In this document: one piece after another, positions 1 to 49,276 of the stretch
Layout of the letters: each line of letters begins with the position of its first letter
Numbering within the stretch: position 1 is the stretch's first letter
DNA from: an uncultured Eubacterium sp.
GTDB lineage: Bacteria; Bacillota; Clostridia; Oscillospirales; Acutalibacteraceae
Direction: 5' to 3'
DNA length: 49,276 bases
NCBI RefSeq assembly: GCF_945980375.1
Contig: NZ_CAMFQO010000009.1
Span: 1 to 49,276, forward strand
Program-made: the position numbers and the translations under genes
Notes under the pieces: generated by a model
What the model was told of the DNA's origin: nothing
Seen by the model: the letters and a program-made list of their open reading frames with translations, nothing else
Databases searched by the model: none

Positions 1-764
1 AAAAACCGCTTATTATGGGAATAGTAAACGTAACACCCGACAGCTTTTCGGACGGAGGCGAGCATTTTGATCCGCAAGATGCGGTTGATTATGCGTTACA
101 GCTTGTAAGCGACGGGGCGGATATTCTTGACTTTGGTGCGCAAAGCACTCGACCGGGCTACACACAGATTTCGCCTATCGAGGAAATGGATAGGCTTGAG
201 CCTGTTATTTCAAGGGTTAGAGCGTTGACTGATGTTCCCATCAGCATCGACACGTTTTATCCCGTTGTAGCACTTAATACTATCGAATGGGGCGCAAACA
301 TCATCAACGATGTAAGCGGTGTTGTCAGTGAAAAAATGGCAAATGTTGTCAGGGATAACGGTGCCGGCTGGATAATAATGCACAATGGCACAGGCGGTGT
401 AAATGAGGTGCGAGATTTCTTCATATCGTCTGCAAAAAGGTGCGAGGAGCTTGGGATAGATAAATCACAGCTTTGCTTTGATATGGGAATAGGCTTCGGC
501 AAGGACAGAAAGCAGGATTTGTCGCTTATTTCGTCCGTAGGCGATTATAAGCTGCAGGGTTATCCGTTATTACTCGGAACAAGCAGAAAACGCGTTATAG
601 GCGAATACGGCGGTGAAAGCGAGCCGAAAAACAGAGATTACGGCAATGTATCAGCCGATACGGTGGCTGTTTTGGGCGGAGCCGATATAATTCGTATGCA
701 CAACGTAAAAGCAGAAAAGCAGGGTGTATATTTTGCATATGCCGTAAAAAACGCAAGGGAATAG
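1..764 (+). CDS. folP: Dihydropteroate synthase (5' end outside window)
   Basis: Dihydropteroate synthase condenses 7,8-dihydropterin pyrophosphate with p-aminobenzoate in folate synthesis. The frame is open to the first full codon (position 3) and reads KPLI before MGIVNVTPDSFSDGG. In this family that motif is internal, preceded by a short N-terminal strand, so the ATG at 15 is probably not the start and the gene begins upstream of the window. Visible family motifs are the pterin/pyrophosphate loop NVTPDSFSDGG, STRPG, SIDT, INDVSG, and the C-terminal GTSRKR and IRMHNV (usually RVHDV). The TIM barrel is otherwise complete. The gene is 3 nt from folB and clearly in one operon with folB and folK. 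Seen: motifs and open 5' frame. Known: reaction of the family. Confidence 0.95.
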   Translation, partial: KPLIMGIVNVTPDSFSDGGEHFDPQDAVDYALQLVSDGADILDFGAQSTRPGYTQISPIEEMDRLEPVISRVRALTDVPISIDTFYPVVALNTIEWGANIINDVSGVVSEKMANVVRDNGAGWIIMHNGTGGVNEVRDFFISSAKRCEELGIDKSQLCFDMGIGFGKDRKQDLSLISSVGDYKLQGYPLLLGTSRKRVIGEYGGESEPKNRDYGNVSADTVAVLGGADIIRMHNVKAEKQGVYFAYAVKNARE

Positions 765-767
765 ATT

Positions 768-1127
768 ATGGATAAAATTTCAATTAAAGGATTAAGGCTT
801 TTTGCATACCACGGTGTTAACCCCGAGGAAAAGGAAAACGGTCAAACCTTTGTTATAGATATGGATTATTATGTAAACATAGCAAGGGCATGCCAAATGG
901 ATAGTATTGACGATACCGTAAGCTATGCAAGGGTTGTAAAGGCAATACGCAATGCATTTTGCGAAAATAAATATGATTTGATAGAAAAGGCCGCACAGGT
1001 TGTTGCCGATGCCGTGCTTGAGGAGTTCCCTGATATTTTTAAGGTGGATATTACCCTCAAAAAGCCCGAGGCACCCATAAAGGCAGATTTTGATTACGTT
1101 GCAGTTACTATATCGAGGGAAAGATAA
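768..1127 (+). CDS. folB: Dihydroneopterin aldolase
   Basis: This 119-residue protein matches dihydroneopterin aldolase, which splits 7,8-dihydroneopterin into 6-hydroxymethyl-dihydropterin and glycolaldehyde. The N-terminal signature GLRLFAYHGVNPEEKENGQ carries the conserved tyrosine and glutamates of the family, and the length is normal (about 120 residues; active as an octamer). It starts 3 nt after folP and its TAA overlaps the folK ATG (TAATG), so the three proteins are probably translationally coupled. The next intermediate in the pathway is used by FolK and then FolP, so all three genes here are successive steps of one branch. Confidence 0.95.
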   Translation: MDKISIKGLRLFAYHGVNPEEKENGQTFVIDMDYYVNIARACQMDSIDDTVSYARVVKAIRNAFCENKYDLIEKAAQVVADAVLEEFPDIFKVDITLKKPEAPIKADFDYVAVTISRER

Positions 1128-1618
1128 TGGATTACATACTATCACTTGGCACTAATATCGGCGACAGAAAAAATAATATCGAAAAAGCGATTGAGGCAAT
1201 AAATTCCATTCCGTATACGGATGTGAAGAAAATGTCGTCCGTATACGAAACAGAGCCTGTCGGATACGCAAAGCAGGATGATTTTTACAACTGCGTTGCC
1301 TATGTTTCAAGCAGGCTTGAGCCAAACGAAATGCTTGGCGTCTGCCTTGGTATCGAAGCAGGCTTCGGCCGTGAAAGAGGCATTAAAAACGGACCGAGGA
1401 TTTTGGATATAGACCTGATTTTTGCAGAGGATTTGACTATTAATTCGCTAAACCTCATCTGTCCTCATCCGCGGTACAGCGAGCGCAGATTTGTTCTTGA
1501 GCCCTTGCTTGAGCTGTTGCCGAGCGGAGAATTTTACGGAATAAAATTTGCCGATTACATTAATGATATTGAAGGTCAGGCAGTGCGAATTGCACATACA
1601 TCAATAAACATTAAATAA
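1127..1618 (+). CDS. folK: 2-Amino-4-hydroxy-6-hydroxymethyldihydropteridine pyrophosphokinase
   Basis: HPPK transfers pyrophosphate from ATP to 6-hydroxymethyl-7,8-dihydropterin, making the FolP substrate. The 163-residue protein has the expected N-terminal LSLGTNIGDR, the YETEPVGY loop, QDDFYNCV, the magnesium-binding RILDIDLIF (two aspartates) and PHPRYSERRFVLEPL. The length is typical. It overlaps folB by one base. It is the last recognised folate gene; about 100 nt of A/T-rich DNA follow before the next small gene. No unusual features. Confidence 0.96.
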   Translation: MDYILSLGTNIGDRKNNIEKAIEAINSIPYTDVKKMSSVYETEPVGYAKQDDFYNCVAYVSSRLEPNEMLGVCLGIEAGFGRERGIKNGPRILDIDLIFAEDLTINSLNLICPHPRYSERRFVLEPLLELLPSGEFYGIKFADYINDIEGQAVRIAHTSINIK

Positions 1619-1721
1619 AAAATTTCATAAAAATAAAAAATTACCTGCGTTATTATCACCTGTTTTTCAAACAATAATATTGCTGAAAAGCATGATTTGT
1701 GATATTACGGAGGTATTTTTT

Positions 1722-1904
1722 ATGAGTTCAAAATCTGCAAAGATAGTTATGAAATGTGTCGGCGCAACACTTGCACTTTGCTCTGCAATGGCAATAGCAG
1801 GCGGATGCACCGCATCGTCAGGCTCGGCATCAACCAAAAAATTTATAAAGAAAACGGTCAACAAAATGTCCGATATAGTTGATGCAGTCGCAACGTTTAT
1901 GTAA
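1722..1904 (+). CDS. Small membrane-associated or secreted peptide, 60 residues, unknown function
   Basis: I do not recognise this gene. The start at 1722 is chosen because GGAGG lies at 1709-1713; a longer in-frame reading from 1680 has no ribosome binding site. The protein has a short basic N-terminus (SKSAKIVMK), a hydrophobic segment at about residues 11-27 (CVGATLALCSAMAIAGG) ending in a cysteine that weakly resembles a lipobox (AGGC), a Ser/Ala/Thr stretch, then a basic amphipathic C-terminal stretch (KKFIKKTVNKMSDIVDAV). It could be a small lipoprotein, a secreted peptide or a one-helix membrane peptide. A good Shine-Dalgarno and a terminator just downstream support a real gene, but no homologue comes to mind. 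Confidence 0.55.
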   Translation: MSSKSAKIVMKCVGATLALCSAMAIAGGCTASSGSASTKKFIKKTVNKMSDIVDAVATFM

Positions 1905-1916
1905 ATCCCTAAATTT

Positions 1917-2002
1917 CGGCTCTCCTTGTTGCAGGTGACAGAGGGGATAAACAACAAACAAAGCGGATTGAACCCGATGTTCAACCCGCTTTTGCGTTTT
2001 TA
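1917..2002 (+). repeat. Dispersed intergenic repeat, copy A (partial)
   Basis: This copy reads GGCTCTCCTTGTTGCAGG, then GACAGAGGGGATAAAC, then a terminator hairpin. Compared with copies at 7085, 13059 and 27185 it keeps the left GGCTC(C/T)CCTT, the middle GA..GAGGGGATAAA and the right hairpin ATTGAACnnnnGTTCAA, but lacks the full inner palindrome. It lies in the convergent space between the small peptide gene and the aldolase gene. Confidence 0.7.
1961..2002. terminator. Bidirectional rho-independent terminator (copy A)
   Basis: Arms AGCGGATTGAAC (1962-1973) and GTTCAACCCGCT (1979-1990) pair with one mismatch around a 5-nt loop. CTTTTGCGTTTTT follows on the plus strand. The element sits between two converging genes, so it can serve both. 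Confidence 0.75.
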
Positions 2003-2014
2003 ATATTTATGCTA

Positions 2015-2878
2015 TTAAGCCTTGTTTACAGAACCGAAAAGCTCCATCTTTTCCTTAACGGTGTCGCAAATTGCCTTTGCACCGTCTGCAAGAAGCTTAC
2101 GTGGGTCAAAGCCCTTGCCCTCAAGGTCCTTGCCTGCCTCGATGTACTTACGTGTTGCCTCCTGGAAAGCAAGCTGACATTCTGTGTTTACGTTAATCTT
2201 TGATACGCCGAGGTCGATTGCTTTTTTGATCATATCCTCAGGGATACCTGTACCGCCGTGAAGAACAAGCGGCATAGCGCCTGTCTTTTGCTGAACAGCG
2301 TCAAGTGTTTCAAATGAAAGGCCTGCCCAGTTTGCAGGATATTTGCCGTGGATGTTGCCGATACCTGCGGCAAGCATATCAACACCAAGGTCTGCAATCA
2401 TCTTGCACTCGTTAGGGTCTGCACATTCGCCTGCACCTATAACGCCGTCTTCCTCGCCGCCGATTGAGCCAACCTCTGCCTCGATTGAAAGGCCGAGTGC
2501 GTGAGCAACGTTTACAAGCTCTGTTGTCTTTGCAACGTTCTCTTCAATAGGATAATGAGAGCCGTCAAACATAATTGATGTAAAGCCTGCCTTGATGCAC
2601 TTGTAGCAGCCCTCGTATGTGCCGTGGTCAAGGTGAAGAGCAACAGGAACGGTAATGCCAAGCTCCTCGTCCATTGCCTTTACCATTTGTGCAACTGTTT
2701 TGAAGCCTGTCATATATTTGCCTGCACCCTCTGATACACCCAAAATAACAGGACTGTTAAGCTCTTGAGCTGTAAGAAGAATAGACTTTGTCCACTCAAG
2801 GTTATTGATATTGAATTGTCCTACTGCGTAGTGACCTTCCTTTGCTTTTTTAAGCATTTCTGTTGCGGAAACTAACAT
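2015..2878 (-). CDS. fba: Class II fructose-bisphosphate aldolase
   Basis: This 287-residue zinc-dependent aldolase interconverts fructose 1,6-bisphosphate with dihydroxyacetone phosphate and glyceraldehyde 3-phosphate in glycolysis. Family landmarks are the N-terminal AVGQFNINNLEW, the metal-binding LHLDHGT, DGSHYPIEENV, EAEVGSIGGEEDG, GNIHGKY and VLHGGTGIP. All are present, so it should be active. The start has AGGAG 8 nt upstream. It has its own sigma-A promoter in the 90-nt gap to the beta-glucosidase gene, so it is probably a single-gene transcript ending at the repeat-associated terminator at 1961-2002. Confidence 0.96.
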   Translation of the reverse strand: MLVSATEMLKKAKEGHYAVGQFNINNLEWTKSILLTAQELNSPVILGVSEGAGKYMTGFKTVAQMVKAMDEELGITVPVALHLDHGTYEGCYKCIKAGFTSIMFDGSHYPIEENVAKTTELVNVAHALGLSIEAEVGSIGGEEDGVIGAGECADPNECKMIADLGVDMLAAGIGNIHGKYPANWAGLSFETLDAVQQKTGAMPLVLHGGTGIPEDMIKKAIDLGVSKINVNTECQLAFQEATRKYIEAGKDLEGKGFDPRKLLADGAKAICDTVKEKMELFGSVNKA

Positions 2879-2933
2879 AATTTTACTCTCCTATATATTT
2901 GTTATTTTTGAGCTTTTGTGCTCGTTACAATAT

Positions 2934-2962
2934 AGTATAATACAATTATACCTAAATATCAA
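2934..2962 (-). promoter_or_regulatory. Sigma-A promoter of fba
   Basis: On the minus strand, TTGATA (2957-2962), a 17-nt spacer and TATACT (2934-2939) precede fba by about 55 nt. The fit to the TTGACA-17-TATAAT consensus is close. Confidence 0.7.
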
Positions 2963-2968
2963 CTAAAA

Positions 2969-5389
2969 TTATTCAATATCCATTACGGATTTGAGAATAT
3001 ATTTTGCACTCTGTTGGATTTCGCCGAGGGTTATGCCGTCGGGCTTGCCGAGTGTTGCAAGCAATGTTCCGTCAGGCTTGCCGTTTGTAACACGGTCTCC
3101 GCCCGGCATAAGCAGATTTACGCCCGACCTTATGCGGTAAGCCTGGTCACGCAAATTCGGGAACTCAATGCTCTTTGACGGCTTCATCCACCAGTCAGTC
3201 ATTACGTTGCCCTCGTAGCCCCACTCGTTTCGCAGTACGGTTACGCAGGTGTCGTAGTTGTAATGGCACCATACATTGTTAATTTTGTTGTACGATGTCA
3301 TAATGTTTTTGGGCTGACTGTCCTTTATGCAGATTTCAAATGCCTTTAGGTAAATTTCTCTTAATGCTCTTTCGCTTATCTGCGAATCGTTTGTGTTGCG
3401 GCAAAGCTCCTGATTGTTGCACGCAAAATGCTTTGGACACGCAGAGCCTCCCTGCGACTGAATACCCTTTACACAGGCGGCACCCATTTTACCGCTGACA
3501 TACGGATCCTCTGAAAAATATTCAAAGTTTCTGCCGCACAGAGGATTGCGGTGAATGTTCATACCCGGTGCAAGCAATACATCGGTGCCTTTTTCTTTCA
3601 TTTCCTTGGCGACTATTGTATAAAGCTGTTCAACAAGCCTTGTGTTGAACGAGCAAGCCAAAAGTGTGCCAATCGGCAAAAGCGAGCAGCAGGAAATAAG
3701 CCTGATTCCCGACGGCCCGTCGGTTGTGATTATAGGACGAATACCTTTGTTGCGCAGGCTTTCAAGCACACCGCCGTAAGCACCTGCGTTACCTTTCGGG
3801 CCCAAAGGACTGTCCATTTTGTAGTCGCCCCTTGTGATTGCCTCAAGCTCGGTGTTGTCAAGCTGTGCCACAAATTCGTCAAGGGTTGCCTTGCCGTTTT
3901 TAACGTCTGCAAGCTTTATACCCTTGTCACCTGTTTGCTCAATGGCTGCGGGCAGGTTGTTGAGTATTCTTGTTGCAAGGTCGTATTTTTCCTTGGCAAC
4001 ATGCTTTGAGCCGAGATATATCTTTCCCGATTTTTCCTCTGCTCTCCAAACGATAAAGTCATTTTTAGGTGAGCAAACCTGCTTTAGCTGTTGCCAAAGT
4101 TCTGTGCCCTCCTGAAAATATGTAAACACCTTTTCTGCCTGACGCACATTATTGCCGGCATAAAAGCTGTATTCGCCTTTTTCGATAACATATGACGACG
4201 CGTTGTTTGTTGAGCCGCAGTCGTCAAACGATGTCAGCTGATACATATCAACAAAAAGCGTAATGCTTTGGCTCTGCTTCGGCTCAAGAAGCTCTGTCTT
4301 TTCAAATGCCGCCAAGGCTCTGCTTGGATTGCCCAGCCTTCCGCAGGGCTTGCCGAGATAAAGCTGTACGGTTTCTTTGCCTGCGACGTCGCCTGTGTTG
4401 GTAACGGTAAAATTAAACTCAAAGCCGTTGTCATTTGCTTTTACATCGTTACACTTAATTTCAAAGCTTGTGTAGCTCAAGCCGTATCCAAACGGATAAA
4501 GCACCTTGTCCTGTGCAAAGCTTTCAAAGTAACGGTAGCCTACAAAAATATCCTCTGTGTATTCGTTTGCCTTTTTGTTGCCGAAGCTTGCTGATGACGG
4601 ATAATCGTAATAGTTTCTTGCTATTGTGTCGGTCAGTCTGCCGCTTGGGTTTACCTTACCGCAAAGGAGGTCTGCAACGGCATTTCCGCTTTCCATACCT
4701 CCCTGCCAAACATACATAACGGCACCGATTTTATCTCCGTAATGCTTTACCCAGCTCATATCAATGATGTTGCCGACGTTCAGCAAAACAACAACCTTGT
4801 CAAAGTGAGCCGTTACGGTGTCGAGCATTTCAATTTCCTCATCGTGCAGGAAGTAGCTTCCGTTGTCCAAATCACAATCTCTGTCCTCGCCCGATGACCT
4901 GCCGATTGTTACAACAGCCACGTCGCTGTCTGCCTTTGCCTGTGCCACGATTTCGTCGGTCAGGGGCATTTCCCAATAACGCAGGGGCCAGTGTGCCCAA
5001 TATCCGTGCGATACAGGATTTTTCTCTATCCACTCAAGGTAAATGCTGTGCAGGGTGGTGTTGAGCTTTAGCCTGTCGCAGTTTTCTATACCCTCGGCAA
5101 TGTCTATGTTGTACGGCCTGATAACATCACCGCCGCTGCCGTAGCCTACAAAAAAGTAATCCTTGTATGTTCTGCCGAACAGCGACACGGTTGTGCCCGC
5201 GGCAAGAGGAAGCAAGCCCTTGTTTTCAAGCAATACAGCACCCTCGGCAGCCGCCTGCCTTGCAAGCTCCGGCATACCGTCCGATATTACGGTTTCTGTT
5301 TGTAATTTGCTGTTCTCCTCCTGTGACAGAGAATTAAAGCGCGATACAATATTACCTATTTTGTCATTGATTTTTTCTTTGATTGTCAT
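2969..5389 (-). CDS. Glycoside hydrolase family 3 beta-glucosidase, domain-permuted
   Basis: This 806-residue GH3 enzyme probably releases glucose from cello-oligosaccharides or aryl-glucosides. The domain order is reversed compared with most GH3 enzymes. The alpha/beta sandwich normally found second comes first (about residues 35-300, with LFGRTYKDYFF and GYGSGGDV). A fibronectin III-like domain follows (about 310-430; LYPFGYGLSYTSFE). The TIM-barrel domain is last (about 500-800), with KHFACNN and the nucleophile aspartate in VMTDWWM near residue 730. Ruminococcus albus and Butyrivibrio beta-glucosidases have this layout. No signal peptide is visible, so it is probably cytosolic. It starts 17 nt after the CLC gene, with GGGAGA as ribosome binding site, and is probably cotranscribed with it. 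Confidence 0.93.
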   Translation of the reverse strand: MTIKEKINDKIGNIVSRFNSLSQEENSKLQTETVISDGMPELARQAAAEGAVLLENKGLLPLAAGTTVSLFGRTYKDYFFVGYGSGGDVIRPYNIDIAEGIENCDRLKLNTTLHSIYLEWIEKNPVSHGYWAHWPLRYWEMPLTDEIVAQAKADSDVAVVTIGRSSGEDRDCDLDNGSYFLHDEEIEMLDTVTAHFDKVVVLLNVGNIIDMSWVKHYGDKIGAVMYVWQGGMESGNAVADLLCGKVNPSGRLTDTIARNYYDYPSSASFGNKKANEYTEDIFVGYRYFESFAQDKVLYPFGYGLSYTSFEIKCNDVKANDNGFEFNFTVTNTGDVAGKETVQLYLGKPCGRLGNPSRALAAFEKTELLEPKQSQSITLFVDMYQLTSFDDCGSTNNASSYVIEKGEYSFYAGNNVRQAEKVFTYFQEGTELWQQLKQVCSPKNDFIVWRAEEKSGKIYLGSKHVAKEKYDLATRILNNLPAAIEQTGDKGIKLADVKNGKATLDEFVAQLDNTELEAITRGDYKMDSPLGPKGNAGAYGGVLESLRNKGIRPIITTDGPSGIRLISCCSLLPIGTLLACSFNTRLVEQLYTIVAKEMKEKGTDVLLAPGMNIHRNPLCGRNFEYFSEDPYVSGKMGAACVKGIQSQGGSACPKHFACNNQELCRNTNDSQISERALREIYLKAFEICIKDSQPKNIMTSYNKINNVWCHYNYDTCVTVLRNEWGYEGNVMTDWWMKPSKSIEFPNLRDQAYRIRSGVNLLMPGGDRVTNGKPDGTLLATLGKPDGITLGEIQQSAKYILKSVMDIE

Positions 5390-5406
5390 ATTGCTTCTCC
5401 CGAAAA

Positions 5407-6987
5407 TTATGTTGTTGGCTTGTATTGCTCTTTGAACAATTCCTCAAGATGCTCGCTTGTTTTTGCAAGCCGTCTTTGCGATACAAAAAATACTATCTCG
5501 TCACCCACCTTGAGTTCAACATCTCCGTTTGGAGTAATGCTGTCCTCGCCTCGCTCTACGGTGATAATCAGTGCGTGCCTGCCCCAATCAACATCCTTGA
5601 TTTTTTTGTTTGCAAGGTCGCTGCCGGTAGGTATTACAAATGATTTGATAATTTTTTCCATTCTCGGTGCGGTGTATCCGTCCGTGTCGGTAGAAATTCT
5701 TGCAAGCAAGGCTTCGTATATCGGCTCACTGCCGAGAAGGTTTGACACGGCATAGCTTGTAAGCGCAACCGTAACAAGAGGCAAAAAGTTGTTCATATTG
5801 CCTGTAAGCTCAAAGACCAGCACAACGCCGGTGATAGGGCTTTTGATTGTGGCAGAGAAAAATCCTGCCATACCGATAACTGCAAATTCCTCCCACAAGC
5901 CGTAGGGTAAGCCTGTAAAATGCAGAACAACCGTGCCTAATGATGCACCCAAATATGTACCCAAAATGCAAAGAGGATACAGCGTACCGCCCGGCGCACC
6001 GCAGGCAAAGCAAATTGCACCGAACAAGAACTTTGCAACGAGCAGACCGAACATTACGGGAAGAGCAGGCTTTTCGTTCATAAGGTATTCTACCATGGAA
6101 TGACCGCCGCAAAGCACCTGCGGAACAAGCAAGCCTACAATTCCGCTGAACACAAACACGGCGGGAAGAACGAGCCTGTTCGGAATATTTTTCAGTTTTT
6201 TGAAGCTGTCAAGCGTTTTGAGCATAATTTTTGTGTAGCCCACGCCCGACAGACCGATAATGATACCGAGCAAAACAAGTATCCAATAATATTGAAGCGG
6301 AAAGTTAACCGTGTCGTAATTGAATATTGTGCTTTGGCCGAAAAACAGCTTGGAAACATAGTCGGCAACAACGGTTGCAACAATGCCCATACACAGAATG
6401 TTTTTGTCAAACGAATGATGAATTTCCTCAAGCACAAACATAATGCCTGCAAGCGGTGCGTTGAATGCCGCCGCCATACCCGCGCCTGCACCGCAGGAAA
6501 TCATACGAAGCTCGGTGGTTTTGTCCGCCTTGGTGATTTTTGCAACACCCTTTGCCGCCATACCGCCGAGCTGAACGCTCGGACCCTCTCTGCCGAGCGA
6601 CAAGCCTGCAAAAACCGATGCCGTTCCGCCGATAAGCTTGGCAAGGATAACCCTCCACCATATCGGAGCCTTGCGTCCTTTAATTTCGCCCGTAACCTGC
6701 GGAATACCCGAGCCCGCACAGTCCGGCTCCCACTTGACAATGTAGGACACAAACAGACCGATTACAGCAAGCGCCGCAAGCCAAAGAGCAATTTTCCACC
6801 AATTACCGCTGATGCCTGTTAAAACCTTGTTGAGTCCGTCCTCCGCAAATGACAGCATATATCGGTACAGCACGGCGATAAGTCCGGCGGCAACTCCAAC
6901 CTCCAGACCTCTTATTACAAGAAAAAACGCCTCGCTTCTTTTTGATTGAATTTTTCTGATTGTGTTTATTTTCTTTGGTTCTTCCAT
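5407..6987 (-). CDS. CLC-type chloride/proton antiporter with C-terminal RCK_C (TrkA-C) domain
   Basis: This 526-residue polytopic membrane protein carries the CLC selectivity motifs GSGIP, GREGPSVQLGG (with the gating glutamate) and GAPGGTLYP. An EEIHHSF segment matches the region of the inner proton-transfer glutamate of E. coli ClcA. Both glutamates suggest a 2 Cl-/1 H+ exchanger rather than a channel. After the membrane domain (about 1-435) comes a soluble domain (about 440-526) that resembles the TrkA-C/RCK_C ligand-binding fold, a known fusion in bacterial CLC proteins. The start is at 6987, but no ribosome binding site precedes it: the -10 box ends 6 nt before the ATG, implying a leaderless message. 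The beta-glucosidase gene follows 17 nt downstream. Confidence 0.93.
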   Translation of the reverse strand: MEEPKKINTIRKIQSKRSEAFFLVIRGLEVGVAAGLIAVLYRYMLSFAEDGLNKVLTGISGNWWKIALWLAALAVIGLFVSYIVKWEPDCAGSGIPQVTGEIKGRKAPIWWRVILAKLIGGTASVFAGLSLGREGPSVQLGGMAAKGVAKITKADKTTELRMISCGAGAGMAAAFNAPLAGIMFVLEEIHHSFDKNILCMGIVATVVADYVSKLFFGQSTIFNYDTVNFPLQYYWILVLLGIIIGLSGVGYTKIMLKTLDSFKKLKNIPNRLVLPAVFVFSGIVGLLVPQVLCGGHSMVEYLMNEKPALPVMFGLLVAKFLFGAICFACGAPGGTLYPLCILGTYLGASLGTVVLHFTGLPYGLWEEFAVIGMAGFFSATIKSPITGVVLVFELTGNMNNFLPLVTVALTSYAVSNLLGSEPIYEALLARISTDTDGYTAPRMEKIIKSFVIPTGSDLANKKIKDVDWGRHALIITVERGEDSITPNGDVELKVGDEIVFFVSQRRLAKTSEHLEELFKEQYKPTT

Positions 6988-6993
6988 ACCTAT

Positions 6994-7022
6994 ATTATAT
7001 ATACAGTCACATAATTTTTCAA
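6994..7022 (-). promoter_or_regulatory. Sigma-A promoter giving a predicted leaderless CLC mRNA
   Basis: On the minus strand, TTGAAA (7017-7022), a 17-nt spacer and TATAAT (6994-6999) are followed by ATAGGT and then the ATG at 6987. A start 6-7 nt past the -10 box falls on or next to the A of the ATG. No in-frame ATG with a Shine-Dalgarno was found in the next 40 codons. Confidence 0.75.
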
Positions 7023-7084
7023 GACAATTATTACCAAATCAGGCTGTCGATAAATGGTCTGAACCACGCCAAAAGAAAATATAT

Positions 7085-7189
7085 TTGGCGCCCCTTTTAT
7101 GCAATAAAGGGGAGCTGTCACCGCAGGGGACTGAGGGGATAAAAAACAGATTGAACATCGAGTTCAATCTGCTTTTGGCGTTTTTCGCC
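7085..7189 (+). repeat. Dispersed intergenic repeat, copy B
   Basis: CCCCTTTTATGCAATAAAGGGG forms the left palindrome. AGCTGTCACCGCAGGGGACT and GAGGGGATAAAAAA follow, then the hairpin CAGATTGAACatcgaGTTCAATCTG. The order and wording match copies at 13059 and 27185. It lies between the end of purA and the CLC promoter. The remaining 7190-7279 (including GAGGTACCCTC, a short palindrome) holds nothing I can name. Confidence 0.8.
7141..7171 (-). terminator. Rho-independent terminator downstream of purA (copy B)
   Basis: A perfect 10-bp stem CAGATTGAAC/GTTCAATCTG (7147-7156 and 7162-7171) with a 5-nt loop is followed on the minus strand by six T residues. It would stop transcription coming from purA before the CLC promoter. 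Confidence 0.8.
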
Positions 7190-7279
7190 TTTTGCTCGGT
7201 CGAGGTACCCTCGTACATCTTCCCTTGCAAAATGCAAAATTCAGTTCCATTTCTCAACAGTCTGCCAGCGTGATTTATA

Positions 7280-8554
7280 TTAATCTCTGAAAATGATTGC
7301 TTCTCTTTCAGGGCCGTTTGATACCATATTTATTCTGTGGCCGAGCTCGTTTTCAATGAACTTAACATAATCCTGTGCCTCCTTTGGAAGCTTGTCAAAT
7401 TCCTTAATGCCTCTGATGTCGCAATGCCAGCCCTTGAGGGTTTTGAGTACAGGCTTTGCTTTTTTGAGAAGTGAGGTTGTAGGGAAGTCCTTCGTGATTT
7501 CACCGTCGATTTCATAGCCAACGCAAACCTTAATTTCCTCAAGATATGAAAGGCAGTCGAGCGCAGTCATAACAACCTGTGTTGCACCCTGACATTCAAT
7601 GCCGTAGCGAGATGCCACGCAGTCAAACCAGCCGACCCTTCTCGGTCTGCCTGTTGTTGCGCCGAATTCGCCCTTGTCGCCGCCGTGAATACGCAGGTCC
7701 TGAGCCTCGTCGCCGAAGATTTCGGATACAAATTCGCCTGCACCTACTGCCGATGAATAAGCCTTTGTTACAACAACGATGTCCTCTACCATATGCGGAG
7801 GAATGCCTGCTCCTACACAGCCGTAGCCTGCAAGAGTTGATGATGATGTAACCATTGGATAAATACCGAAGTCAGGGTCCTTAAGTGTACCGAGCTGACC
7901 TTCAAGCAAAATGTTTTTGCCGTCCTTTATGGCGTCTGCAATGTACTTGTGGGTGTCGCAAACATAAGGTGCAATCTTTTCTCTGTACTCAACGCAGGTT
8001 GCGTAAAGGTCGTCCTCGTTGAGCAGAGGCTTGTGGTATACGTGCTCAAGAGTAAGGTTCTTAAGAGTGCAGATGTTTTTAAGCTTTGCCTTTAATGTTT
8101 CGTCATCAAACAGCTCGTTAACCTGAATACCGATTTTTGAATACTTGTCGGAGAAGAAAGGAGCAATACCGCTTTTTGTTGAGCCAAATGCGTTTTTGCC
8201 GAGCCTTTCCTCCTCATAAGTATCAAGCAAAATATGATACGGCATAAGGATTTGCGCTCTGTCGCTTACGAGAAGCTTTGGATTAAGTCCTGCCTTTTTA
8301 ACATCCTCAAGCTCGTTGATGAATTTGTTGATGTCAAGTGCAACACCGTTGCCGATGATACAGGTTGTGTGGTCGTAGCACACACCTGACGGCATAAGGT
8401 GAAGTGCAAATCTGCCATGCTCGTTTATGATGGTGTGGCCTGCGTTTGCGCCACCTTGAAAGCGGATGACAATGTCGCTTTTTTCAGCGAACATATCAGT
8501 GATTTTTCCCTTGCCCTCGTCGCCCCAATTGGCGCCTACTATTGCTCTTACCAT
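7280..8554 (-). CDS. purA: Adenylosuccinate synthetase
   Basis: PurA makes adenylosuccinate from IMP, aspartate and GTP, the first committed step to AMP. The 424-residue length is standard. Signature motifs are visible: the N-terminal GANWGDEGKGK GTP/IMP loop, GGANAGHT with the catalytic histidine, GFGSTKSGIAP-like region (FGSTKSGI), and TGRPRRVGW. AAGGAG precedes the ATG. It follows the beta-helix gene and the AICAR transformylase gene on the same strand with only 47 and 34 nt gaps and no terminator between them, so all three may be one transcript ending at 7141-7171. Confidence 0.97.
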   Translation of the reverse strand: MVRAIVGANWGDEGKGKITDMFAEKSDIVIRFQGGANAGHTIINEHGRFALHLMPSGVCYDHTTCIIGNGVALDINKFINELEDVKKAGLNPKLLVSDRAQILMPYHILLDTYEEERLGKNAFGSTKSGIAPFFSDKYSKIGIQVNELFDDETLKAKLKNICTLKNLTLEHVYHKPLLNEDDLYATCVEYREKIAPYVCDTHKYIADAIKDGKNILLEGQLGTLKDPDFGIYPMVTSSSTLAGYGCVGAGIPPHMVEDIVVVTKAYSSAVGAGEFVSEIFGDEAQDLRIHGGDKGEFGATTGRPRRVGWFDCVASRYGIECQGATQVVMTALDCLSYLEEIKVCVGYEIDGEITKDFPTTSLLKKAKPVLKTLKGWHCDIRGIKEFDKLPKEAQDYVKFIENELGHRINMVSNGPEREAIIFRD

Positions 8555-8601
8555 AACAGAAAATCTCCTTTAGACTGTGTTATATTTATTTGATTGACGG
8601 T

Positions 8602-10197
8602 TTACTTCTTTTTGATGTTGCCGCCCTTGTTTCCTTTGCATTTTACGCTTTTGATTGTTACCTTTTTGGCTGTTTTGTGAACATAGATACCCTTTTTCTT
8701 GTTCGAGCTGATTTTTCCGCCGGAAATCTTGGCAGATGAAGAATTGCGAACAACAATTCCGTTTTCCTTACAGCTTGAAACGGTGTTGGATTTCAGCGTT
8801 GCACTTGATTTTGTATCAACACAAATTCCGTTTTTGCTGAACTTTGAAATCTTGTTTGATGAAGCGGTAATGCTCTTTGATTTTACAAGGTACAGTCCGT
8901 TACCCGAATATTTAACCGAGTTGCCGTAAAGCTTGTTGCTTTTTATGCTTGCCGTGTTGCAGCTTTCAAGCTTAACACCCTGGCTTTGATTAGACGATGT
9001 TCCGCCCTTTTTAACGGATACCGTGTTGCTTGTAATTTGAGATTTGCACGCACCTGTCAGCCAAATGCCGTAGCCGTAGCTGTTCATTGTGATTTTGTTG
9101 CCTGTAATCTTTAGGTTGTACACCTGATAATCTCCGGCAGGGATGCCTTTGTTTGATGAGCCGGTCTTTATGCCGTATGCCTTTATGCCGTATGGCACAA
9201 CCTTAAACTGATTGTCGCTCGGTTTGTTCAGCGAGATTGTGTTGTTGCTGATGGTTGAGCCCGTGTCCTTAACGGTTTGTTTTGCCTTGTAATATGTGTT
9301 TGCAAAGCCTTGGTTAACCGTCCTGAACAAAATGCCCGCACCGCTGTTGCTTATCACGTTGTTGCTGATTGTAGCCCCGATGAAGTTTGCACAGGTGATT
9401 GCGTATCCGCCTATGCCCGTAAAGGTGTTGTTGAGGATTTTTACATTGCGCATATATGTGCCTGTTTGCACACTGTGTGCGCCAACACCACGGTTAACGT
9501 TGCTGAATTTGCAGTTTCTAACGGTAACGTTTTCAACACCGAGTCCGTCGTAGCTTACATCGTATGCTCTGCCGGTGTAGTGATTTTTAACCAAAACGTC
9601 AAATTGGATAGCCTCCATGTTAACGTTTTTGTTTTCCGTTCTGTAAAAACCTGAAAATGTGCAGTTATTTACGGTAACGTTTTTGCAGCCTGCAACGGTA
9701 AGGTGGTGGCTGTCGCGGCAGTTCTTAAAGGTTACGTTGTTAAACACAAGGTTGGTTGTGTGGTCAAAGTTTGCAATACCGCCCTTTTTTGATACGGTTG
9801 TTGCGTTTGCATCAAATGTACCGCCGGTAACAGATATGTTTTGATAATAGCCATAGCCTTTTGCGGGGTCTGTATTTCTGCCCACTCTGAGCATAGAGCC
9901 TGCGTAATCTCCCTTGATAAAGGTAACACCGTTAAGATTTAAGTGCTCGTTTGAATAAATGGTGATGTTATTCGTAAGGGTGTATGTGCCTGCAGGCACA
10001 ACAAACTCGTACTGGTTTTCGGGAGTGGCAACGGTTTCGTAATCTGCAAGAGCTTTCCTTATTGATTGTGTAACGTCGCCCGAAACATTAATTCTAACTA
10101 TCTGTCGTTCGGCAGCCTGCACACTGACAGGAGCCGAAGCAGCCACACCGGCTATCATCAGCATTGCCATAGCAAGTGATAACATTTTCTTTTTCAT
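8602..10197 (-). CDS. Secreted right-handed parallel beta-helix protein
   Basis: This is a 531-residue exported protein. The N-terminus (KKK, then LSLAMAMLMIAGVAASAP) is a clear signal peptide with likely cleavage near VQAA. The mature part is full of short repeats such as NVTVNNCTFSGF, ISNNVISNSGAG and ITGNKITMNSYGYGIWLTG, the pattern of parallel beta-helix (PbH1) proteins, which include polysaccharide lyases, epimerases and adhesins. The C-terminus is lysine-rich and ends in KKK, with no LPXTG, transmembrane or dockerin segment, so it should be released or bound by charge. I cannot assign a substrate. Its position between purH and purA on the same strand is odd. Confidence 0.85.
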   Translation of the reverse strand: MKKKMLSLAMAMLMIAGVAASAPVSVQAAERQIVRINVSGDVTQSIRKALADYETVATPENQYEFVVPAGTYTLTNNITIYSNEHLNLNGVTFIKGDYAGSMLRVGRNTDPAKGYGYYQNISVTGGTFDANATTVSKKGGIANFDHTTNLVFNNVTFKNCRDSHHLTVAGCKNVTVNNCTFSGFYRTENKNVNMEAIQFDVLVKNHYTGRAYDVSYDGLGVENVTVRNCKFSNVNRGVGAHSVQTGTYMRNVKILNNTFTGIGGYAITCANFIGATISNNVISNSGAGILFRTVNQGFANTYYKAKQTVKDTGSTISNNTISLNKPSDNQFKVVPYGIKAYGIKTGSSNKGIPAGDYQVYNLKITGNKITMNSYGYGIWLTGACKSQITSNTVSVKKGGTSSNQSQGVKLESCNTASIKSNKLYGNSVKYSGNGLYLVKSKSITASSNKISKFSKNGICVDTKSSATLKSNTVSSCKENGIVVRNSSSAKISGGKISSNKKKGIYVHKTAKKVTIKSVKCKGNKGGNIKKK

Positions 10198-10231
10198 ATT
10201 TCACAACTCCTTTGATGGTTGATAGTTGATA

Positions 10232-11407
10232 TTAATGGTGGAAAAGCCTTATGCCTGTCATTGCCATTGCAATACCGTGGCTGTCGCAGCACTCGATAAC
10301 ATTTTCGTCTCTTACCGAGCCGCCGGGCTGTGCAATGTACTTAACACCGGATTTAACCGCTCTTTCTATGTTGTCTTCAAACGGGAAGAATGCGTCGGAG
10401 CCGAGAGCCACATTGTCCATTTTTTCGTGCCAAGCAGCCTTCTCCTCTGCGGTAAACGGCTGTGGTTTTTCGGTAAAGTATCTTTGCCATACGCCGTCCT
10501 TTAGCAATTCCTCGTAATCGTCCGAAATATAAAGGTCAATGGCATTGTCGGCATCACACTTTCTTATGCCGTCGATAAACGGAAGATTGAGCACCCTTTC
10601 GTTTCTTCTAAGCCACAGCATATCCGCCTTTGAGCCTGCCATTCTTGTGCAGAGAATTCTGCTTTGCTGGCCTGCGCCTACACCGAGGGTTTGTCCTCCC
10701 TTTGCGTATACAACCGAATTTGACTGTGTATACTTAAGTGTAATCATAGAAATCAACAGGTCGATTTTTGCAATCTCGGGAATGTCCTTAACCTTTGTAG
10801 GCATATCGTTAAAGAGGTCCATGGTGATTTTTGCATCGTTGCGCTTTTGCTCAAATTTGATGCCGAAAACCTGCTTTGTTTCCATAGGCTCCGGAGTGTA
10901 ATCCTTATCAATTTGAATGATGAGGAAGTTGCCTCGTCTTTTGGATTTAAGAAGCTCAAGTGCCTTTTCGCTGTATGACGGAGCGATAATGCCGTCGGAA
11001 ACCTCTTTCATAAGGAACTGTGCAACCGATTCATCACATTCGTCCGAAAGGGCAACAAAATCGCCGAATGATGACTGTCTGTCACAGCTTCTTGCTCTGA
11101 CGTAAGCCTGTGCGATAGGAGAAAGCTCAAGTCCCTCAGGCACCATACAAACCTTTCTGTCGGTTTCGTCAAGCGGTTGTGCAACTGCCGCGCCGGCGGG
11201 AGAAACGTGCTTAAAGCTTGCCGCACTTGCAAGACCTGTTGCCTCCTTAAGCTCCTTAACAAGCTGCCAGGAATTAAACGCGTCAAGAAGATTGATGTAG
11301 CCTGCCGCACCGTTAAGCACGGTAAACGGAAGCTCCTTGCCGTCCATATGAATCCTTGCCGGATTTTGATTTGGGTTGCATCCGTATTTCAATTTGTACT
11401 CTGTCAT
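10232..11407 (-). CDS. purH: AICAR formyltransferase, stand-alone (no IMP cyclohydrolase domain)
   Basis: The enzyme formylates AICAR with 10-formyl-tetrahydrofolate in purine synthesis. At 391 residues it holds only the transformylase part of PurH; the N-terminal IMP cyclohydrolase domain of the usual ~510-residue fusion is absent. Visible motifs are the N-terminal KLKYGCNPNQNPA, the catalytic lysine-histidine pair in SFKHVSPAGAAV, RSCDRQSSFGDFVA, the AKGGQTLGVGAGQQSR nucleotide-site region and SDAFFPFEDNI. The start at 11407 is chosen for AGGAG 7-12 nt upstream; a longer reading lacks one. IMP cyclohydrolase must be encoded elsewhere. Single-domain forms are known in clostridia. The symbol is given for the transformylase half only. 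Confidence 0.93.
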   Translation of the reverse strand: MTEYKLKYGCNPNQNPARIHMDGKELPFTVLNGAAGYINLLDAFNSWQLVKELKEATGLASAASFKHVSPAGAAVAQPLDETDRKVCMVPEGLELSPIAQAYVRARSCDRQSSFGDFVALSDECDESVAQFLMKEVSDGIIAPSYSEKALELLKSKRRGNFLIIQIDKDYTPEPMETKQVFGIKFEQKRNDAKITMDLFNDMPTKVKDIPEIAKIDLLISMITLKYTQSNSVVYAKGGQTLGVGAGQQSRILCTRMAGSKADMLWLRRNERVLNLPFIDGIRKCDADNAIDLYISDDYEELLKDGVWQRYFTEKPQPFTAEEKAAWHEKMDNVALGSDAFFPFEDNIERAVKSGVKYIAQPGGSVRDENVIECCDSHGIAMAMTGIRLFHH

Positions 11408-11463
11408 ATTCAAGCTCCTATATATACTCATTATATTACATTCTACATTGTACAATATTTTGT

Positions 11464-11492
11464 TGCAGTTTGCAAGTGAGTTTGGTACAATA
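11464..11492 (+). promoter_or_regulatory. Sigma-A promoter of the ATP-grasp pair
   Basis: TTGCAG (11464-11469), a 17-nt spacer and TACAAT (11487-11492) with TGG just before the -10 box (extended -10). It lies 31 nt before the first ATP-grasp gene, whose ribosome binding site is GGGGCGGGG. Confidence 0.65.
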
Positions 11493-11523
11493 TTTAAGGT
11501 AATTTGTAAAAAGGGGCGGGGTA

Positions 11524-12336
11524 ATGTACGGCTTTTTGGTAGTTAATCACTATTTACACGGAAAAAAATATGACGACCTGCACGGTCATCTGCTTTGCTG
11601 TGCAAAAAATATGGGCATTGATTTGCGTCTTGTGACAAATCAGGACGCTGTATTTGTTGACGAAAACCCCGATTTTGTGCTGTTTTGGGACAAGGATATT
11701 TTGCTTGCCGAAGCACTTGAAAAAAAGGGAATTCCCGTTTTCAACAGTGCAAGGGCAATAGAGCTTTGCGACAATAAGGCAAAAACGTTTGTTGCACTTG
11801 ACGGCATTGTGCGTCAGCCTAAAACCGTGTTTGCACCTCTATCGTTTTTTGATGCGGATTATACCGAATTTGTGCAAAGGGCAGTAGGCGTGCTGGGCTT
11901 GCCTGTTGTTTTTAAGGAATGCTTCGGCTCGTTCGGTGAACAGGTGTTTTTGTGCAACAGCGTTGAGGATGTACTCTCTCACGTTAGCTCAAAGCCGTTT
12001 TTGCTTCAGGAATACATCGAGTGCGGCGGCACGGATGTAAGGCTTGAGGTTGTCGGGGGCAGGGTTGTTACAGCTATGCGCAGAAGCAATAAAAATGATT
12101 TTCGCTCAAACATAACAAACGGCGGTGTTGCCGAGGCATATACCCCTACCGAGCAGGAGGCAGGGCTTGCCGTTGATGCCTGCAAGGCTCTCGGCTTAAC
12201 CTTTGGCGGAGTTGATATTATGCAGGGCAATACGGTGTGCGAGGTTAATTCAAACGCACATATTATCAACATTATGCAAACAACAGGTGTGGATGTTGCA
12301 CCGCTGATTTTTGAGGAAATATTGGGAAGAATATGA
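11524..12336 (+). CDS. RimK-type ATP-grasp ligase, first of a pair
   Basis: This 270-residue protein resembles RimK/LysX-type ATP-grasp ligases, which join a carboxylate to an amine through an acyl-phosphate. An N-terminal pre-ATP-grasp region (about 1-95, with FNSARAIELCDNKAKTF) leads into the ATP-grasp fold: LPVVFKECFGSFGEQVFL (lysine and glycine loop), LLQEYIECGGTDVRLEVVGG (adenine-loop glutamate and strand), RRSNKNDFRSNITNGG, and the metal-binding EVNSNAHI near the C-terminus. The stop codon overlaps the start of a second ATP-grasp gene (ATGA), so the two are made together. Substrates are unknown. No amino-acid carrier protein or precursor peptide gene was seen nearby. Confidence 0.8.
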   Translation: MYGFLVVNHYLHGKKYDDLHGHLLCCAKNMGIDLRLVTNQDAVFVDENPDFVLFWDKDILLAEALEKKGIPVFNSARAIELCDNKAKTFVALDGIVRQPKTVFAPLSFFDADYTEFVQRAVGVLGLPVVFKECFGSFGEQVFLCNSVEDVLSHVSSKPFLLQEYIECGGTDVRLEVVGGRVVTAMRRSNKNDFRSNITNGGVAEAYTPTEQEAGLAVDACKALGLTFGGVDIMQGNTVCEVNSNAHIINIMQTTGVDVAPLIFEEILGRI

Positions 12337-13070
12337 AAATAATTTTGGTTTATTCGCCCGATGAGGCAAGGCGTAATTCCTATGTAGTCAGCCGATTTGA
12401 AAACGAACTCGGTGCCGTGCTTGTTGCACCCGATTACAGAGGAGATGCCGATGTTGTAATCAACAGAAGCAACAATTATGCCATTGCGAATTATTACGAA
12501 AGCAAGGGCGCAAGAGTGTTCAACGGTGCCGAATTTACTCGTTTGGCTAACGACAAACAGCTTTGCTACGATTTTATGCAGGAGCACGGCGTGGAGATTA
12601 TGCCCACCCGATACAGCACACCGCCCTTTGTAAAAAAGCCTCGCGATTCTCACGGAGGCAATGGGGTTGTGATGTGCAGTGATTCTGCCGAATATGACGA
12701 AGGCTTTGTCTGCCAGAAGCCTGCCTCGGATTTGGGCAGGGATGTCAGGGTTTGGGTGCTCGGCGGAAAAATCGTTGCGTCGATTTTGCGTGTATCAACA
12801 ACGGATTTTCGCTCCAATTACTGCCTCGGGGGCAGTGCACAGATGTACAGCCTGTCTGCCGAGGAGCAGGGCAGGGTGCAGAAAATAATCGATTTGGTAA
12901 CGCCCCTCGGTGCCGATTATTACGGTGTGGACTTTGTTTTTGATAACGGCAGGGCAATTTTCAACGAGCTGGAGGACGCCGTAGGCGCCAGAATGATTTA
13001 TGACCTCACGGATACAGATATAATTGAAATGTATATACAATATATAAAAGCCACAATCGGCTCCCCTTAA
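12333..13070 (+). CDS. RimK-type ATP-grasp ligase, second of a pair
   Basis: This 245-residue protein is a shorter relative of the preceding ATP-grasp protein: compare FNGAEFTRLANDKQLCYDF with FNSARAIELCDNKAKTF, and TTDFRSNYCLGGSA with KNDFRSNITNGGVA. ATP-grasp features are FVKKPRDSHGGNGVVM (lysine and glycine loop), RDVRVWVLGGKIVASILR, YYGVDFVF, and a metal-binding region FNELEDAVGARMIY. That last motif has ELED where the first protein has EVNSN. The divergence suggests different substrates or a heteromeric pair. The final codons (Gly-Ser-Pro) and the stop lie inside the dispersed repeat that begins at about 13059, so the C-terminus may have been reset by the repeat. Function is unassigned. 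Confidence 0.75.
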   Translation: MKIILVYSPDEARRNSYVVSRFENELGAVLVAPDYRGDADVVINRSNNYAIANYYESKGARVFNGAEFTRLANDKQLCYDFMQEHGVEIMPTRYSTPPFVKKPRDSHGGNGVVMCSDSAEYDEGFVCQKPASDLGRDVRVWVLGGKIVASILRVSTTDFRSNYCLGGSAQMYSLSAEEQGRVQKIIDLVTPLGADYYGVDFVFDNGRAIFNELEDAVGARMIYDLTDTDIIEMYIQYIKATIGSP

Positions 13071-13152
13071 TGTAAGGGGAGCTGTCGTCATTTATGACGA
13101 CTGAGGGGATAAAAAAATACGGATTAAACTCAAGGGTTTAATCCGTATTTTG
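13059..13152 (+). repeat. Dispersed intergenic repeat, copy C
   Basis: GGCTCCCCTTAATGTAAGGG is the left palindrome. GAGCTGTCGTCATTTATGAC (an inner palindrome GTCGTCATTTATGACGAC), then CTGAGGGGATAAAAAA and the terminator hairpin follow. The left palindrome overlaps the last codons and stop of the upstream ATP-grasp gene. It separates two convergent genes. Confidence 0.82.
13111..13151. terminator. Bidirectional terminator (copy C)
   Basis: A perfect 13-bp stem ATACGGATTAAAC/GTTTAATCCGTAT (13117-13129 and 13136-13148) has TTTTG after it on the plus strand and seven T residues on the minus strand. It lies between converging genes. Confidence 0.85.
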
Positions 13153-13162
13153 CTTTATTGTT

Positions 13163-13504
13163 TTATCCAAGCAGGAAGTAGCCCAATACTCCGTACACCG
13201 TGGACATCATTACAAATATGTTGGCAATTATGCTTGTTTTGCCCTTGCCGATTCTTATCACTATACCCACGGCAGAAACAATCAAACCGCACCAGGCGAT
13301 AATTGCCTCTCGCATATAACCGTCGGGCAGTGATGTTGCGCTGATAAATGTTACAAGTACATTTAGTGCAACGGCAAGCCAAAAGAAGATTATATGCACG
13401 GTTTCGTTGCCCTTTGGCTTGAACATAAATATTGATGTGATTACAAACGAAAATGCGATTACTATCCCTAATAACAGCATAGGGCTCAAGGCTAATGTAG
13501 GCAT
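13163..13504 (-). CDS. Four-helix membrane protein, unknown function
   Basis: I do not recognise this 113-residue protein. It has four hydrophobic segments at about residues 7-27 (MLLLGIVIAFSFVITSIFMF), 36-55 (IIFFWLAVALNVLVTF), 66-84 (AIIAWCGLIVSAVGIVI) and 93-112 (IIANIFVMMSTVYGVLGYFLLG), with short charged loops, and no other domain. It is 9 nt downstream of the CsoR-type regulator gene on the same strand with AAGGAG before the ATG, so it is probably cotranscribed and may be a target or partner of that regulator. No metal-binding motif is visible, so a transport role is only a guess. Confidence 0.65.
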   Translation of the reverse strand: MPTLALSPMLLLGIVIAFSFVITSIFMFKPKGNETVHIIFFWLAVALNVLVTFISATSLPDGYMREAIIAWCGLIVSAVGIVIRIGKGKTSIIANIFVMMSTVYGVLGYFLLG

Positions 13505-13513
13505 AATTTCTCC

Positions 13514-13810
13514 TTATTTCATAAACTTGTCGATAGCTGTGTTCAGCTCGTCAATCATCTGTGTGTCGCCGTCCTCAACTGCGTGAACAATGCAATGCTC
13601 CATATGGTCCTTGAGTATTACCTTGCCCGTGTTGTTTATGGCGGATTTAACGGCCGCAAGCTGCACCAAAACATCGCTGCAGTCCTCGTCGTTTTCCACC
13701 ATTTGCTTAACCTTTTGCAAATGCCCGATAGCACGGGCAAGACGGTTTGAAACCTCGCGCCTGTGCTCGTCGGAATGATGATGGCGGTGTGTATGTTCGG
13801 TATTGCTCAT
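13514..13810 (-). CDS. CsoR/RcnR-family metal-responsive repressor
   Basis: This 98-residue all-alpha protein belongs to the CsoR/RcnR/FrmR (DUF156) family of DNA-binding repressors that release DNA on metal or small-ligand binding. The core RLARAIGHLQKVKQMVE.. DC ..VLVQLAAVKSAINN is typical. Cys44, His69 and Cys73 (DCSDVL, KDHMEHC) match the C-H-C Cu(I) site of CsoR rather than the nickel/cobalt set of RcnR. Unusually, the N-terminus is histidine-rich (H6, H8, H10-12, H16), which could bind extra metal. It begins 14 nt after purL and lies upstream of a four-helix membrane gene; no copper ATPase or CopZ gene is in view. Confidence 0.88.
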   Translation of the reverse strand: MSNTEHTHRHHHSDEHRREVSNRLARAIGHLQKVKQMVENDEDCSDVLVQLAAVKSAINNTGKVILKDHMEHCIVHAVEDGDTQMIDELNTAIDKFMK

Positions 13811-13824
13811 ATTCCACCTGCCGA

Positions 13825-16800
13825 TTACTTAAAGTAGCTTACACCGCTTTCAAATATCTTCATATCCTTTTCAAACGGTACGTTCTTGTATAGCTCGTCA
13901 CCCTTACGCTCGCAGTGTCCCATCTTGCCGAGAACTCTGCCGTCAGGTGATGTGATACCCTCAACTGCACATACAGAGCCGTTAGGGTTAAACGGCATAT
14001 CGTCACAAACCTCGCCGTCAAGGTTAACATACTGTGTTGCAACCTGACCGTTTGCGATAAGCTTTTTCATAACATCCTCGTTTGCAACAAATCTGCCTTC
14101 ACCGTGGCTGATAGGCACAGCGAACACGTCGCCTGCGTTTACACTTGAGAACCAAGGCGATTTAACGCTTGTAACCCTTGTGTACGCCATTGACGAAATG
14201 TGTCTGCCGATTGTGTTGAAGGTAAGTGTTGGATCGTTTTCGTTGATGTCCTTAATCTCGCCGTACGGTACAAGGCCAAGCTTGATAAGAGCCTGGAAGC
14301 CGTTGCATATACCGAGCATCAAGCCGTCACGGCAGTTAAGAAGCTTTTGTACAGCCTCGCTGATTTTCGGGTTGCGGAATGTTGTGGCAATAAACTTGCC
14401 TGAGCCTTCAGGCTCGTCACCGCCGGAGAATCCGCCCGGAAGCATAATGATTTGGCTTGATTCAATTTCTTTAACCATTTTGTCAATTGTTTCGTTAATT
14501 GCAGACGGTGAAAGGTTGTTAACCACAAGAATTGAAGGCTCTGCACCTGCCTTTTCAAATGCACGTGCAGTATCAATTTCGCAGTTTGTACCCGGGAATG
14601 CAGGAATGAATACCTTTGGTCTTGCAACCTTGTTTTTTGCAACAAAGATAGAGCGCTCCTTGTACAAAGGTACATCTGCATACATTTTTGCCTTTTTGCC
14701 GGAGTCTGTCGGGAACACTCTTTCAAGCTTGCCTGTCCAAGCGTCAATAAGCTCGTCACAGGTGTAAACCGTACCGTCAATGATAAATACGGCATTGTCG
14801 TTTGTTGTACCCAAAACGGTACCGCCAAAGTCGTCGTTGCCGTCTGTTTCAATTACAAAGCTTGCCTGAAGCGGAGCAAACAAATCCTTTTGTGAAAGGT
14901 TTGATGCAAAGGTGAAGCCTGTTTTGTTACCGAATGCCATTTTGCAAACGGCAGCAGCAGCACCGCCCTCCTTAACAACACCGACAGCAAGAACCTTGCC
15001 CGATTTAACCGCATCGGCAATTTTCTTCATAAGTGCAAGAGCCTCGCTGTATGCGGGCAGACCTGTCTTTTCGTCAACAGGAAGCTTAACAAGCTTAACC
15101 GTTGAGCCTGCGTTTTTGAACTGTGCAGATACAACCTGCGATGCCTTTGTAATGCCAACGGCAAACGATACAAGCGTAGGCGGAACATCAAGGTCGTTAA
15201 AGCTGCCGCTCATTGAGTCCTTACCGCCGATTGACGGAACACCGAAGCCTATTTGTGCAGAAAGAGCACCAAGCAAAGCGGCGGTCGGCTTGCCCCAACG
15301 CTTAGGGTCGTTGCCGAGTCTTTCAAAATATTCCTGGAATGTCAGCCTTGCGTCTGTCGGGTCACAGCCTACTGCGGCAAGCTTTGCCATTGATTCTGCA
15401 ACGGAAAATGCTGCCGAGTGGAACGGTGACCAACGTGAAACCTTTGGAATAAAGCCGTAGGACATTACGGTTGCCGTGTCTGTGTTGCCCTCAAGCAGAG
15501 GAATTTTTGCAACCATTGCCTCCTCCGGAGTAAGCTGATACCTGCCTGCGTACGGCATAAGTACAGTGCTTGCGCCGATTGATGCGTCAAATCTTTCAAC
15601 AAGTCCCTTTTGGCTTGCAACCTCAAGGCGTGAAAGGTTTGCCTTTAGTGCCTGTGCGTTGCTCATACCCTTTAGCTCGGCAGGCACTTGCTCTCTGTAT
15701 GACGTGTCGTCAACAGGGGCAATCTCTGCCTTTGCGTGCTGAACAACACCGTTTGTATTGAGGAAATCACGGCTGAGGTCAACGATTTTGTCGCCTCTCC
15801 ATGTCATTTCCAATCTGTTGTTATCAGTAACTCTTGCAACAACCGTTGCCTCGAGGTTTTCCTCGTTTGAAAGGGCAATGAATCTTTCAACATTTGCCTT
15901 GTCAACAACAACAGCCATTCTCTCCTGTGATTCGGAAATAGCAAGCTCTGTGCCGTCAAGACCGTCGTATTTCTTAGGCACTGCGTCAAGGTCAATCTTT
16001 AAGCCGTCTGCAAGCTCGCCGATAGCAACGCAAACACCGCCTGCGCCGAAGTCGTTACAGCGCTTAATCATTTTTGATACCTCAGGGTTGCGGAACAGGC
16101 GCTGAATTTTTCTTTCTGTAGGCGGATTACCCTTTTGTACCTCTGCACCGCAGGTTTCAATAGATGAACTGTCGTGTGCCTTTGATGAGCCTGTTGCACC
16201 GCCGCAGCCGTCACGGCCTGTGCGACCGCCGAGAAGGATGATTACGTCCTCGTTTTGTGGCACCTCGCGGATAACGTTCTCCTTTGGCGAAGCACCGATA
16301 ACAGCACCGATTTCCATCCTCTTTGCAACGTAGCCGTCGTCATAAAGCTCTGTAACCTGACCGGTTGCAAGACCTATTTGGTTGCCGTATGATGAATAAC
16401 CAGCAGCCGCACCTGTGGTAATTTTTGCCTGCGGAAGCTTTGCGTCAAGAGTATCCTCAAACGGTGTGGTAGGGTCGCCCGAGCCGGTAACTCTCATTGC
16501 CTGATATACGTATGCTCTGCCTGAAAGCGGGTCGCGTATAGCACCGCCGAGGCAGGTTGCGGCACCACCGAACGGCTCAATTTCCGTTGGGTGGTTGTGT
16601 GTTTCGTTTTTGAACTGAACAAGCCACGGCTCTGTTTTGCCGTCTATCTCAACATCAACGTTAATGGAGCAAGCGTTGATTTCTTCGCTTTCGTCAAGAT
16701 TTGTAACAATTCCTCTCTTTTTAAGCACCTTTGTGCCGAGGCAAGCCATATCCATAAGGCAAACAATCTTGTCCTTGCGCTCGCCGTAAACCTCACTGCG

Positions 16801-17580
16801 AAGCTCAAAGTATTGCTCAAGAGCCTCCTCGATAGCCTTTGAGTATTTGCTCTCGTCAACCTTAATTTCGTCAAGCTGTGTTGCAAAGGTGGTGTGACGG
16901 CAGTGGTCGGACCAATATGTATCAATAACCTTAAGCTCTGTCAATGACGGGTCACGGCCTTCGTCGTTCTTAAAGTAATCACGCACCCAGCAAAGATCCG
17001 CAACACTCATGGCAAAGCCCATAGATGCGTGGTACTGTGCAATTTCGTCATCACTTTTTTTGATAAAGTCTTCAATTCTTACGATGTCGGCAGGCACGTC
17101 GCTCTTGATGTCAAGAGTGTCGGGCTTGTCCATTGATGCAAGCCTTGATTCAACAGGGTTGATAACATACGCCTTGATTTTGTCAAACTCTGCGTCTGTG
17201 ATGTCGCCCTTAACTGCGATAACCTTTGCAGATGCAACAACAGGTCTTTCACCTACCGTAAGAAGCTGAATACACTGTGCGGCAGAGTCGGCTCTTTGGT
17301 CGTACTGTCCGGGGAGATATTCTGTTGCAAAAACTCTCCATTCATCGTCAAAGCTCATCTCGTCATAATACACATCATCAAGATTTGCCTCGGAAAAAAC
17401 ACCTTTAACAGCCGCATTAAAGCTTTCCTCCGACAAGCCCTGTGCATCATATCGGTTGATGATGCGAACATCCTCCAAGCCGGTAATGCCGACATTGCTT
17501 TTGAGGTCCTCCAACATATGAACAGCCTCAATGTCGTTACCTTTTTTCTTTTCTGCGAATACTCGATAAACCTTGTTCAT
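13825..17580 (-). CDS. purL: Phosphoribosylformylglycinamidine synthase, single-chain
   Basis: This 1251-residue fused FGAM synthase converts FGAR, glutamine and ATP to FGAM in purine synthesis. Synthase motifs include FKNETHNHPTEIEPFGGAAT (about 330), GASPKENVIREVP, GNPPTERKIQRLFRNP (about 483) and GGKDSMSG. The C-terminal class I glutaminase domain (about 995-1251) has FPGTNCEIDTARA, the oxyanion loop LPGGFSGGDE, the nucleophile cysteine in GICNGFQAL (about 1093) and the histidine-glutamate pair in PISHGEGRF. The length fits the clostridial single-chain form, so no separate PurQ/PurS is needed. TAGGAG precedes the start. It is the first gene of an apparent purL-csoR-membrane protein transcript, an unusual pairing of purine synthesis and metal sensing. 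Confidence 0.97.
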   Translation of the reverse strand: MNKVYRVFAEKKKGNDIEAVHMLEDLKSNVGITGLEDVRIINRYDAQGLSEESFNAAVKGVFSEANLDDVYYDEMSFDDEWRVFATEYLPGQYDQRADSAAQCIQLLTVGERPVVASAKVIAVKGDITDAEFDKIKAYVINPVESRLASMDKPDTLDIKSDVPADIVRIEDFIKKSDDEIAQYHASMGFAMSVADLCWVRDYFKNDEGRDPSLTELKVIDTYWSDHCRHTTFATQLDEIKVDESKYSKAIEEALEQYFELRSEVYGERKDKIVCLMDMACLGTKVLKKRGIVTNLDESEEINACSINVDVEIDGKTEPWLVQFKNETHNHPTEIEPFGGAATCLGGAIRDPLSGRAYVYQAMRVTGSGDPTTPFEDTLDAKLPQAKITTGAAAGYSSYGNQIGLATGQVTELYDDGYVAKRMEIGAVIGASPKENVIREVPQNEDVIILLGGRTGRDGCGGATGSSKAHDSSSIETCGAEVQKGNPPTERKIQRLFRNPEVSKMIKRCNDFGAGGVCVAIGELADGLKIDLDAVPKKYDGLDGTELAISESQERMAVVVDKANVERFIALSNEENLEATVVARVTDNNRLEMTWRGDKIVDLSRDFLNTNGVVQHAKAEIAPVDDTSYREQVPAELKGMSNAQALKANLSRLEVASQKGLVERFDASIGASTVLMPYAGRYQLTPEEAMVAKIPLLEGNTDTATVMSYGFIPKVSRWSPFHSAAFSVAESMAKLAAVGCDPTDARLTFQEYFERLGNDPKRWGKPTAALLGALSAQIGFGVPSIGGKDSMSGSFNDLDVPPTLVSFAVGITKASQVVSAQFKNAGSTVKLVKLPVDEKTGLPAYSEALALMKKIADAVKSGKVLAVGVVKEGGAAAAVCKMAFGNKTGFTFASNLSQKDLFAPLQASFVIETDGNDDFGGTVLGTTNDNAVFIIDGTVYTCDELIDAWTGKLERVFPTDSGKKAKMYADVPLYKERSIFVAKNKVARPKVFIPAFPGTNCEIDTARAFEKAGAEPSILVVNNLSPSAINETIDKMVKEIESSQIIMLPGGFSGGDEPEGSGKFIATTFRNPKISEAVQKLLNCRDGLMLGICNGFQALIKLGLVPYGEIKDINENDPTLTFNTIGRHISSMAYTRVTSVKSPWFSSVNAGDVFAVPISHGEGRFVANEDVMKKLIANGQVATQYVNLDGEVCDDMPFNPNGSVCAVEGITSPDGRVLGKMGHCERKGDELYKNVPFEKDMKIFESGVSYFK

Positions 17581-17617
17581 AAACTTGCTCCTATGTATAC
17601 ATTAATAATGATATAAT

Positions 17618-17646
17618 ATTTTATCATACTTTATTATGGATTACAA
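17618..17646 (-). promoter_or_regulatory. Sigma-A promoter of purL
   Basis: On the minus strand, TTGTAA (17641-17646), a 17-nt spacer and TAAAAT (17618-17623) lie about 40 nt before the purL ATG. I found no PurR box or purine riboswitch in the leader. Confidence 0.6.
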
Positions 17647-17735
17647 CGAAAAAATTTCAAATACATACAATTTGTGTCCAATTGATAATTATCGGTAAAA
17701 TTATTGTGAACATTGTTTCTTTTTTAACATAGCTG

Positions 17736-17744
17736 TGGTATAAT
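17736..17744 (+). promoter_or_regulatory. Extended -10 promoter of the PAS protein gene
   Basis: TGG followed by TATAAT at 17739-17744 is an extended -10 element; no good -35 box is placed 17 nt upstream. Transcription would start near 17751. This excludes the in-frame TTG at 17744 as a start codon and favours the TTG at 17786, which has GGAG 8 nt before it. Confidence 0.6.
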
Positions 17745-17785
17745 TGGAATATACATTAAAAAGACTTTGTTACGGAGTGAATGTT

Positions 17786-18952
17786 TTGTTGCTTGACAAT
17801 ACTGATGAATTGGCATTTGAGGTAGAATTCCTCAGTTGCGTTGTTGATAAAAAGAAGGATTTTGTTGTTGTGGATGCCGACAGCCATTTTTGTGATTTTG
17901 TCGGTATGCATTACTCAAAAATTAAGCAGGGCAAGCTGTCACTGCTTGATTTGATGCAGCCTCGTGACAGGCAGGATGTAATGGAAAAAATCTGCAAGAA
18001 GGATTCTCCTTACGTTTATTTTAATATTTACCTGATGGATAATTCCTCTAAGTATAATTTTGTTCATGCTACTGCAAGGAATAATGAGGATAATTCGTTG
18101 TGCGAAATTACCTTTGCCGACGTCGGAAAATCGGAAAAAAAGAGCAAGGCCTTGCAGAAAAAAGCCAAAACAATGAACCATCTTATCGACCTTGTTACAG
18201 GCGGTGTCTGTCTTTTCAAGGTTAACTCGGATATGAGGATTAATGTGCTTTATGCCAACGAGGCGTGCTGCAGATTTTTCGGCACAACAAAGGATATGGT
18301 AACGCTTGACAGCTACCGCATTGACGACCTTGTGCACCCTGACGATAAGAGCAGGGCATTTACGGCAATCGGCTCTGCCATGGCGGCAAAGAAGCCTATT
18401 GATATGGAGCTTCGTATTTCGACGCATAACGGCGAATATATGTGGGTTAAGCTTAATTCGGATATTCAGCGCTATGAAAAGAAGGATAACTGTCCTGTCT
18501 TTCACGCAATGTTTACCGACATTTCGGCGGTAAAGGCGGCTGAAAGAGAGGCAGAGCATCAAAAGCAGGTGCTGCTGAAGGTGCTTAAAAATGTGCCCGG
18601 TCCAATGTTCTCTACCTCGTATGACGACCCGTTCAGGCTGACCGTTGCAAGCTCCGATTTTCTCAAGCTTTTGGGCTATACAAGGACAGAGCTTTTTGAG
18701 GATTTCGGCGGCGATTTGACACGGCTTATTGTTCCGCGGGAGGTTGAGGTTGCCCGTCACGCAATTGAGCAGGATATGCAAAACGAGAAGAAGGTTTTGC
18801 GCGCAACCTACTCAATTAAAACCAAATCCGGCAAGCAGCTGATTGTTTTGGACAGGCGAAAGATTGTTGAGCTTGACGAGGGTGAAAAATCGCTTATCGG
18901 TATGATCAGCGACATAACCTCAAAAAATTTGGATATGTATTTTGAAAGCTAA
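17786..18952 (+). CDS. Multi-PAS-domain protein without recognisable output domain
   Basis: This 388-residue cytosolic protein seems to be made of PAS folds only. Segment 1 (about 5-105) has FVVVDADSHFCDFVGMHYSKI. Segment 2 (about 130-250) is the clearest: LYANEACCRFFGTTKDMV, DDLVHPDDKSRAF, then MWVKLNSDIQRY and VFHAMFTDIS, a PAS-PAC pair. Segment 3 (about 265-388) has PMFSTSYDDPFRLTVASSDF, FLKLLGYTRTELFEDF and LIGMISDIT. No kinase, GGDEF, EAL, HTH or methyl-accepting domain follows. Start chosen at the TTG with GGAG upstream, because the longer reading would begin within the -10 box. It is monocistronic, with a terminator just after the stop. It may sense a ligand or redox state for a partner encoded elsewhere. 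Confidence 0.78.
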   Translation: MLLDNTDELAFEVEFLSCVVDKKKDFVVVDADSHFCDFVGMHYSKIKQGKLSLLDLMQPRDRQDVMEKICKKDSPYVYFNIYLMDNSSKYNFVHATARNNEDNSLCEITFADVGKSEKKSKALQKKAKTMNHLIDLVTGGVCLFKVNSDMRINVLYANEACCRFFGTTKDMVTLDSYRIDDLVHPDDKSRAFTAIGSAMAAKKPIDMELRISTHNGEYMWVKLNSDIQRYEKKDNCPVFHAMFTDISAVKAAEREAEHQKQVLLKVLKNVPGPMFSTSYDDPFRLTVASSDFLKLLGYTRTELFEDFGGDLTRLIVPREVEVARHAIEQDMQNEKKVLRATYSIKTKSGKQLIVLDRRKIVELDEGEKSLIGMISDITSKNLDMYFES

Positions 18953-18955
18953 GGC

Positions 18956-18991
18956 TTCCCCCTTTTATTAACTTAAAGGGGGATATTTTTT
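18956..18991 (+). terminator. Rho-independent terminator of the PAS protein gene
   Basis: An 8-bp stem CCCCCTTT/AAAGGGGG (18958-18965 and 18975-18982) is followed by TATTTTTTG. It ends the transcript 4 nt past the stop codon. The rest of the gap to 19192 holds only the promoter of the next gene. Confidence 0.8.
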
Positions 18992-19081
18992 GTCCTTTAA
19001 TTATACAATTTGTAATATTGCTCCGCCGATATGCACAAACCGTACAAAAAAATTTTGTAATTTTTGCCGACTTGGTAAATA

Positions 19082-19110
19082 TTGACGGAAAAATATAATA
19101 GGTTTATAAT
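19082..19110 (+). promoter_or_regulatory. Sigma-A promoter of the giant repeat protein gene
   Basis: TTGACG (19082-19087), a 17-nt spacer and TATAAT (19105-19110) predict a start near 19117 and a leader of about 75 nt ending in GGGAGG before the ATG. Confidence 0.75.
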
Positions 19111-19192
19111 AAGTGTTGAACTGTATTTATTTATTTTTAATAGTATATAAGTATATACGGAGTAATTATTGTTCCTAACGGGAGGAAAAATT

Positions 19193-22100
19193 ATGAAAAG
19201 GACATTTGTGAAAAAGGCTTTAAGCATTATGCTTGCCACAGTATTAGCGTTTACAACTGCATTGCCTGCATTTTCTGCATTTGCGGGTGACGGTGTATCC
19301 GGCTACTATGATTTGCAAATCTTTTACAGCGACACAGACACTATCGTGCCTACCTACGAGGAGGACGGCGAAACACCGTTCGTCGTTTATATGATAGAGG
19401 GCGACGAGCTTCAGCTCAAGTACAAGCTGATAGATTCCGTCTTTCCCGATAGTGGCTACATAAAGTGGTATTCGGAGGCTCCTGCCCTTGCCGATGTTGA
19501 CCAAACAGGTAAGGTTAAGGCGTTTGACTCATCAAAGGGTGCCGTTATCCACCTTTGGATTGACAATGAGGTAAAGACTATTCCGATTATCGGTAAGCCT
19601 GTTGCTTCCCTCATTGAAAAGGCATTCTTTAACGAGTATGTTGACCTTGACTCTATGGACACCGACGAGATTGTTTCTCTGCTTGAGAAAACACTCGGCT
19701 CAAATTCAATCATCGCCGAGAAGATTGAATCATACCAGGGCGATTTGATTGACTCGCTCAGGACATATCTTGACAAGGTTAACTCAAACATCCACTGCGT
19801 TCTTTACAACAAGGAGGGCGAGGTTGTTGCCGACGACGTAATTAAGGTTGTTGTTAAGAAAAACGAGGAGTGGTATGCTGCGTTCCTGCCAAACGGCACA
19901 CACATTACCAACAAATCACAGATACCTGATACCGTTGCAAAGGGAAGTCAGGTTCAGCTTTATGCAATTACAACTCCGCAAAGACTCAATTTTGGTACAG
20001 TTTACTCCGTAAAATCATCATCAATATTTACACAGGGCAAGGTTGTTGCCACAGTAGACGACAGCGGTTTGGTTAAGTTCAAGAACGTGGGCACTACAAC
20101 AATTATGGCATCACCTGACTCAGAGGATGTTATCGAGGGCCTGCTAAAGTTCATCAACTATTTCCATGCCCTTGAAAACACAGGTACCATTGATTCAACC
20201 AAGGCTGCCGATATTCTTATAAAGTATATCGGAATTGATATAAACCGTACCGTGCTTGCCGGAATTTTGGATGCCTGCTTTGCCATTTCCGACATTGTGG
20301 GCGACACGGCAGACCCCGTTCAGCTTACGGCAACAGCGGTAGAGATTATTGCAAACCTCACCCTTCAGTTTGTGTACAACGACACTATTGATTTTGAGGT
20401 TGTTCCGTCAAAGCCCCTTGAAAGCTTCGAGATTGAGGGTGTTAATACCGTTAAGGAAGGTCGTCAGATTCAGCTTGTGCCAACCAAAATTGTTCCCGAG
20501 GTTGGTGACACTACGGATATTATTTGGGAATCATCCGATCCAAGCATTGCCTGTGTTGAAAAGGATACAGGTATCGTAACCGGTCTTGATGCGGGTGGCT
20601 CACTCGGTGAACTGTCATCGCAAACCTGTACAATCACCGCTATTTCAACCACAAACGACGTTAGAAGAACCTTTACCATTACCGTTACCGGTAAAACGGG
20701 TAAGTATCTTTCAAAGGTTGACATTAAGGGTGACGACATTGTAGGAATAGAGGACACCGAAAATTACACCTACACGGTTTATCCTGCCCGTGTTTCGGAC
20801 AGCGAAAACCTTTACATAAAGTGGGGTATGGTAGGACCGGAGGACGATTCCGGCAACCCAACATACATTTGGGCAGACAGCGAAAATCCTGCTGTTGACC
20901 CCGACGGTGTGGGTCAAATTGACAGCAACGGACATTTTACTCCGCTAAACGGCGGTAAATGTACCATCGCCCTTGAGGCAAAAACGGGATATTTGCTTTC
21001 GGACGGAAGCTTTTATCAAATCAGTGCGTACACCGCAACCAAGCAGGTTGAAACCGGTATACCTGTTGAAAAAATCGAAATTGACGTTGCAGGTACAATC
21101 GGCGGCTCGCTCGGCCGCAAGGAAACCGTAACAATCAACGGCAAGGATTACTATTACTGCACAAACAAAATCGGCGTCGGCAATGCATATAACGGCAAGG
21201 GTGTAACCGTTAATGCAAATGTTTATCCCGAAAATGCAACCGATCAAAATCTTACTTGGGTTGTAAATAACAGTAACTTTAACCAAACTCTTTCAGCCGA
21301 TACTCACACTATTGATGTAACCCTCAAGCCTGCAAATGAGTATACACAGAAATTTGATATTTATGCTGTGTCTGCCGACGGCGAGATTGCTTCAAATGTT
21401 GTTACCGTCTGCATAACAAGAAATTATGCAAGTGCCAACACAATTAACGAAGAGGCAATTGAGCTTATTAACGGCAAATCAACCGAGGCTCATCACACAC
21501 TGACATTTGAGGGTACTTGGGACAGCAGCGCTTATGCCTGCTACGATGCAAACTGGTATTCCTCCGATGAGGAAATATTTACCGTAAGGAATATGGGCAA
21601 TGACAATTCCGATGCCGTTATCGAAGCACACGATGTCGGCGTGGCAACACTTTATTGCGTATCTGCCGACGGAGGAATTGTTGATACAATTGATGTAACG
21701 GTTAAGCCAGACAAGCAGCAGCTTGCAGAAATTGTTGACCTTTGCGACAAGACCGTTGTTCTTCGCACAAAGTTTAACCAAAATTATTACAAAGACTATA
21801 TGAAGAAGCTTGACCTTGCGTACATTGTTTTGTACGAGGAGGATATGGCGTCTCAAACAGTTGTTGACACAACGGCAGCAAATCTTCTTGCCGCATTTAC
21901 AAAGGTTGGCGGATTTGTCGGTATTTCTTCATTGGAAATCAAAGCAACCGGCGGAACACCGCTTGCAAAGAAATACGTTACAGTCGGCGTTGGCTCAACA
22001 AAGAATTACAAGAATTACAGCTACGATTTTGATTACAAGGTTAACCCTGTTGGTGCAATGTTCTCAAGAGCGGAGTGGAGCTCATCAAATGACTCGATAA

Positions 22101-25100
22101 GGGTTGATGAAAACGGTGTTTGCACTCCTACATCAAACGATCCTTGCTCGGCAGACATCACCTGCACTGTTGTTGACTACAACGGCAACAGGGTGTCGGA
22201 TGTTGTTCATGTTGCGTTTGCGCGTACAAAGGCAGAGGGCGTAGAGCTTGATACCTACGAAATAAACGAGGCAAAGATAGGTGAAACACATCAACTCACT
22301 CCAACGGTTTTGCCAAAGAACATTCTCGGCAACTCAACTGCTTCGGTAGGCGCTGTAACCTATCGTTCAACAAATACAAACGTTGCAACGGTTGACGAAA
22401 ACGGATTAATCACCTTTGTATACGGCGGTACCGCAAAAATTATCGTTACCACCGCAGACGGCGGATATACCGCAGAGTGCGTTGTAACCGTAACAACAAA
22501 CTATGACAGGCTTGAGCTTTTGTGCAAGCAGTATGACGACCTTAATTTGAAGGAGGTCAGCTATTATCCTGAAACATGGCAGCCTTACATTGAGGCAAAA
22601 ACCGAGGCAGAGCAAATGATTGCCCAAAAGGGTTATACTCAGGAGGAGGTTGACGCACAGTACGACAAGCTTCACAATGCATATCTCAACCTTAAAAAGT
22701 TTGTAAACATTCAAAAGGTAGAGCTTTACCTTGATGGTGAGCAAACCTCTGAATTCTATCAGTACGACCTTCGTTTGCTCAGGGAGGGCTTAAGCTACAA
22801 GAATGCAAAGCTTGACCTTGAGGTTCGTTTGTATCCAAACAACGCAACCTACCAAAAGGCAGAATGGTTCTCATCAACCGATATGATTTCCGTATCGTCC
22901 GACGGTGTATGCTCACCGACATCAAACAAGCCCTGCTACGGTCAAATCGAATGTGTTGTAACAGATTCATTCGGCGAGGAGTTCAGAGATACTGTTTGGG
23001 TATCATTCTCATACAACCCTGTAACAGGTGTTCAGCTTTCAAAGGACAGCATTGTCGGTGCTATCGGTACAACGGAAAAGCTTACTGCAACAATTCTTCC
23101 TACCGGTACATCACTCGGTCATATCGCTGCAGCAGATATTAAGGACTACTTCTGGGAGTCGGATGACGAAAAGGTAGCAACAGTAGACCAGGACGGCACC
23201 GTACACTTTGTCGGCGCAGGCTCAACTATTGTTCGTTGCGTATCATACGACGGCGGTGTCAGCGGCGAATGTCAGGTATCCTCCGAGGGTGACAGAACAG
23301 CACTTAAAGCAACTATCGAAAAGTATAAGGATACCGATTTTACCGAATACGAATATATTTACGGCTCTGCATTTAAGGATGCATACGACGCGGCACTTTT
23401 GGTGCTTGATGACAGAACAAAAACTCAAAAGGAAATTGACGACGCAACAGGCTTGCTTGAGCTTGCAGGTCAAAATCTTGAAGGTCATCCGTACATTCAC
23501 GTTGAAACCATCAATATTAATTACGAAGCCTTTAAGCGAAGCCTTACCAACTCTTCAACAAGCATAGCGCAAGGCCCTGTCGGTGCAAACAATGCAGTCA
23601 GCATTAATCTTTCAAACGGCTATTCAAATTATAACGATTATAACGATATTGTTCTTAAGCCAACCGCTTATCCGTCAAATGCCATGTACAAGACTGTTAC
23701 ATGGGAGATTATCGAAAATCAAAATATGAACACGGCAGGCGAGGCGTCCCACGGCTTCAAGCTAACTCCTGCAAAGCGCAGCGAGGGAACATGGGCAAGA
23801 GTAAAGGTTGTTTACACAGACCACTACGGCAAGACAGCAAGCCGTGAGGTATGGGTAACAATGTCAGACGTTGTATGTACAGGCATTACCGTAACTCCTG
23901 AGTCGTACACGCTGCTTGGCTCGGATGATCCTTATCAGCTTAGCGTATCCACAACCGGCTCGGGTGACGGATACAACAGCAAGGTATTCTATACCTCTGA
24001 TAACGAGGAGGTTGCAACTGTATCATCAACCGGTGTTGTAACTCCTGTTGATGCAGGCACATGTACAATCACTGCAAAAACCCTTGACGGTGGCTACACC
24101 AAGACGGTAAGCATTACCGTTGTTACCGATTTCAGCAAGCTTGCCGCAAAGGTAACAGAGTACGAGGAGCTTATAAATAACGTTAAGGACAGCGACCAGT
24201 ATACCGAGGAATCCCTGCGTAACCTAAGCGAGCAGGTAGAAAACGGCAAGGCAATCGTAAATGCAGGCAAGGCAAATCAGCGAGAAGTAAATGCCGCATT
24301 AAGAGCACTTGAGGCTGCATATGCACAGCTTGTCGGCTACATTCCGGCAACAGGCGTTAAGGTGTCGCTTAACGATACTCAAACATCAATAAGCGAGGTT
24401 AACCCGGGCTACATCAGATTACAGAACACCTCACTTAACGGGGCTGTTGTTCAGCTCAAGTCAACCACAAGTCCCGAGGACGGTATGTATGAATCTATCG
24501 AATGGTCATCAACCAACGAAAACATTACCGTTGATTCGGATGGCAAGGTAACAAACACAACCGCACTTCCGGGCTACGCAGTTATTACCGCAACAATCAC
24601 AACTGCATACGGCGATAAGTATTACGACAGCGTGGTTGTTTCATTCGTAAGATACGGCGTAACAGGTGTAACATTTGGTTCAACCCTTGTTTACGGCGCA
24701 CCTAACAAGCAAAAGCAAATTCCGGTTACCTTGACCTGTGATTCAAATCTTGAGCAAATCAGCCCATCCGTAACAGATTGTATGTACAAATCAATGGATG
24801 AAAGCATTGCAACAGTCAATGCCGATGGCTATGTTAAGTTCGTTTCACAGGGTGTAACAACAATTAGAGTAACTTCTCTTGACGGCGGCTATGTTGGCAA
24901 CATATCCGTACAAACAACCTGGGATACCTCCGCACTTGAGGAGGCAATCGCTCAAGCATCCGCTCTTAATTATCAGGATTACGAAAAGGAATACGGCATT
25001 ATGCTTCTTGATGATTTGGAGTCGGCAAGAACAGTTTACAACAATCCAAACGCTTCACAGGCAGAAATTGATGCTGCTTGCACAAAGCTTACGGAAACAC

Positions 25101-25744
25101 TATCTGTTCTTGAGGAGCATAGGTTTGTTCTTCCTGTTGTAACAATGAAGGTTGGAGACGAAACCGTAGTTAACGGTGCAACCTTTGAGGCTGTTAACAA
25201 TTCGGTTAGAATAGATGTTGATGTTGCCGGCAATATGTTCAAGACCTTTGAGCTTGCAACAGACAATTTGGTAAATTGTACATCTCAAATCAACGACAGA
25301 ATTATTACAATTTCAAAGACAGAGCTTGGCGCAAATGCAACTCTTACCGTATCTGCAAGAGTAGTTGATGATTACGACAGAGAAACAACATATACCTATA
25401 ATATTACTATCGTTGACGAGCTTGTTTACATCAGTTCAATTTACATTACCCTTGACGGTGAGCAGGTAACATCTGTTGCAAAGACCGGCTGCGGTATGTT
25501 CTACAAAGACTTCAAGTCGTTCCAGCTTGCATATGCAACCGACGAAATCGGCGTGGCAGACCCTGTAAGTGTTCAGTGGACATCAACAAATTCAGATCTC
25601 ATTACAGTTGACAGTAACGGTACGGTAGACCTTACAACTCTTGGTAGGGGCAAGGCAGTTAATACAACGAACATTAGCTGTACCGTAACAAATGCCGATG
25701 GCTCAACCGTAACGGCAAAGATTCCTGTAACAATCCAAAGATAA
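19193..25744 (+). CDS. Giant secreted Big_2/FIVAR repeat protein
   Basis: This 2183-residue exported protein starts at the ATG 8 nt after GGGAGG; the earlier in-frame start lacks one. Residues 1-32 are a signal peptide (KKALSIMLATVLAFTTALP, cleavage near FAG). Bacterial Ig-like (Big_2) modules fill most of the chain, recognised by phrases like SSTNEDIxxVDxxG and ITVTGKTG. Five helical FIVAR-like modules start near residues 841, 1103, 1366, 1645 and 1911, about 265 residues apart, so the second half is a tandem array of FIVAR plus two Ig-like domains. There is no LPXTG, SLH, LysM, dockerin or membrane anchor; it ends PVTIQR. Probably an extracellular adhesin or matrix/scaffold protein. It is 20 nt upstream of an LRR gene. 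Confidence 0.85.
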   Translation: MKRTFVKKALSIMLATVLAFTTALPAFSAFAGDGVSGYYDLQIFYSDTDTIVPTYEEDGETPFVVYMIEGDELQLKYKLIDSVFPDSGYIKWYSEAPALADVDQTGKVKAFDSSKGAVIHLWIDNEVKTIPIIGKPVASLIEKAFFNEYVDLDSMDTDEIVSLLEKTLGSNSIIAEKIESYQGDLIDSLRTYLDKVNSNIHCVLYNKEGEVVADDVIKVVVKKNEEWYAAFLPNGTHITNKSQIPDTVAKGSQVQLYAITTPQRLNFGTVYSVKSSSIFTQGKVVATVDDSGLVKFKNVGTTTIMASPDSEDVIEGLLKFINYFHALENTGTIDSTKAADILIKYIGIDINRTVLAGILDACFAISDIVGDTADPVQLTATAVEIIANLTLQFVYNDTIDFEVVPSKPLESFEIEGVNTVKEGRQIQLVPTKIVPEVGDTTDIIWESSDPSIACVEKDTGIVTGLDAGGSLGELSSQTCTITAISTTNDVRRTFTITVTGKTGKYLSKVDIKGDDIVGIEDTENYTYTVYPARVSDSENLYIKWGMVGPEDDSGNPTYIWADSENPAVDPDGVGQIDSNGHFTPLNGGKCTIALEAKTGYLLSDGSFYQISAYTATKQVETGIPVEKIEIDVAGTIGGSLGRKETVTINGKDYYYCTNKIGVGNAYNGKGVTVNANVYPENATDQNLTWVVNNSNFNQTLSADTHTIDVTLKPANEYTQKFDIYAVSADGEIASNVVTVCITRNYASANTINEEAIELINGKSTEAHHTLTFEGTWDSSAYACYDANWYSSDEEIFTVRNMGNDNSDAVIEAHDVGVATLYCVSADGGIVDTIDVTVKPDKQQLAEIVDLCDKTVVLRTKFNQNYYKDYMKKLDLAYIVLYEEDMASQTVVDTTAANLLAAFTKVGGFVGISSLEIKATGGTPLAKKYVTVGVGSTKNYKNYSYDFDYKVNPVGAMFSRAEWSSSNDSIRVDENGVCTPTSNDPCSADITCTVVDYNGNRVSDVVHVAFARTKAEGVELDTYEINEAKIGETHQLTPTVLPKNILGNSTASVGAVTYRSTNTNVATVDENGLITFVYGGTAKIIVTTADGGYTAECVVTVTTNYDRLELLCKQYDDLNLKEVSYYPETWQPYIEAKTEAEQMIAQKGYTQEEVDAQYDKLHNAYLNLKKFVNIQKVELYLDGEQTSEFYQYDLRLLREGLSYKNAKLDLEVRLYPNNATYQKAEWFSSTDMISVSSDGVCSPTSNKPCYGQIECVVTDSFGEEFRDTVWVSFSYNPVTGVQLSKDSIVGAIGTTEKLTATILPTGTSLGHIAAADIKDYFWESDDEKVATVDQDGTVHFVGAGSTIVRCVSYDGGVSGECQVSSEGDRTALKATIEKYKDTDFTEYEYIYGSAFKDAYDAALLVLDDRTKTQKEIDDATGLLELAGQNLEGHPYIHVETININYEAFKRSLTNSSTSIAQGPVGANNAVSINLSNGYSNYNDYNDIVLKPTAYPSNAMYKTVTWEIIENQNMNTAGEASHGFKLTPAKRSEGTWARVKVVYTDHYGKTASREVWVTMSDVVCTGITVTPESYTLLGSDDPYQLSVSTTGSGDGYNSKVFYTSDNEEVATVSSTGVVTPVDAGTCTITAKTLDGGYTKTVSITVVTDFSKLAAKVTEYEELINNVKDSDQYTEESLRNLSEQVENGKAIVNAGKANQREVNAALRALEAAYAQLVGYIPATGVKVSLNDTQTSISEVNPGYIRLQNTSLNGAVVQLKSTTSPEDGMYESIEWSSTNENITVDSDGKVTNTTALPGYAVITATITTAYGDKYYDSVVVSFVRYGVTGVTFGSTLVYGAPNKQKQIPVTLTCDSNLEQISPSVTDCMYKSMDESIATVNADGYVKFVSQGVTTIRVTSLDGGYVGNISVQTTWDTSALEEAIAQASALNYQDYEKEYGIMLLDDLESARTVYNNPNASQAEIDAACTKLTETLSVLEEHRFVLPVVTMKVGDETVVNGATFEAVNNSVRIDVDVAGNMFKTFELATDNLVNCTSQINDRIITISKTELGANATLTVSARVVDDYDRETTYTYNITIVDELVYISSIYITLDGEQVTSVAKTGCGMFYKDFKSFQLAYATDEIGVADPVSVQWTSTNSDLITVDSNGTVDLTTLGRGKAVNTTNISCTVTNADGSTVTAKIPVTIQR

Positions 25745-25764
25745 AATAAGAGGTATATATAATT

Positions 25765-27165
25765 ATGAAAAAAATAAATATAAAAAGAATTATAGCCTCC
25801 GGCTTATCATTGCTGACAATGGCCACCTGCCTCTCTGCAGGCAGCGTGGCATATGCCGAAGATTTGGTTGCTATTAACGAAACTAATTTTGCCGACAAGA
25901 ATTTTCGTACCATTCTTTCCCAGGTGTACGACAAGGATTCAAACGGCTATCTCAGCACAGCCGAAATTGAAAGTGTTACGGTTATGTCGCTTTCAGGTTA
26001 TCTTGGGGAATACTGCGGCGAGGGTGCAACCATCGAAAGCATGAGTGGTATTGAAAAATTCACTAACCTTGAAAAGCTTTACTGTGCGTCTGTCGGATTG
26101 CAAACACTTGATGTCAGCAGCAACACTGCACTTACACAGCTTACCTGTATGGGTAACGCAATGCAGTCGCTCACCCTTGGCTCACTGCCTAATCTTACAA
26201 GGCTTAACTGCTCTGATAATGAGCTTACAAGCCTTGATGTTACAGGCTGTACGGAGCTTCAGGTTTTGCAGGCAAATGTAAATAAGCTTACAAGCATTGA
26301 TGTTTCAAAAAACACCAAGCTCACACTTCTTTATGTTTACCAAAACGAGCTGACATCTCTCAACACCGCATATAATTTATCGCTTAACGATTTGCGTTGC
26401 TCAAGCAATCATATTGCAGAGCTTGACCTTAGCACAAATACTTCTCTTGCCAATATTTCAACCGAGTTTATCGGCAACCAGTGGATTGACCTCAATGCAA
26501 GCGTTATCAGCAATCAAATCCGTATTTACAAAACCTTCCGTGATTTTACAAAGATTGTTTCCACCACTCTTGATAAGATTGTGGAAACCGAGGAGGGCGA
26601 GGAAAATGTCGTTGCCTATACCGGTGGCTACTTTGTTGCAGACGAGCTTAGTGCAATTTCGGGCAAGCTGATAACCTCTAACCAAGAGGTTAAGGACGGA
26701 TTTGTTTATAAGTACAATGTAAACAATTCAAATTGCGACTTGATGACCGTTAATGCTGTTGTTGCAAGAAGTATGTATCAGGTTAATTTCTATCTTGATG
26801 AAAGCAAAACAACAAGGATTGATTATAAGCTTGTAGAATCGGGCAAGAGTGCCGCTTACCCAACCGTACCGGCTGCACCAACCTGCAAGCGCTTTGTTTC
26901 CTGGTCGGCTGATTGCTCGGCTGTAAACTCCGATATGGAGGTTTACATCATCTGGGCAGATGATCACGATATGATTAAAAATCTTGACAGCGTAACCGGC
27001 GAGATTGATGTTGAGTGTACAAAGTGCAACACAAGAACTTTGCATTTCAATTTTATGGATACATATAATTTGAAGCAGGGCGACGAAGGCTTTAACGCAG
27101 AGGCAGACCTCAACGGTGACGGCGTGGTAAACGCAAAGGATTACGCAATTATCCTTAAATATTAA
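25765..27165 (+). CDS. Secreted leucine-rich-repeat protein with dockerin-like C-terminus
   Basis: This 466-residue exported protein has a signal peptide (IIASGLSLLTMATCLSAG, cleavage near AYA). An EF-hand-like segment DKDSNGYLSTAEIESV lies near residues 54-69. About seven LRRs follow (about 95-230), of the type LTSLDVSKNTKLTLLYV, with LxCxxN cysteines. A region similar to the Listeria-Bacteroides repeat is next (about 330-395, YQVNFYLDESKTTRIDYKL). The chain ends with ADLNGDGVVNAKDYAIILKY, a single calcium-binding dockerin-type segment; classical dockerins have two. It may bind a cohesin or simply calcium. It follows the giant repeat protein by 20 nt (AGAGG as ribosome binding site), so the two are probably one surface operon. 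It is closed by the repeat-associated terminator at 27327-27360. Confidence 0.85.
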   Translation: MKKINIKRIIASGLSLLTMATCLSAGSVAYAEDLVAINETNFADKNFRTILSQVYDKDSNGYLSTAEIESVTVMSLSGYLGEYCGEGATIESMSGIEKFTNLEKLYCASVGLQTLDVSSNTALTQLTCMGNAMQSLTLGSLPNLTRLNCSDNELTSLDVTGCTELQVLQANVNKLTSIDVSKNTKLTLLYVYQNELTSLNTAYNLSLNDLRCSSNHIAELDLSTNTSLANISTEFIGNQWIDLNASVISNQIRIYKTFRDFTKIVSTTLDKIVETEEGEENVVAYTGGYFVADELSAISGKLITSNQEVKDGFVYKYNVNNSNCDLMTVNAVVARSMYQVNFYLDESKTTRIDYKLVESGKSAAYPTVPAAPTCKRFVSWSADCSAVNSDMEVYIIWADDHDMIKNLDSVTGEIDVECTKCNTRTLHFNFMDTYNLKQGDEGFNAEADLNGDGVVNAKDYAIILKY

Positions 27166-27184
27166 ACATATTTCTGTTTCCCCT

Positions 27185-27360
27185 TGCTTGCCTCCCCTTG
27201 TTGTAAGGGGTGCGGGTCTCCGGTGGAGACCTCTGCACGAAAGTGCAGAAGCACCGACCGAGCCGGGAGGCGAGACGCTGTTGTGCGAAGCACTCGGAGG
27301 GGATAAAAAACCAATACACACAAAACAAAAAAGATTGAACATCGCGTTCAATCTTTTTTT
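27185..27360 (+). repeat. Dispersed intergenic repeat, copy D (long form)
   Basis: CCTCCCCTTGTTGTAAGGGG opens the copy. Further small palindromes follow: GGTCTCCGGTGGAGACC, CTCTGCACGAAAGTGCAGAA and a GCCGGGAGGC region. Then GGAGGGGATAAAAAA and the terminator hairpin. Compared with copies B and C, about 80 nt of extra stem-loops sit in the middle. It occupies nearly the whole gap between converging genes. Confidence 0.8.
27327..27360. terminator. Bidirectional terminator (copy D)
   Basis: AAAAAAGATTGAAC (27327-27340), loop ATCGC, GTTCAATCTTTTTT (27346-27359) is a perfect stem with T tracts on both strands, between the LRR gene and the oppositely oriented PHP gene. Confidence 0.88.
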
Positions 27361-27374
27361 GTTTATCCTATTAT

Positions 27375-28271
27375 TTATGCTTTATCTTGAGCCTGTGCCT
27401 GAGCCTCTGCCTTTTTTGCCGCTCTGCGAGCCGCGCTCTTTTTGCGGGATTTGTAGCTCATTAGTTTGTCGAGGTGCTCCTGCGGTGTGCAGTACGAGCC
27501 GACGGTAACGGATTGTCTGCCGTAAATTCCGTGGAAATCAGAGCCTCCTGTTTGCAAAAGCTTTTTCTTTTTGCAAAGTGCCGCAAGCTGCTCTGTCAGC
27601 TCATCGCTGTTTTCGGGCGACCAAACCTCAACACCGTCAAGTCCAAGCTCAACGTATTCTTCAATTTCCTCCTGATTGCCGAATTTACCCGGATGAGCAA
27701 GAATTGCTATACCTCCTGCACCGTGAATTTCGTCAATAACCTCTTTAACAGTTGGATATTTTGTAGGAGCAAGAACATTTTGTTCACTGCCTGTATCAAA
27801 AAGTCGGTAGTATAAATCACCAAAAATTTTGTCCGTATATCCTGCGTCCATAAGCGAATGCATAATGTGTTGCTTGTAAAGGTTTGTAGAGCCGCTTGCA
27901 TGGTTGATGATAAACTCGCTTGTAATAGGAAATCTTGCCGCAACCTTAAGCATCATAATCTGTCCTGCGCGCTTGCGTGCAACAGATATTTTTTTGCAAA
28001 TTCGCTCAAGTCTGTCAGGAGCGTCTGCAAGATAAGAAATGATATGAACCTTTTTGCCTGCAATTTCATCAAATGCACTAATCTCTACACCGGGCACAAT
28101 GTTGATGCCGTATCTTTTGCCGATTACCTGACCTCTGACAACGCCTGCCAAGCAGTCGTGGTCGGTAATCGCCAAGGTGTCAATGCCGCTTTTCTGTGCT
28201 ATAACGATAAGGTCTTCAATGCCTACCGAGCCATCGCTCAGCTTTGTGTGGCAATGTAAATCCGCCGCCAT
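27375..28271 (-). CDS. PHP-domain phosphoesterase
   Basis: This 298-residue PHP-superfamily hydrolase is of the YciV/TrpH type, whose studied members remove phosphate from 3',5'-nucleoside bisphosphates or trim RNA ends. Metal-binding motifs are all there: DLHCHTKLSDGS, ITDHDC, VPGVEISA, ILAHPGKF and GGSDFHG. The start is placed at 28271 because AAAGGGGAT lies just upstream; an earlier TTG lies upstream of that site. The C-terminus (about 275-298) is a low-complexity Ala/Lys/Gln tail (KKSAARRAAKKAEAQAQAQ), which is unusual for the family. It has its own promoter and ends at the bidirectional terminator shared with the LRR gene. Confidence 0.88.
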   Translation of the reverse strand: MAADLHCHTKLSDGSVGIEDLIVIAQKSGIDTLAITDHDCLAGVVRGQVIGKRYGINIVPGVEISAFDEIAGKKVHIISYLADAPDRLERICKKISVARKRAGQIMMLKVAARFPITSEFIINHASGSTNLYKQHIMHSLMDAGYTDKIFGDLYYRLFDTGSEQNVLAPTKYPTVKEVIDEIHGAGGIAILAHPGKFGNQEEIEEYVELGLDGVEVWSPENSDELTEQLAALCKKKKLLQTGGSDFHGIYGRQSVTVGSYCTPQEHLDKLMSYKSRKKSAARRAAKKAEAQAQAQDKA

Positions 28272-28325
28272 TTTACTATCCCCTTTCAATTTTTTTTGGA
28301 AAAAGTTTGCTATTAACCTATTTAT

Positions 28326-28354
28326 ACTATAACATAAAAATTCTCGGTTTTCAA
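28326..28354 (-). promoter_or_regulatory. Sigma-A promoter of the PHP gene
   Basis: On the minus strand, TTGAAA (28349-28354), a 17-nt spacer and TATAGT (28326-28331) lie about 55 nt before the chosen start codon. Confidence 0.65.
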
Positions 28355-28381
28355 CAAAAAATCAGTAAAAATTTGTTATTA

Positions 28382-28927
28382 TTAACTAAACTTTATCAGT
28401 TTTCTTGCAAGGGTGCTGACAGGCAGACCTACAACGTTAAAATAGTCGCCTGTTATGCTCTCAACAAGCAACGAGCCATAGCCCTGAATACCGTAAGCGC
28501 CTGCCTTGTCCATAGGCTCACCCGTTGCAATGTAACGCTCAATTTCGTCATCTGTCAGGTCGAAAAATTTAACCCTTGTTTCAACCGCGAAGGATGTCGA
28601 TTTTTCTGCATTTGCAATGGTAACGCCGGTAAAAACGCTGTGCTCCCTGCCTGAAAGAAAGCGAAGCATCTGCCTTGCCTCCTCGGTGGTTTTCGGCTTG
28701 CCGAGGATTTTGCCGTCAAGTGCAACAACCGTGTCTGCACCTATAACAATATCATCACCGTTTGCAAACGGCTGTGCCTTGATGTTGGACAGATAAAGCA
28801 CGGCGTCACTTGGTGATATTCCGTCGGGCAGAGCTTCGTCAACATCGCTCACCCTTATTTCAAATTCTGTTGTAATGTATTTCAAAAGCTCCTGTCGTCT
28901 GGGGCTTTGTGATGCAAGAATTATCAT
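28382..28927 (-). CDS. maf: Maf-family nucleoside triphosphate pyrophosphatase
   Basis: Maf proteins hydrolyse non-canonical or surplus NTPs/dNTPs (dTTP, UTP, modified bases) to monophosphates and are linked to septum formation. The 181-residue protein has ILASQSPRRQELL, GADTVVALDGKILGKPK and the C-terminal AGAYGIQGYGSLLVE and GDYFNVVGLPV motifs, which match the YhdE-type dTTP/UTP group. The start is placed at the ATG at 28927, 9 nt after GGGGAG; the earlier TTG touches the ribosome binding site. That site lies in the end of the U32 gene and the ATG begins one base after its stop, so translation is probably coupled. Confidence 0.93.
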   Translation of the reverse strand: MIILASQSPRRQELLKYITTEFEIRVSDVDEALPDGISPSDAVLYLSNIKAQPFANGDDIVIGADTVVALDGKILGKPKTTEEARQMLRFLSGREHSVFTGVTIANAEKSTSFAVETRVKFFDLTDDEIERYIATGEPMDKAGAYGIQGYGSLLVESITGDYFNVVGLPVSTLARKLIKFS

Positions 28928-28928
28928 T

Positions 28929-30926
28929 TTATTCAACTCCCCTGTATGTCAGTCCTCTTGTGTATTTGCCCTCATAAGCACTGCCGGTTTTGAACATATC
29001 AATTATTTTTTCAACCTGTGCCTTGCTTTCGTCGGTAAAATACAGGTGAATAAAATCGGTGTGTATCTCATCCTGCCTGTCACCCATATAAATAGGCACG
29101 GGGTTAAGGATTTCTACACAAGGGTATTTGTTACATTTTACGGCAAATTCAAATCCCTTTCTGTCCGTTAGCCTTCCTGTACATTCGGCACAGCCAAGAT
29201 GATTTTTAATCGGGCAGTTGCGCGTAAGCATTAACGGTAAATATCCGTATCCGACGACTCCCGTGTCGTCGGCTTTTATTTTGTTTGCCTGCTCAAGAGT
29301 CGCCTCAAATGATATAATAGGCGAGTTAAAAAGCACTGCGCTTTCACTGTTAAATATGTTCAATCCAAAGTCGCCGTATACACCAAATCCCAATTTTTCT
29401 GCGAGGGCATATGCTCCAAGGTTAGAGCAAAGAGCTTTTTTTACACCGATTTTCCTTAGATGCTCCAGCCTTTTTGTCAGCTCCTGCTCCATACCAAAAA
29501 GCCCTCTCGGTATTTCGACTCCTGCACGGTTGTCCACAAAATCCTCGTCACTGCTCCAAACAGGAATAAATATTCGCTTAAACGGGTGCCTGTCGGGTAT
29601 AGCCTCGGGGTGCAAAAATCTTGCCGTTAGATACGGAGTACAGTCCTTTTGAACAATCCTTTTAGCCCTGTACGGCATTTGCACAAAAGGCTCAATATCT
29701 GTTTGATTTAACTTTTCGGCAACCTCTCTGCGCATTGCGTTTATTACACTTGCAGGCAAAATCAATCCGTCGTCAAGGTCAATTTTTATACTGTTTAGGT
29801 AAAACTGCGTGTTGCCGAATTTTGCAAGCCTTGCCCTGACCGAGTCCTCCGTCATAGCCTTGTTGATGGCTTTTTCGGGCACTTCACCTGTTGCGGTTGC
29901 GGTTTTGCCCAAGGCTCTTGCCGTCAGCACTGCCCTACACCCTGCCTTGCATACAAATTCAAGGTCAATCGGCACCAACGGATTTTCGTTGTCGTACAGA
30001 TGTGACAGCTCCTTCAAAACATCCTTTGCCGCCACAACATCCTCTTTTTGACGGGTGCCAAACATATTTTCTCTTTTGCCGGTAAGGTAGCCGTCGGTAA
30101 ATCCCGTTCGGCTGAACACAGACCTTAGAGTGCTTTCGTCGGCAGAGGAATATTCACCGCTGATTGCCTTTTTGCAGGAGGTGACCGCCGCCGCAACATA
30201 TTCGGGGCGCTTCATTCTGCCTTCAATCTTTAGGCTGACAATGCCGTTGTCTGCAATCTCGTCAATGTGCCTGATAAGGCTTAAATCCTTTAGTGACAAA
30301 TCACAGCTTCCACTTGCATCCGCGCTGAAGCCAAGACGGCACGGCTGCTTGCACAGTCCTCGGTTTCCGCTTTTTGAGCCGAGCATTGCCGACATATAGC
30401 ATTGTCCGCTTACGCACATACAAAGCGCTCCGTGCACAAAAAGCTCAAGCTCCATATCGGTAGCATTGCGGATTTCCTTTATTTCTTCAAGGCTCATCTC
30501 TCGCGGAATAACTGCACGCACAAAGCCCATTTTTTCAAGCGCCTTAAAGCCCTCGGGAGAGTTGACACTGCATTGTGTTGACGCGTGCAATTTTGCAGTA
30601 GGAAAGTGAGTGCGTATGATTTTTGCAAGACCCAAATCCTGCACAATAAATGCGTCAACCCCAAGCGACAATGATGCCTGAACTGTTTTGTACGCAAGCT
30701 CAAGCTCGCTGTCCGCCACAAGAATGTTGAGCGCAAGGTACACCTTAACCCCTCTTGCGTGGCAGTACTGCACAGCCTGCTTTAATTCTTCAAATGTAAA
30801 GTTTGATGCACCTCTGCGGGCATTGATTCCCTTTGTGCCGAGATAAACTGCGTTTGCCCCGCATCTAACGGCGGCAACAAGGCTTTCCATACTGCCGGCA
30901 GGTGCCAAAATTTCTATGCTTTTCAT
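28929..30926 (-). CDS. U32-family peptidase/RlhA-like protein with DUF3656 region
   Basis: This 665-residue protein is of the YhbU/RlhA-type U32 family. The N-terminal TIM-barrel half (ILAPAGSMESLVAAVRCGAN, VYLGTKGINARRGA, HASTQCSVNS) leads to the cysteine signature HGALCMCVSGQCYMSAML with SGNRGLCKQPCR, a probable iron-sulfur site. The C-terminal half corresponds to the DUF3656 extension, with a further cysteine set CPIKNHLGCAECTG near 590. E. coli RlhA hydroxylates 23S rRNA; other members are called collagenase-like peptidases, so the exact role is uncertain. It lies between zapA (50 nt upstream) and maf (coupled), a common clostridial arrangement. Confidence 0.9.
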   Translation of the reverse strand: MKSIEILAPAGSMESLVAAVRCGANAVYLGTKGINARRGASNFTFEELKQAVQYCHARGVKVYLALNILVADSELELAYKTVQASLSLGVDAFIVQDLGLAKIIRTHFPTAKLHASTQCSVNSPEGFKALEKMGFVRAVIPREMSLEEIKEIRNATDMELELFVHGALCMCVSGQCYMSAMLGSKSGNRGLCKQPCRLGFSADASGSCDLSLKDLSLIRHIDEIADNGIVSLKIEGRMKRPEYVAAAVTSCKKAISGEYSSADESTLRSVFSRTGFTDGYLTGKRENMFGTRQKEDVVAAKDVLKELSHLYDNENPLVPIDLEFVCKAGCRAVLTARALGKTATATGEVPEKAINKAMTEDSVRARLAKFGNTQFYLNSIKIDLDDGLILPASVINAMRREVAEKLNQTDIEPFVQMPYRAKRIVQKDCTPYLTARFLHPEAIPDRHPFKRIFIPVWSSDEDFVDNRAGVEIPRGLFGMEQELTKRLEHLRKIGVKKALCSNLGAYALAEKLGFGVYGDFGLNIFNSESAVLFNSPIISFEATLEQANKIKADDTGVVGYGYLPLMLTRNCPIKNHLGCAECTGRLTDRKGFEFAVKCNKYPCVEILNPVPIYMGDRQDEIHTDFIHLYFTDESKAQVEKIIDMFKTGSAYEGKYTRGLTYRGVE

Positions 30927-30976
30927 ACGTTACCTAAAAAAATAATGGGCACAAATTGCCTGTGCCCATTGAAATA

Positions 30977-31327
30977 TTATTTGCCTGCAATTTGATTTCT
31001 TAAAGAGGAAAGCTCTCTGTTGAGCCTTTCAATTTCCCGTCTTGCAACGTCTACCTCAAGCTTTGCTCTTGCAGCGTCCTCAATGTAGTCCTTAATCTGT
31101 ACGCGAAGATTAACCGCCTCGCTGTTTGCCTTTTTGCAGGCATCTGCTTGGTCAAGGGCAACAAGCACGGCACATTGTGTTTGCGAAAGATTTGGCGACT
31201 CGTTGGAGATATCGTGCATTTCCTTGTTAATGAGCTCACCGAGCTGTTCTACATATTCCGGGTCATCCTCAGTTAAGATAGTGTATGAGTTGCCGTAAAT
31301 TTTAAGCGATACTCTGTTTTTTTCCAT
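30977..31327 (-). CDS. zapA: Cell division protein ZapA
   Basis: ZapA binds FtsZ and promotes bundling at the division ring. The 116-residue protein has the N-terminal beta domain KNRVSLKIYGNSYTILTEDD and YVEQLGELINKEM typical of the family, then a long helix (about 65-113) rich in charged heptads that would form the dimer coiled coil. Its length is normal. A strong sigma-A promoter and an unusually structured leader of about 105 nt precede it. Downstream are the U32 and maf genes, so division, tRNA/rRNA modification-type and nucleotide-cleaning genes share one transcript. Confidence 0.92.
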   Translation of the reverse strand: MEKNRVSLKIYGNSYTILTEDDPEYVEQLGELINKEMHDISNESPNLSQTQCAVLVALDQADACKKANSEAVNLRVQIKDYIEDAARAKLEVDVARREIERLNRELSSLRNQIAGK

Positions 31328-31346
31328 ATCAGTTTTACAGTCCTTT

Positions 31347-31433
31347 CGGCTACATAATTGCCAAGCTCCCTAACACCGTTATCGTAGCCTGACAAGGCGT
31401 GTGGCAGGAGCTTTGATGTCAATACCGACTATA
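31347..31433 (-). ncRNA. Structured 5' leader upstream of zapA, unknown class
   Basis: The predicted zapA leader folds into one long, interrupted hairpin. On the minus strand CGG, ATTG and AAGCTCCT (31427 down to about 31406) pair with AGGGAGCTT, CAAT and CCG (down to 31347). Inner segments CCACACGCC and GGTGTTAGG add further pairs around a loop of about 18 nt. The helices come in matching order, which is more than expected for an ordinary leader. I do not recognise a riboswitch or a protein-binding leader family. It could be a regulatory leader or a short independent RNA. Confidence 0.45.
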
Positions 31434-31439
31434 TAGTAC

Positions 31440-31468
31440 AGTATAACAACTTAATTTATTATTGTCAA
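31440..31468 (-). promoter_or_regulatory. Sigma-A promoter of zapA
   Basis: On the minus strand a perfect TTGACA (31463-31468), a 17-nt spacer and TATACT (31440-31445). The predicted start is near 31433, about 105 nt before the zapA ATG. The 313-nt gap 31328-31640 therefore holds this leader and promoter plus the divergent aro promoter. Confidence 0.8.
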
Positions 31469-31562
31469 TTAATTGTCTTGTATAATTGTGTAAAATTATT
31501 TGTGATGTCGTAGAACAGCGACGGTTTTAAGTTAAAATTGGAAAAATAATACCGTCAAAAAG

Positions 31563-31591
31563 TTGACTATTCAAAAAAATGATGATAATAT
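31563..31591 (+). promoter_or_regulatory. Sigma-A promoter of the DAHP synthase gene
   Basis: TTGACT (31563-31568), a 17-nt spacer and TAATAT (31586-31591). The leader is about 43 nt with GAGAGG before the ATG; no T-box or attenuator is visible. Confidence 0.7.
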
Positions 31592-31640
31592 ATAAAATTA
31601 GTGATGATTAATTTGACAACAAACTATGAGAGGTAAAATT

Positions 31641-32681
31641 ATGGACAATATGAAAAACACAACCTTCATAAGAAAATTGCCTGTACCAAAGGAGATTAAG
31701 GCACAGTATCCTTTGTCCGAGCAGGCTGTCGCAAAGAAGGAAGCAAGAGATAAGGAAATAGAGGCGGTATTTAAGGGCGAAAGCAATAAGCTTGTTCTTG
31801 TAATCGGTCCCTGCTCTGCGGACAAGCCGGAGCCGGTGCTTGATTACATTCACAGACTTGCAGATGTTCAAAAAGAGGTGGACGACAAAATTCTCATTAT
31901 TCCGAGAATTTATACAGGCAAGCCTCGTACAACAGGCGCAGGCTACAAGGGTATGCTCCATCAGCCAAACCCAGAAAAGAAGCCTGATATGCTTGAGGGC
32001 ATTATCGAGGTAAGAAATTTGCACAAGGACGCTATTGAGCAAACCGGTCTTACCTGTGCGGACGAAATGCTTTATCCCGAAAATCACAGATATTTGTCTG
32101 ACCTGCTGTCCTATGTTGCGGTAGGTGCAAGAAGCGTAGAAAATCAGGAGCACAGACTTGTGTCATCTGCTCTTAATATCCCTGTCGGCATGAAAAATCC
32201 TACATCGGGCGACATCTCCGTAATGCTTAATGCAATCAAGGCCGCACAGTCGGGACATATGTTCCTGTACAGAGGCTGGGAGGTTGAGTCAAAGGGTAAC
32301 GATATGGCTCACGTTATTCTTCGTGGCAGCGTGGACAAGCACGGCATTAATCACGTTAACTATCATTATGAGGATTTGATGAACCTTTGCTCACAGTATT
32401 GCGAGGGCGGATTCAAAAATCCTTCCGTTATCATTGATACAAATCACTCTAATTCGGGCAAAAAATATCTTGAGCAAATTCGTATTGCCAACGAGGTTCT
32501 TCATTCTATGCGTCACAGCGACGACATCAAGAAGATGGTTAAAGGCTTTATGATTGAATCATACATAGAGGATGGCTGTCAGAGCGTTGAAGAGGGCGTT
32601 TACGGCAAGTCAATCACAGACCCTTGTCTCGGCTGGGAAAAGACAAAGAGCCTTATTTACACTATTGCAGAACAGCTTTAA
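31641..32681 (+). CDS. 3-Deoxy-7-phosphoheptulonate (DAHP) synthase, class I
   Basis: The enzyme joins phosphoenolpyruvate and erythrose 4-phosphate, the first step of the shikimate pathway. The 346-residue protein is of the AroF/G/H type: IGPCSADKPEPVLDY, GKPRTTGAGYKG, the PEP-binding GARSVENQEHR, GMKNPTSGD and a C-terminal metal region with ILRGS and DTNHSNSGK. No chorismate-mutase or ACT domain is fused. The ATG at 31641 is chosen because GAGAGG lies 7 nt upstream. It has its own promoter and terminator, so it is monocistronic. Which aromatic amino acid inhibits it cannot be read from the sequence. Confidence 0.95.
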   Translation: MDNMKNTTFIRKLPVPKEIKAQYPLSEQAVAKKEARDKEIEAVFKGESNKLVLVIGPCSADKPEPVLDYIHRLADVQKEVDDKILIIPRIYTGKPRTTGAGYKGMLHQPNPEKKPDMLEGIIEVRNLHKDAIEQTGLTCADEMLYPENHRYLSDLLSYVAVGARSVENQEHRLVSSALNIPVGMKNPTSGDISVMLNAIKAAQSGHMFLYRGWEVESKGNDMAHVILRGSVDKHGINHVNYHYEDLMNLCSQYCEGGFKNPSVIIDTNHSNSGKKYLEQIRIANEVLHSMRHSDDIKKMVKGFMIESYIEDGCQSVEEGVYGKSITDPCLGWEKTKSLIYTIAEQL

Positions 32682-32692
32682 TGACAATATTT

Positions 32693-32732
32693 CGCAGGAG
32701 CACGGTGCTTTGTGCCCCTGCGTTTTATTTTT
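32693..32732 (+). terminator. Rho-independent terminator of the DAHP synthase gene
   Basis: CGCAGG and GCAC (32693-32703) pair with GTGC and CCTGCG (32712-32722), followed by TTTTATTTTTTG. It begins 11 nt past the stop codon. Confidence 0.82.
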
Positions 32733-32818
32733 TGTTGAAAATGTTTATGTATGATTACCATTTTGATTTTGGTTTTCAGCGGGCTTTTTGGTATAAAAAG
32801 AGAATTTTTCCGCAAAAG

Positions 32819-32836
32819 TTGTTAAATTATTGACAA
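32819..32836. promoter_or_regulatory. Predicted Rex operator upstream of the dehydrogenase gene
   Basis: TTGTTAAATTATTGACAA differs at one base from the clostridial Rex consensus TTGTTAANNNNTTAACAA. Its right half overlaps the -35 box of the dehydrogenase promoter, so bound Rex would block RNA polymerase when NADH is low. Rex is a repressor that leaves DNA when the NADH/NAD+ ratio rises. Confidence 0.75.
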
Positions 32837-32858
32837 TTAAACACCGATAATATAAAAT
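32830..32858 (+). promoter_or_regulatory. Sigma-A promoter of the lactate/malate dehydrogenase gene
   Basis: TTGACA (32830-32835), a 17-nt spacer and TAAAAT (32853-32858), with GGAAGG before the ATG. The -35 box is part of the predicted Rex site. Confidence 0.7.
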
Positions 32859-32914
32859 AATTTCAAATTTGATTGTCTATTATTTAACAAACTTGTTGGA
32901 AGGTAGTGATATTT

Positions 32915-33868
32915 ATGGCAAACAGACGAGTAGCACTTGTCGGTTGCGGTATGGTTGGTATGAGCTATGCGTATGCATTGCTTAATTCCGACCTTTGTAA
33001 TGAGCTGATTCTTATTGACGTAAACGAGGATAAGGCAAAGGGCGAGGCAATGGACCTTAACCATGGATTGTGCTTTTCGAGTTCTCATATGAAAATTCGT
33101 GCAGGCTCATTTGAGGATTGTGCATATGCAGACCTTGTTGTAATCACAGCGTCTGCCGGCTCAAGAAAGCCGGGCGAAACCCGCTTTGACCAGCTTAACA
33201 AAAACGTTGCAATATTCAAGTCCTTTGTTTCAAAGATTGTTGCATCGGGCTTTAACGGAATTTTTCTTGTTGCGTCAAATCCCGTTGATGTTATGACAAG
33301 GGTTACCTATGAGCTTTCAGGCTTTCCTGCAAACCGCGTTATCGGCTCGGGCACAACTCTTGACACGGCAAGACTTCGTTATCTTGTGGGCGATTATTTT
33401 CAGGCAGATCCGCACTCTGTTCACGGCTATGTTATAGGTGAGCACGGCGACAGCGAATTTGTGCCGTTCAGCCAGCTTAATCTTTCTACAAAAAATGTTG
33501 AGGAATTTTTCAATGACGAAAGATTTGCAAACGATTACAAGCGCGAGGATATTGAAAGAATTATCGAAAAGGTTAAGGATTCGGGCGCAGAGGTTATCAA
33601 GCTTAAGGGCGCAACCTATTACGGCATCGGTATGAGCCTTGTAAGAATCACCAAGGCAATCTTCGGTGACGAAAACAGCGTTATTACCGTATCATCAAGG
33701 CTTAACGGCGAATACGGTATGCGTGATGTTTACCTCGGTCTTCCTGCCTATGTAAACCGTAACGGCGTAAGAAAAATACTTCCCCTTAATTTGACCGATG
33801 AGGAGATTGAAAAGCTTCGCAACAGCTACAATATTCTTAAAGGGTCATACGAGGGACTAAATATGTAA
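32915..33868 (+). CDS. NAD-dependent lactate/malate dehydrogenase-family enzyme
   Basis: This 317-residue 2-hydroxyacid dehydrogenase is built like bacterial L-lactate dehydrogenase: GCGMVGMSYAYAL (Rossmann loop), acidic LIDVN at the end of strand 2 (NAD preference), NPVDVMTRV, GSGTTLDTARLRYLV, active-site GEHGDSE (His177) and KGATYYGIGMSLVRITKAI. In the substrate loop the chain reads SAGSRKPGETR, so Arg84 stands where LDH has Gln (Gln102) and malate dehydrogenase has Arg; one extra residue before it makes the alignment slightly uncertain. It could thus act on oxaloacetate. The ATG at 32915 has GGAAGG 11 nt before it; a nearer GTG is too close. It is monocistronic with a predicted Rex site, upstream of fumC. 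Confidence 0.88.
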   Translation: MANRRVALVGCGMVGMSYAYALLNSDLCNELILIDVNEDKAKGEAMDLNHGLCFSSSHMKIRAGSFEDCAYADLVVITASAGSRKPGETRFDQLNKNVAIFKSFVSKIVASGFNGIFLVASNPVDVMTRVTYELSGFPANRVIGSGTTLDTARLRYLVGDYFQADPHSVHGYVIGEHGDSEFVPFSQLNLSTKNVEEFFNDERFANDYKREDIERIIEKVKDSGAEVIKLKGATYYGIGMSLVRITKAIFGDENSVITVSSRLNGEYGMRDVYLGLPAYVNRNGVRKILPLNLTDEEIEKLRNSYNILKGSYEGLNM

Positions 33869-33875
33869 TTATACA

Positions 33876-33908
33876 AGAGGGCATCTATCCGATAGGTGTC
33901 CTTTTGTT
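33876..33908 (+). terminator. Rho-independent terminator of the dehydrogenase gene
   Basis: AGGGCATCTAT pairs with ATAGGTGTCCT around a CCG loop (33878-33902, with G-T pairs), followed by TTTTG. It separates this gene from the fumC operon. Confidence 0.75.
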
Positions 33909-34018
33909 GTGCAAATTTTGAGCAATATTGTGCAAGTTTTTAACATACCCCGAGCAGATTTACAAAAAATAAAGTTTTATCAAGGATATTTTTGTTAAAG
34001 TAACTGAAAATGCAGAAA

Positions 34019-34036
34019 TTGTTATTTTTTTAACAA
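34019..34036. promoter_or_regulatory. Predicted Rex operator upstream of the fumC-hdr-flx-frd operon
   Basis: TTGTTATTTTTTTAACAA has perfect outer arms TTGTTA/TAACAA at the Rex spacing. It ends 7 nt before the -35 box of the fumC promoter. A second, poorer half-site TTGTTAA lies near 33992. Together with the site at 32819 it suggests joint control by the NADH/NAD+ ratio. Confidence 0.75.
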
Positions 34037-34043
34037 TTAACCC

Positions 34044-34072
34044 TTGATATTGATTTTTGACGAATATATAAT
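34044..34072 (+). promoter_or_regulatory. Sigma-A promoter of the fumC-hdr-flx-frd operon
   Basis: TTGATA (34044-34049), a 17-nt spacer and a perfect TATAAT (34067-34072). Leader of about 39 nt ending in AGGAGG (34103-34108). This is the only strong promoter I see for the ten genes to 45522. Confidence 0.8.
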
Positions 34073-34117
34073 ATAAAAGAAAAAAATTAGACGGACGTAT
34101 ATAGGAGGAAAAGAATT

Positions 34118-35494
34118 ATGAAATACCGTATTGAACACGATTCAATGGGCGAGGTAAAGGTTCCTGCCGACAAGTATTGGGCAGCACAAACCGAGCGTAG
34201 CCACGAAAATTTCAAAATCGGTGTGGGCATTGAGGTTATGCCAAGGGAGATTACTCACGCATTCGGCGTTCTCAAGAAGGCTGCCGCTATTGCAAACAAT
34301 CAGCTTAAGCCTGAAAAAATGACCGATGAAAAGCTTGCGGCTATCTCGCAGGCGTGCGATGAGGTTATGAGCGGTGAGCTCAACGAGCATTTTCCGCTTG
34401 TTGTTTGGCAGACAGGCTCAGGCACACAGTCAAATATGAACGCAAACGAGGTTATTGCCAACCGCGGTAACGAAATTGCAAATAAGGTTATTCTTCACCC
34501 CAATGACGACATCAATATGTCACAGTCATCAAACGACACTTTCCCGACAGCTATGAGCATTGCGGCTGTGTTGGGAATTGAGGATAAGGTTTTCCCCGCA
34601 CTCGATAAGCTTATTGCAACATTTAAGAGACTTGAGAAGGAAAACGAAGGCATCGTTAAGTCGGGCAGAACTCATTTGCAGGACGCAACGCCTATCACAT
34701 TTTCACAGGAAATCAGCGGTTGGAGAAGCTCTCTTGAAAAGGACAGAAAATTGCTTGAGATTGCCCTTCCCGAGCTCAAGGAGCTTGCACTCGGCGGTAC
34801 GGCAGTAGGCACGGGACTCAACGCACCAAAGGGCTTTGACGAAAAGGTGGCTCAGGCAGTAAGCGAAATCACAGGCAAAGCGTTTATCACTGCTCCTAAT
34901 AAGTTCCACGCTCTCACATCAAAGGACGAGATTGTATTTGCACACGGTGCACTTAAGGCTCTTGCGGCAGACCTTATGAAGATAGCAAACGATGTTCGTT
35001 GGCTTGCATCGGGTCCACGTCTTGGCTTGGGCGAAATCACTATTCCCGAAAATGAGCCGGGCTCATCAATTATGCCGGGTAAGGTTAACCCAACACAGTG
35101 CGAGGCTGTAACAATGGTTGCAGTTCAGGTTATGGGTAACGATGCCGCTATCGGTATGGCGGCTTCGCAGGGTAACTTTGAGCTTAACGTGTTTATGCCT
35201 GTTATCATCTATAATTTTACACAGTCTGTAAGACTTCTGTCGGAGGTTATGGTTTCGTTTAACGACAACTGTGCAGTAGGCATTAAGGCAAACGAGATGA
35301 AGATGGCAAACAATCTTCACAATTCACTTATGCTTGTTACTGCTCTTAACCCATATATCGGATATGAAAAGGCTGCAAAGACAGCAAAGCTTGCATACAA
35401 GAACAATATTTCTCTCAAGGCTGCCTGTGTTGAGCTTGGATTCTTGACAGAGGAAAAGTTTGACGAGGTTTTCCATCCGGAAAATATGGTTTGA
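34118..35494 (+). CDS. fumC: Class II fumarase
   Basis: FumC interconverts malate and fumarate without an iron-sulfur cluster. The 458-residue length is standard. Signatures are WQTGSGTQSNMNANEVIANR, SQSSNDTFPTAM, SGRTHLQDATP and the loop GSSIMPGKVNPTQCEA (about 313-328) with the catalytic serine. Residues are typical of fumarase rather than aspartase (aspartase would be the nearest alternative). It is the first gene of a ten-gene run; hdrB starts 31 nt later with no terminator between. In this setting its likely direction is malate to fumarate, feeding the fumarate reductase encoded at the end of the operon. Confidence 0.94.
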   Translation: MKYRIEHDSMGEVKVPADKYWAAQTERSHENFKIGVGIEVMPREITHAFGVLKKAAAIANNQLKPEKMTDEKLAAISQACDEVMSGELNEHFPLVVWQTGSGTQSNMNANEVIANRGNEIANKVILHPNDDINMSQSSNDTFPTAMSIAAVLGIEDKVFPALDKLIATFKRLEKENEGIVKSGRTHLQDATPITFSQEISGWRSSLEKDRKLLEIALPELKELALGGTAVGTGLNAPKGFDEKVAQAVSEITGKAFITAPNKFHALTSKDEIVFAHGALKALAADLMKIANDVRWLASGPRLGLGEITIPENEPGSSIMPGKVNPTQCEAVTMVAVQVMGNDAAIGMAASQGNFELNVFMPVIIYNFTQSVRLLSEVMVSFNDNCAVGIKANEMKMANNLHNSLMLVTALNPYIGYEKAAKTAKLAYKNNISLKAACVELGFLTEEKFDEVFHPENMV

Positions 35495-35525
35495 TTATTA
35501 CCGCTACATTACAAAGGAGAATAGA

Positions 35526-36314
35526 ATGATGACCTTTAGTTATTATCCGGGATGCACCTTAAAAACAAAGGCGCAGGAATTGGATAAATACGCCAGAATG
35601 TCGGCAAAGGCTCTCGGCGTGGAGCTTGAGGAATTGCCTGATTGGCAATGCTGCGGCGGTGTTTATCCTATGGCAAAGGATGAAATTGCCACTAAGCTTT
35701 CCTCTGTGCGTGCCCTTAATAAATCAAAGGAATTAGGCAACGACCTTGTAACTATGTGCTCCGCCTGCCACAATGTTATTAAGCAGGTTAACAACGATAT
35801 GAAGGACGAGGAAATTGCAGACAAGGTTGCAAGATATATGGGGCTTGGTGAAGCGTATCGCGGCGAAACAAATGTTATTCACTTTCTTGAGCTTTTACGC
35901 GACAGAATAGGCTTTGACAAAATCAAGTCAATGGTAACAAATCCGCTTAAGGACAAAAAAATTGCCGCATATTACGGCTGTTTGCTTTTGCGTCCAAGCA
36001 GTGTTATGCAAATGGATGACCCTGAAAATCCTACTATTATGGAGGATTTTATTAAGGCGTTGGGCGCAACACCTGTTGTATATTCAATGCGTAACGAATG
36101 CTGCGGCGGTTACACAACAATCGGCAATAAGCCTTTGGCGGCTTCAAAGGGCAATGCCGTGCTTGAAAACGCAGTAAACAACGGTGCCCAGATGATTATT
36201 ACTGCCTGCCCGCTTTGTATGTATAACCTAAATAAGAATGCTACGGATTACGATGTGCCGGTGGTATATTTTACACAGCTTCTTGCACAGGCACTCGGCT
36301 TAATCGGCGAATAA
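35526..36314 (+). CDS. hdrB: Heterodisulfide reductase subunit B-like protein
   Basis: This 262-residue protein has two complete CCG domains. The first has YPGC, WQCCGG and MCSACH; the second has YYGCLLLRPS, NECCGG and CPLCMYN. In methanogen HdrB these cysteines bind two unusual [4Fe-4S] clusters that reduce the CoM-S-S-CoB heterodisulfide. Clostridia lack those coenzymes, so here HdrB must act on another acceptor or pass electrons on. The ATG at 35526 follows AAGGAGA. It lies directly between fumC and hdrC. Given the FrdA/FrdB-like proteins downstream, a role as the electron bridge to fumarate reductase is plausible, as the methanogen thiol:fumarate reductase subunit TfrB carries an HdrB-like domain. 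Confidence 0.92.
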   Translation: MMTFSYYPGCTLKTKAQELDKYARMSAKALGVELEELPDWQCCGGVYPMAKDEIATKLSSVRALNKSKELGNDLVTMCSACHNVIKQVNNDMKDEEIADKVARYMGLGEAYRGETNVIHFLELLRDRIGFDKIKSMVTNPLKDKKIAAYYGCLLLRPSSVMQMDDPENPTIMEDFIKALGATPVVYSMRNECCGGYTTIGNKPLAASKGNAVLENAVNNGAQMIITACPLCMYNLNKNATDYDVPVVYFTQLLAQALGLIGE

Positions 36315-36327
36315 GGAGGACTTGCAG

Positions 36328-36714
36328 ATGGAAAATAAAAATCTTAAAGAGCAGGTTATCCGCAGTGCCGGTGTTAATCCGCTTAAATGTATGGGTTGCG
36401 GAAAATGCTCGGCAACCTGCCCTTCGTACGACAGTATGGAATATCATCCCCATCAGTTTGTTTCTATGGTGGCAAACGGTATGATAGAGCCTCTTATGGA
36501 GAGCGAATCGCTGTACACCTGCCTTTCCTGCCTTGCATGTATAGAAAGATGCCCGAGAGGTGTTGAGCCTGCAAGATTTGTTGAGGCTGTAAGGCTTGCA
36601 AAAATTCGTCAGCAGGGTGCCAAGCATATGAACGCACAGGATATTCCGTCACAGTGGGATGAGGATTTACCGCAGCAGGCTATCGTTTCTGCGTTAAGAA
36701 AGTATTGGAAGTAA
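36328..36714 (+). CDS. hdrC: Heterodisulfide reductase subunit C-like ferredoxin
   Basis: This 128-residue iron-sulfur protein carries two [4Fe-4S] motifs, CMGCGKCSATCP and CLSCLACIERCP, spaced as in HdrC. It would carry electrons between HdrA and HdrB. The ATG at 36328 lies 8 nt after GGAGG; a TTG 6 nt before it is too close to the ribosome binding site. It is shorter than many methanogen HdrC proteins but has the full core. Spacing to hdrB and hdrA is 13 and 15 nt. Confidence 0.92.
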   Translation: MENKNLKEQVIRSAGVNPLKCMGCGKCSATCPSYDSMEYHPHQFVSMVANGMIEPLMESESLYTCLSCLACIERCPRGVEPARFVEAVRLAKIRQQGAKHMNAQDIPSQWDEDLPQQAIVSALRKYWK

Positions 36715-36729
36715 GGAGGAGTAAAAGAT

Positions 36730-38724
36730 ATGCACAGAATAGGCGTATTCGTTTGTTGGTGCGGTAGCAATATCGCCGGCACGGTTGATGTTCATAGGGT
36801 TGCAGAGTCTCTCAAAAACGAGCCGGGCGTGGTTTACTCCACCGATTATCAATATATGTGCTCCGAGGCAGGGCAAAATCTTGTAAAGGACGCAATCAGG
36901 GATTATAACCTCACAGGTGTTGTAATTTGCTCCTGCTCACCGCGTATGCACGAAAATACCTTCCGCAAGGCGGCGGCTTCGGTTGGCCTTAATCCGTATA
37001 TGGTAGAGATTGCCAACATTCGCGAGCAATGCTCCTGGATACATAAGGATATGCAAACAGCCACCGAAAAGGCAGTTATTTTGGGCAGAGCCGCTATTGC
37101 AAAGGTTCAGCTCAACACACCGCTTGTTGCAGGCGAAAGCCCTGTTACAAAGCGTGCCCTTGTTATCGGCGGAGGTATCGCAGGTATTCAAACCGCCCTT
37201 GATATTGCCGAGGCAGGCTTTGAGGTTGATATTGTTGAAAAGTCACCTACCATCGGCGGAAAAATGGCACAGATAGACAAAACATTCCCAACCCTCGACT
37301 GCGCGGCGTGTATCCTCACACCAAAGATGGTAGAGGCCGCACAGCAGGAAAAAATCAAGATTTATTCCTACAGCGAGGTTGAAGAGGTAAAGGGATTTGT
37401 AGGTAACTTTAATGTTAAGATTAAGCGCAAGGCAAGATTTGTAAACGAGGACATTTGCACGGGTTGCGGACTTTGCACCGAAAAATGCCCTATGAAAAAG
37501 GTGCCAAACGAATTTAATCTCGGTATGGATAACCGTAGTGCAATATATATTCCGTTTGCACAGGCCGTACCAAAGGTTGCAACCATTGACCCCAACTATT
37601 GTATTAAGATGAAAACCGGCAAGTGCGGTCTTTGTTCCACCGTTTGCGAGGCAAAGGCTATCAATTACGACGCCAAGGATGAATATATCGACGCACAGTA
37701 TGGTGCTATTGTTGTTGCAACAGGCTTTGAGCCGATAAAGGTTGATAAGTTCGACGAGTTTGCGTACAATCAGTCACCTGATGTTGTTACATCTCTTGAG
37801 TACGAAAGATTGATGAATGCGGCAGGCCCTACAAGCGGAACCCTGCTCAGACCGTCGGACCACGAGCATCCGCACACCATCGTGTTTGTACAGTGCGTAG
37901 GCTCCCGTTGTGCCGAAACCGACCCAAAGGGCAAGCCGTATTGCTCAAAGGTATGCTGTATGTACACTGCAAAGCACGCAATGCTTACCAGAGAAAAATA
38001 TCCTGACACGGATGTTTATGTGTTCTACATTGATGTTCGTACTCCGGGCAAGAATTTTGACGAATTTTACCGCAGAGCCGTAGAGGAATACGGAGTGCAT
38101 TACGTAAAGGGTATGGTTGGCAAGGTTGTTCCCGACGGCAAAAAGCTAAGGGTTCAGGCATCCGATTTGCTTAATAACAGACAACTGCATATCGATGCGG
38201 ATATGGTTGTGCTTGCGGCGGCTGTTGAGCCCGACAAGTCTGCAAGACCTCTTGCAACAATGCTCACCGCATCTATGGACACCAACGATTTCTTCACCGA
38301 GGCTCACCCAAAGCTTCGCCCTGTGGAATCACCTACTGCAGGCGTATTCCTGTCGGGTATGTGTCAGGGTCCAAAGGATATTCCTGAAACCGTATCACAG
38401 GCTTCGGCATGTGCGGCAAAGGTTATCGGTCTGCTCGTTAAGGATAAGCTTACCTGCAATCCGTGTGTTGCTCACAGCGATGAGATGATGTGTAACGGCT
38501 GCTCGTCGTGCGAAAAGGTTTGCCCTTACGGTGCAATAACCTATCAGGACAAGGAGTTCCGTATGCCGGACAGAACAATTCAAATCAGGCGTGTTGCAAG
38601 CGTAAACCCTGCCGTATGTCAGGGCTGCGGTGCCTGTACGGTTGCCTGTCCGTCAGGTGCTATGGATCTTAACGGATTTTCCAACAAGCAAATTATGGCG
38701 GAGGTAGATGCAATATGCAAGTAG
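36730..38724 (+). CDS. hdrA: Heterodisulfide reductase subunit A-like flavoprotein
   Basis: HdrA carries the FAD that splits electron pairs in HdrABC complexes. The 664-residue protein has all domains of a full HdrA: N-terminal RIGVFVCWCGSNIAG (CWCG instead of the usual CHCG), SCSPRMHENTFR, ANIREQCSWIH, the FAD-binding VIGGGIAGIQTALDIAEAG, GGKMAQIDKTFPTLDCAACI, inserted ferredoxin motifs CTGCGLCTEKCP and CGLCSTVC, then a thioredoxin-reductase-like domain and two C-terminal [4Fe-4S] motifs, CNGCSSCEKVCP and CQGCGACTVACP. Everything needed for flavin-based bifurcation appears present, although only biochemistry can prove it. The stop overlaps the flxD start by 10 nt. Confidence 0.94.
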   Translation: MHRIGVFVCWCGSNIAGTVDVHRVAESLKNEPGVVYSTDYQYMCSEAGQNLVKDAIRDYNLTGVVICSCSPRMHENTFRKAAASVGLNPYMVEIANIREQCSWIHKDMQTATEKAVILGRAAIAKVQLNTPLVAGESPVTKRALVIGGGIAGIQTALDIAEAGFEVDIVEKSPTIGGKMAQIDKTFPTLDCAACILTPKMVEAAQQEKIKIYSYSEVEEVKGFVGNFNVKIKRKARFVNEDICTGCGLCTEKCPMKKVPNEFNLGMDNRSAIYIPFAQAVPKVATIDPNYCIKMKTGKCGLCSTVCEAKAINYDAKDEYIDAQYGAIVVATGFEPIKVDKFDEFAYNQSPDVVTSLEYERLMNAAGPTSGTLLRPSDHEHPHTIVFVQCVGSRCAETDPKGKPYCSKVCCMYTAKHAMLTREKYPDTDVYVFYIDVRTPGKNFDEFYRRAVEEYGVHYVKGMVGKVVPDGKKLRVQASDLLNNRQLHIDADMVVLAAAVEPDKSARPLATMLTASMDTNDFFTEAHPKLRPVESPTAGVFLSGMCQGPKDIPETVSQASACAAKVIGLLVKDKLTCNPCVAHSDEMMCNGCSSCEKVCPYGAITYQDKEFRMPDRTIQIRRVASVNPAVCQGCGACTVACPSGAMDLNGFSNKQIMAEVDAICK

Positions 38725-39158
38725 AGAATAAAGAATTTAAGCCTAAAATTGTAGCATTCTGCTGTAATTGGTGCTCATATGCAGGTGCCGATTTGGCAGG
38801 CACAAACAGACTTAACTATCCTGCCGATGTAAAGATTATTCGTGTGCCATGCTCATGCAGAGTAAATCCTATGTTTGTTCTGCGTGCGTTTCAAAGAGGT
38901 GCCGACGGCGTAATTATGTGCGGATGCCATCCGGGCGACTGCCATTACACTACCGGCAACTATTATGCAAGAAGAAGAATGACTCTGCTTTTTTCCATGC
39001 TCGATTATCTCGGTATAGAAAAGGGCAGAACAAGGGTAGAATGGGTGTCTGCCGCAGAGGGACAAAAATTCGCCGAAACAATGAATAGCTTTGTGGAAAC
39101 TATTTATCAGCTCGGCGAAAATAAAAGATTGGAGGACTTGAGATGCAAAAACAAATAA
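38715..39158 (+). CDS. flxD: MvhD/FlxD-like electron-transfer subunit
   Basis: This 147-residue protein matches MvhD, the [2Fe-2S] protein that passes electrons from a hydrogenase, formate dehydrogenase or NADH module to HdrA. Motifs are FCCNWCSYAGAD, IRVPCSCRVNPMFVLRAF (usually PCSGR), GADGVIMCGCHPGDCHY, GNYYARRR and VEWVSAAEG. There is no hydrogenase gene here; the neighbours are FlxA/B/C-like proteins, so FlxD of the Flx-Hdr complex of Desulfovibrio is the better comparison. It overlaps hdrA by 10 nt and the next gene by 16 nt, pointing to tight stoichiometry. Confidence 0.9.
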   Translation: MQVENKEFKPKIVAFCCNWCSYAGADLAGTNRLNYPADVKIIRVPCSCRVNPMFVLRAFQRGADGVIMCGCHPGDCHYTTGNYYARRRMTLLFSMLDYLGIEKGRTRVEWVSAAEGQKFAETMNSFVETIYQLGENKRLEDLRCKNK

Positions 39159-40123
39159 TTGCAAAGGCAAAGGAACTCCTCCAAAACGGCACTGTTGACA
39201 GAGTGCTCGGCTGGAAAATCGGCGAATTTAAGTACGACTTAACTCCGGGTGTGTTCACCTCACCCGAGGAGGTTGACAGCGATTTTGTGTACAACACCTT
39301 CTCGTGCGCCAACCTTTCAAAGTATCTTGTTAAGCAAACAAGAAAGGACGCAGACAAAATTGCAATTTTTGTAAAGCCGTGCGATTCATATAGCCTTCAG
39401 CAGCTTATCAAGGAGCATAGGGTTGACAGAGAAAGGGTGTATATTATAGGTATTGAGTGCTTTGGCAAAACCGATATTAATAAGGTTAAGGCTTTAGGAC
39501 TTAATGCTATCAGCGATATTAAGGAGGACGACACCTCCATTACCGTTGAAACCGTGTACGGTGACAAAAAGACCGTGCAAAAATATGAGGTTATGGCAGA
39601 GCGCTGTCTGTCGTGCAAGAGCAAAAAAATCGTAATTTATGACGAGCTTATCGGCGAAAACGGTGATGTAGTAGACTCTGACAGATTTGACGAGGTTGCA
39701 AGGCTTGAGGCTATGACACCCGATGAAAGATTTGCTTTTTGGCAAAACGAGCTTTCAAGGTGCATACGTTGCAACGCTTGCAGAAATGTATGCCCTGCCT
39801 GCACCTGTGAAAAATGCGTGTTTGACAATGATGAGTCGGGCGTTGCTCAAAAGGCAGCCCAAACAAGCTTTGAGGAAAGCAATTTTCACATTATCCGTGC
39901 GTTTCACGTTGCCGGACGTTGTACCGATTGCGGCGAATGTTCACGTGTTTGTCCTCAAAATATTCCGCTTCACCTGCTTAACAGAAAGTTCATCAAGGAT
40001 GCTAACGAGCTTTACGGTGAATATCAGGCAGGCGCAGACGCAGACAGCAGATATCCGCTTGTTAATTTCGATTTTGACGATTGCGAGCCAAGTGTTGTTT
40101 ATGAGAGAGGAGGACAGGAATAA
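39143..40123 (+). CDS. Flx-type iron-sulfur subunit (FlxB/FlxC-like), first
   Basis: This 326-residue cytosolic iron-sulfur protein belongs to the group of Hdr-associated FlxB/FlxC and F420-dehydrogenase-beta-like proteins. The N-terminal half (about 1-180) has KPCDSYSLQQLI and GIECFGK and an isolated CLSCKSKK. The C-terminal half carries two ferredoxin motifs, CIRCNACRNVCPACTCEKC (about 210) and CTDCGECSRVCP (about 260). It would relay electrons from the NADH flavoprotein to FlxD/HdrA. I cannot tell whether it corresponds to FlxB or FlxC. Its start overlaps flxD and its stop overlaps the next start by one base. Confidence 0.82.
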   Translation: MQKQIIAKAKELLQNGTVDRVLGWKIGEFKYDLTPGVFTSPEEVDSDFVYNTFSCANLSKYLVKQTRKDADKIAIFVKPCDSYSLQQLIKEHRVDRERVYIIGIECFGKTDINKVKALGLNAISDIKEDDTSITVETVYGDKKTVQKYEVMAERCLSCKSKKIVIYDELIGENGDVVDSDRFDEVARLEAMTPDERFAFWQNELSRCIRCNACRNVCPACTCEKCVFDNDESGVAQKAAQTSFEESNFHIIRAFHVAGRCTDCGECSRVCPQNIPLHLLNRKFIKDANELYGEYQAGADADSRYPLVNFDFDDCEPSVVYERGGQE

Positions 40124-41142
40124 TGAAAAAGATTTCTATGTCGCAAATCGACTCTCTCTTTAAGGCTATTGCAGAGCATCAGGCACTGTACATTCCAACC
40201 GATAACGGTGATGTTGCAGAGTTTGCAAGATATAAGGACGGTATGAAGCTTACCGAAAGGTATAACACCAACCGCTCTGCAAAGGATTTCTTCTTCCCGC
40301 AGACAGAAAGCCTTTACGATATTCGTATGAACGGACCAAAGCTTGAGATTAAGGATACCAGACAGGAATGTGAGGACTTTGTTGTGTTCGGCGTTCGAGG
40401 CTGTGATGTCAGAGCATTTGAGATTTTAGACAGAGTTTTCCTCGTGGAGCCTGTTGATACATATTATAAAAACAGAAGAAGCCACGCAACAATAATTTCC
40501 TTTGCGTGCAACAGACCGGAGGAAACCTGCTTTTGTAACGCCTTTGGCATAGATGCCTCCGACCCGCAGGGTGATGTTACCGCTTGGCAAAACGGCGACA
40601 CTCTTTACCTTGAAGCCAAAACAGAAAAGGGTGCAGACCTTATTGCAAGGCTTGGCGATGCTTTGCAGGACAGCGACAGCGCACCCGTAGAGCAGGTTAA
40701 AAGCGCAGTTAAAACCGTTATGGGCAAGCTTCCTCTCGGTAACACCTCGTTTGAGGGTATGAAGAACAGCGATTTGCTCAATCACTTTAATAACGAAAAA
40801 TGGGGCGAGCTCAGCGAGTCGTGCATTGGCTGTGGCACCTGTACCTTTGTGTGCCCAACCTGTCAGTGCTACGACATCAGAGAGTTTGACACCGGCAACG
40901 GAGTTAAAAAGTTTAGGTGCTGGGACAGCTGTATGTACAGCGATTTTACCAAGATGGCTCACGGCAATCCCCGTGTATCACAGCTTGAGCGCTTCCGCCA
41001 AAGGTTTATGCACAAGCTTGTGTATTTTCCGGATAACAACGACGGCATATTCGGTTGCGTAGGCTGTGGCAGATGCCTTGCAAAATGCCCTATTTCAATG
41101 AATATCGTAAAGGTAGAAAAAGCATTGGAGGTTGAAGCATAA
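40123..41142 (+). CDS. Flx-type iron-sulfur subunit, AsrA/sulfhydrogenase-like, second
   Basis: This 339-residue protein resembles AsrA (anaerobic sulfite reductase subunit A) and HydB-type sulfhydrogenase beta subunits, which occur in Flx complexes. The N-terminal domain has FFFPQTESLYDI and FGVRGCDVRAFEILDRVFL. Two C-terminal [4Fe-4S] motifs are CIGCGTCTFVCPTCQC and CVGCGRCLAKCP, with CWDSCMYSDFTKMAHGNPR between. It would link the FlxA NADH site with the rest of the chain. No siroheme sulfite reductase gene is nearby, so sulfite reduction is unlikely. It overlaps both neighbours by one base (TAATG). Confidence 0.85.
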   Translation: MKKISMSQIDSLFKAIAEHQALYIPTDNGDVAEFARYKDGMKLTERYNTNRSAKDFFFPQTESLYDIRMNGPKLEIKDTRQECEDFVVFGVRGCDVRAFEILDRVFLVEPVDTYYKNRRSHATIISFACNRPEETCFCNAFGIDASDPQGDVTAWQNGDTLYLEAKTEKGADLIARLGDALQDSDSAPVEQVKSAVKTVMGKLPLGNTSFEGMKNSDLLNHFNNEKWGELSESCIGCGTCTFVCPTCQCYDIREFDTGNGVKKFRCWDSCMYSDFTKMAHGNPRVSQLERFRQRFMHKLVYFPDNNDGIFGCVGCGRCLAKCPISMNIVKVEKALEVEA

Positions 41143-41969
41143 TGAATAACGAAACCTTAATTCCTCAAATCGGTGTTGTTACGGATATTCGACAGGACAC
41201 CCCCGATGTAAAAACCTTTAGGGTAAATGCTCTTGAGGGCGGCAAGGTGTTTGAGCATATTCCGGGACAGTGCGCAATGCTTTCTATTCCCGGTGCAGGC
41301 GAGGGTATGTTTTCTATCACCTCGTCACCTACCAATAAGGAATATATGGAGTTCAGCATCAAAAAGTGCGGCTGCCTTACATCGTGGCTTCATATGATGG
41401 ATGTTGGACAGGAAATTGCAATCAGGGGTCCGTACGGCAACGGCTTTCCTGTTGATACCGATTTTGCAGGCAAGGATTTGCTTTTTATTGCCGGCGGTAT
41501 CGGTCTTGCTCCGTTACGCTCGGTAATCAACTATTGCCGAGATAACCGAGACAAGTACGGCTCTATTGATATTGTGTACGGTTCTCGCAGTATGGATGAC
41601 CTTGTTGATTATCAAGAGATTATTGACGAATGGTGCAGCGAGGACGGCATCAACGTTTATCTTACCATTGACCGCGAGCAGGAGGGCTGGGACGGTCACG
41701 TTGGCTTTGTTCCCGATTATGTTAAGGAGCTTGGCTTTGACACAAACAAAACCTGCGTTATCTGCGGTCCGCCTATTATGATTAAGTTTACCCTGCAGGG
41801 ACTTATCGCTCTTGGCTTTGAAAAAACACAGGTCTACACTACTATGGAGCTTAGGATGAAATGCGGCGTCGGCAAGTGCGGTCGTTGTAATATCGGCAAC
41901 AGGTATGTGTGCAAGGACGGTCCGGTTTTTCGTTGTGATGAGCTGGACGAATTGCCTGACGAATATTAA
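41142..41969 (+). CDS. flxA: FAD/NAD(P)H-binding oxidoreductase subunit (FlxA/AsrB-like)
   Basis: This 275-residue ferredoxin-reductase-type flavoprotein is the probable NADH entry point. The FAD domain (about 1-105) has GQCAMLSIPG, FSITSSPTNKEY and IRGPYGNGF. The NAD domain (about 110-230) has FIAGGIGLAPLRSVI and VICGPPIM. The C-terminal CGVGKCGRCNIGNRYVCKDG binds a [2Fe-2S] cluster, as in PyrK and AsrB. NADH rather than NADPH preference is inferred from Flx systems, not visible for certain. Placed after the AsrA-like gene (one-base overlap) and before the FrdB-like gene (21 nt). Confidence 0.88.
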   Translation: MNNETLIPQIGVVTDIRQDTPDVKTFRVNALEGGKVFEHIPGQCAMLSIPGAGEGMFSITSSPTNKEYMEFSIKKCGCLTSWLHMMDVGQEIAIRGPYGNGFPVDTDFAGKDLLFIAGGIGLAPLRSVINYCRDNRDKYGSIDIVYGSRSMDDLVDYQEIIDEWCSEDGINVYLTIDREQEGWDGHVGFVPDYVKELGFDTNKTCVICGPPIMIKFTLQGLIALGFEKTQVYTTMELRMKCGVGKCGRCNIGNRYVCKDGPVFRCDELDELPDEY

Positions 41970-41990
41970 GATTGGGAGGATATTGGATTT

Positions 41991-42668
41991 ATGGAAAATA
42001 ATATGGTTAATGTTTATTTGTTCGGCAAAAGGTACAGCGTGCCGTCAAGCCTTACAATAATGAGCGCAATGGAATATGCCGGCTATCAGCTCAAAAGGGG
42101 CTGTGGTTGCCGCAACGGATTTTGCGGTGCGTGTGCAACCATTTACAGAATTGCCGGAGATAAGGAGTTAAAGGCTTGCCTCGCCTGTCAAACACAGGTT
42201 CAGGAGGGTATGTATATTGCAACTCTTCCTTTCTTCCCGCTTGTTAAAGAGCCTTATGATATAGAAAAAATCAGCACAAACGAAGCTGTTATGATGCAGC
42301 TTTATCCCGAGATTTATGCCTGTGTCGGCTGTAACGCCTGCACAAATGCCTGTACTCAGGAGCTTAACGTTATGCAGTATATTGCATATGCTCAAAGAGG
42401 TGAATTTGAAAAGTGCGCCGAGGAAAGCTTTGACTGCGTAATGTGCGGCGTATGCTCATCAAGGTGCCCGGCGGGTATCTCTCATCCGCAGGTTGCCCTG
42501 CTGGCAAGAAGAATTAACGGCAAGTATCTCGCTCCGGAGAGTAAGCACCTGACAAACAGAGTTCAGGAAATTAAGGACGGCACATTTGAGGAGCTCCTTC
42601 AAAATCTTATGCAAAAGCCGATTGAGGAAATGAAAGAGCTTTATAATAACAGAGAGATAGAAAAGTAA
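41991..42668 (+). CDS. Fumarate reductase-type iron-sulfur subunit (soluble)
   Basis: This 225-residue protein has the plan of FrdB/SdhB/TfrB iron-sulfur subunits. An N-terminal [2Fe-2S] domain (CGCRNGFCGACATIY and later CLACQ, about 35-65) is followed by two [4Fe-4S] motifs, CVGCNACTNACT (about 108) and CVMCGVCSSRCP (about 150). It lacks the HdrB-like CCG domain of methanogen TfrB and also the usual segment that docks quinone-binding membrane subunits; no such subunits are encoded nearby. A separate hdrB in the same operon may replace the missing CCG domain. It is 13 nt upstream of the flavoprotein gene. Gene symbol left empty because the family is broad. Confidence 0.85.
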   Translation: MENNMVNVYLFGKRYSVPSSLTIMSAMEYAGYQLKRGCGCRNGFCGACATIYRIAGDKELKACLACQTQVQEGMYIATLPFFPLVKEPYDIEKISTNEAVMMQLYPEIYACVGCNACTNACTQELNVMQYIAYAQRGEFEKCAEESFDCVMCGVCSSRCPAGISHPQVALLARRINGKYLAPESKHLTNRVQEIKDGTFEELLQNLMQKPIEEMKELYNNREIEK

Positions 42669-42681
42669 GGAGGCGGTTGAA

Positions 42682-44286
42682 ATGTATAATAAAGAAATGC
42701 AGGAATCCATGCAAAGGGTTGCGGCAAACAGAGCAGAAAACGCAGTTTTTGAGCCTCGTCGTATGACAGCACAGGAAAAGGACACCCTCCTTGCAACATA
42801 TCATCCCGACTACAAGCAGGACCAGTTTGCTACTCTTCAAATAGGACCGAACAAGGGTGAAAAGGTACCGCTTGAGCTTGCAGATTTGCTTCAGGCTCAC
42901 AGCAGAATTAACCCTGCCGATATTGATTTGAGCAAGGTTGACTATGATGTTGACGTGCTTATCATCGGCGGCGGCGGTGCAGGTGCCTCTGCCGCTATCG
43001 AGGCAGATAACAACGGTGCATCCTGTATGATTGTTACCAAGCTCAGAATCGGCGATGCCAACACAATGATGGCAGAGGGCGGTATTCAGGCTGCGGACAA
43101 GGAAAATGATTCTCCTGCACAGCATTATATTGATGCATTCGGCGGAGGTCACTTTGCCGCAAAGCCGGAGCTTCTTTACAAGCTTGTAAATGACGCACCC
43201 GAGGCTATTCAGTGGCTTAACAATTTGGGTGTAGAGTTTGATAAGGATGCAGACGGAACAATGGTAACAACCCACGGCGGCGGTACATCACGCAAGAGAA
43301 TGCACGCCGCAAAGGACTATTCCGGTGCAGAGATTATGCGAACCCTGCGTGACGAGGTACAAAACAGAAGAATACCTATCGTGGACTTTACAGCCGCTAT
43401 TGAGCTTATTAAGGACACACAGGGCAAAATTGCCGGTGCCGTTCTTATGAATATGGAAACACAGGAAATCCTGATTGCCAGGGCAAAGACTGTTGTCATT
43501 GCAACAGGCGGTGCAGGCAGGCTTCATTATCAGGGCTTCCCAACCTCAAATCACTACGGTGCAACAGCCGACGGACTTATTCTCGGCTACCGTGCAGGAG
43601 CAAAGCTTTTGTACGCAGACACCTTGCAGTATCACCCGACAGGTGTTGCTTTTCCGGAGCAGATTTTCGGCGCCTTGGTTACGGAAAAGGTGCGCTCTCT
43701 CGGTGCAAAGCTTGTCAATGTAAACGGCGAGGTGTTTATGCATCCGCTTGAAACCCGTGATGTTTCAGCGGCATCAATTATCCGCGAATGTTCTACAAAC
43801 GGCAACGGAGTACATACCGATGACGGTATAGGTGTATGGCTTGATACTCCTATGATTGAGCTTAAAAACGGTGAGGGTACTATCGAAAAGAGAATTCCGG
43901 CCATGATGAGAATGTTTGGCAAGTACGGAATAGATATTCGCAAGGAGCCTATCCTTGTATATCCTACCCTCCATTACCAAAACGGCGGACTTGACATTAG
44001 TGCAAACGGTATGACCGCTGTTGAAAATCTGTATGTTGCAGGTGAGGCCGTTGGCGGTATCCACGGCAGAAACAGGCTTATGGGCAACTCGCTTCTTGAC
44101 ATTATTGTTTTCGGCAGAAATGCAGGTAAAAACGCATCTGCCAAGGCAAAGGAAACCGAGCTTGCGGATTTGACGCTTGCCCACGTTAGCGATTTTGAAA
44201 ACGAAATTAAGGATGCAGGATTGCAAAGCGATATTGTATCACCAAAGCTTTTGCCTGATTACACCCGAAAGGTAAATGAAAAATAA
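42682..44286 (+). CDS. Fumarate reductase-type flavoprotein (soluble)
   Basis: This 534-residue protein is a fumarate reductase/succinate dehydrogenase flavoprotein relative. After an N-terminal extension of about 90 residues comes the FAD loop VLIIGGGGAGASAAIEA. Active-site residues line up with E. coli FrdA: His318 (YHPTG), Thr334-Glu335-Arg338, Arg359 (TRD), His431 (LHYQNGG) and Arg465 (HGRNRL). The histidine that covalently holds FAD in SdhA/FrdA (SHT) is Asn127 here (ANTMMAEGG), so FAD should be non-covalent, as in soluble fumarate reductases and NadB. The C-terminal domain of SdhA is mostly missing. These features favour fumarate reduction over succinate oxidation. L-aspartate oxidase is the main alternative, but operon context argues against it. 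Confidence 0.88.
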   Translation: MYNKEMQESMQRVAANRAENAVFEPRRMTAQEKDTLLATYHPDYKQDQFATLQIGPNKGEKVPLELADLLQAHSRINPADIDLSKVDYDVDVLIIGGGGAGASAAIEADNNGASCMIVTKLRIGDANTMMAEGGIQAADKENDSPAQHYIDAFGGGHFAAKPELLYKLVNDAPEAIQWLNNLGVEFDKDADGTMVTTHGGGTSRKRMHAAKDYSGAEIMRTLRDEVQNRRIPIVDFTAAIELIKDTQGKIAGAVLMNMETQEILIARAKTVVIATGGAGRLHYQGFPTSNHYGATADGLILGYRAGAKLLYADTLQYHPTGVAFPEQIFGALVTEKVRSLGAKLVNVNGEVFMHPLETRDVSAASIIRECSTNGNGVHTDDGIGVWLDTPMIELKNGEGTIEKRIPAMMRMFGKYGIDIRKEPILVYPTLHYQNGGLDISANGMTAVENLYVAGEAVGGIHGRNRLMGNSLLDIIVFGRNAGKNASAKAKETELADLTLAHVSDFENEIKDAGLQSDIVSPKLLPDYTRKVNEK

Positions 44287-44298
44287 GGGGTGTAATTA

Positions 44299-45522
44299 AT
44301 GGATTTAGGTATTTTATCCGTAAGCGGTGTAGCTTTTTTGACCTTTAGTGTGCTTGCAATATCTGCTCTCGGCTACATGCTTGGCAGAATAACCGTTAAG
44401 GGAGTAAATCTCGGCACGGCAGGCGTGTTCATTGTTGCATTGCTGTTTGGTGCATTTTTGTTCCCTGTTCTTGAAAAACAGCTTGTTGTCGGTGATGTCA
44501 ACGCTGTATCCTTTACAAAAGAGGCACTTAAGATTGTAGAAAATCTCGGCTTGATTTTCTTTGTAACCTCTGTCGGCTTTATCGCAGGACCAAGGTTTTT
44601 CAGAAATATGAAAAAGAACTTTAAGTCCTATGTTTTGATCGGCTTGGTTATTATCGGTGCAGGCGCACTCGTTTGCGTGCTTTGCATTGTTTTGGGCGGT
44701 AGGGTGACCTCTGTTGACCACGACACCTTCAAGTCCACAATGGTTGGCCTGCTTGCAGGTGCTCTTACCTCAACACCGGCCTTCTCCGCTTCAAAGGAAG
44801 CAGTCAGCGAAATGGGGGCTCATTTTGAGGATGCCGTTTCGGCAGGCTACGCCATTGCGTATCTGTTCGGCGTTATCGGCGTTGTGCTTTTTGTGCAAAT
44901 CGTTCCAAAGCTTGCAAAGGCAGATATGAGCGAGGAGCTGAAAAAAATCTCTGTACAGGCGGGTGACGAAAAGAAAAAGGCCGTCAGCGACCTTGTTAAA
45001 ATTGATGATTTGGGGCTTGCCGCGTTTGCCCTGGCTGCAATTCTCGGTGTTATGGTTGGCTCAATTAAGGTTAAAGGCTTTTCTCTCACAACAACAGGTG
45101 GATGTATTTTGATTGCCCTCGTGTTCGGGCACTTTGGCAGAGTCGGCAAAATCAGCATTATGCCGGAGCAGTCTGTGCTTCGAACCCTGCGAGAGCTCGG
45201 CCTTATGATGTTCCTTATCGGCGCAGGTGTAACGGGCGGTGCAAAGTTTGTGCAGTATTTTGAGCCTGTTTATTTCCTTTACGGCGCAGTGTTAACCCTT
45301 TTGCCTATGATTATAGGATTTGTTTTTGCCAAGTATGTTTTGAAAATGCCGTTGCTTAATAACCTTGGCTCAATCACGGGCGGTATGACAAGTACCCCGG
45401 CACTCGGCACACTCATCAGTGTGGCAGGCACCGAGGATGTTGCGGCGGCATACGCGGCAACATATCCCATCGCGCTCATCAGCGTGGTAATCGCCTCAAA
45501 GCTAATAATTATGTTTTGTTAA
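44299..45522 (+). CDS. AspT/SucE-family membrane exchanger
   Basis: This 407-residue membrane protein of the aspartate:alanine exchanger (AAEx) family has about ten hydrophobic helices in two halves, each with the family motif: GALTSTPAFSAS (about 152) and GGMTSTPALGTL (about 362). Family members with known roles are AspT (aspartate/alanine) and Corynebacterium SucE (succinate export). The two cytoplasmic TrkA-C domains of AspT (~540 residues) are absent, replaced by a short charged loop (about 205-235). It begins 12 nt after the fumarate reductase flavoprotein gene and is the last gene before a terminator, so succinate export or fumarate/aspartate:succinate exchange is a reasonable inference. 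Confidence 0.85.
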   Translation: MDLGILSVSGVAFLTFSVLAISALGYMLGRITVKGVNLGTAGVFIVALLFGAFLFPVLEKQLVVGDVNAVSFTKEALKIVENLGLIFFVTSVGFIAGPRFFRNMKKNFKSYVLIGLVIIGAGALVCVLCIVLGGRVTSVDHDTFKSTMVGLLAGALTSTPAFSASKEAVSEMGAHFEDAVSAGYAIAYLFGVIGVVLFVQIVPKLAKADMSEELKKISVQAGDEKKKAVSDLVKIDDLGLAAFALAAILGVMVGSIKVKGFSLTTTGGCILIALVFGHFGRVGKISIMPEQSVLRTLRELGLMMFLIGAGVTGGAKFVQYFEPVYFLYGAVLTLLPMIIGFVFAKYVLKMPLLNNLGSITGGMTSTPALGTLISVAGTEDVAAAYAATYPIALISVVIASKLIIMFC

Positions 45523-45527
45523 TACTG

Positions 45528-45563
45528 ATTGCCCTCGTATTTAATATAGGAGGGCAATTTTAA
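45528..45563 (+). terminator. Terminator at the end of the fumC-hdr-flx-frd operon
   Basis: ATTGCCCTC (45528-45536) pairs with GAGGGCAAT (45550-45558), followed by TTTAATT. It starts 6 nt past the exchanger stop codon. The T tract is short, so some readthrough into the antisense side of vanW is possible. Confidence 0.7.
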
Positions 45564-45576
45564 TTGTTGTATAAAT

Positions 45577-45607
45577 AAAAACCGTAGTTCATAAAAACTA
45601 CGGTTTT
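45577..45607 (-). terminator. Terminator downstream of the VanW gene
   Basis: A perfect 12-bp stem AAAACCGTAGTT/AACTACGGTTTT with a 7-nt loop is followed on the minus strand by TTTATTTAT and on the plus strand by T residues, so it may act in both directions. Confidence 0.82.
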
Positions 45608-45617
45608 TGTTTTAGCC

Positions 45618-46517
45618 TTATGTTTTCTTTTTTGTTGTGTCGGCTTTGTCGGTGCTGTCCTTTTCGGATGCCTTCTTGTCATCCTTTTTGGTTGTTGTTG
45701 CCTTTGTTGTGGATGGCTTTGGCTTTTTGTATCGGCTGATTGTACGGTAGTTTTGCTTGCCGTTTACCGTACGGGTTAAGATGTATTCATCACCTTTTTT
45801 GGTTATGTCAATTTTTACACCGTCAACCCTCACATCCTCCTTGCCGTACAGCGAGCAGGTCAGCTTGCCGTTTTCGCAGGTCATCTTAATTCGCACGTCG
45901 CAGCCGAGGTTGTTTTTGAACTTAAAATCCTTGCTGTTCCATTGAACAGTTGCGTCACCGCCGAGAGGCACATAGCCTATTTCGAGTGAGTGGTATGTTC
46001 TGTAAACAATTTCAACATTAGCTCTCAATACACATTCAAACAGAGTGGAGCTTACCTGACAGACTCCGCCGCCGAGACCGTCAACAAATTCTCCGCCGTT
46101 GATAACCTTTGCAGTTTTGTAGCCTGCTGTTACCGTTCTCTTGCCGACCGTTTGGTTAAATGAAAACACAGCGTCATTTGGAATTTTGATGTTGTTGAGC
46201 TTGCTTACAGCAGCCTTTAGGTTGGCAGTTCTTGTTTCATCGCTCGAACGGTAGTATGATGTGTAGGTTGCAAGCTTGTATGGGTAATCACCCTCACTGT
46301 CCTTTGAAAGACCGGGGTAAACCTTTTGTGTTTTGTTTTCCTTAAAGGTGGTGTCCAAGTCCTCGGTTGTTGTGGGCTTGGTAGTGGTTTCGGTTGTCGT
46401 TTCGCTTGTTTGGGCTTGTTCGTCGCTGTTGCTTGCCGAGCATCCTGCGACTGTACATATTACCGCTGTAAACGCAAGCAAAACGGCAAGCAGCTTTTTA
46501 CTTCTTTTCTCTTTCAT
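45618..46517 (-). CDS. VanW-domain lipoprotein
   Basis: This protein of about 299 residues is probably a lipoprotein: KKLLAVLLAFTAVICTVAGC ends in a lipobox cysteine. A Thr/Ser/Glu-rich linker (about 27-60) leads to the VanW domain (about 85-195), with FSFNQTVGKRTVTAGY and the signature GGGVCQVSSTLF. VanW occurs in vancomycin-resistance clusters and in many cell-envelope proteins, but its activity is unknown; no other van gene is present. A C-terminal region with repeated lysines and threonines (KKPKPSTTKATTTKK) ends the chain, perhaps contacting the wall. Two ATG codons are possible: 46535, directly after the glmU stop and without a ribosome binding site, or 46517, used here. It is cotranscribed with glmU. 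Confidence 0.85.
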   Translation of the reverse strand: MKEKRSKKLLAVLLAFTAVICTVAGCSASNSDEQAQTSETTTETTTKPTTTEDLDTTFKENKTQKVYPGLSKDSEGDYPYKLATYTSYYRSSDETRTANLKAAVSKLNNIKIPNDAVFSFNQTVGKRTVTAGYKTAKVINGGEFVDGLGGGVCQVSSTLFECVLRANVEIVYRTYHSLEIGYVPLGGDATVQWNSKDFKFKNNLGCDVRIKMTCENGKLTCSLYGKEDVRVDGVKIDITKKGDEYILTRTVNGKQNYRTISRYKKPKPSTTKATTTKKDDKKASEKDSTDKADTTKKKT

Positions 46518-46535
46518 CACAATACTTGCCTTCAT

Positions 46536-47924
46536 TTATTTTTGATTTTTGTACGGCTTTTTTCTTGCAACCCATCCTTCCTTGTTAACCTGCTTTGCCC
46601 TTGCAACAGACAAAGCCTCGTCCGGTATGTCGTCTGTTATTGTTGAGCCTGCCGCAATATATGCAAGCTCGCCCACCTTAACGGGAGCAATAAGGTTTGT
46701 GTTGCATCCTATAAATGCACCGTCGCCGATTGTGCATCTTGATTTTTCTTTTCCGTCAAAGTTGGAGGTAACCGTTCCGCAGCCGAAGTTAACATTTTTT
46801 CCGACGTCGCTGTCACCGATGTATGTCAAGTGAGCACTCTTTGTACCCTCGCCGACAACGGAATTCTTAACCTCCACAAAGTTGCCGATGTGTACACCCT
46901 TTTTCAGCACACTGCCTGCCCTGACCTTAACAAACGGTCCGCAGTCGGCTCCGTCTTCAATTTTGCTGTCTGTTACCTTGCAGTTGTCAAGGATAACCTC
47001 GTTGCCTATTTCACTGTCCTTGATATATGTGTTGGGACCGATTACACAGCCGTCACCTATAACGGTGTTGCCCAAAATAATTGTGTTTGGCAAAATCCTT
47101 GTTGAACCGCCTATTTTGACATCCTTGCCTATCATAACACCGTCGGTGCATTGAATGTCAACACCGTCAAGCATAAGCGAATCATTGTTGTTTCTTCTCA
47201 TAATGTTGTTAAGGATGTTGAGCTGCTTTCTGTCGTTTGCACCGAGGATAGCCTCGTTGTTTTCACATACATAGGCACCTGCGTTCATACCCTTCTTGAT
47301 GAGGATTTCAAGGCTGTCGGTCAGGTAGTATTCGTTTTGTGCGTTGTTGTTTGTAATTCGGTCAAGCGCATAAAGTAGCTCACTGCCGTTAAACCAGTAT
47401 GTTCCTGCGTTTGATTCGTTAATCTTTTTTTGCTCCTCGTTTGCGTCCTTGTGTTCGATGATACGCTCAAGCACACCGTTTTCGTCACGCTTGATGTGAC
47501 CTATACCGTCTGTGTCCTCAACAATGGCAGAAATCAGGGTGATTGCGTTGTTGTTTTGCTTGTGGTAATCATATGCCTTGTTGATTGTGTCTGCATCCAT
47601 AAGCGGACCGTCACCGTTGAGTATAAGAATATCATCGTCCCTGTGAGCGGAAATGAAATCCCTTGCCTGCATAACTGCGTGACCTGTTCCGAGCTGTGGC
47701 TCCTGCAGGGCAGTTTTGATTTTGCTGTCGTACGAGCTTAGGTATCCCTCAACAATTTCGTGTTTGTATCCGGTGATAACGCAGATGTCCTCGGCACCGG
47801 CATCCTTAACCGCATCTACAACATATTTTATCATAGGCTCAAAGATAACCTCGCACATAACCTTGGGTGCGTCTGTTTTCATTCTGGTACCTTTTCCGCC
47901 TGCAAGGATAATTGCACATTTCAT
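46536..47924 (-). CDS. glmU: Bifunctional UDP-GlcNAc pyrophosphorylase/glucosamine-1-phosphate acetyltransferase
   Basis: GlmU makes UDP-N-acetylglucosamine for peptidoglycan. The 462-residue protein has the N-terminal uridylyltransferase domain (LAGGKGTRMKTDAPKVM, QLGTGHAV, NGDGPL, about 1-230) and a C-terminal left-handed beta-helix of hexapeptide repeats (VIGDGCVIGPNTYI and similar, about 255-440) that trimerises for the acetyltransferase step. The active-site segments GPFVKVRAGSVL and SAHLTYIGDSDVG are present. GAGAGGG precedes the start. It is followed by the VanW gene with no gap, linking cell-wall precursor synthesis with an envelope lipoprotein. Confidence 0.96.
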   Translation of the reverse strand: MKCAIILAGGKGTRMKTDAPKVMCEVIFEPMIKYVVDAVKDAGAEDICVITGYKHEIVEGYLSSYDSKIKTALQEPQLGTGHAVMQARDFISAHRDDDILILNGDGPLMDADTINKAYDYHKQNNNAITLISAIVEDTDGIGHIKRDENGVLERIIEHKDANEEQKKINESNAGTYWFNGSELLYALDRITNNNAQNEYYLTDSLEILIKKGMNAGAYVCENNEAILGANDRKQLNILNNIMRRNNNDSLMLDGVDIQCTDGVMIGKDVKIGGSTRILPNTIILGNTVIGDGCVIGPNTYIKDSEIGNEVILDNCKVTDSKIEDGADCGPFVKVRAGSVLKKGVHIGNFVEVKNSVVGEGTKSAHLTYIGDSDVGKNVNFGCGTVTSNFDGKEKSRCTIGDGAFIGCNTNLIAPVKVGELAYIAAGSTITDDIPDEALSVARAKQVNKEGWVARKKPYKNQK

Positions 47925-47986
47925 ATCGGGTTCCCTCTCTTAAAAAGCTAATCTGTACTTTGTTGTTAATTCGCTGATTTTATATA

Positions 47987-48015
47987 ATTATGCACTATAT
48001 TTGATAATTTTTCAA
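47987..48015 (-). promoter_or_regulatory. Sigma-A promoter of glmU
   Basis: On the minus strand, TTGAAA (48010-48015), a 17-nt spacer and CATAAT (47987-47992), giving a leader of about 55 nt. The divergent ppdK promoter lies 40 nt away. Confidence 0.6.
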
Positions 48016-48054
48016 CTGTTTTATAATATATTCGTTAAATAATGAAAAAAATGT

Positions 48055-48083
48055 TTGAAATTACCATTGTTGTATGGTATACT
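48055..48083 (+). promoter_or_regulatory. Sigma-A promoter of ppdK
   Basis: TTGAAA (48055-48060), a 17-nt spacer ending in TGG (extended -10) and TATACT (48078-48083). The leader is about 73 nt with AGGAGG at 48149-48154. Confidence 0.75.
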
Positions 48084-48162
48084 TTTATCGGATTATTCTG
48101 CATTGTCGTAAATCCCGCAGGATAAACATCAAATTCGTATAAATTTTTAGGAGGTAACTCAA

Positions 48163-49276
48163 ATGTCAAACAAATGGGTATACATGTTTGAAGAAGGCGA
48201 CATGACCATGCGTAACCTACTTGGCGGTAAGGGTGCAAACCTTGCAGAGATGACCAAGATCGGTCTTCCTGTACCGCAGGGCTTTACTGTAACAACAGAG
48301 GCTTGTACACAGTATTACGAGGATGGTCGTAAAATCAACGATGAGATTATGACTCAGGTCATGGAAGGCGTTGCAAAAATGGAGGAGATCAACGGCAAAA
48401 AGTTCGGTGATCTTAAGAATCCTCTTTTGGTATCTGTACGTTCAGGTGCAAGAGCATCAATGCCCGGTATGATGGATACAATCCTTAACCTCGGCCTTAA
48501 CGACCAGGTAGTAGAAACTATGATCGCAGGTAACGATGATCCTGCCTTCGAGCGTTTCGTATATGACTCATACAGAAGATTCATCCAGATGTTCTCTGAT
48601 GTAGTTATGGAGGTTGGTAAGAAGTATTTTGAGCAGCTTATCGACAAGATGAAGGAAGAAAAGGGTGTTCAGTTCGACGTAGATCTTACTGCTGCCGACC
48701 TTAAAGAACTTGCAAATCAGTTTAAGGCTGAGTACAAGAATCAGCTTGGCACAGATTTCCCTTCAGACCCTGTTGAGCAGCTCAAGCTTGCTATCGAGGC
48801 TGTATTCAGATCATGGGATAACCCTCGTGCAAATGTATATCGTAGAGATAACGATATCCCTTATTCATGGGGTACTGCTGTTAACGTAATGCCTATGGTA
48901 TTCGGTAACCTTAACAATCAGTCAGGTACAGGTGTTGCATTTACCCGTGACCCTGCAACCGGTGAAAATAAGTTGATGGGTGAGTTCCTCATCAACGCAC
49001 AGGGCGAGGACGTTGTAGCAGGCGTTCGTACTCCTATGCCTATTTCACAGATGGAGCAGGAGTTCCCTGAGGCTTATGCTGACTTTATTAAGGTTTGTGA
49101 CACTCTTGAAAATCACTACCACGATATGCAGGATATGGAGTTCACCGTAGAAAACGGCAAGCTTTATATGCTTCAGTGCCGTAACGGTAAGAGAACAGCT
49201 CCTGCCGCTCTCAAGATTGCGTGCGACCTCGTTGACGAAGGCCACAAGACTCCTGCAGAAGCAGTTGCTATGATTG
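48163..49276 (+). CDS. ppdK: Pyruvate phosphate dikinase, N-terminal part (cut by window end)
   Basis: PPDK interconverts pyruvate, ATP and phosphate with phosphoenolpyruvate, AMP and pyrophosphate; in clostridia it often works in glycolysis in place of, or beside, pyruvate kinase. The first 371 residues are visible: the start KWVYMFEEGD, LLGGKGANLAEMTKIGLPVP, VSVRSGARASMPGMMDTILN, the nucleotide-binding SGTGVAFTRDPATGENKL and ENGKLYMLQCRNGKRTA. These make up the ATP-grasp domain; the phosphohistidine and PEP/pyruvate domains lie beyond the window. AGGAGG is 8 nt before the ATG. The codon choice is noticeably more biased (many GGT, GTA, CGT) than neighbours, as in highly expressed genes. Confidence 0.96.
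   Translation, partial: MSNKWVYMFEEGDMTMRNLLGGKGANLAEMTKIGLPVPQGFTVTTEACTQYYEDGRKINDEIMTQVMEGVAKMEEINGKKFGDLKNPLLVSVRSGARASMPGMMDTILNLGLNDQVVETMIAGNDDPAFERFVYDSYRRFIQMFSDVVMEVGKKYFEQLIDKMKEEKGVQFDVDLTAADLKELANQFKAEYKNQLGTDFPSDPVEQLKLAIEAVFRSWDNPRANVYRRDNDIPYSWGTAVNVMPMVFGNLNNQSGTGVAFTRDPATGENKLMGEFLINAQGEDVVAGVRTPMPISQMEQEFPEAYADFIKVCDTLENHYHDMQDMEFTVENGKLYMLQCRNGKRTAPAALKIACDLVDEGHKTPAEAVAMI

Follow-up and report, generated by a model that had tools for sequence, protein, structure and literature searches.

A conserved Flx-Hdr-Frd operon of Clostridia encodes a candidate electron-bifurcating NADH:fumarate reductase

Results

A gene set for a probable soluble fumarate reductase

Eleven genes of an uncultured Eubacterium sp., located in a window of 49,276 nucleotides (the whole stretch of DNA analyzed, contig NZ_CAMFQO010000009.1), are likely to specify a soluble Flx-Hdr-Frd system that reduces fumarate with NADH (or NADPH) through Hdr, probably with bifurcation to ferredoxin and with Rnf closing the loop. 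The genes lie on the forward strand between positions 34118 and 45522, lead from fumC to the gene for an AspT-type exchanger (Table 1), contain no internal stops and are spaced by -16 to +31 nt, from which we infer a single transcript. The preliminary description of this DNA had given the spacing correctly and had counted ten genes where there are eleven. Its gene identities agree with domain and family model scans, which also bear out its statement that a membrane anchor, a hydrogenase, DsrC and a sulfite reductase are absent from the operon. It had considered both FlxB/C-type iron-sulfur proteins AsrA-like; this holds for the second (132.8 bits) and fails for the first (19.2 bits). The PF02662 match of MvhD is the sole one in the whole genome. 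For hdrC, the start at 36322 is a mechanically chosen TTG and the first ATG is found at 36328. The substrate of the AspT-type exchanger is probably succinate.

Table 1. Features of the operon and its upstream region (positions refer to the window)
Feature	Position	Strand	Evidence
Lactate/malate dehydrogenase family, malate-type motif SRKPGETR	32915-33868	+	L-LDH 383.2 bits, cut-off 303.55
Terminator-like hairpin between dehydrogenase gene and fumC	33874-33906	+	Folding against shuffles
Sigma-70-like promoter upstream of fumC	34044-34072	+	Consensus scan, 11/12 match
fumC, class II fumarate hydratase	34118-35494	+	TIGR00979 714.3 bits, cut-off 664.75
hdrB, two CCG domains, ten Cys	35526-36314	+	Domain/family scans
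hdrC, two 4Fe-4S motifs	36322-36714	+	Domain/family scans
hdrA, FAD and 4Fe-4S protein	36730-38724	+	NF040770 791.4 bits, below cut-off of 1100
mvhD/flxD (MvhD/FlpD)	38715-39158	+	PF02662 187.4 bits
FlxB/C-type Fe-S protein 1	39143-40123	+	Weak family matches; position conserved
FlxB/C-type Fe-S protein 2, AsrA/ShyB-like	40123-41142	+	ShyB 169.1 bits, AsrA 132.8 bits
flxA, FAD/NAD(P)H and 2Fe-2S reductase, AsrB/ShyC-like	41142-41969	+	Domain/family scans
frdB, one 2Fe-2S site and two CX2CX2CX3C motifs	41991-42668	+	Domain/family scans
frdA flavoprotein, N-terminal extension, Asn at place of FAD-linking His	42682-44286	+	Scans and alignment
AspT-type exchanger, candidate succinate exporter	44299-45522	+	Asp-Al_Ex 203.8 bits, TIGR01625 149.4 bits

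The dehydrogenase encoded upstream of fumC passes the L-LDH cut-off, yet has Arg where lactate dehydrogenase carries Gln, a position that we take to distinguish malate from lactate types. Among 70 dehydrogenase matches at related loci (duplicates kept) the malate-type motif is present in 55, always with Arg and once in the same wording, and absent from 15. The model thus indicates a lactate and the residue a malate dehydrogenase; the former assignment was dropped, and the protein is kept as a candidate, not a proven, malate-type dehydrogenase. The hairpin that follows this gene (-18.5 kcal/mol, z -6.49, with none of 200 shuffles equally stable) has a T-run in its 3' arm and is not among the matches of the consensus scan of the region. 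The region has 28 promoter-like sites, a modest excess over the 21.1 (sd 4.3) of shuffled sequences.

Conservation of the gene linkage

At 118 distinct loci encoding an FrdA at least 69% identical to the one studied here, Hdr, Flx and FrdB genes are situated upstream on the same strand wherever there is room for them. Counted over loci with enough upstream sequence for the gene in question, HdrB is found in 86/86, HdrC and HdrA each in 87/87, MvhD in 100/100, FlxA in 111/111 and FrdB in 112/112 cases, and the gene order can also be followed in the individual loci. FrdA occurs in 40 and MvhD in 45 of 291 sampled genomes of the class, and 39 genomes have both (Fisher p 7.6e-41, uncorrected for kinship). 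Conserved linkage together with genome-wide co-occurrence rules out chance clustering; the association of hdrABC-flx with frdAB that the preliminary description had anticipated is strict in this identity range. Named records from rumen and gut, Ruminococcus flavefaciens FD-1 among them, also have FrdA proteins of this type.

The linkage loosens among more divergent, phylum-level relatives. With FrdA at 49-65% identity, 19 of 39 loci have no Hdr genes in reach (four of the 19 offer at most 3.2 kb of upstream sequence), and four of the 18 genomes behind these loci lack MvhD altogether; FrdAB can hence have other partners. A separate location of frdAB and hdr-flx in homologous loci, named beforehand as an argument against the proposed reductase, is encountered in part, at 49-65% identity and not at 69% and above. 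More divergent FrdAB pairs often adjoin other modules or have Hdr out of reach. Two loci (L222 and L244) lie next to genes resembling those for a 2-oxoacid:ferredoxin oxidoreductase and a succinyl-CoA ligase, assignments that rest on the first residues only. At four phylum-level loci HdrC-HdrB is directly paired with FrdB-FrdA and HdrA is not nearby, pointing to HdrB as the partner of FrdB; all four genomes encode MvhD elsewhere, so HdrA may act from another locus.

A tree of FrdA calculated by a quick method from 67 sequences (27 with Hdr-Flx upstream, 20 of them drawn at random, 39 others and one very distant outgroup) contains 7 changes of gene context compared with a mean of 33.6 after shuffling; its rooting is weak and no order of events is therefore drawn. 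Cys142 of FrdB was considered as a marker for Hdr coupling and rejected. It is present in 114 of 115 sequences with Hdr-Flx upstream. However, 7 of the 17 sequences lacking Hdr have it too, and the other Hdr-linked groups (of 5, 11 and 4 sequences) do not have it at all; its distribution thus follows kinship rather than coupling.

Cofactor and active-site residues

Residues were counted over stop-free matches covering at least 85-90% of the gene, with identical proteins counted once. His318, Thr320, Glu335, Arg338, Arg359, His431 and Arg465 of FrdA are invariant in 154/154 aligned sequences; read off the alignment, they stand at the catalytic positions (His, Thr, Glu and Arg) of fumarate reductase/succinate dehydrogenase flavoproteins, and FrdA accordingly retains this set. 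The covalent FAD histidine of the membrane quinol:fumarate reductase FrdABCD is replaced by Asn127 in 153 of the 154 sequences, the single His belonging to locus L072. All eight 4Fe-4S cysteines of FrdB are invariant (152/152). Whereas the third FrdB cluster of FrdABCD is of the 3Fe-4S type, the last motif here always includes the fourth cysteine (152/152), suggesting a different cluster type. Anchor genes adjoin frdAB in the FrdABCD systems, whereas here only the AspT-type exchanger follows frdA.

Ten cysteines making up both CCG sites of HdrB (107/107 near-full-length sequences), eight cysteines of HdrC (103/103), the 4Fe-4S cysteines of HdrA between residues 243 and 306 and between 588 and 640 (108/108) and Cys241, 246, 249 and 257 of FlxA (113/113) are likewise invariant in the aligned sequences. 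Since HdrB keeps all ten, it may still act on a disulfide. Residues 3-661 of HdrA match the HdrA of solved methanogen HdrABC complexes (5odc, 8rvu); methanogen HdrABC complexes bifurcate electrons. The best model for FrdA is TfrA (347.2 bits, cut-off 718), and FrdA stays below the curated NCBIfam cut-offs among the best 25 of 49 families. FrdB, HdrB and HdrC also score below their NCBIfam cut-offs, as does HdrA for three Hdr models, so these proteins form distinct branches of their families.

Metabolic setting

The genome contains rnfCDGEAB, all six subunits passing a model cut-off, as well as PFOR and a GTP-type PEPCK; the ATP-type PEPCK had no match in the genome. Neither [FeFe]-hydrogenase (PF02906) nor DsrC (PF04358) was matched in this genome, which is 98% complete, and ferredoxin reoxidation by a hydrogenase of the [FeFe] type is thereby ruled out. 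This gene content supports an ability to use reduced ferredoxin via Rnf and to form fumarate by GTP-PEPCK, the malate-type dehydrogenase and FumC.

Discussion

In the mechanism that we favor, a hydride from NADH (or NADPH) would enter at FlxA, and the FlxB/C proteins together with MvhD would relay electrons to the HdrA-bound FAD. From each pair, one electron would continue through HdrC-HdrB-FrdB to FrdA, where fumarate would become succinate, and the other would reduce ferredoxin (2 NADH + fumarate + 2 oxidised ferredoxin → 2 NAD+ + succinate + 2 reduced ferredoxin). Rnf would reoxidise ferredoxin and pump ions, the pair constituting a quinone-free fumarate respiration. Fumarate would be supplied from PEP via GTP-PEPCK, malate dehydrogenase and FumC, and succinate would probably be exported by the AspT-type protein. 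Complex formation, the path of the electrons, their bifurcation, the identity of the donor and the direction of transport are inferred from the genes. With potentials of +33 mV for fumarate, -320 mV for NADH and -420 to -500 mV for ferredoxin, the bifurcating reaction would yield about -33 to -49 kJ per fumarate. The preliminary interpretation is supported in part, by the gene identities, the lack of an anchor in the operon, strict linkage at high identity and a genome equipped for ferredoxin use through Rnf and for the supply of fumarate; strict linkage does not extend to FrdA proteins of 49-65% identity, and bifurcation, the route from HdrB to FrdB, NADH in preference to NADPH and a complex are proposed features.

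An unlikely, though not negligible, alternative is a direct NAD(P)H:fumarate reductase in which Flx and Hdr merely wire NADH to FrdAB and ferredoxin is not reduced. Every part needed for it is encoded, no activity data speak against it, and the four HdrC-HdrB-FrdBA loci with no HdrA nearby are in keeping with it. Such a wire would, however, forgo about 68 kJ (from the above potentials) and does not obviously require the inserted and C-terminal ferredoxin-type cysteine motifs that HdrA invariably carries. Quite improbable is a thiol-mediated route, in which Flx-Hdr reduces a disulfide and FrdAB uses the resulting thiols to reduce fumarate, like the thiol:fumarate reductase of methanogens. The complete cysteine set of HdrB and its match to TfrB over the latter's C-terminal half (43.7 bits, TfrB cut-off 385) would suit this route, but FrdB itself lacks a CCG match and could hardly oxidise a thiol alone, the genome has no match to DsrC, and frdBA is located within the same operon as hdr-flx.

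Operation in reverse, with electrons from succinate and reduced ferredoxin merged into NADH, is highly improbable. The neighbors of L222 and L244 would fit it, whereas the exporter, fumarase and PEPCK suit a reductive arm and FrdA has Asn in place of the FAD-linking His; in E. coli FrdA, such a replacement abolishes succinate oxidation. There is equally little to recommend FrdA as an enzyme for another enoate or as an L-aspartate oxidase, the latter identity being ruled out by a separate NadB (564.6 bits, cut-off 472) encoded next to nadC elsewhere in the genome: the NadB model does match FrdA (282.6 bits, cut-off 452.75), but FrdA falls below every NadB cut-off among the best 25 of 49 families, has His198 (150/154) at the by-eye aligned place of what is presumably the NadB active-site Glu, and is encoded near fumC and the malate-type dehydrogenase.

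The seven subunits of the donor module (FlxA, two FlxB/C iron-sulfur proteins, MvhD, HdrA, HdrB and HdrC), encoded together here in conserved linkage, are the same as in FlxABCD-HdrABC of Desulfovibrio vulgaris, reportedly described by Ramos et al. in 2015 and likened here by gene content. The acceptor postulated for D. vulgaris is a DsrC disulfide, whereas here frdBA shares the operon and DsrC is unmatched in the genome. In methanogen TfrAB an FrdB part likewise works with an HdrB-like part, but both form one chain in TfrB, while frdB and hdrB are separate genes here and scores remain far below the TfrA and TfrB cut-offs. The 8-methylmenaquinol:fumarate reductase SdhABE also has an HdrB-like third subunit; HdrB scores 144.7 bits with the SdhE model (cut-off 500), and the present operon differs by its HdrA and Flx genes.

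Neither the operon nor the idea of bifurcation is new. PMC7282089 describes a 'succinate operon' of Pseudoclostridium thermosuccinogenes (CDQ83_RS03315-65) that combines Flx-Hdr with a fumarate hydratase, a fumarate reductase and a putative transporter for succinate. Fumarate reduction is proposed to drive ferredoxin reduction, a coupling assumed there with citation of a 2019 preprint (10.20944/preprints201912.0288.v1). By this published description, gene set and proposal equal ours in another organism. Upon CO2 limitation that operon rose about fourfold and Rnf fell about twofold, the latter not significantly in all subunits (PMC7282089). The preliminary description, which knew of no characterised example, was right in this respect insofar as no measurement of such an enzyme was recognised in open-licence papers, but the idea was already in print. 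According to PMC6315080, the rTCA clusters of tubeworm symbionts and Thioflavicoccus combine flxABCD-hdrABC with tfrAB and korABCD, and direct electron transfer between Flx-Hdr and fumarate reductase is proposed. As here, fumarate reductase genes are interspersed with Flx-Hdr; unlike here, the setting is autotrophic CO2 fixation, the reductase is of the TfrAB type and a 2-oxoglutarate oxidoreductase is part of the cluster (PMC6315080).

There is in our estimation an even chance that HdrBC-FrdBA is a portable fumarate-reducing cartridge, which in Clostridia would be locked to FlxABCD-HdrA as a bifurcating NADH:fumarate reductase that, with Rnf, would give quinone-free fumarate respiration and a main succinate route of gut and rumen Clostridia, and which elsewhere in the phylum would be served by other donor modules. 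Cultured carriers exist, and the Flx-Hdr-Frd reading is therefore directly testable. If it is true, flavin-based bifurcation would be able to use fumarate as high-potential acceptor, and cells that form succinate would conserve energy in reduced ferredoxin, needing neither quinones nor a membrane enzyme for it. The genes are common in the sampled genomes of the class, which bears on succinate formation and electron disposal by gut and rumen Clostridia.

Results

Operon layout

The eleven genes of the operon noted in the preliminary description, encoding FumC, HdrB, HdrC, HdrA, the FlxD-like MvhD (PF02662), two FlxB/C-type iron-sulfur proteins, FlxA, FrdB, FrdA and an AspT-type exchanger, proved to be real: they lie close-packed on one strand, and their families were confirmed by Pfam and NCBIfam models. 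Since a hairpin with a T-run and a sigma-70-like site precede fumC, this gene probably opens a separate transcript. The dehydrogenase encoded upstream of fumC passes the lactate dehydrogenase model yet carries an arginine at the specificity-determining position; the same holds for all 55 related matches in which the motif was found (70 matches examined).

Features in and around the operon
Feature	Position	Strand	Remark
Operon, eleven genes	34118-45522	+	close-packed
Lactate/malate dehydrogenase gene			249 nt between its end and fumC
Hairpin between dehydrogenase gene and fumC			-18.5 kcal/mol, z -6.49; T-run within 3' arm
Sigma-70-like site	34044-34072		good match; ahead of fumC
HdrB start	35526	+	first ATG
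FrdA N-terminal extension	42682-42942	+	precedes the FAD domain; length about 87 residues
First long reading frame past the operon	45618-46535	-

Linkage of frdAB with the Hdr-Flx genes

FrdA of at least 75% identity occurs in eight of 60 relatives (own genome counted), namely in three of 37 genomes of the genus and five of 23 genomes from the order; the other FrdA matches in these 60 do not exceed 37% identity over long stretches, with short pieces reaching 43%. The order HdrB-HdrC-HdrA-MvhD-Flx-Flx-FlxA-FrdB-FrdA is kept in all seven other carriers examined, one of which (locus L038) lacks a FumC match at the locus. Within the genus the distribution is patchy, though FrdA is 91% identical in the two other carriers, a pattern expected from repeated loss or transfer.

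A scan of a genome collection yielded at least 538 stretches encoding a relative, the best 80 of which, Ruminococcus flavefaciens FD-1 among them, were combined with the seven relatives. Counting loci with sufficient room, HdrA, HdrB and HdrC were present in 65/65 each, MvhD in 75/75, FlxA and FrdB in 82/82 each, FumC in 56/62 and AspT in 49/72. Pooled with further loci, the set comprised 166 frdA loci, 160 of them distinct by FrdA DNA. At FrdA identities of at least 69% (118 distinct loci), the linkage is strict wherever there is room, with HdrB in 86/86, HdrC in 87/87, HdrA in 87/87, MvhD in 100/100, FlxA in 111/111 and FrdB in 112/112; FumC is found in 64/82. Below 66% identity (42 distinct loci, the counts leaving out loci that carry Hdr downstream) the figures are 15/36 for HdrB, 12/36 for HdrA, 14/38 for MvhD, 3/41 for FlxA and 40/41 for FrdB.

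A search for both proteins across one set of 291 class genomes found FrdA in 40, MvhD in 45 and the two together in 39 (p = 7.6e-41, kinship ignored). The single genome with FrdA alone (G129, locus L203) is 75% complete, and its contig stops short of the MvhD place. Six genomes have MvhD without FrdA. Taken together, these counts show that in the class this marker of the module mostly occurs alongside fumarate reductase of this type.

Looser arrangements across the phylum

FrdA passing the strict cut-off is present in 39 of 398 phylum genomes (own genome counted), and 39 loci from the 38 others were surveyed. Eleven, ten of them from one family, are differently arranged with MvhD and HdrA matches; HdrC and HdrB are present in nine, and the contigs of the other two (L230, L234) end too early. 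These loci have a second FAD and iron-sulfur protein of 1092 residues (scanned in one locus, L222). Hdr-Flx genes lie downstream of frdA in four loci (a fifth such locus, L215, belongs to the class), the complete set lies upstream in one (L251), and four have HdrC-HdrB alone. No Hdr gene is in reach of frdA in 19 of the 39, four of which have at most 3.2 kb upstream.

MvhD is encoded somewhere in 18 of the 22 genomes searched (18 behind loci without Hdr, four behind HdrC-HdrB loci), including all four with HdrC-HdrB loci; G713, G415, G633 and G412 gave no MvhD match and carry frdBA (L218-L220, L224). Judging from the frdAB loci without Hdr and the genomes without MvhD, FrdAB is a module usable without Hdr-Flx; among the loci examined no such case occurs at high FrdA identity. 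In L218 a pyruvate carboxylase gene (1784.6 bits) precedes frdBA. In L244 and L227, frdBA follows genes resembling a two-part fumarase and a membrane/iron-sulfur protein set, which in L244 includes one protein with an FMN-binding domain; a 536-residue protein of L244 found no match in the family-model scan.

The four HdrC-HdrB-FrdB-FrdA clusters with neither HdrA nor Flx nearby (L229, L236, L243, L247) may represent a soluble fumarate reductase in minimal form, with HdrB as its partner. They support a putative contact between HdrB and FrdB, although HdrA may be encoded elsewhere in those genomes.

Many MvhD matches of related phylum genomes contain one in-frame TGA each (e.g. G389:C6:312305-312673, G698:C21:77049-77417, G637:C1:1742840-1743208 and G384:C17:76925-77293), which suggests selenocysteine in MvhD of these genomes.

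Conserved residues

Alignment to solved fumarate reductases placed the catalytic residues H318, T320, E335, R338, R359, H431 and R465 of FrdA, all kept in 154/154 sequences. The position of the FAD-linking histidine is occupied by asparagine (Asn127) in 153/154. The N-terminal extension has no Pfam match and is partly conserved across the aligned family, including relatives without Hdr, and FrdA ends about where canonical models still have more than 100 positions to go. FrdB has one 2Fe-2S site (Cys48 is missing in 1/152) and two CX2CX2CX3C motifs (152/152); since the last motif has a fourth cysteine, the cluster there is predicted to be of the 4Fe-4S and not the 3Fe-4S type. All ten HdrB cysteines are kept in 107/107 and all eight HdrC cysteines in 103/103, and HdrA can be aligned over almost its whole length with its counterpart in methanogen complexes of solved structure.

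Discussion

The genome encodes rnfCDGEAB (L265, all six passing a model cut-off), PFOR, GTP-type PEPCK and a single MvhD, and gave no match to ATP-type PEPCK, [FeFe]-hydrogenase or DsrC. PEP would be converted via oxaloacetate, malate and fumarate to succinate, with the AspT-type exchanger as the putative exporter. The best reading from sequence is a Flx-Hdr-Frd enzyme with NADH as donor and fumarate as acceptor. NADH would be oxidised and electrons passed via HdrC, HdrB, FrdB and FrdA to fumarate, ferredoxin probably being reduced through HdrA, as proposed in the preliminary description, and Rnf would close the cycle. Four alternatives remain: a plain wire in which bifurcation is absent, a thiol-mediated route, reversal of the reaction, and action of FrdA on another substrate.

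PMC7282089 reports an operon of the same kind from P. thermosuccinogenes and, with reference to Ramos et al., assumes its fumarate reductase to be coupled to the reduction of ferredoxin "as proposed previously". For symbionts, PMC6315080 proposes that electrons pass directly from Flx-Hdr to TfrAB. In a search of the open-licence literature we recognised no published measurement of such an enzyme. What the present analysis adds to the Flx-Hdr-Frd reading is the breadth of the arrangement, its strict linkage at high FrdA identity, the conserved residues and the exceptions.
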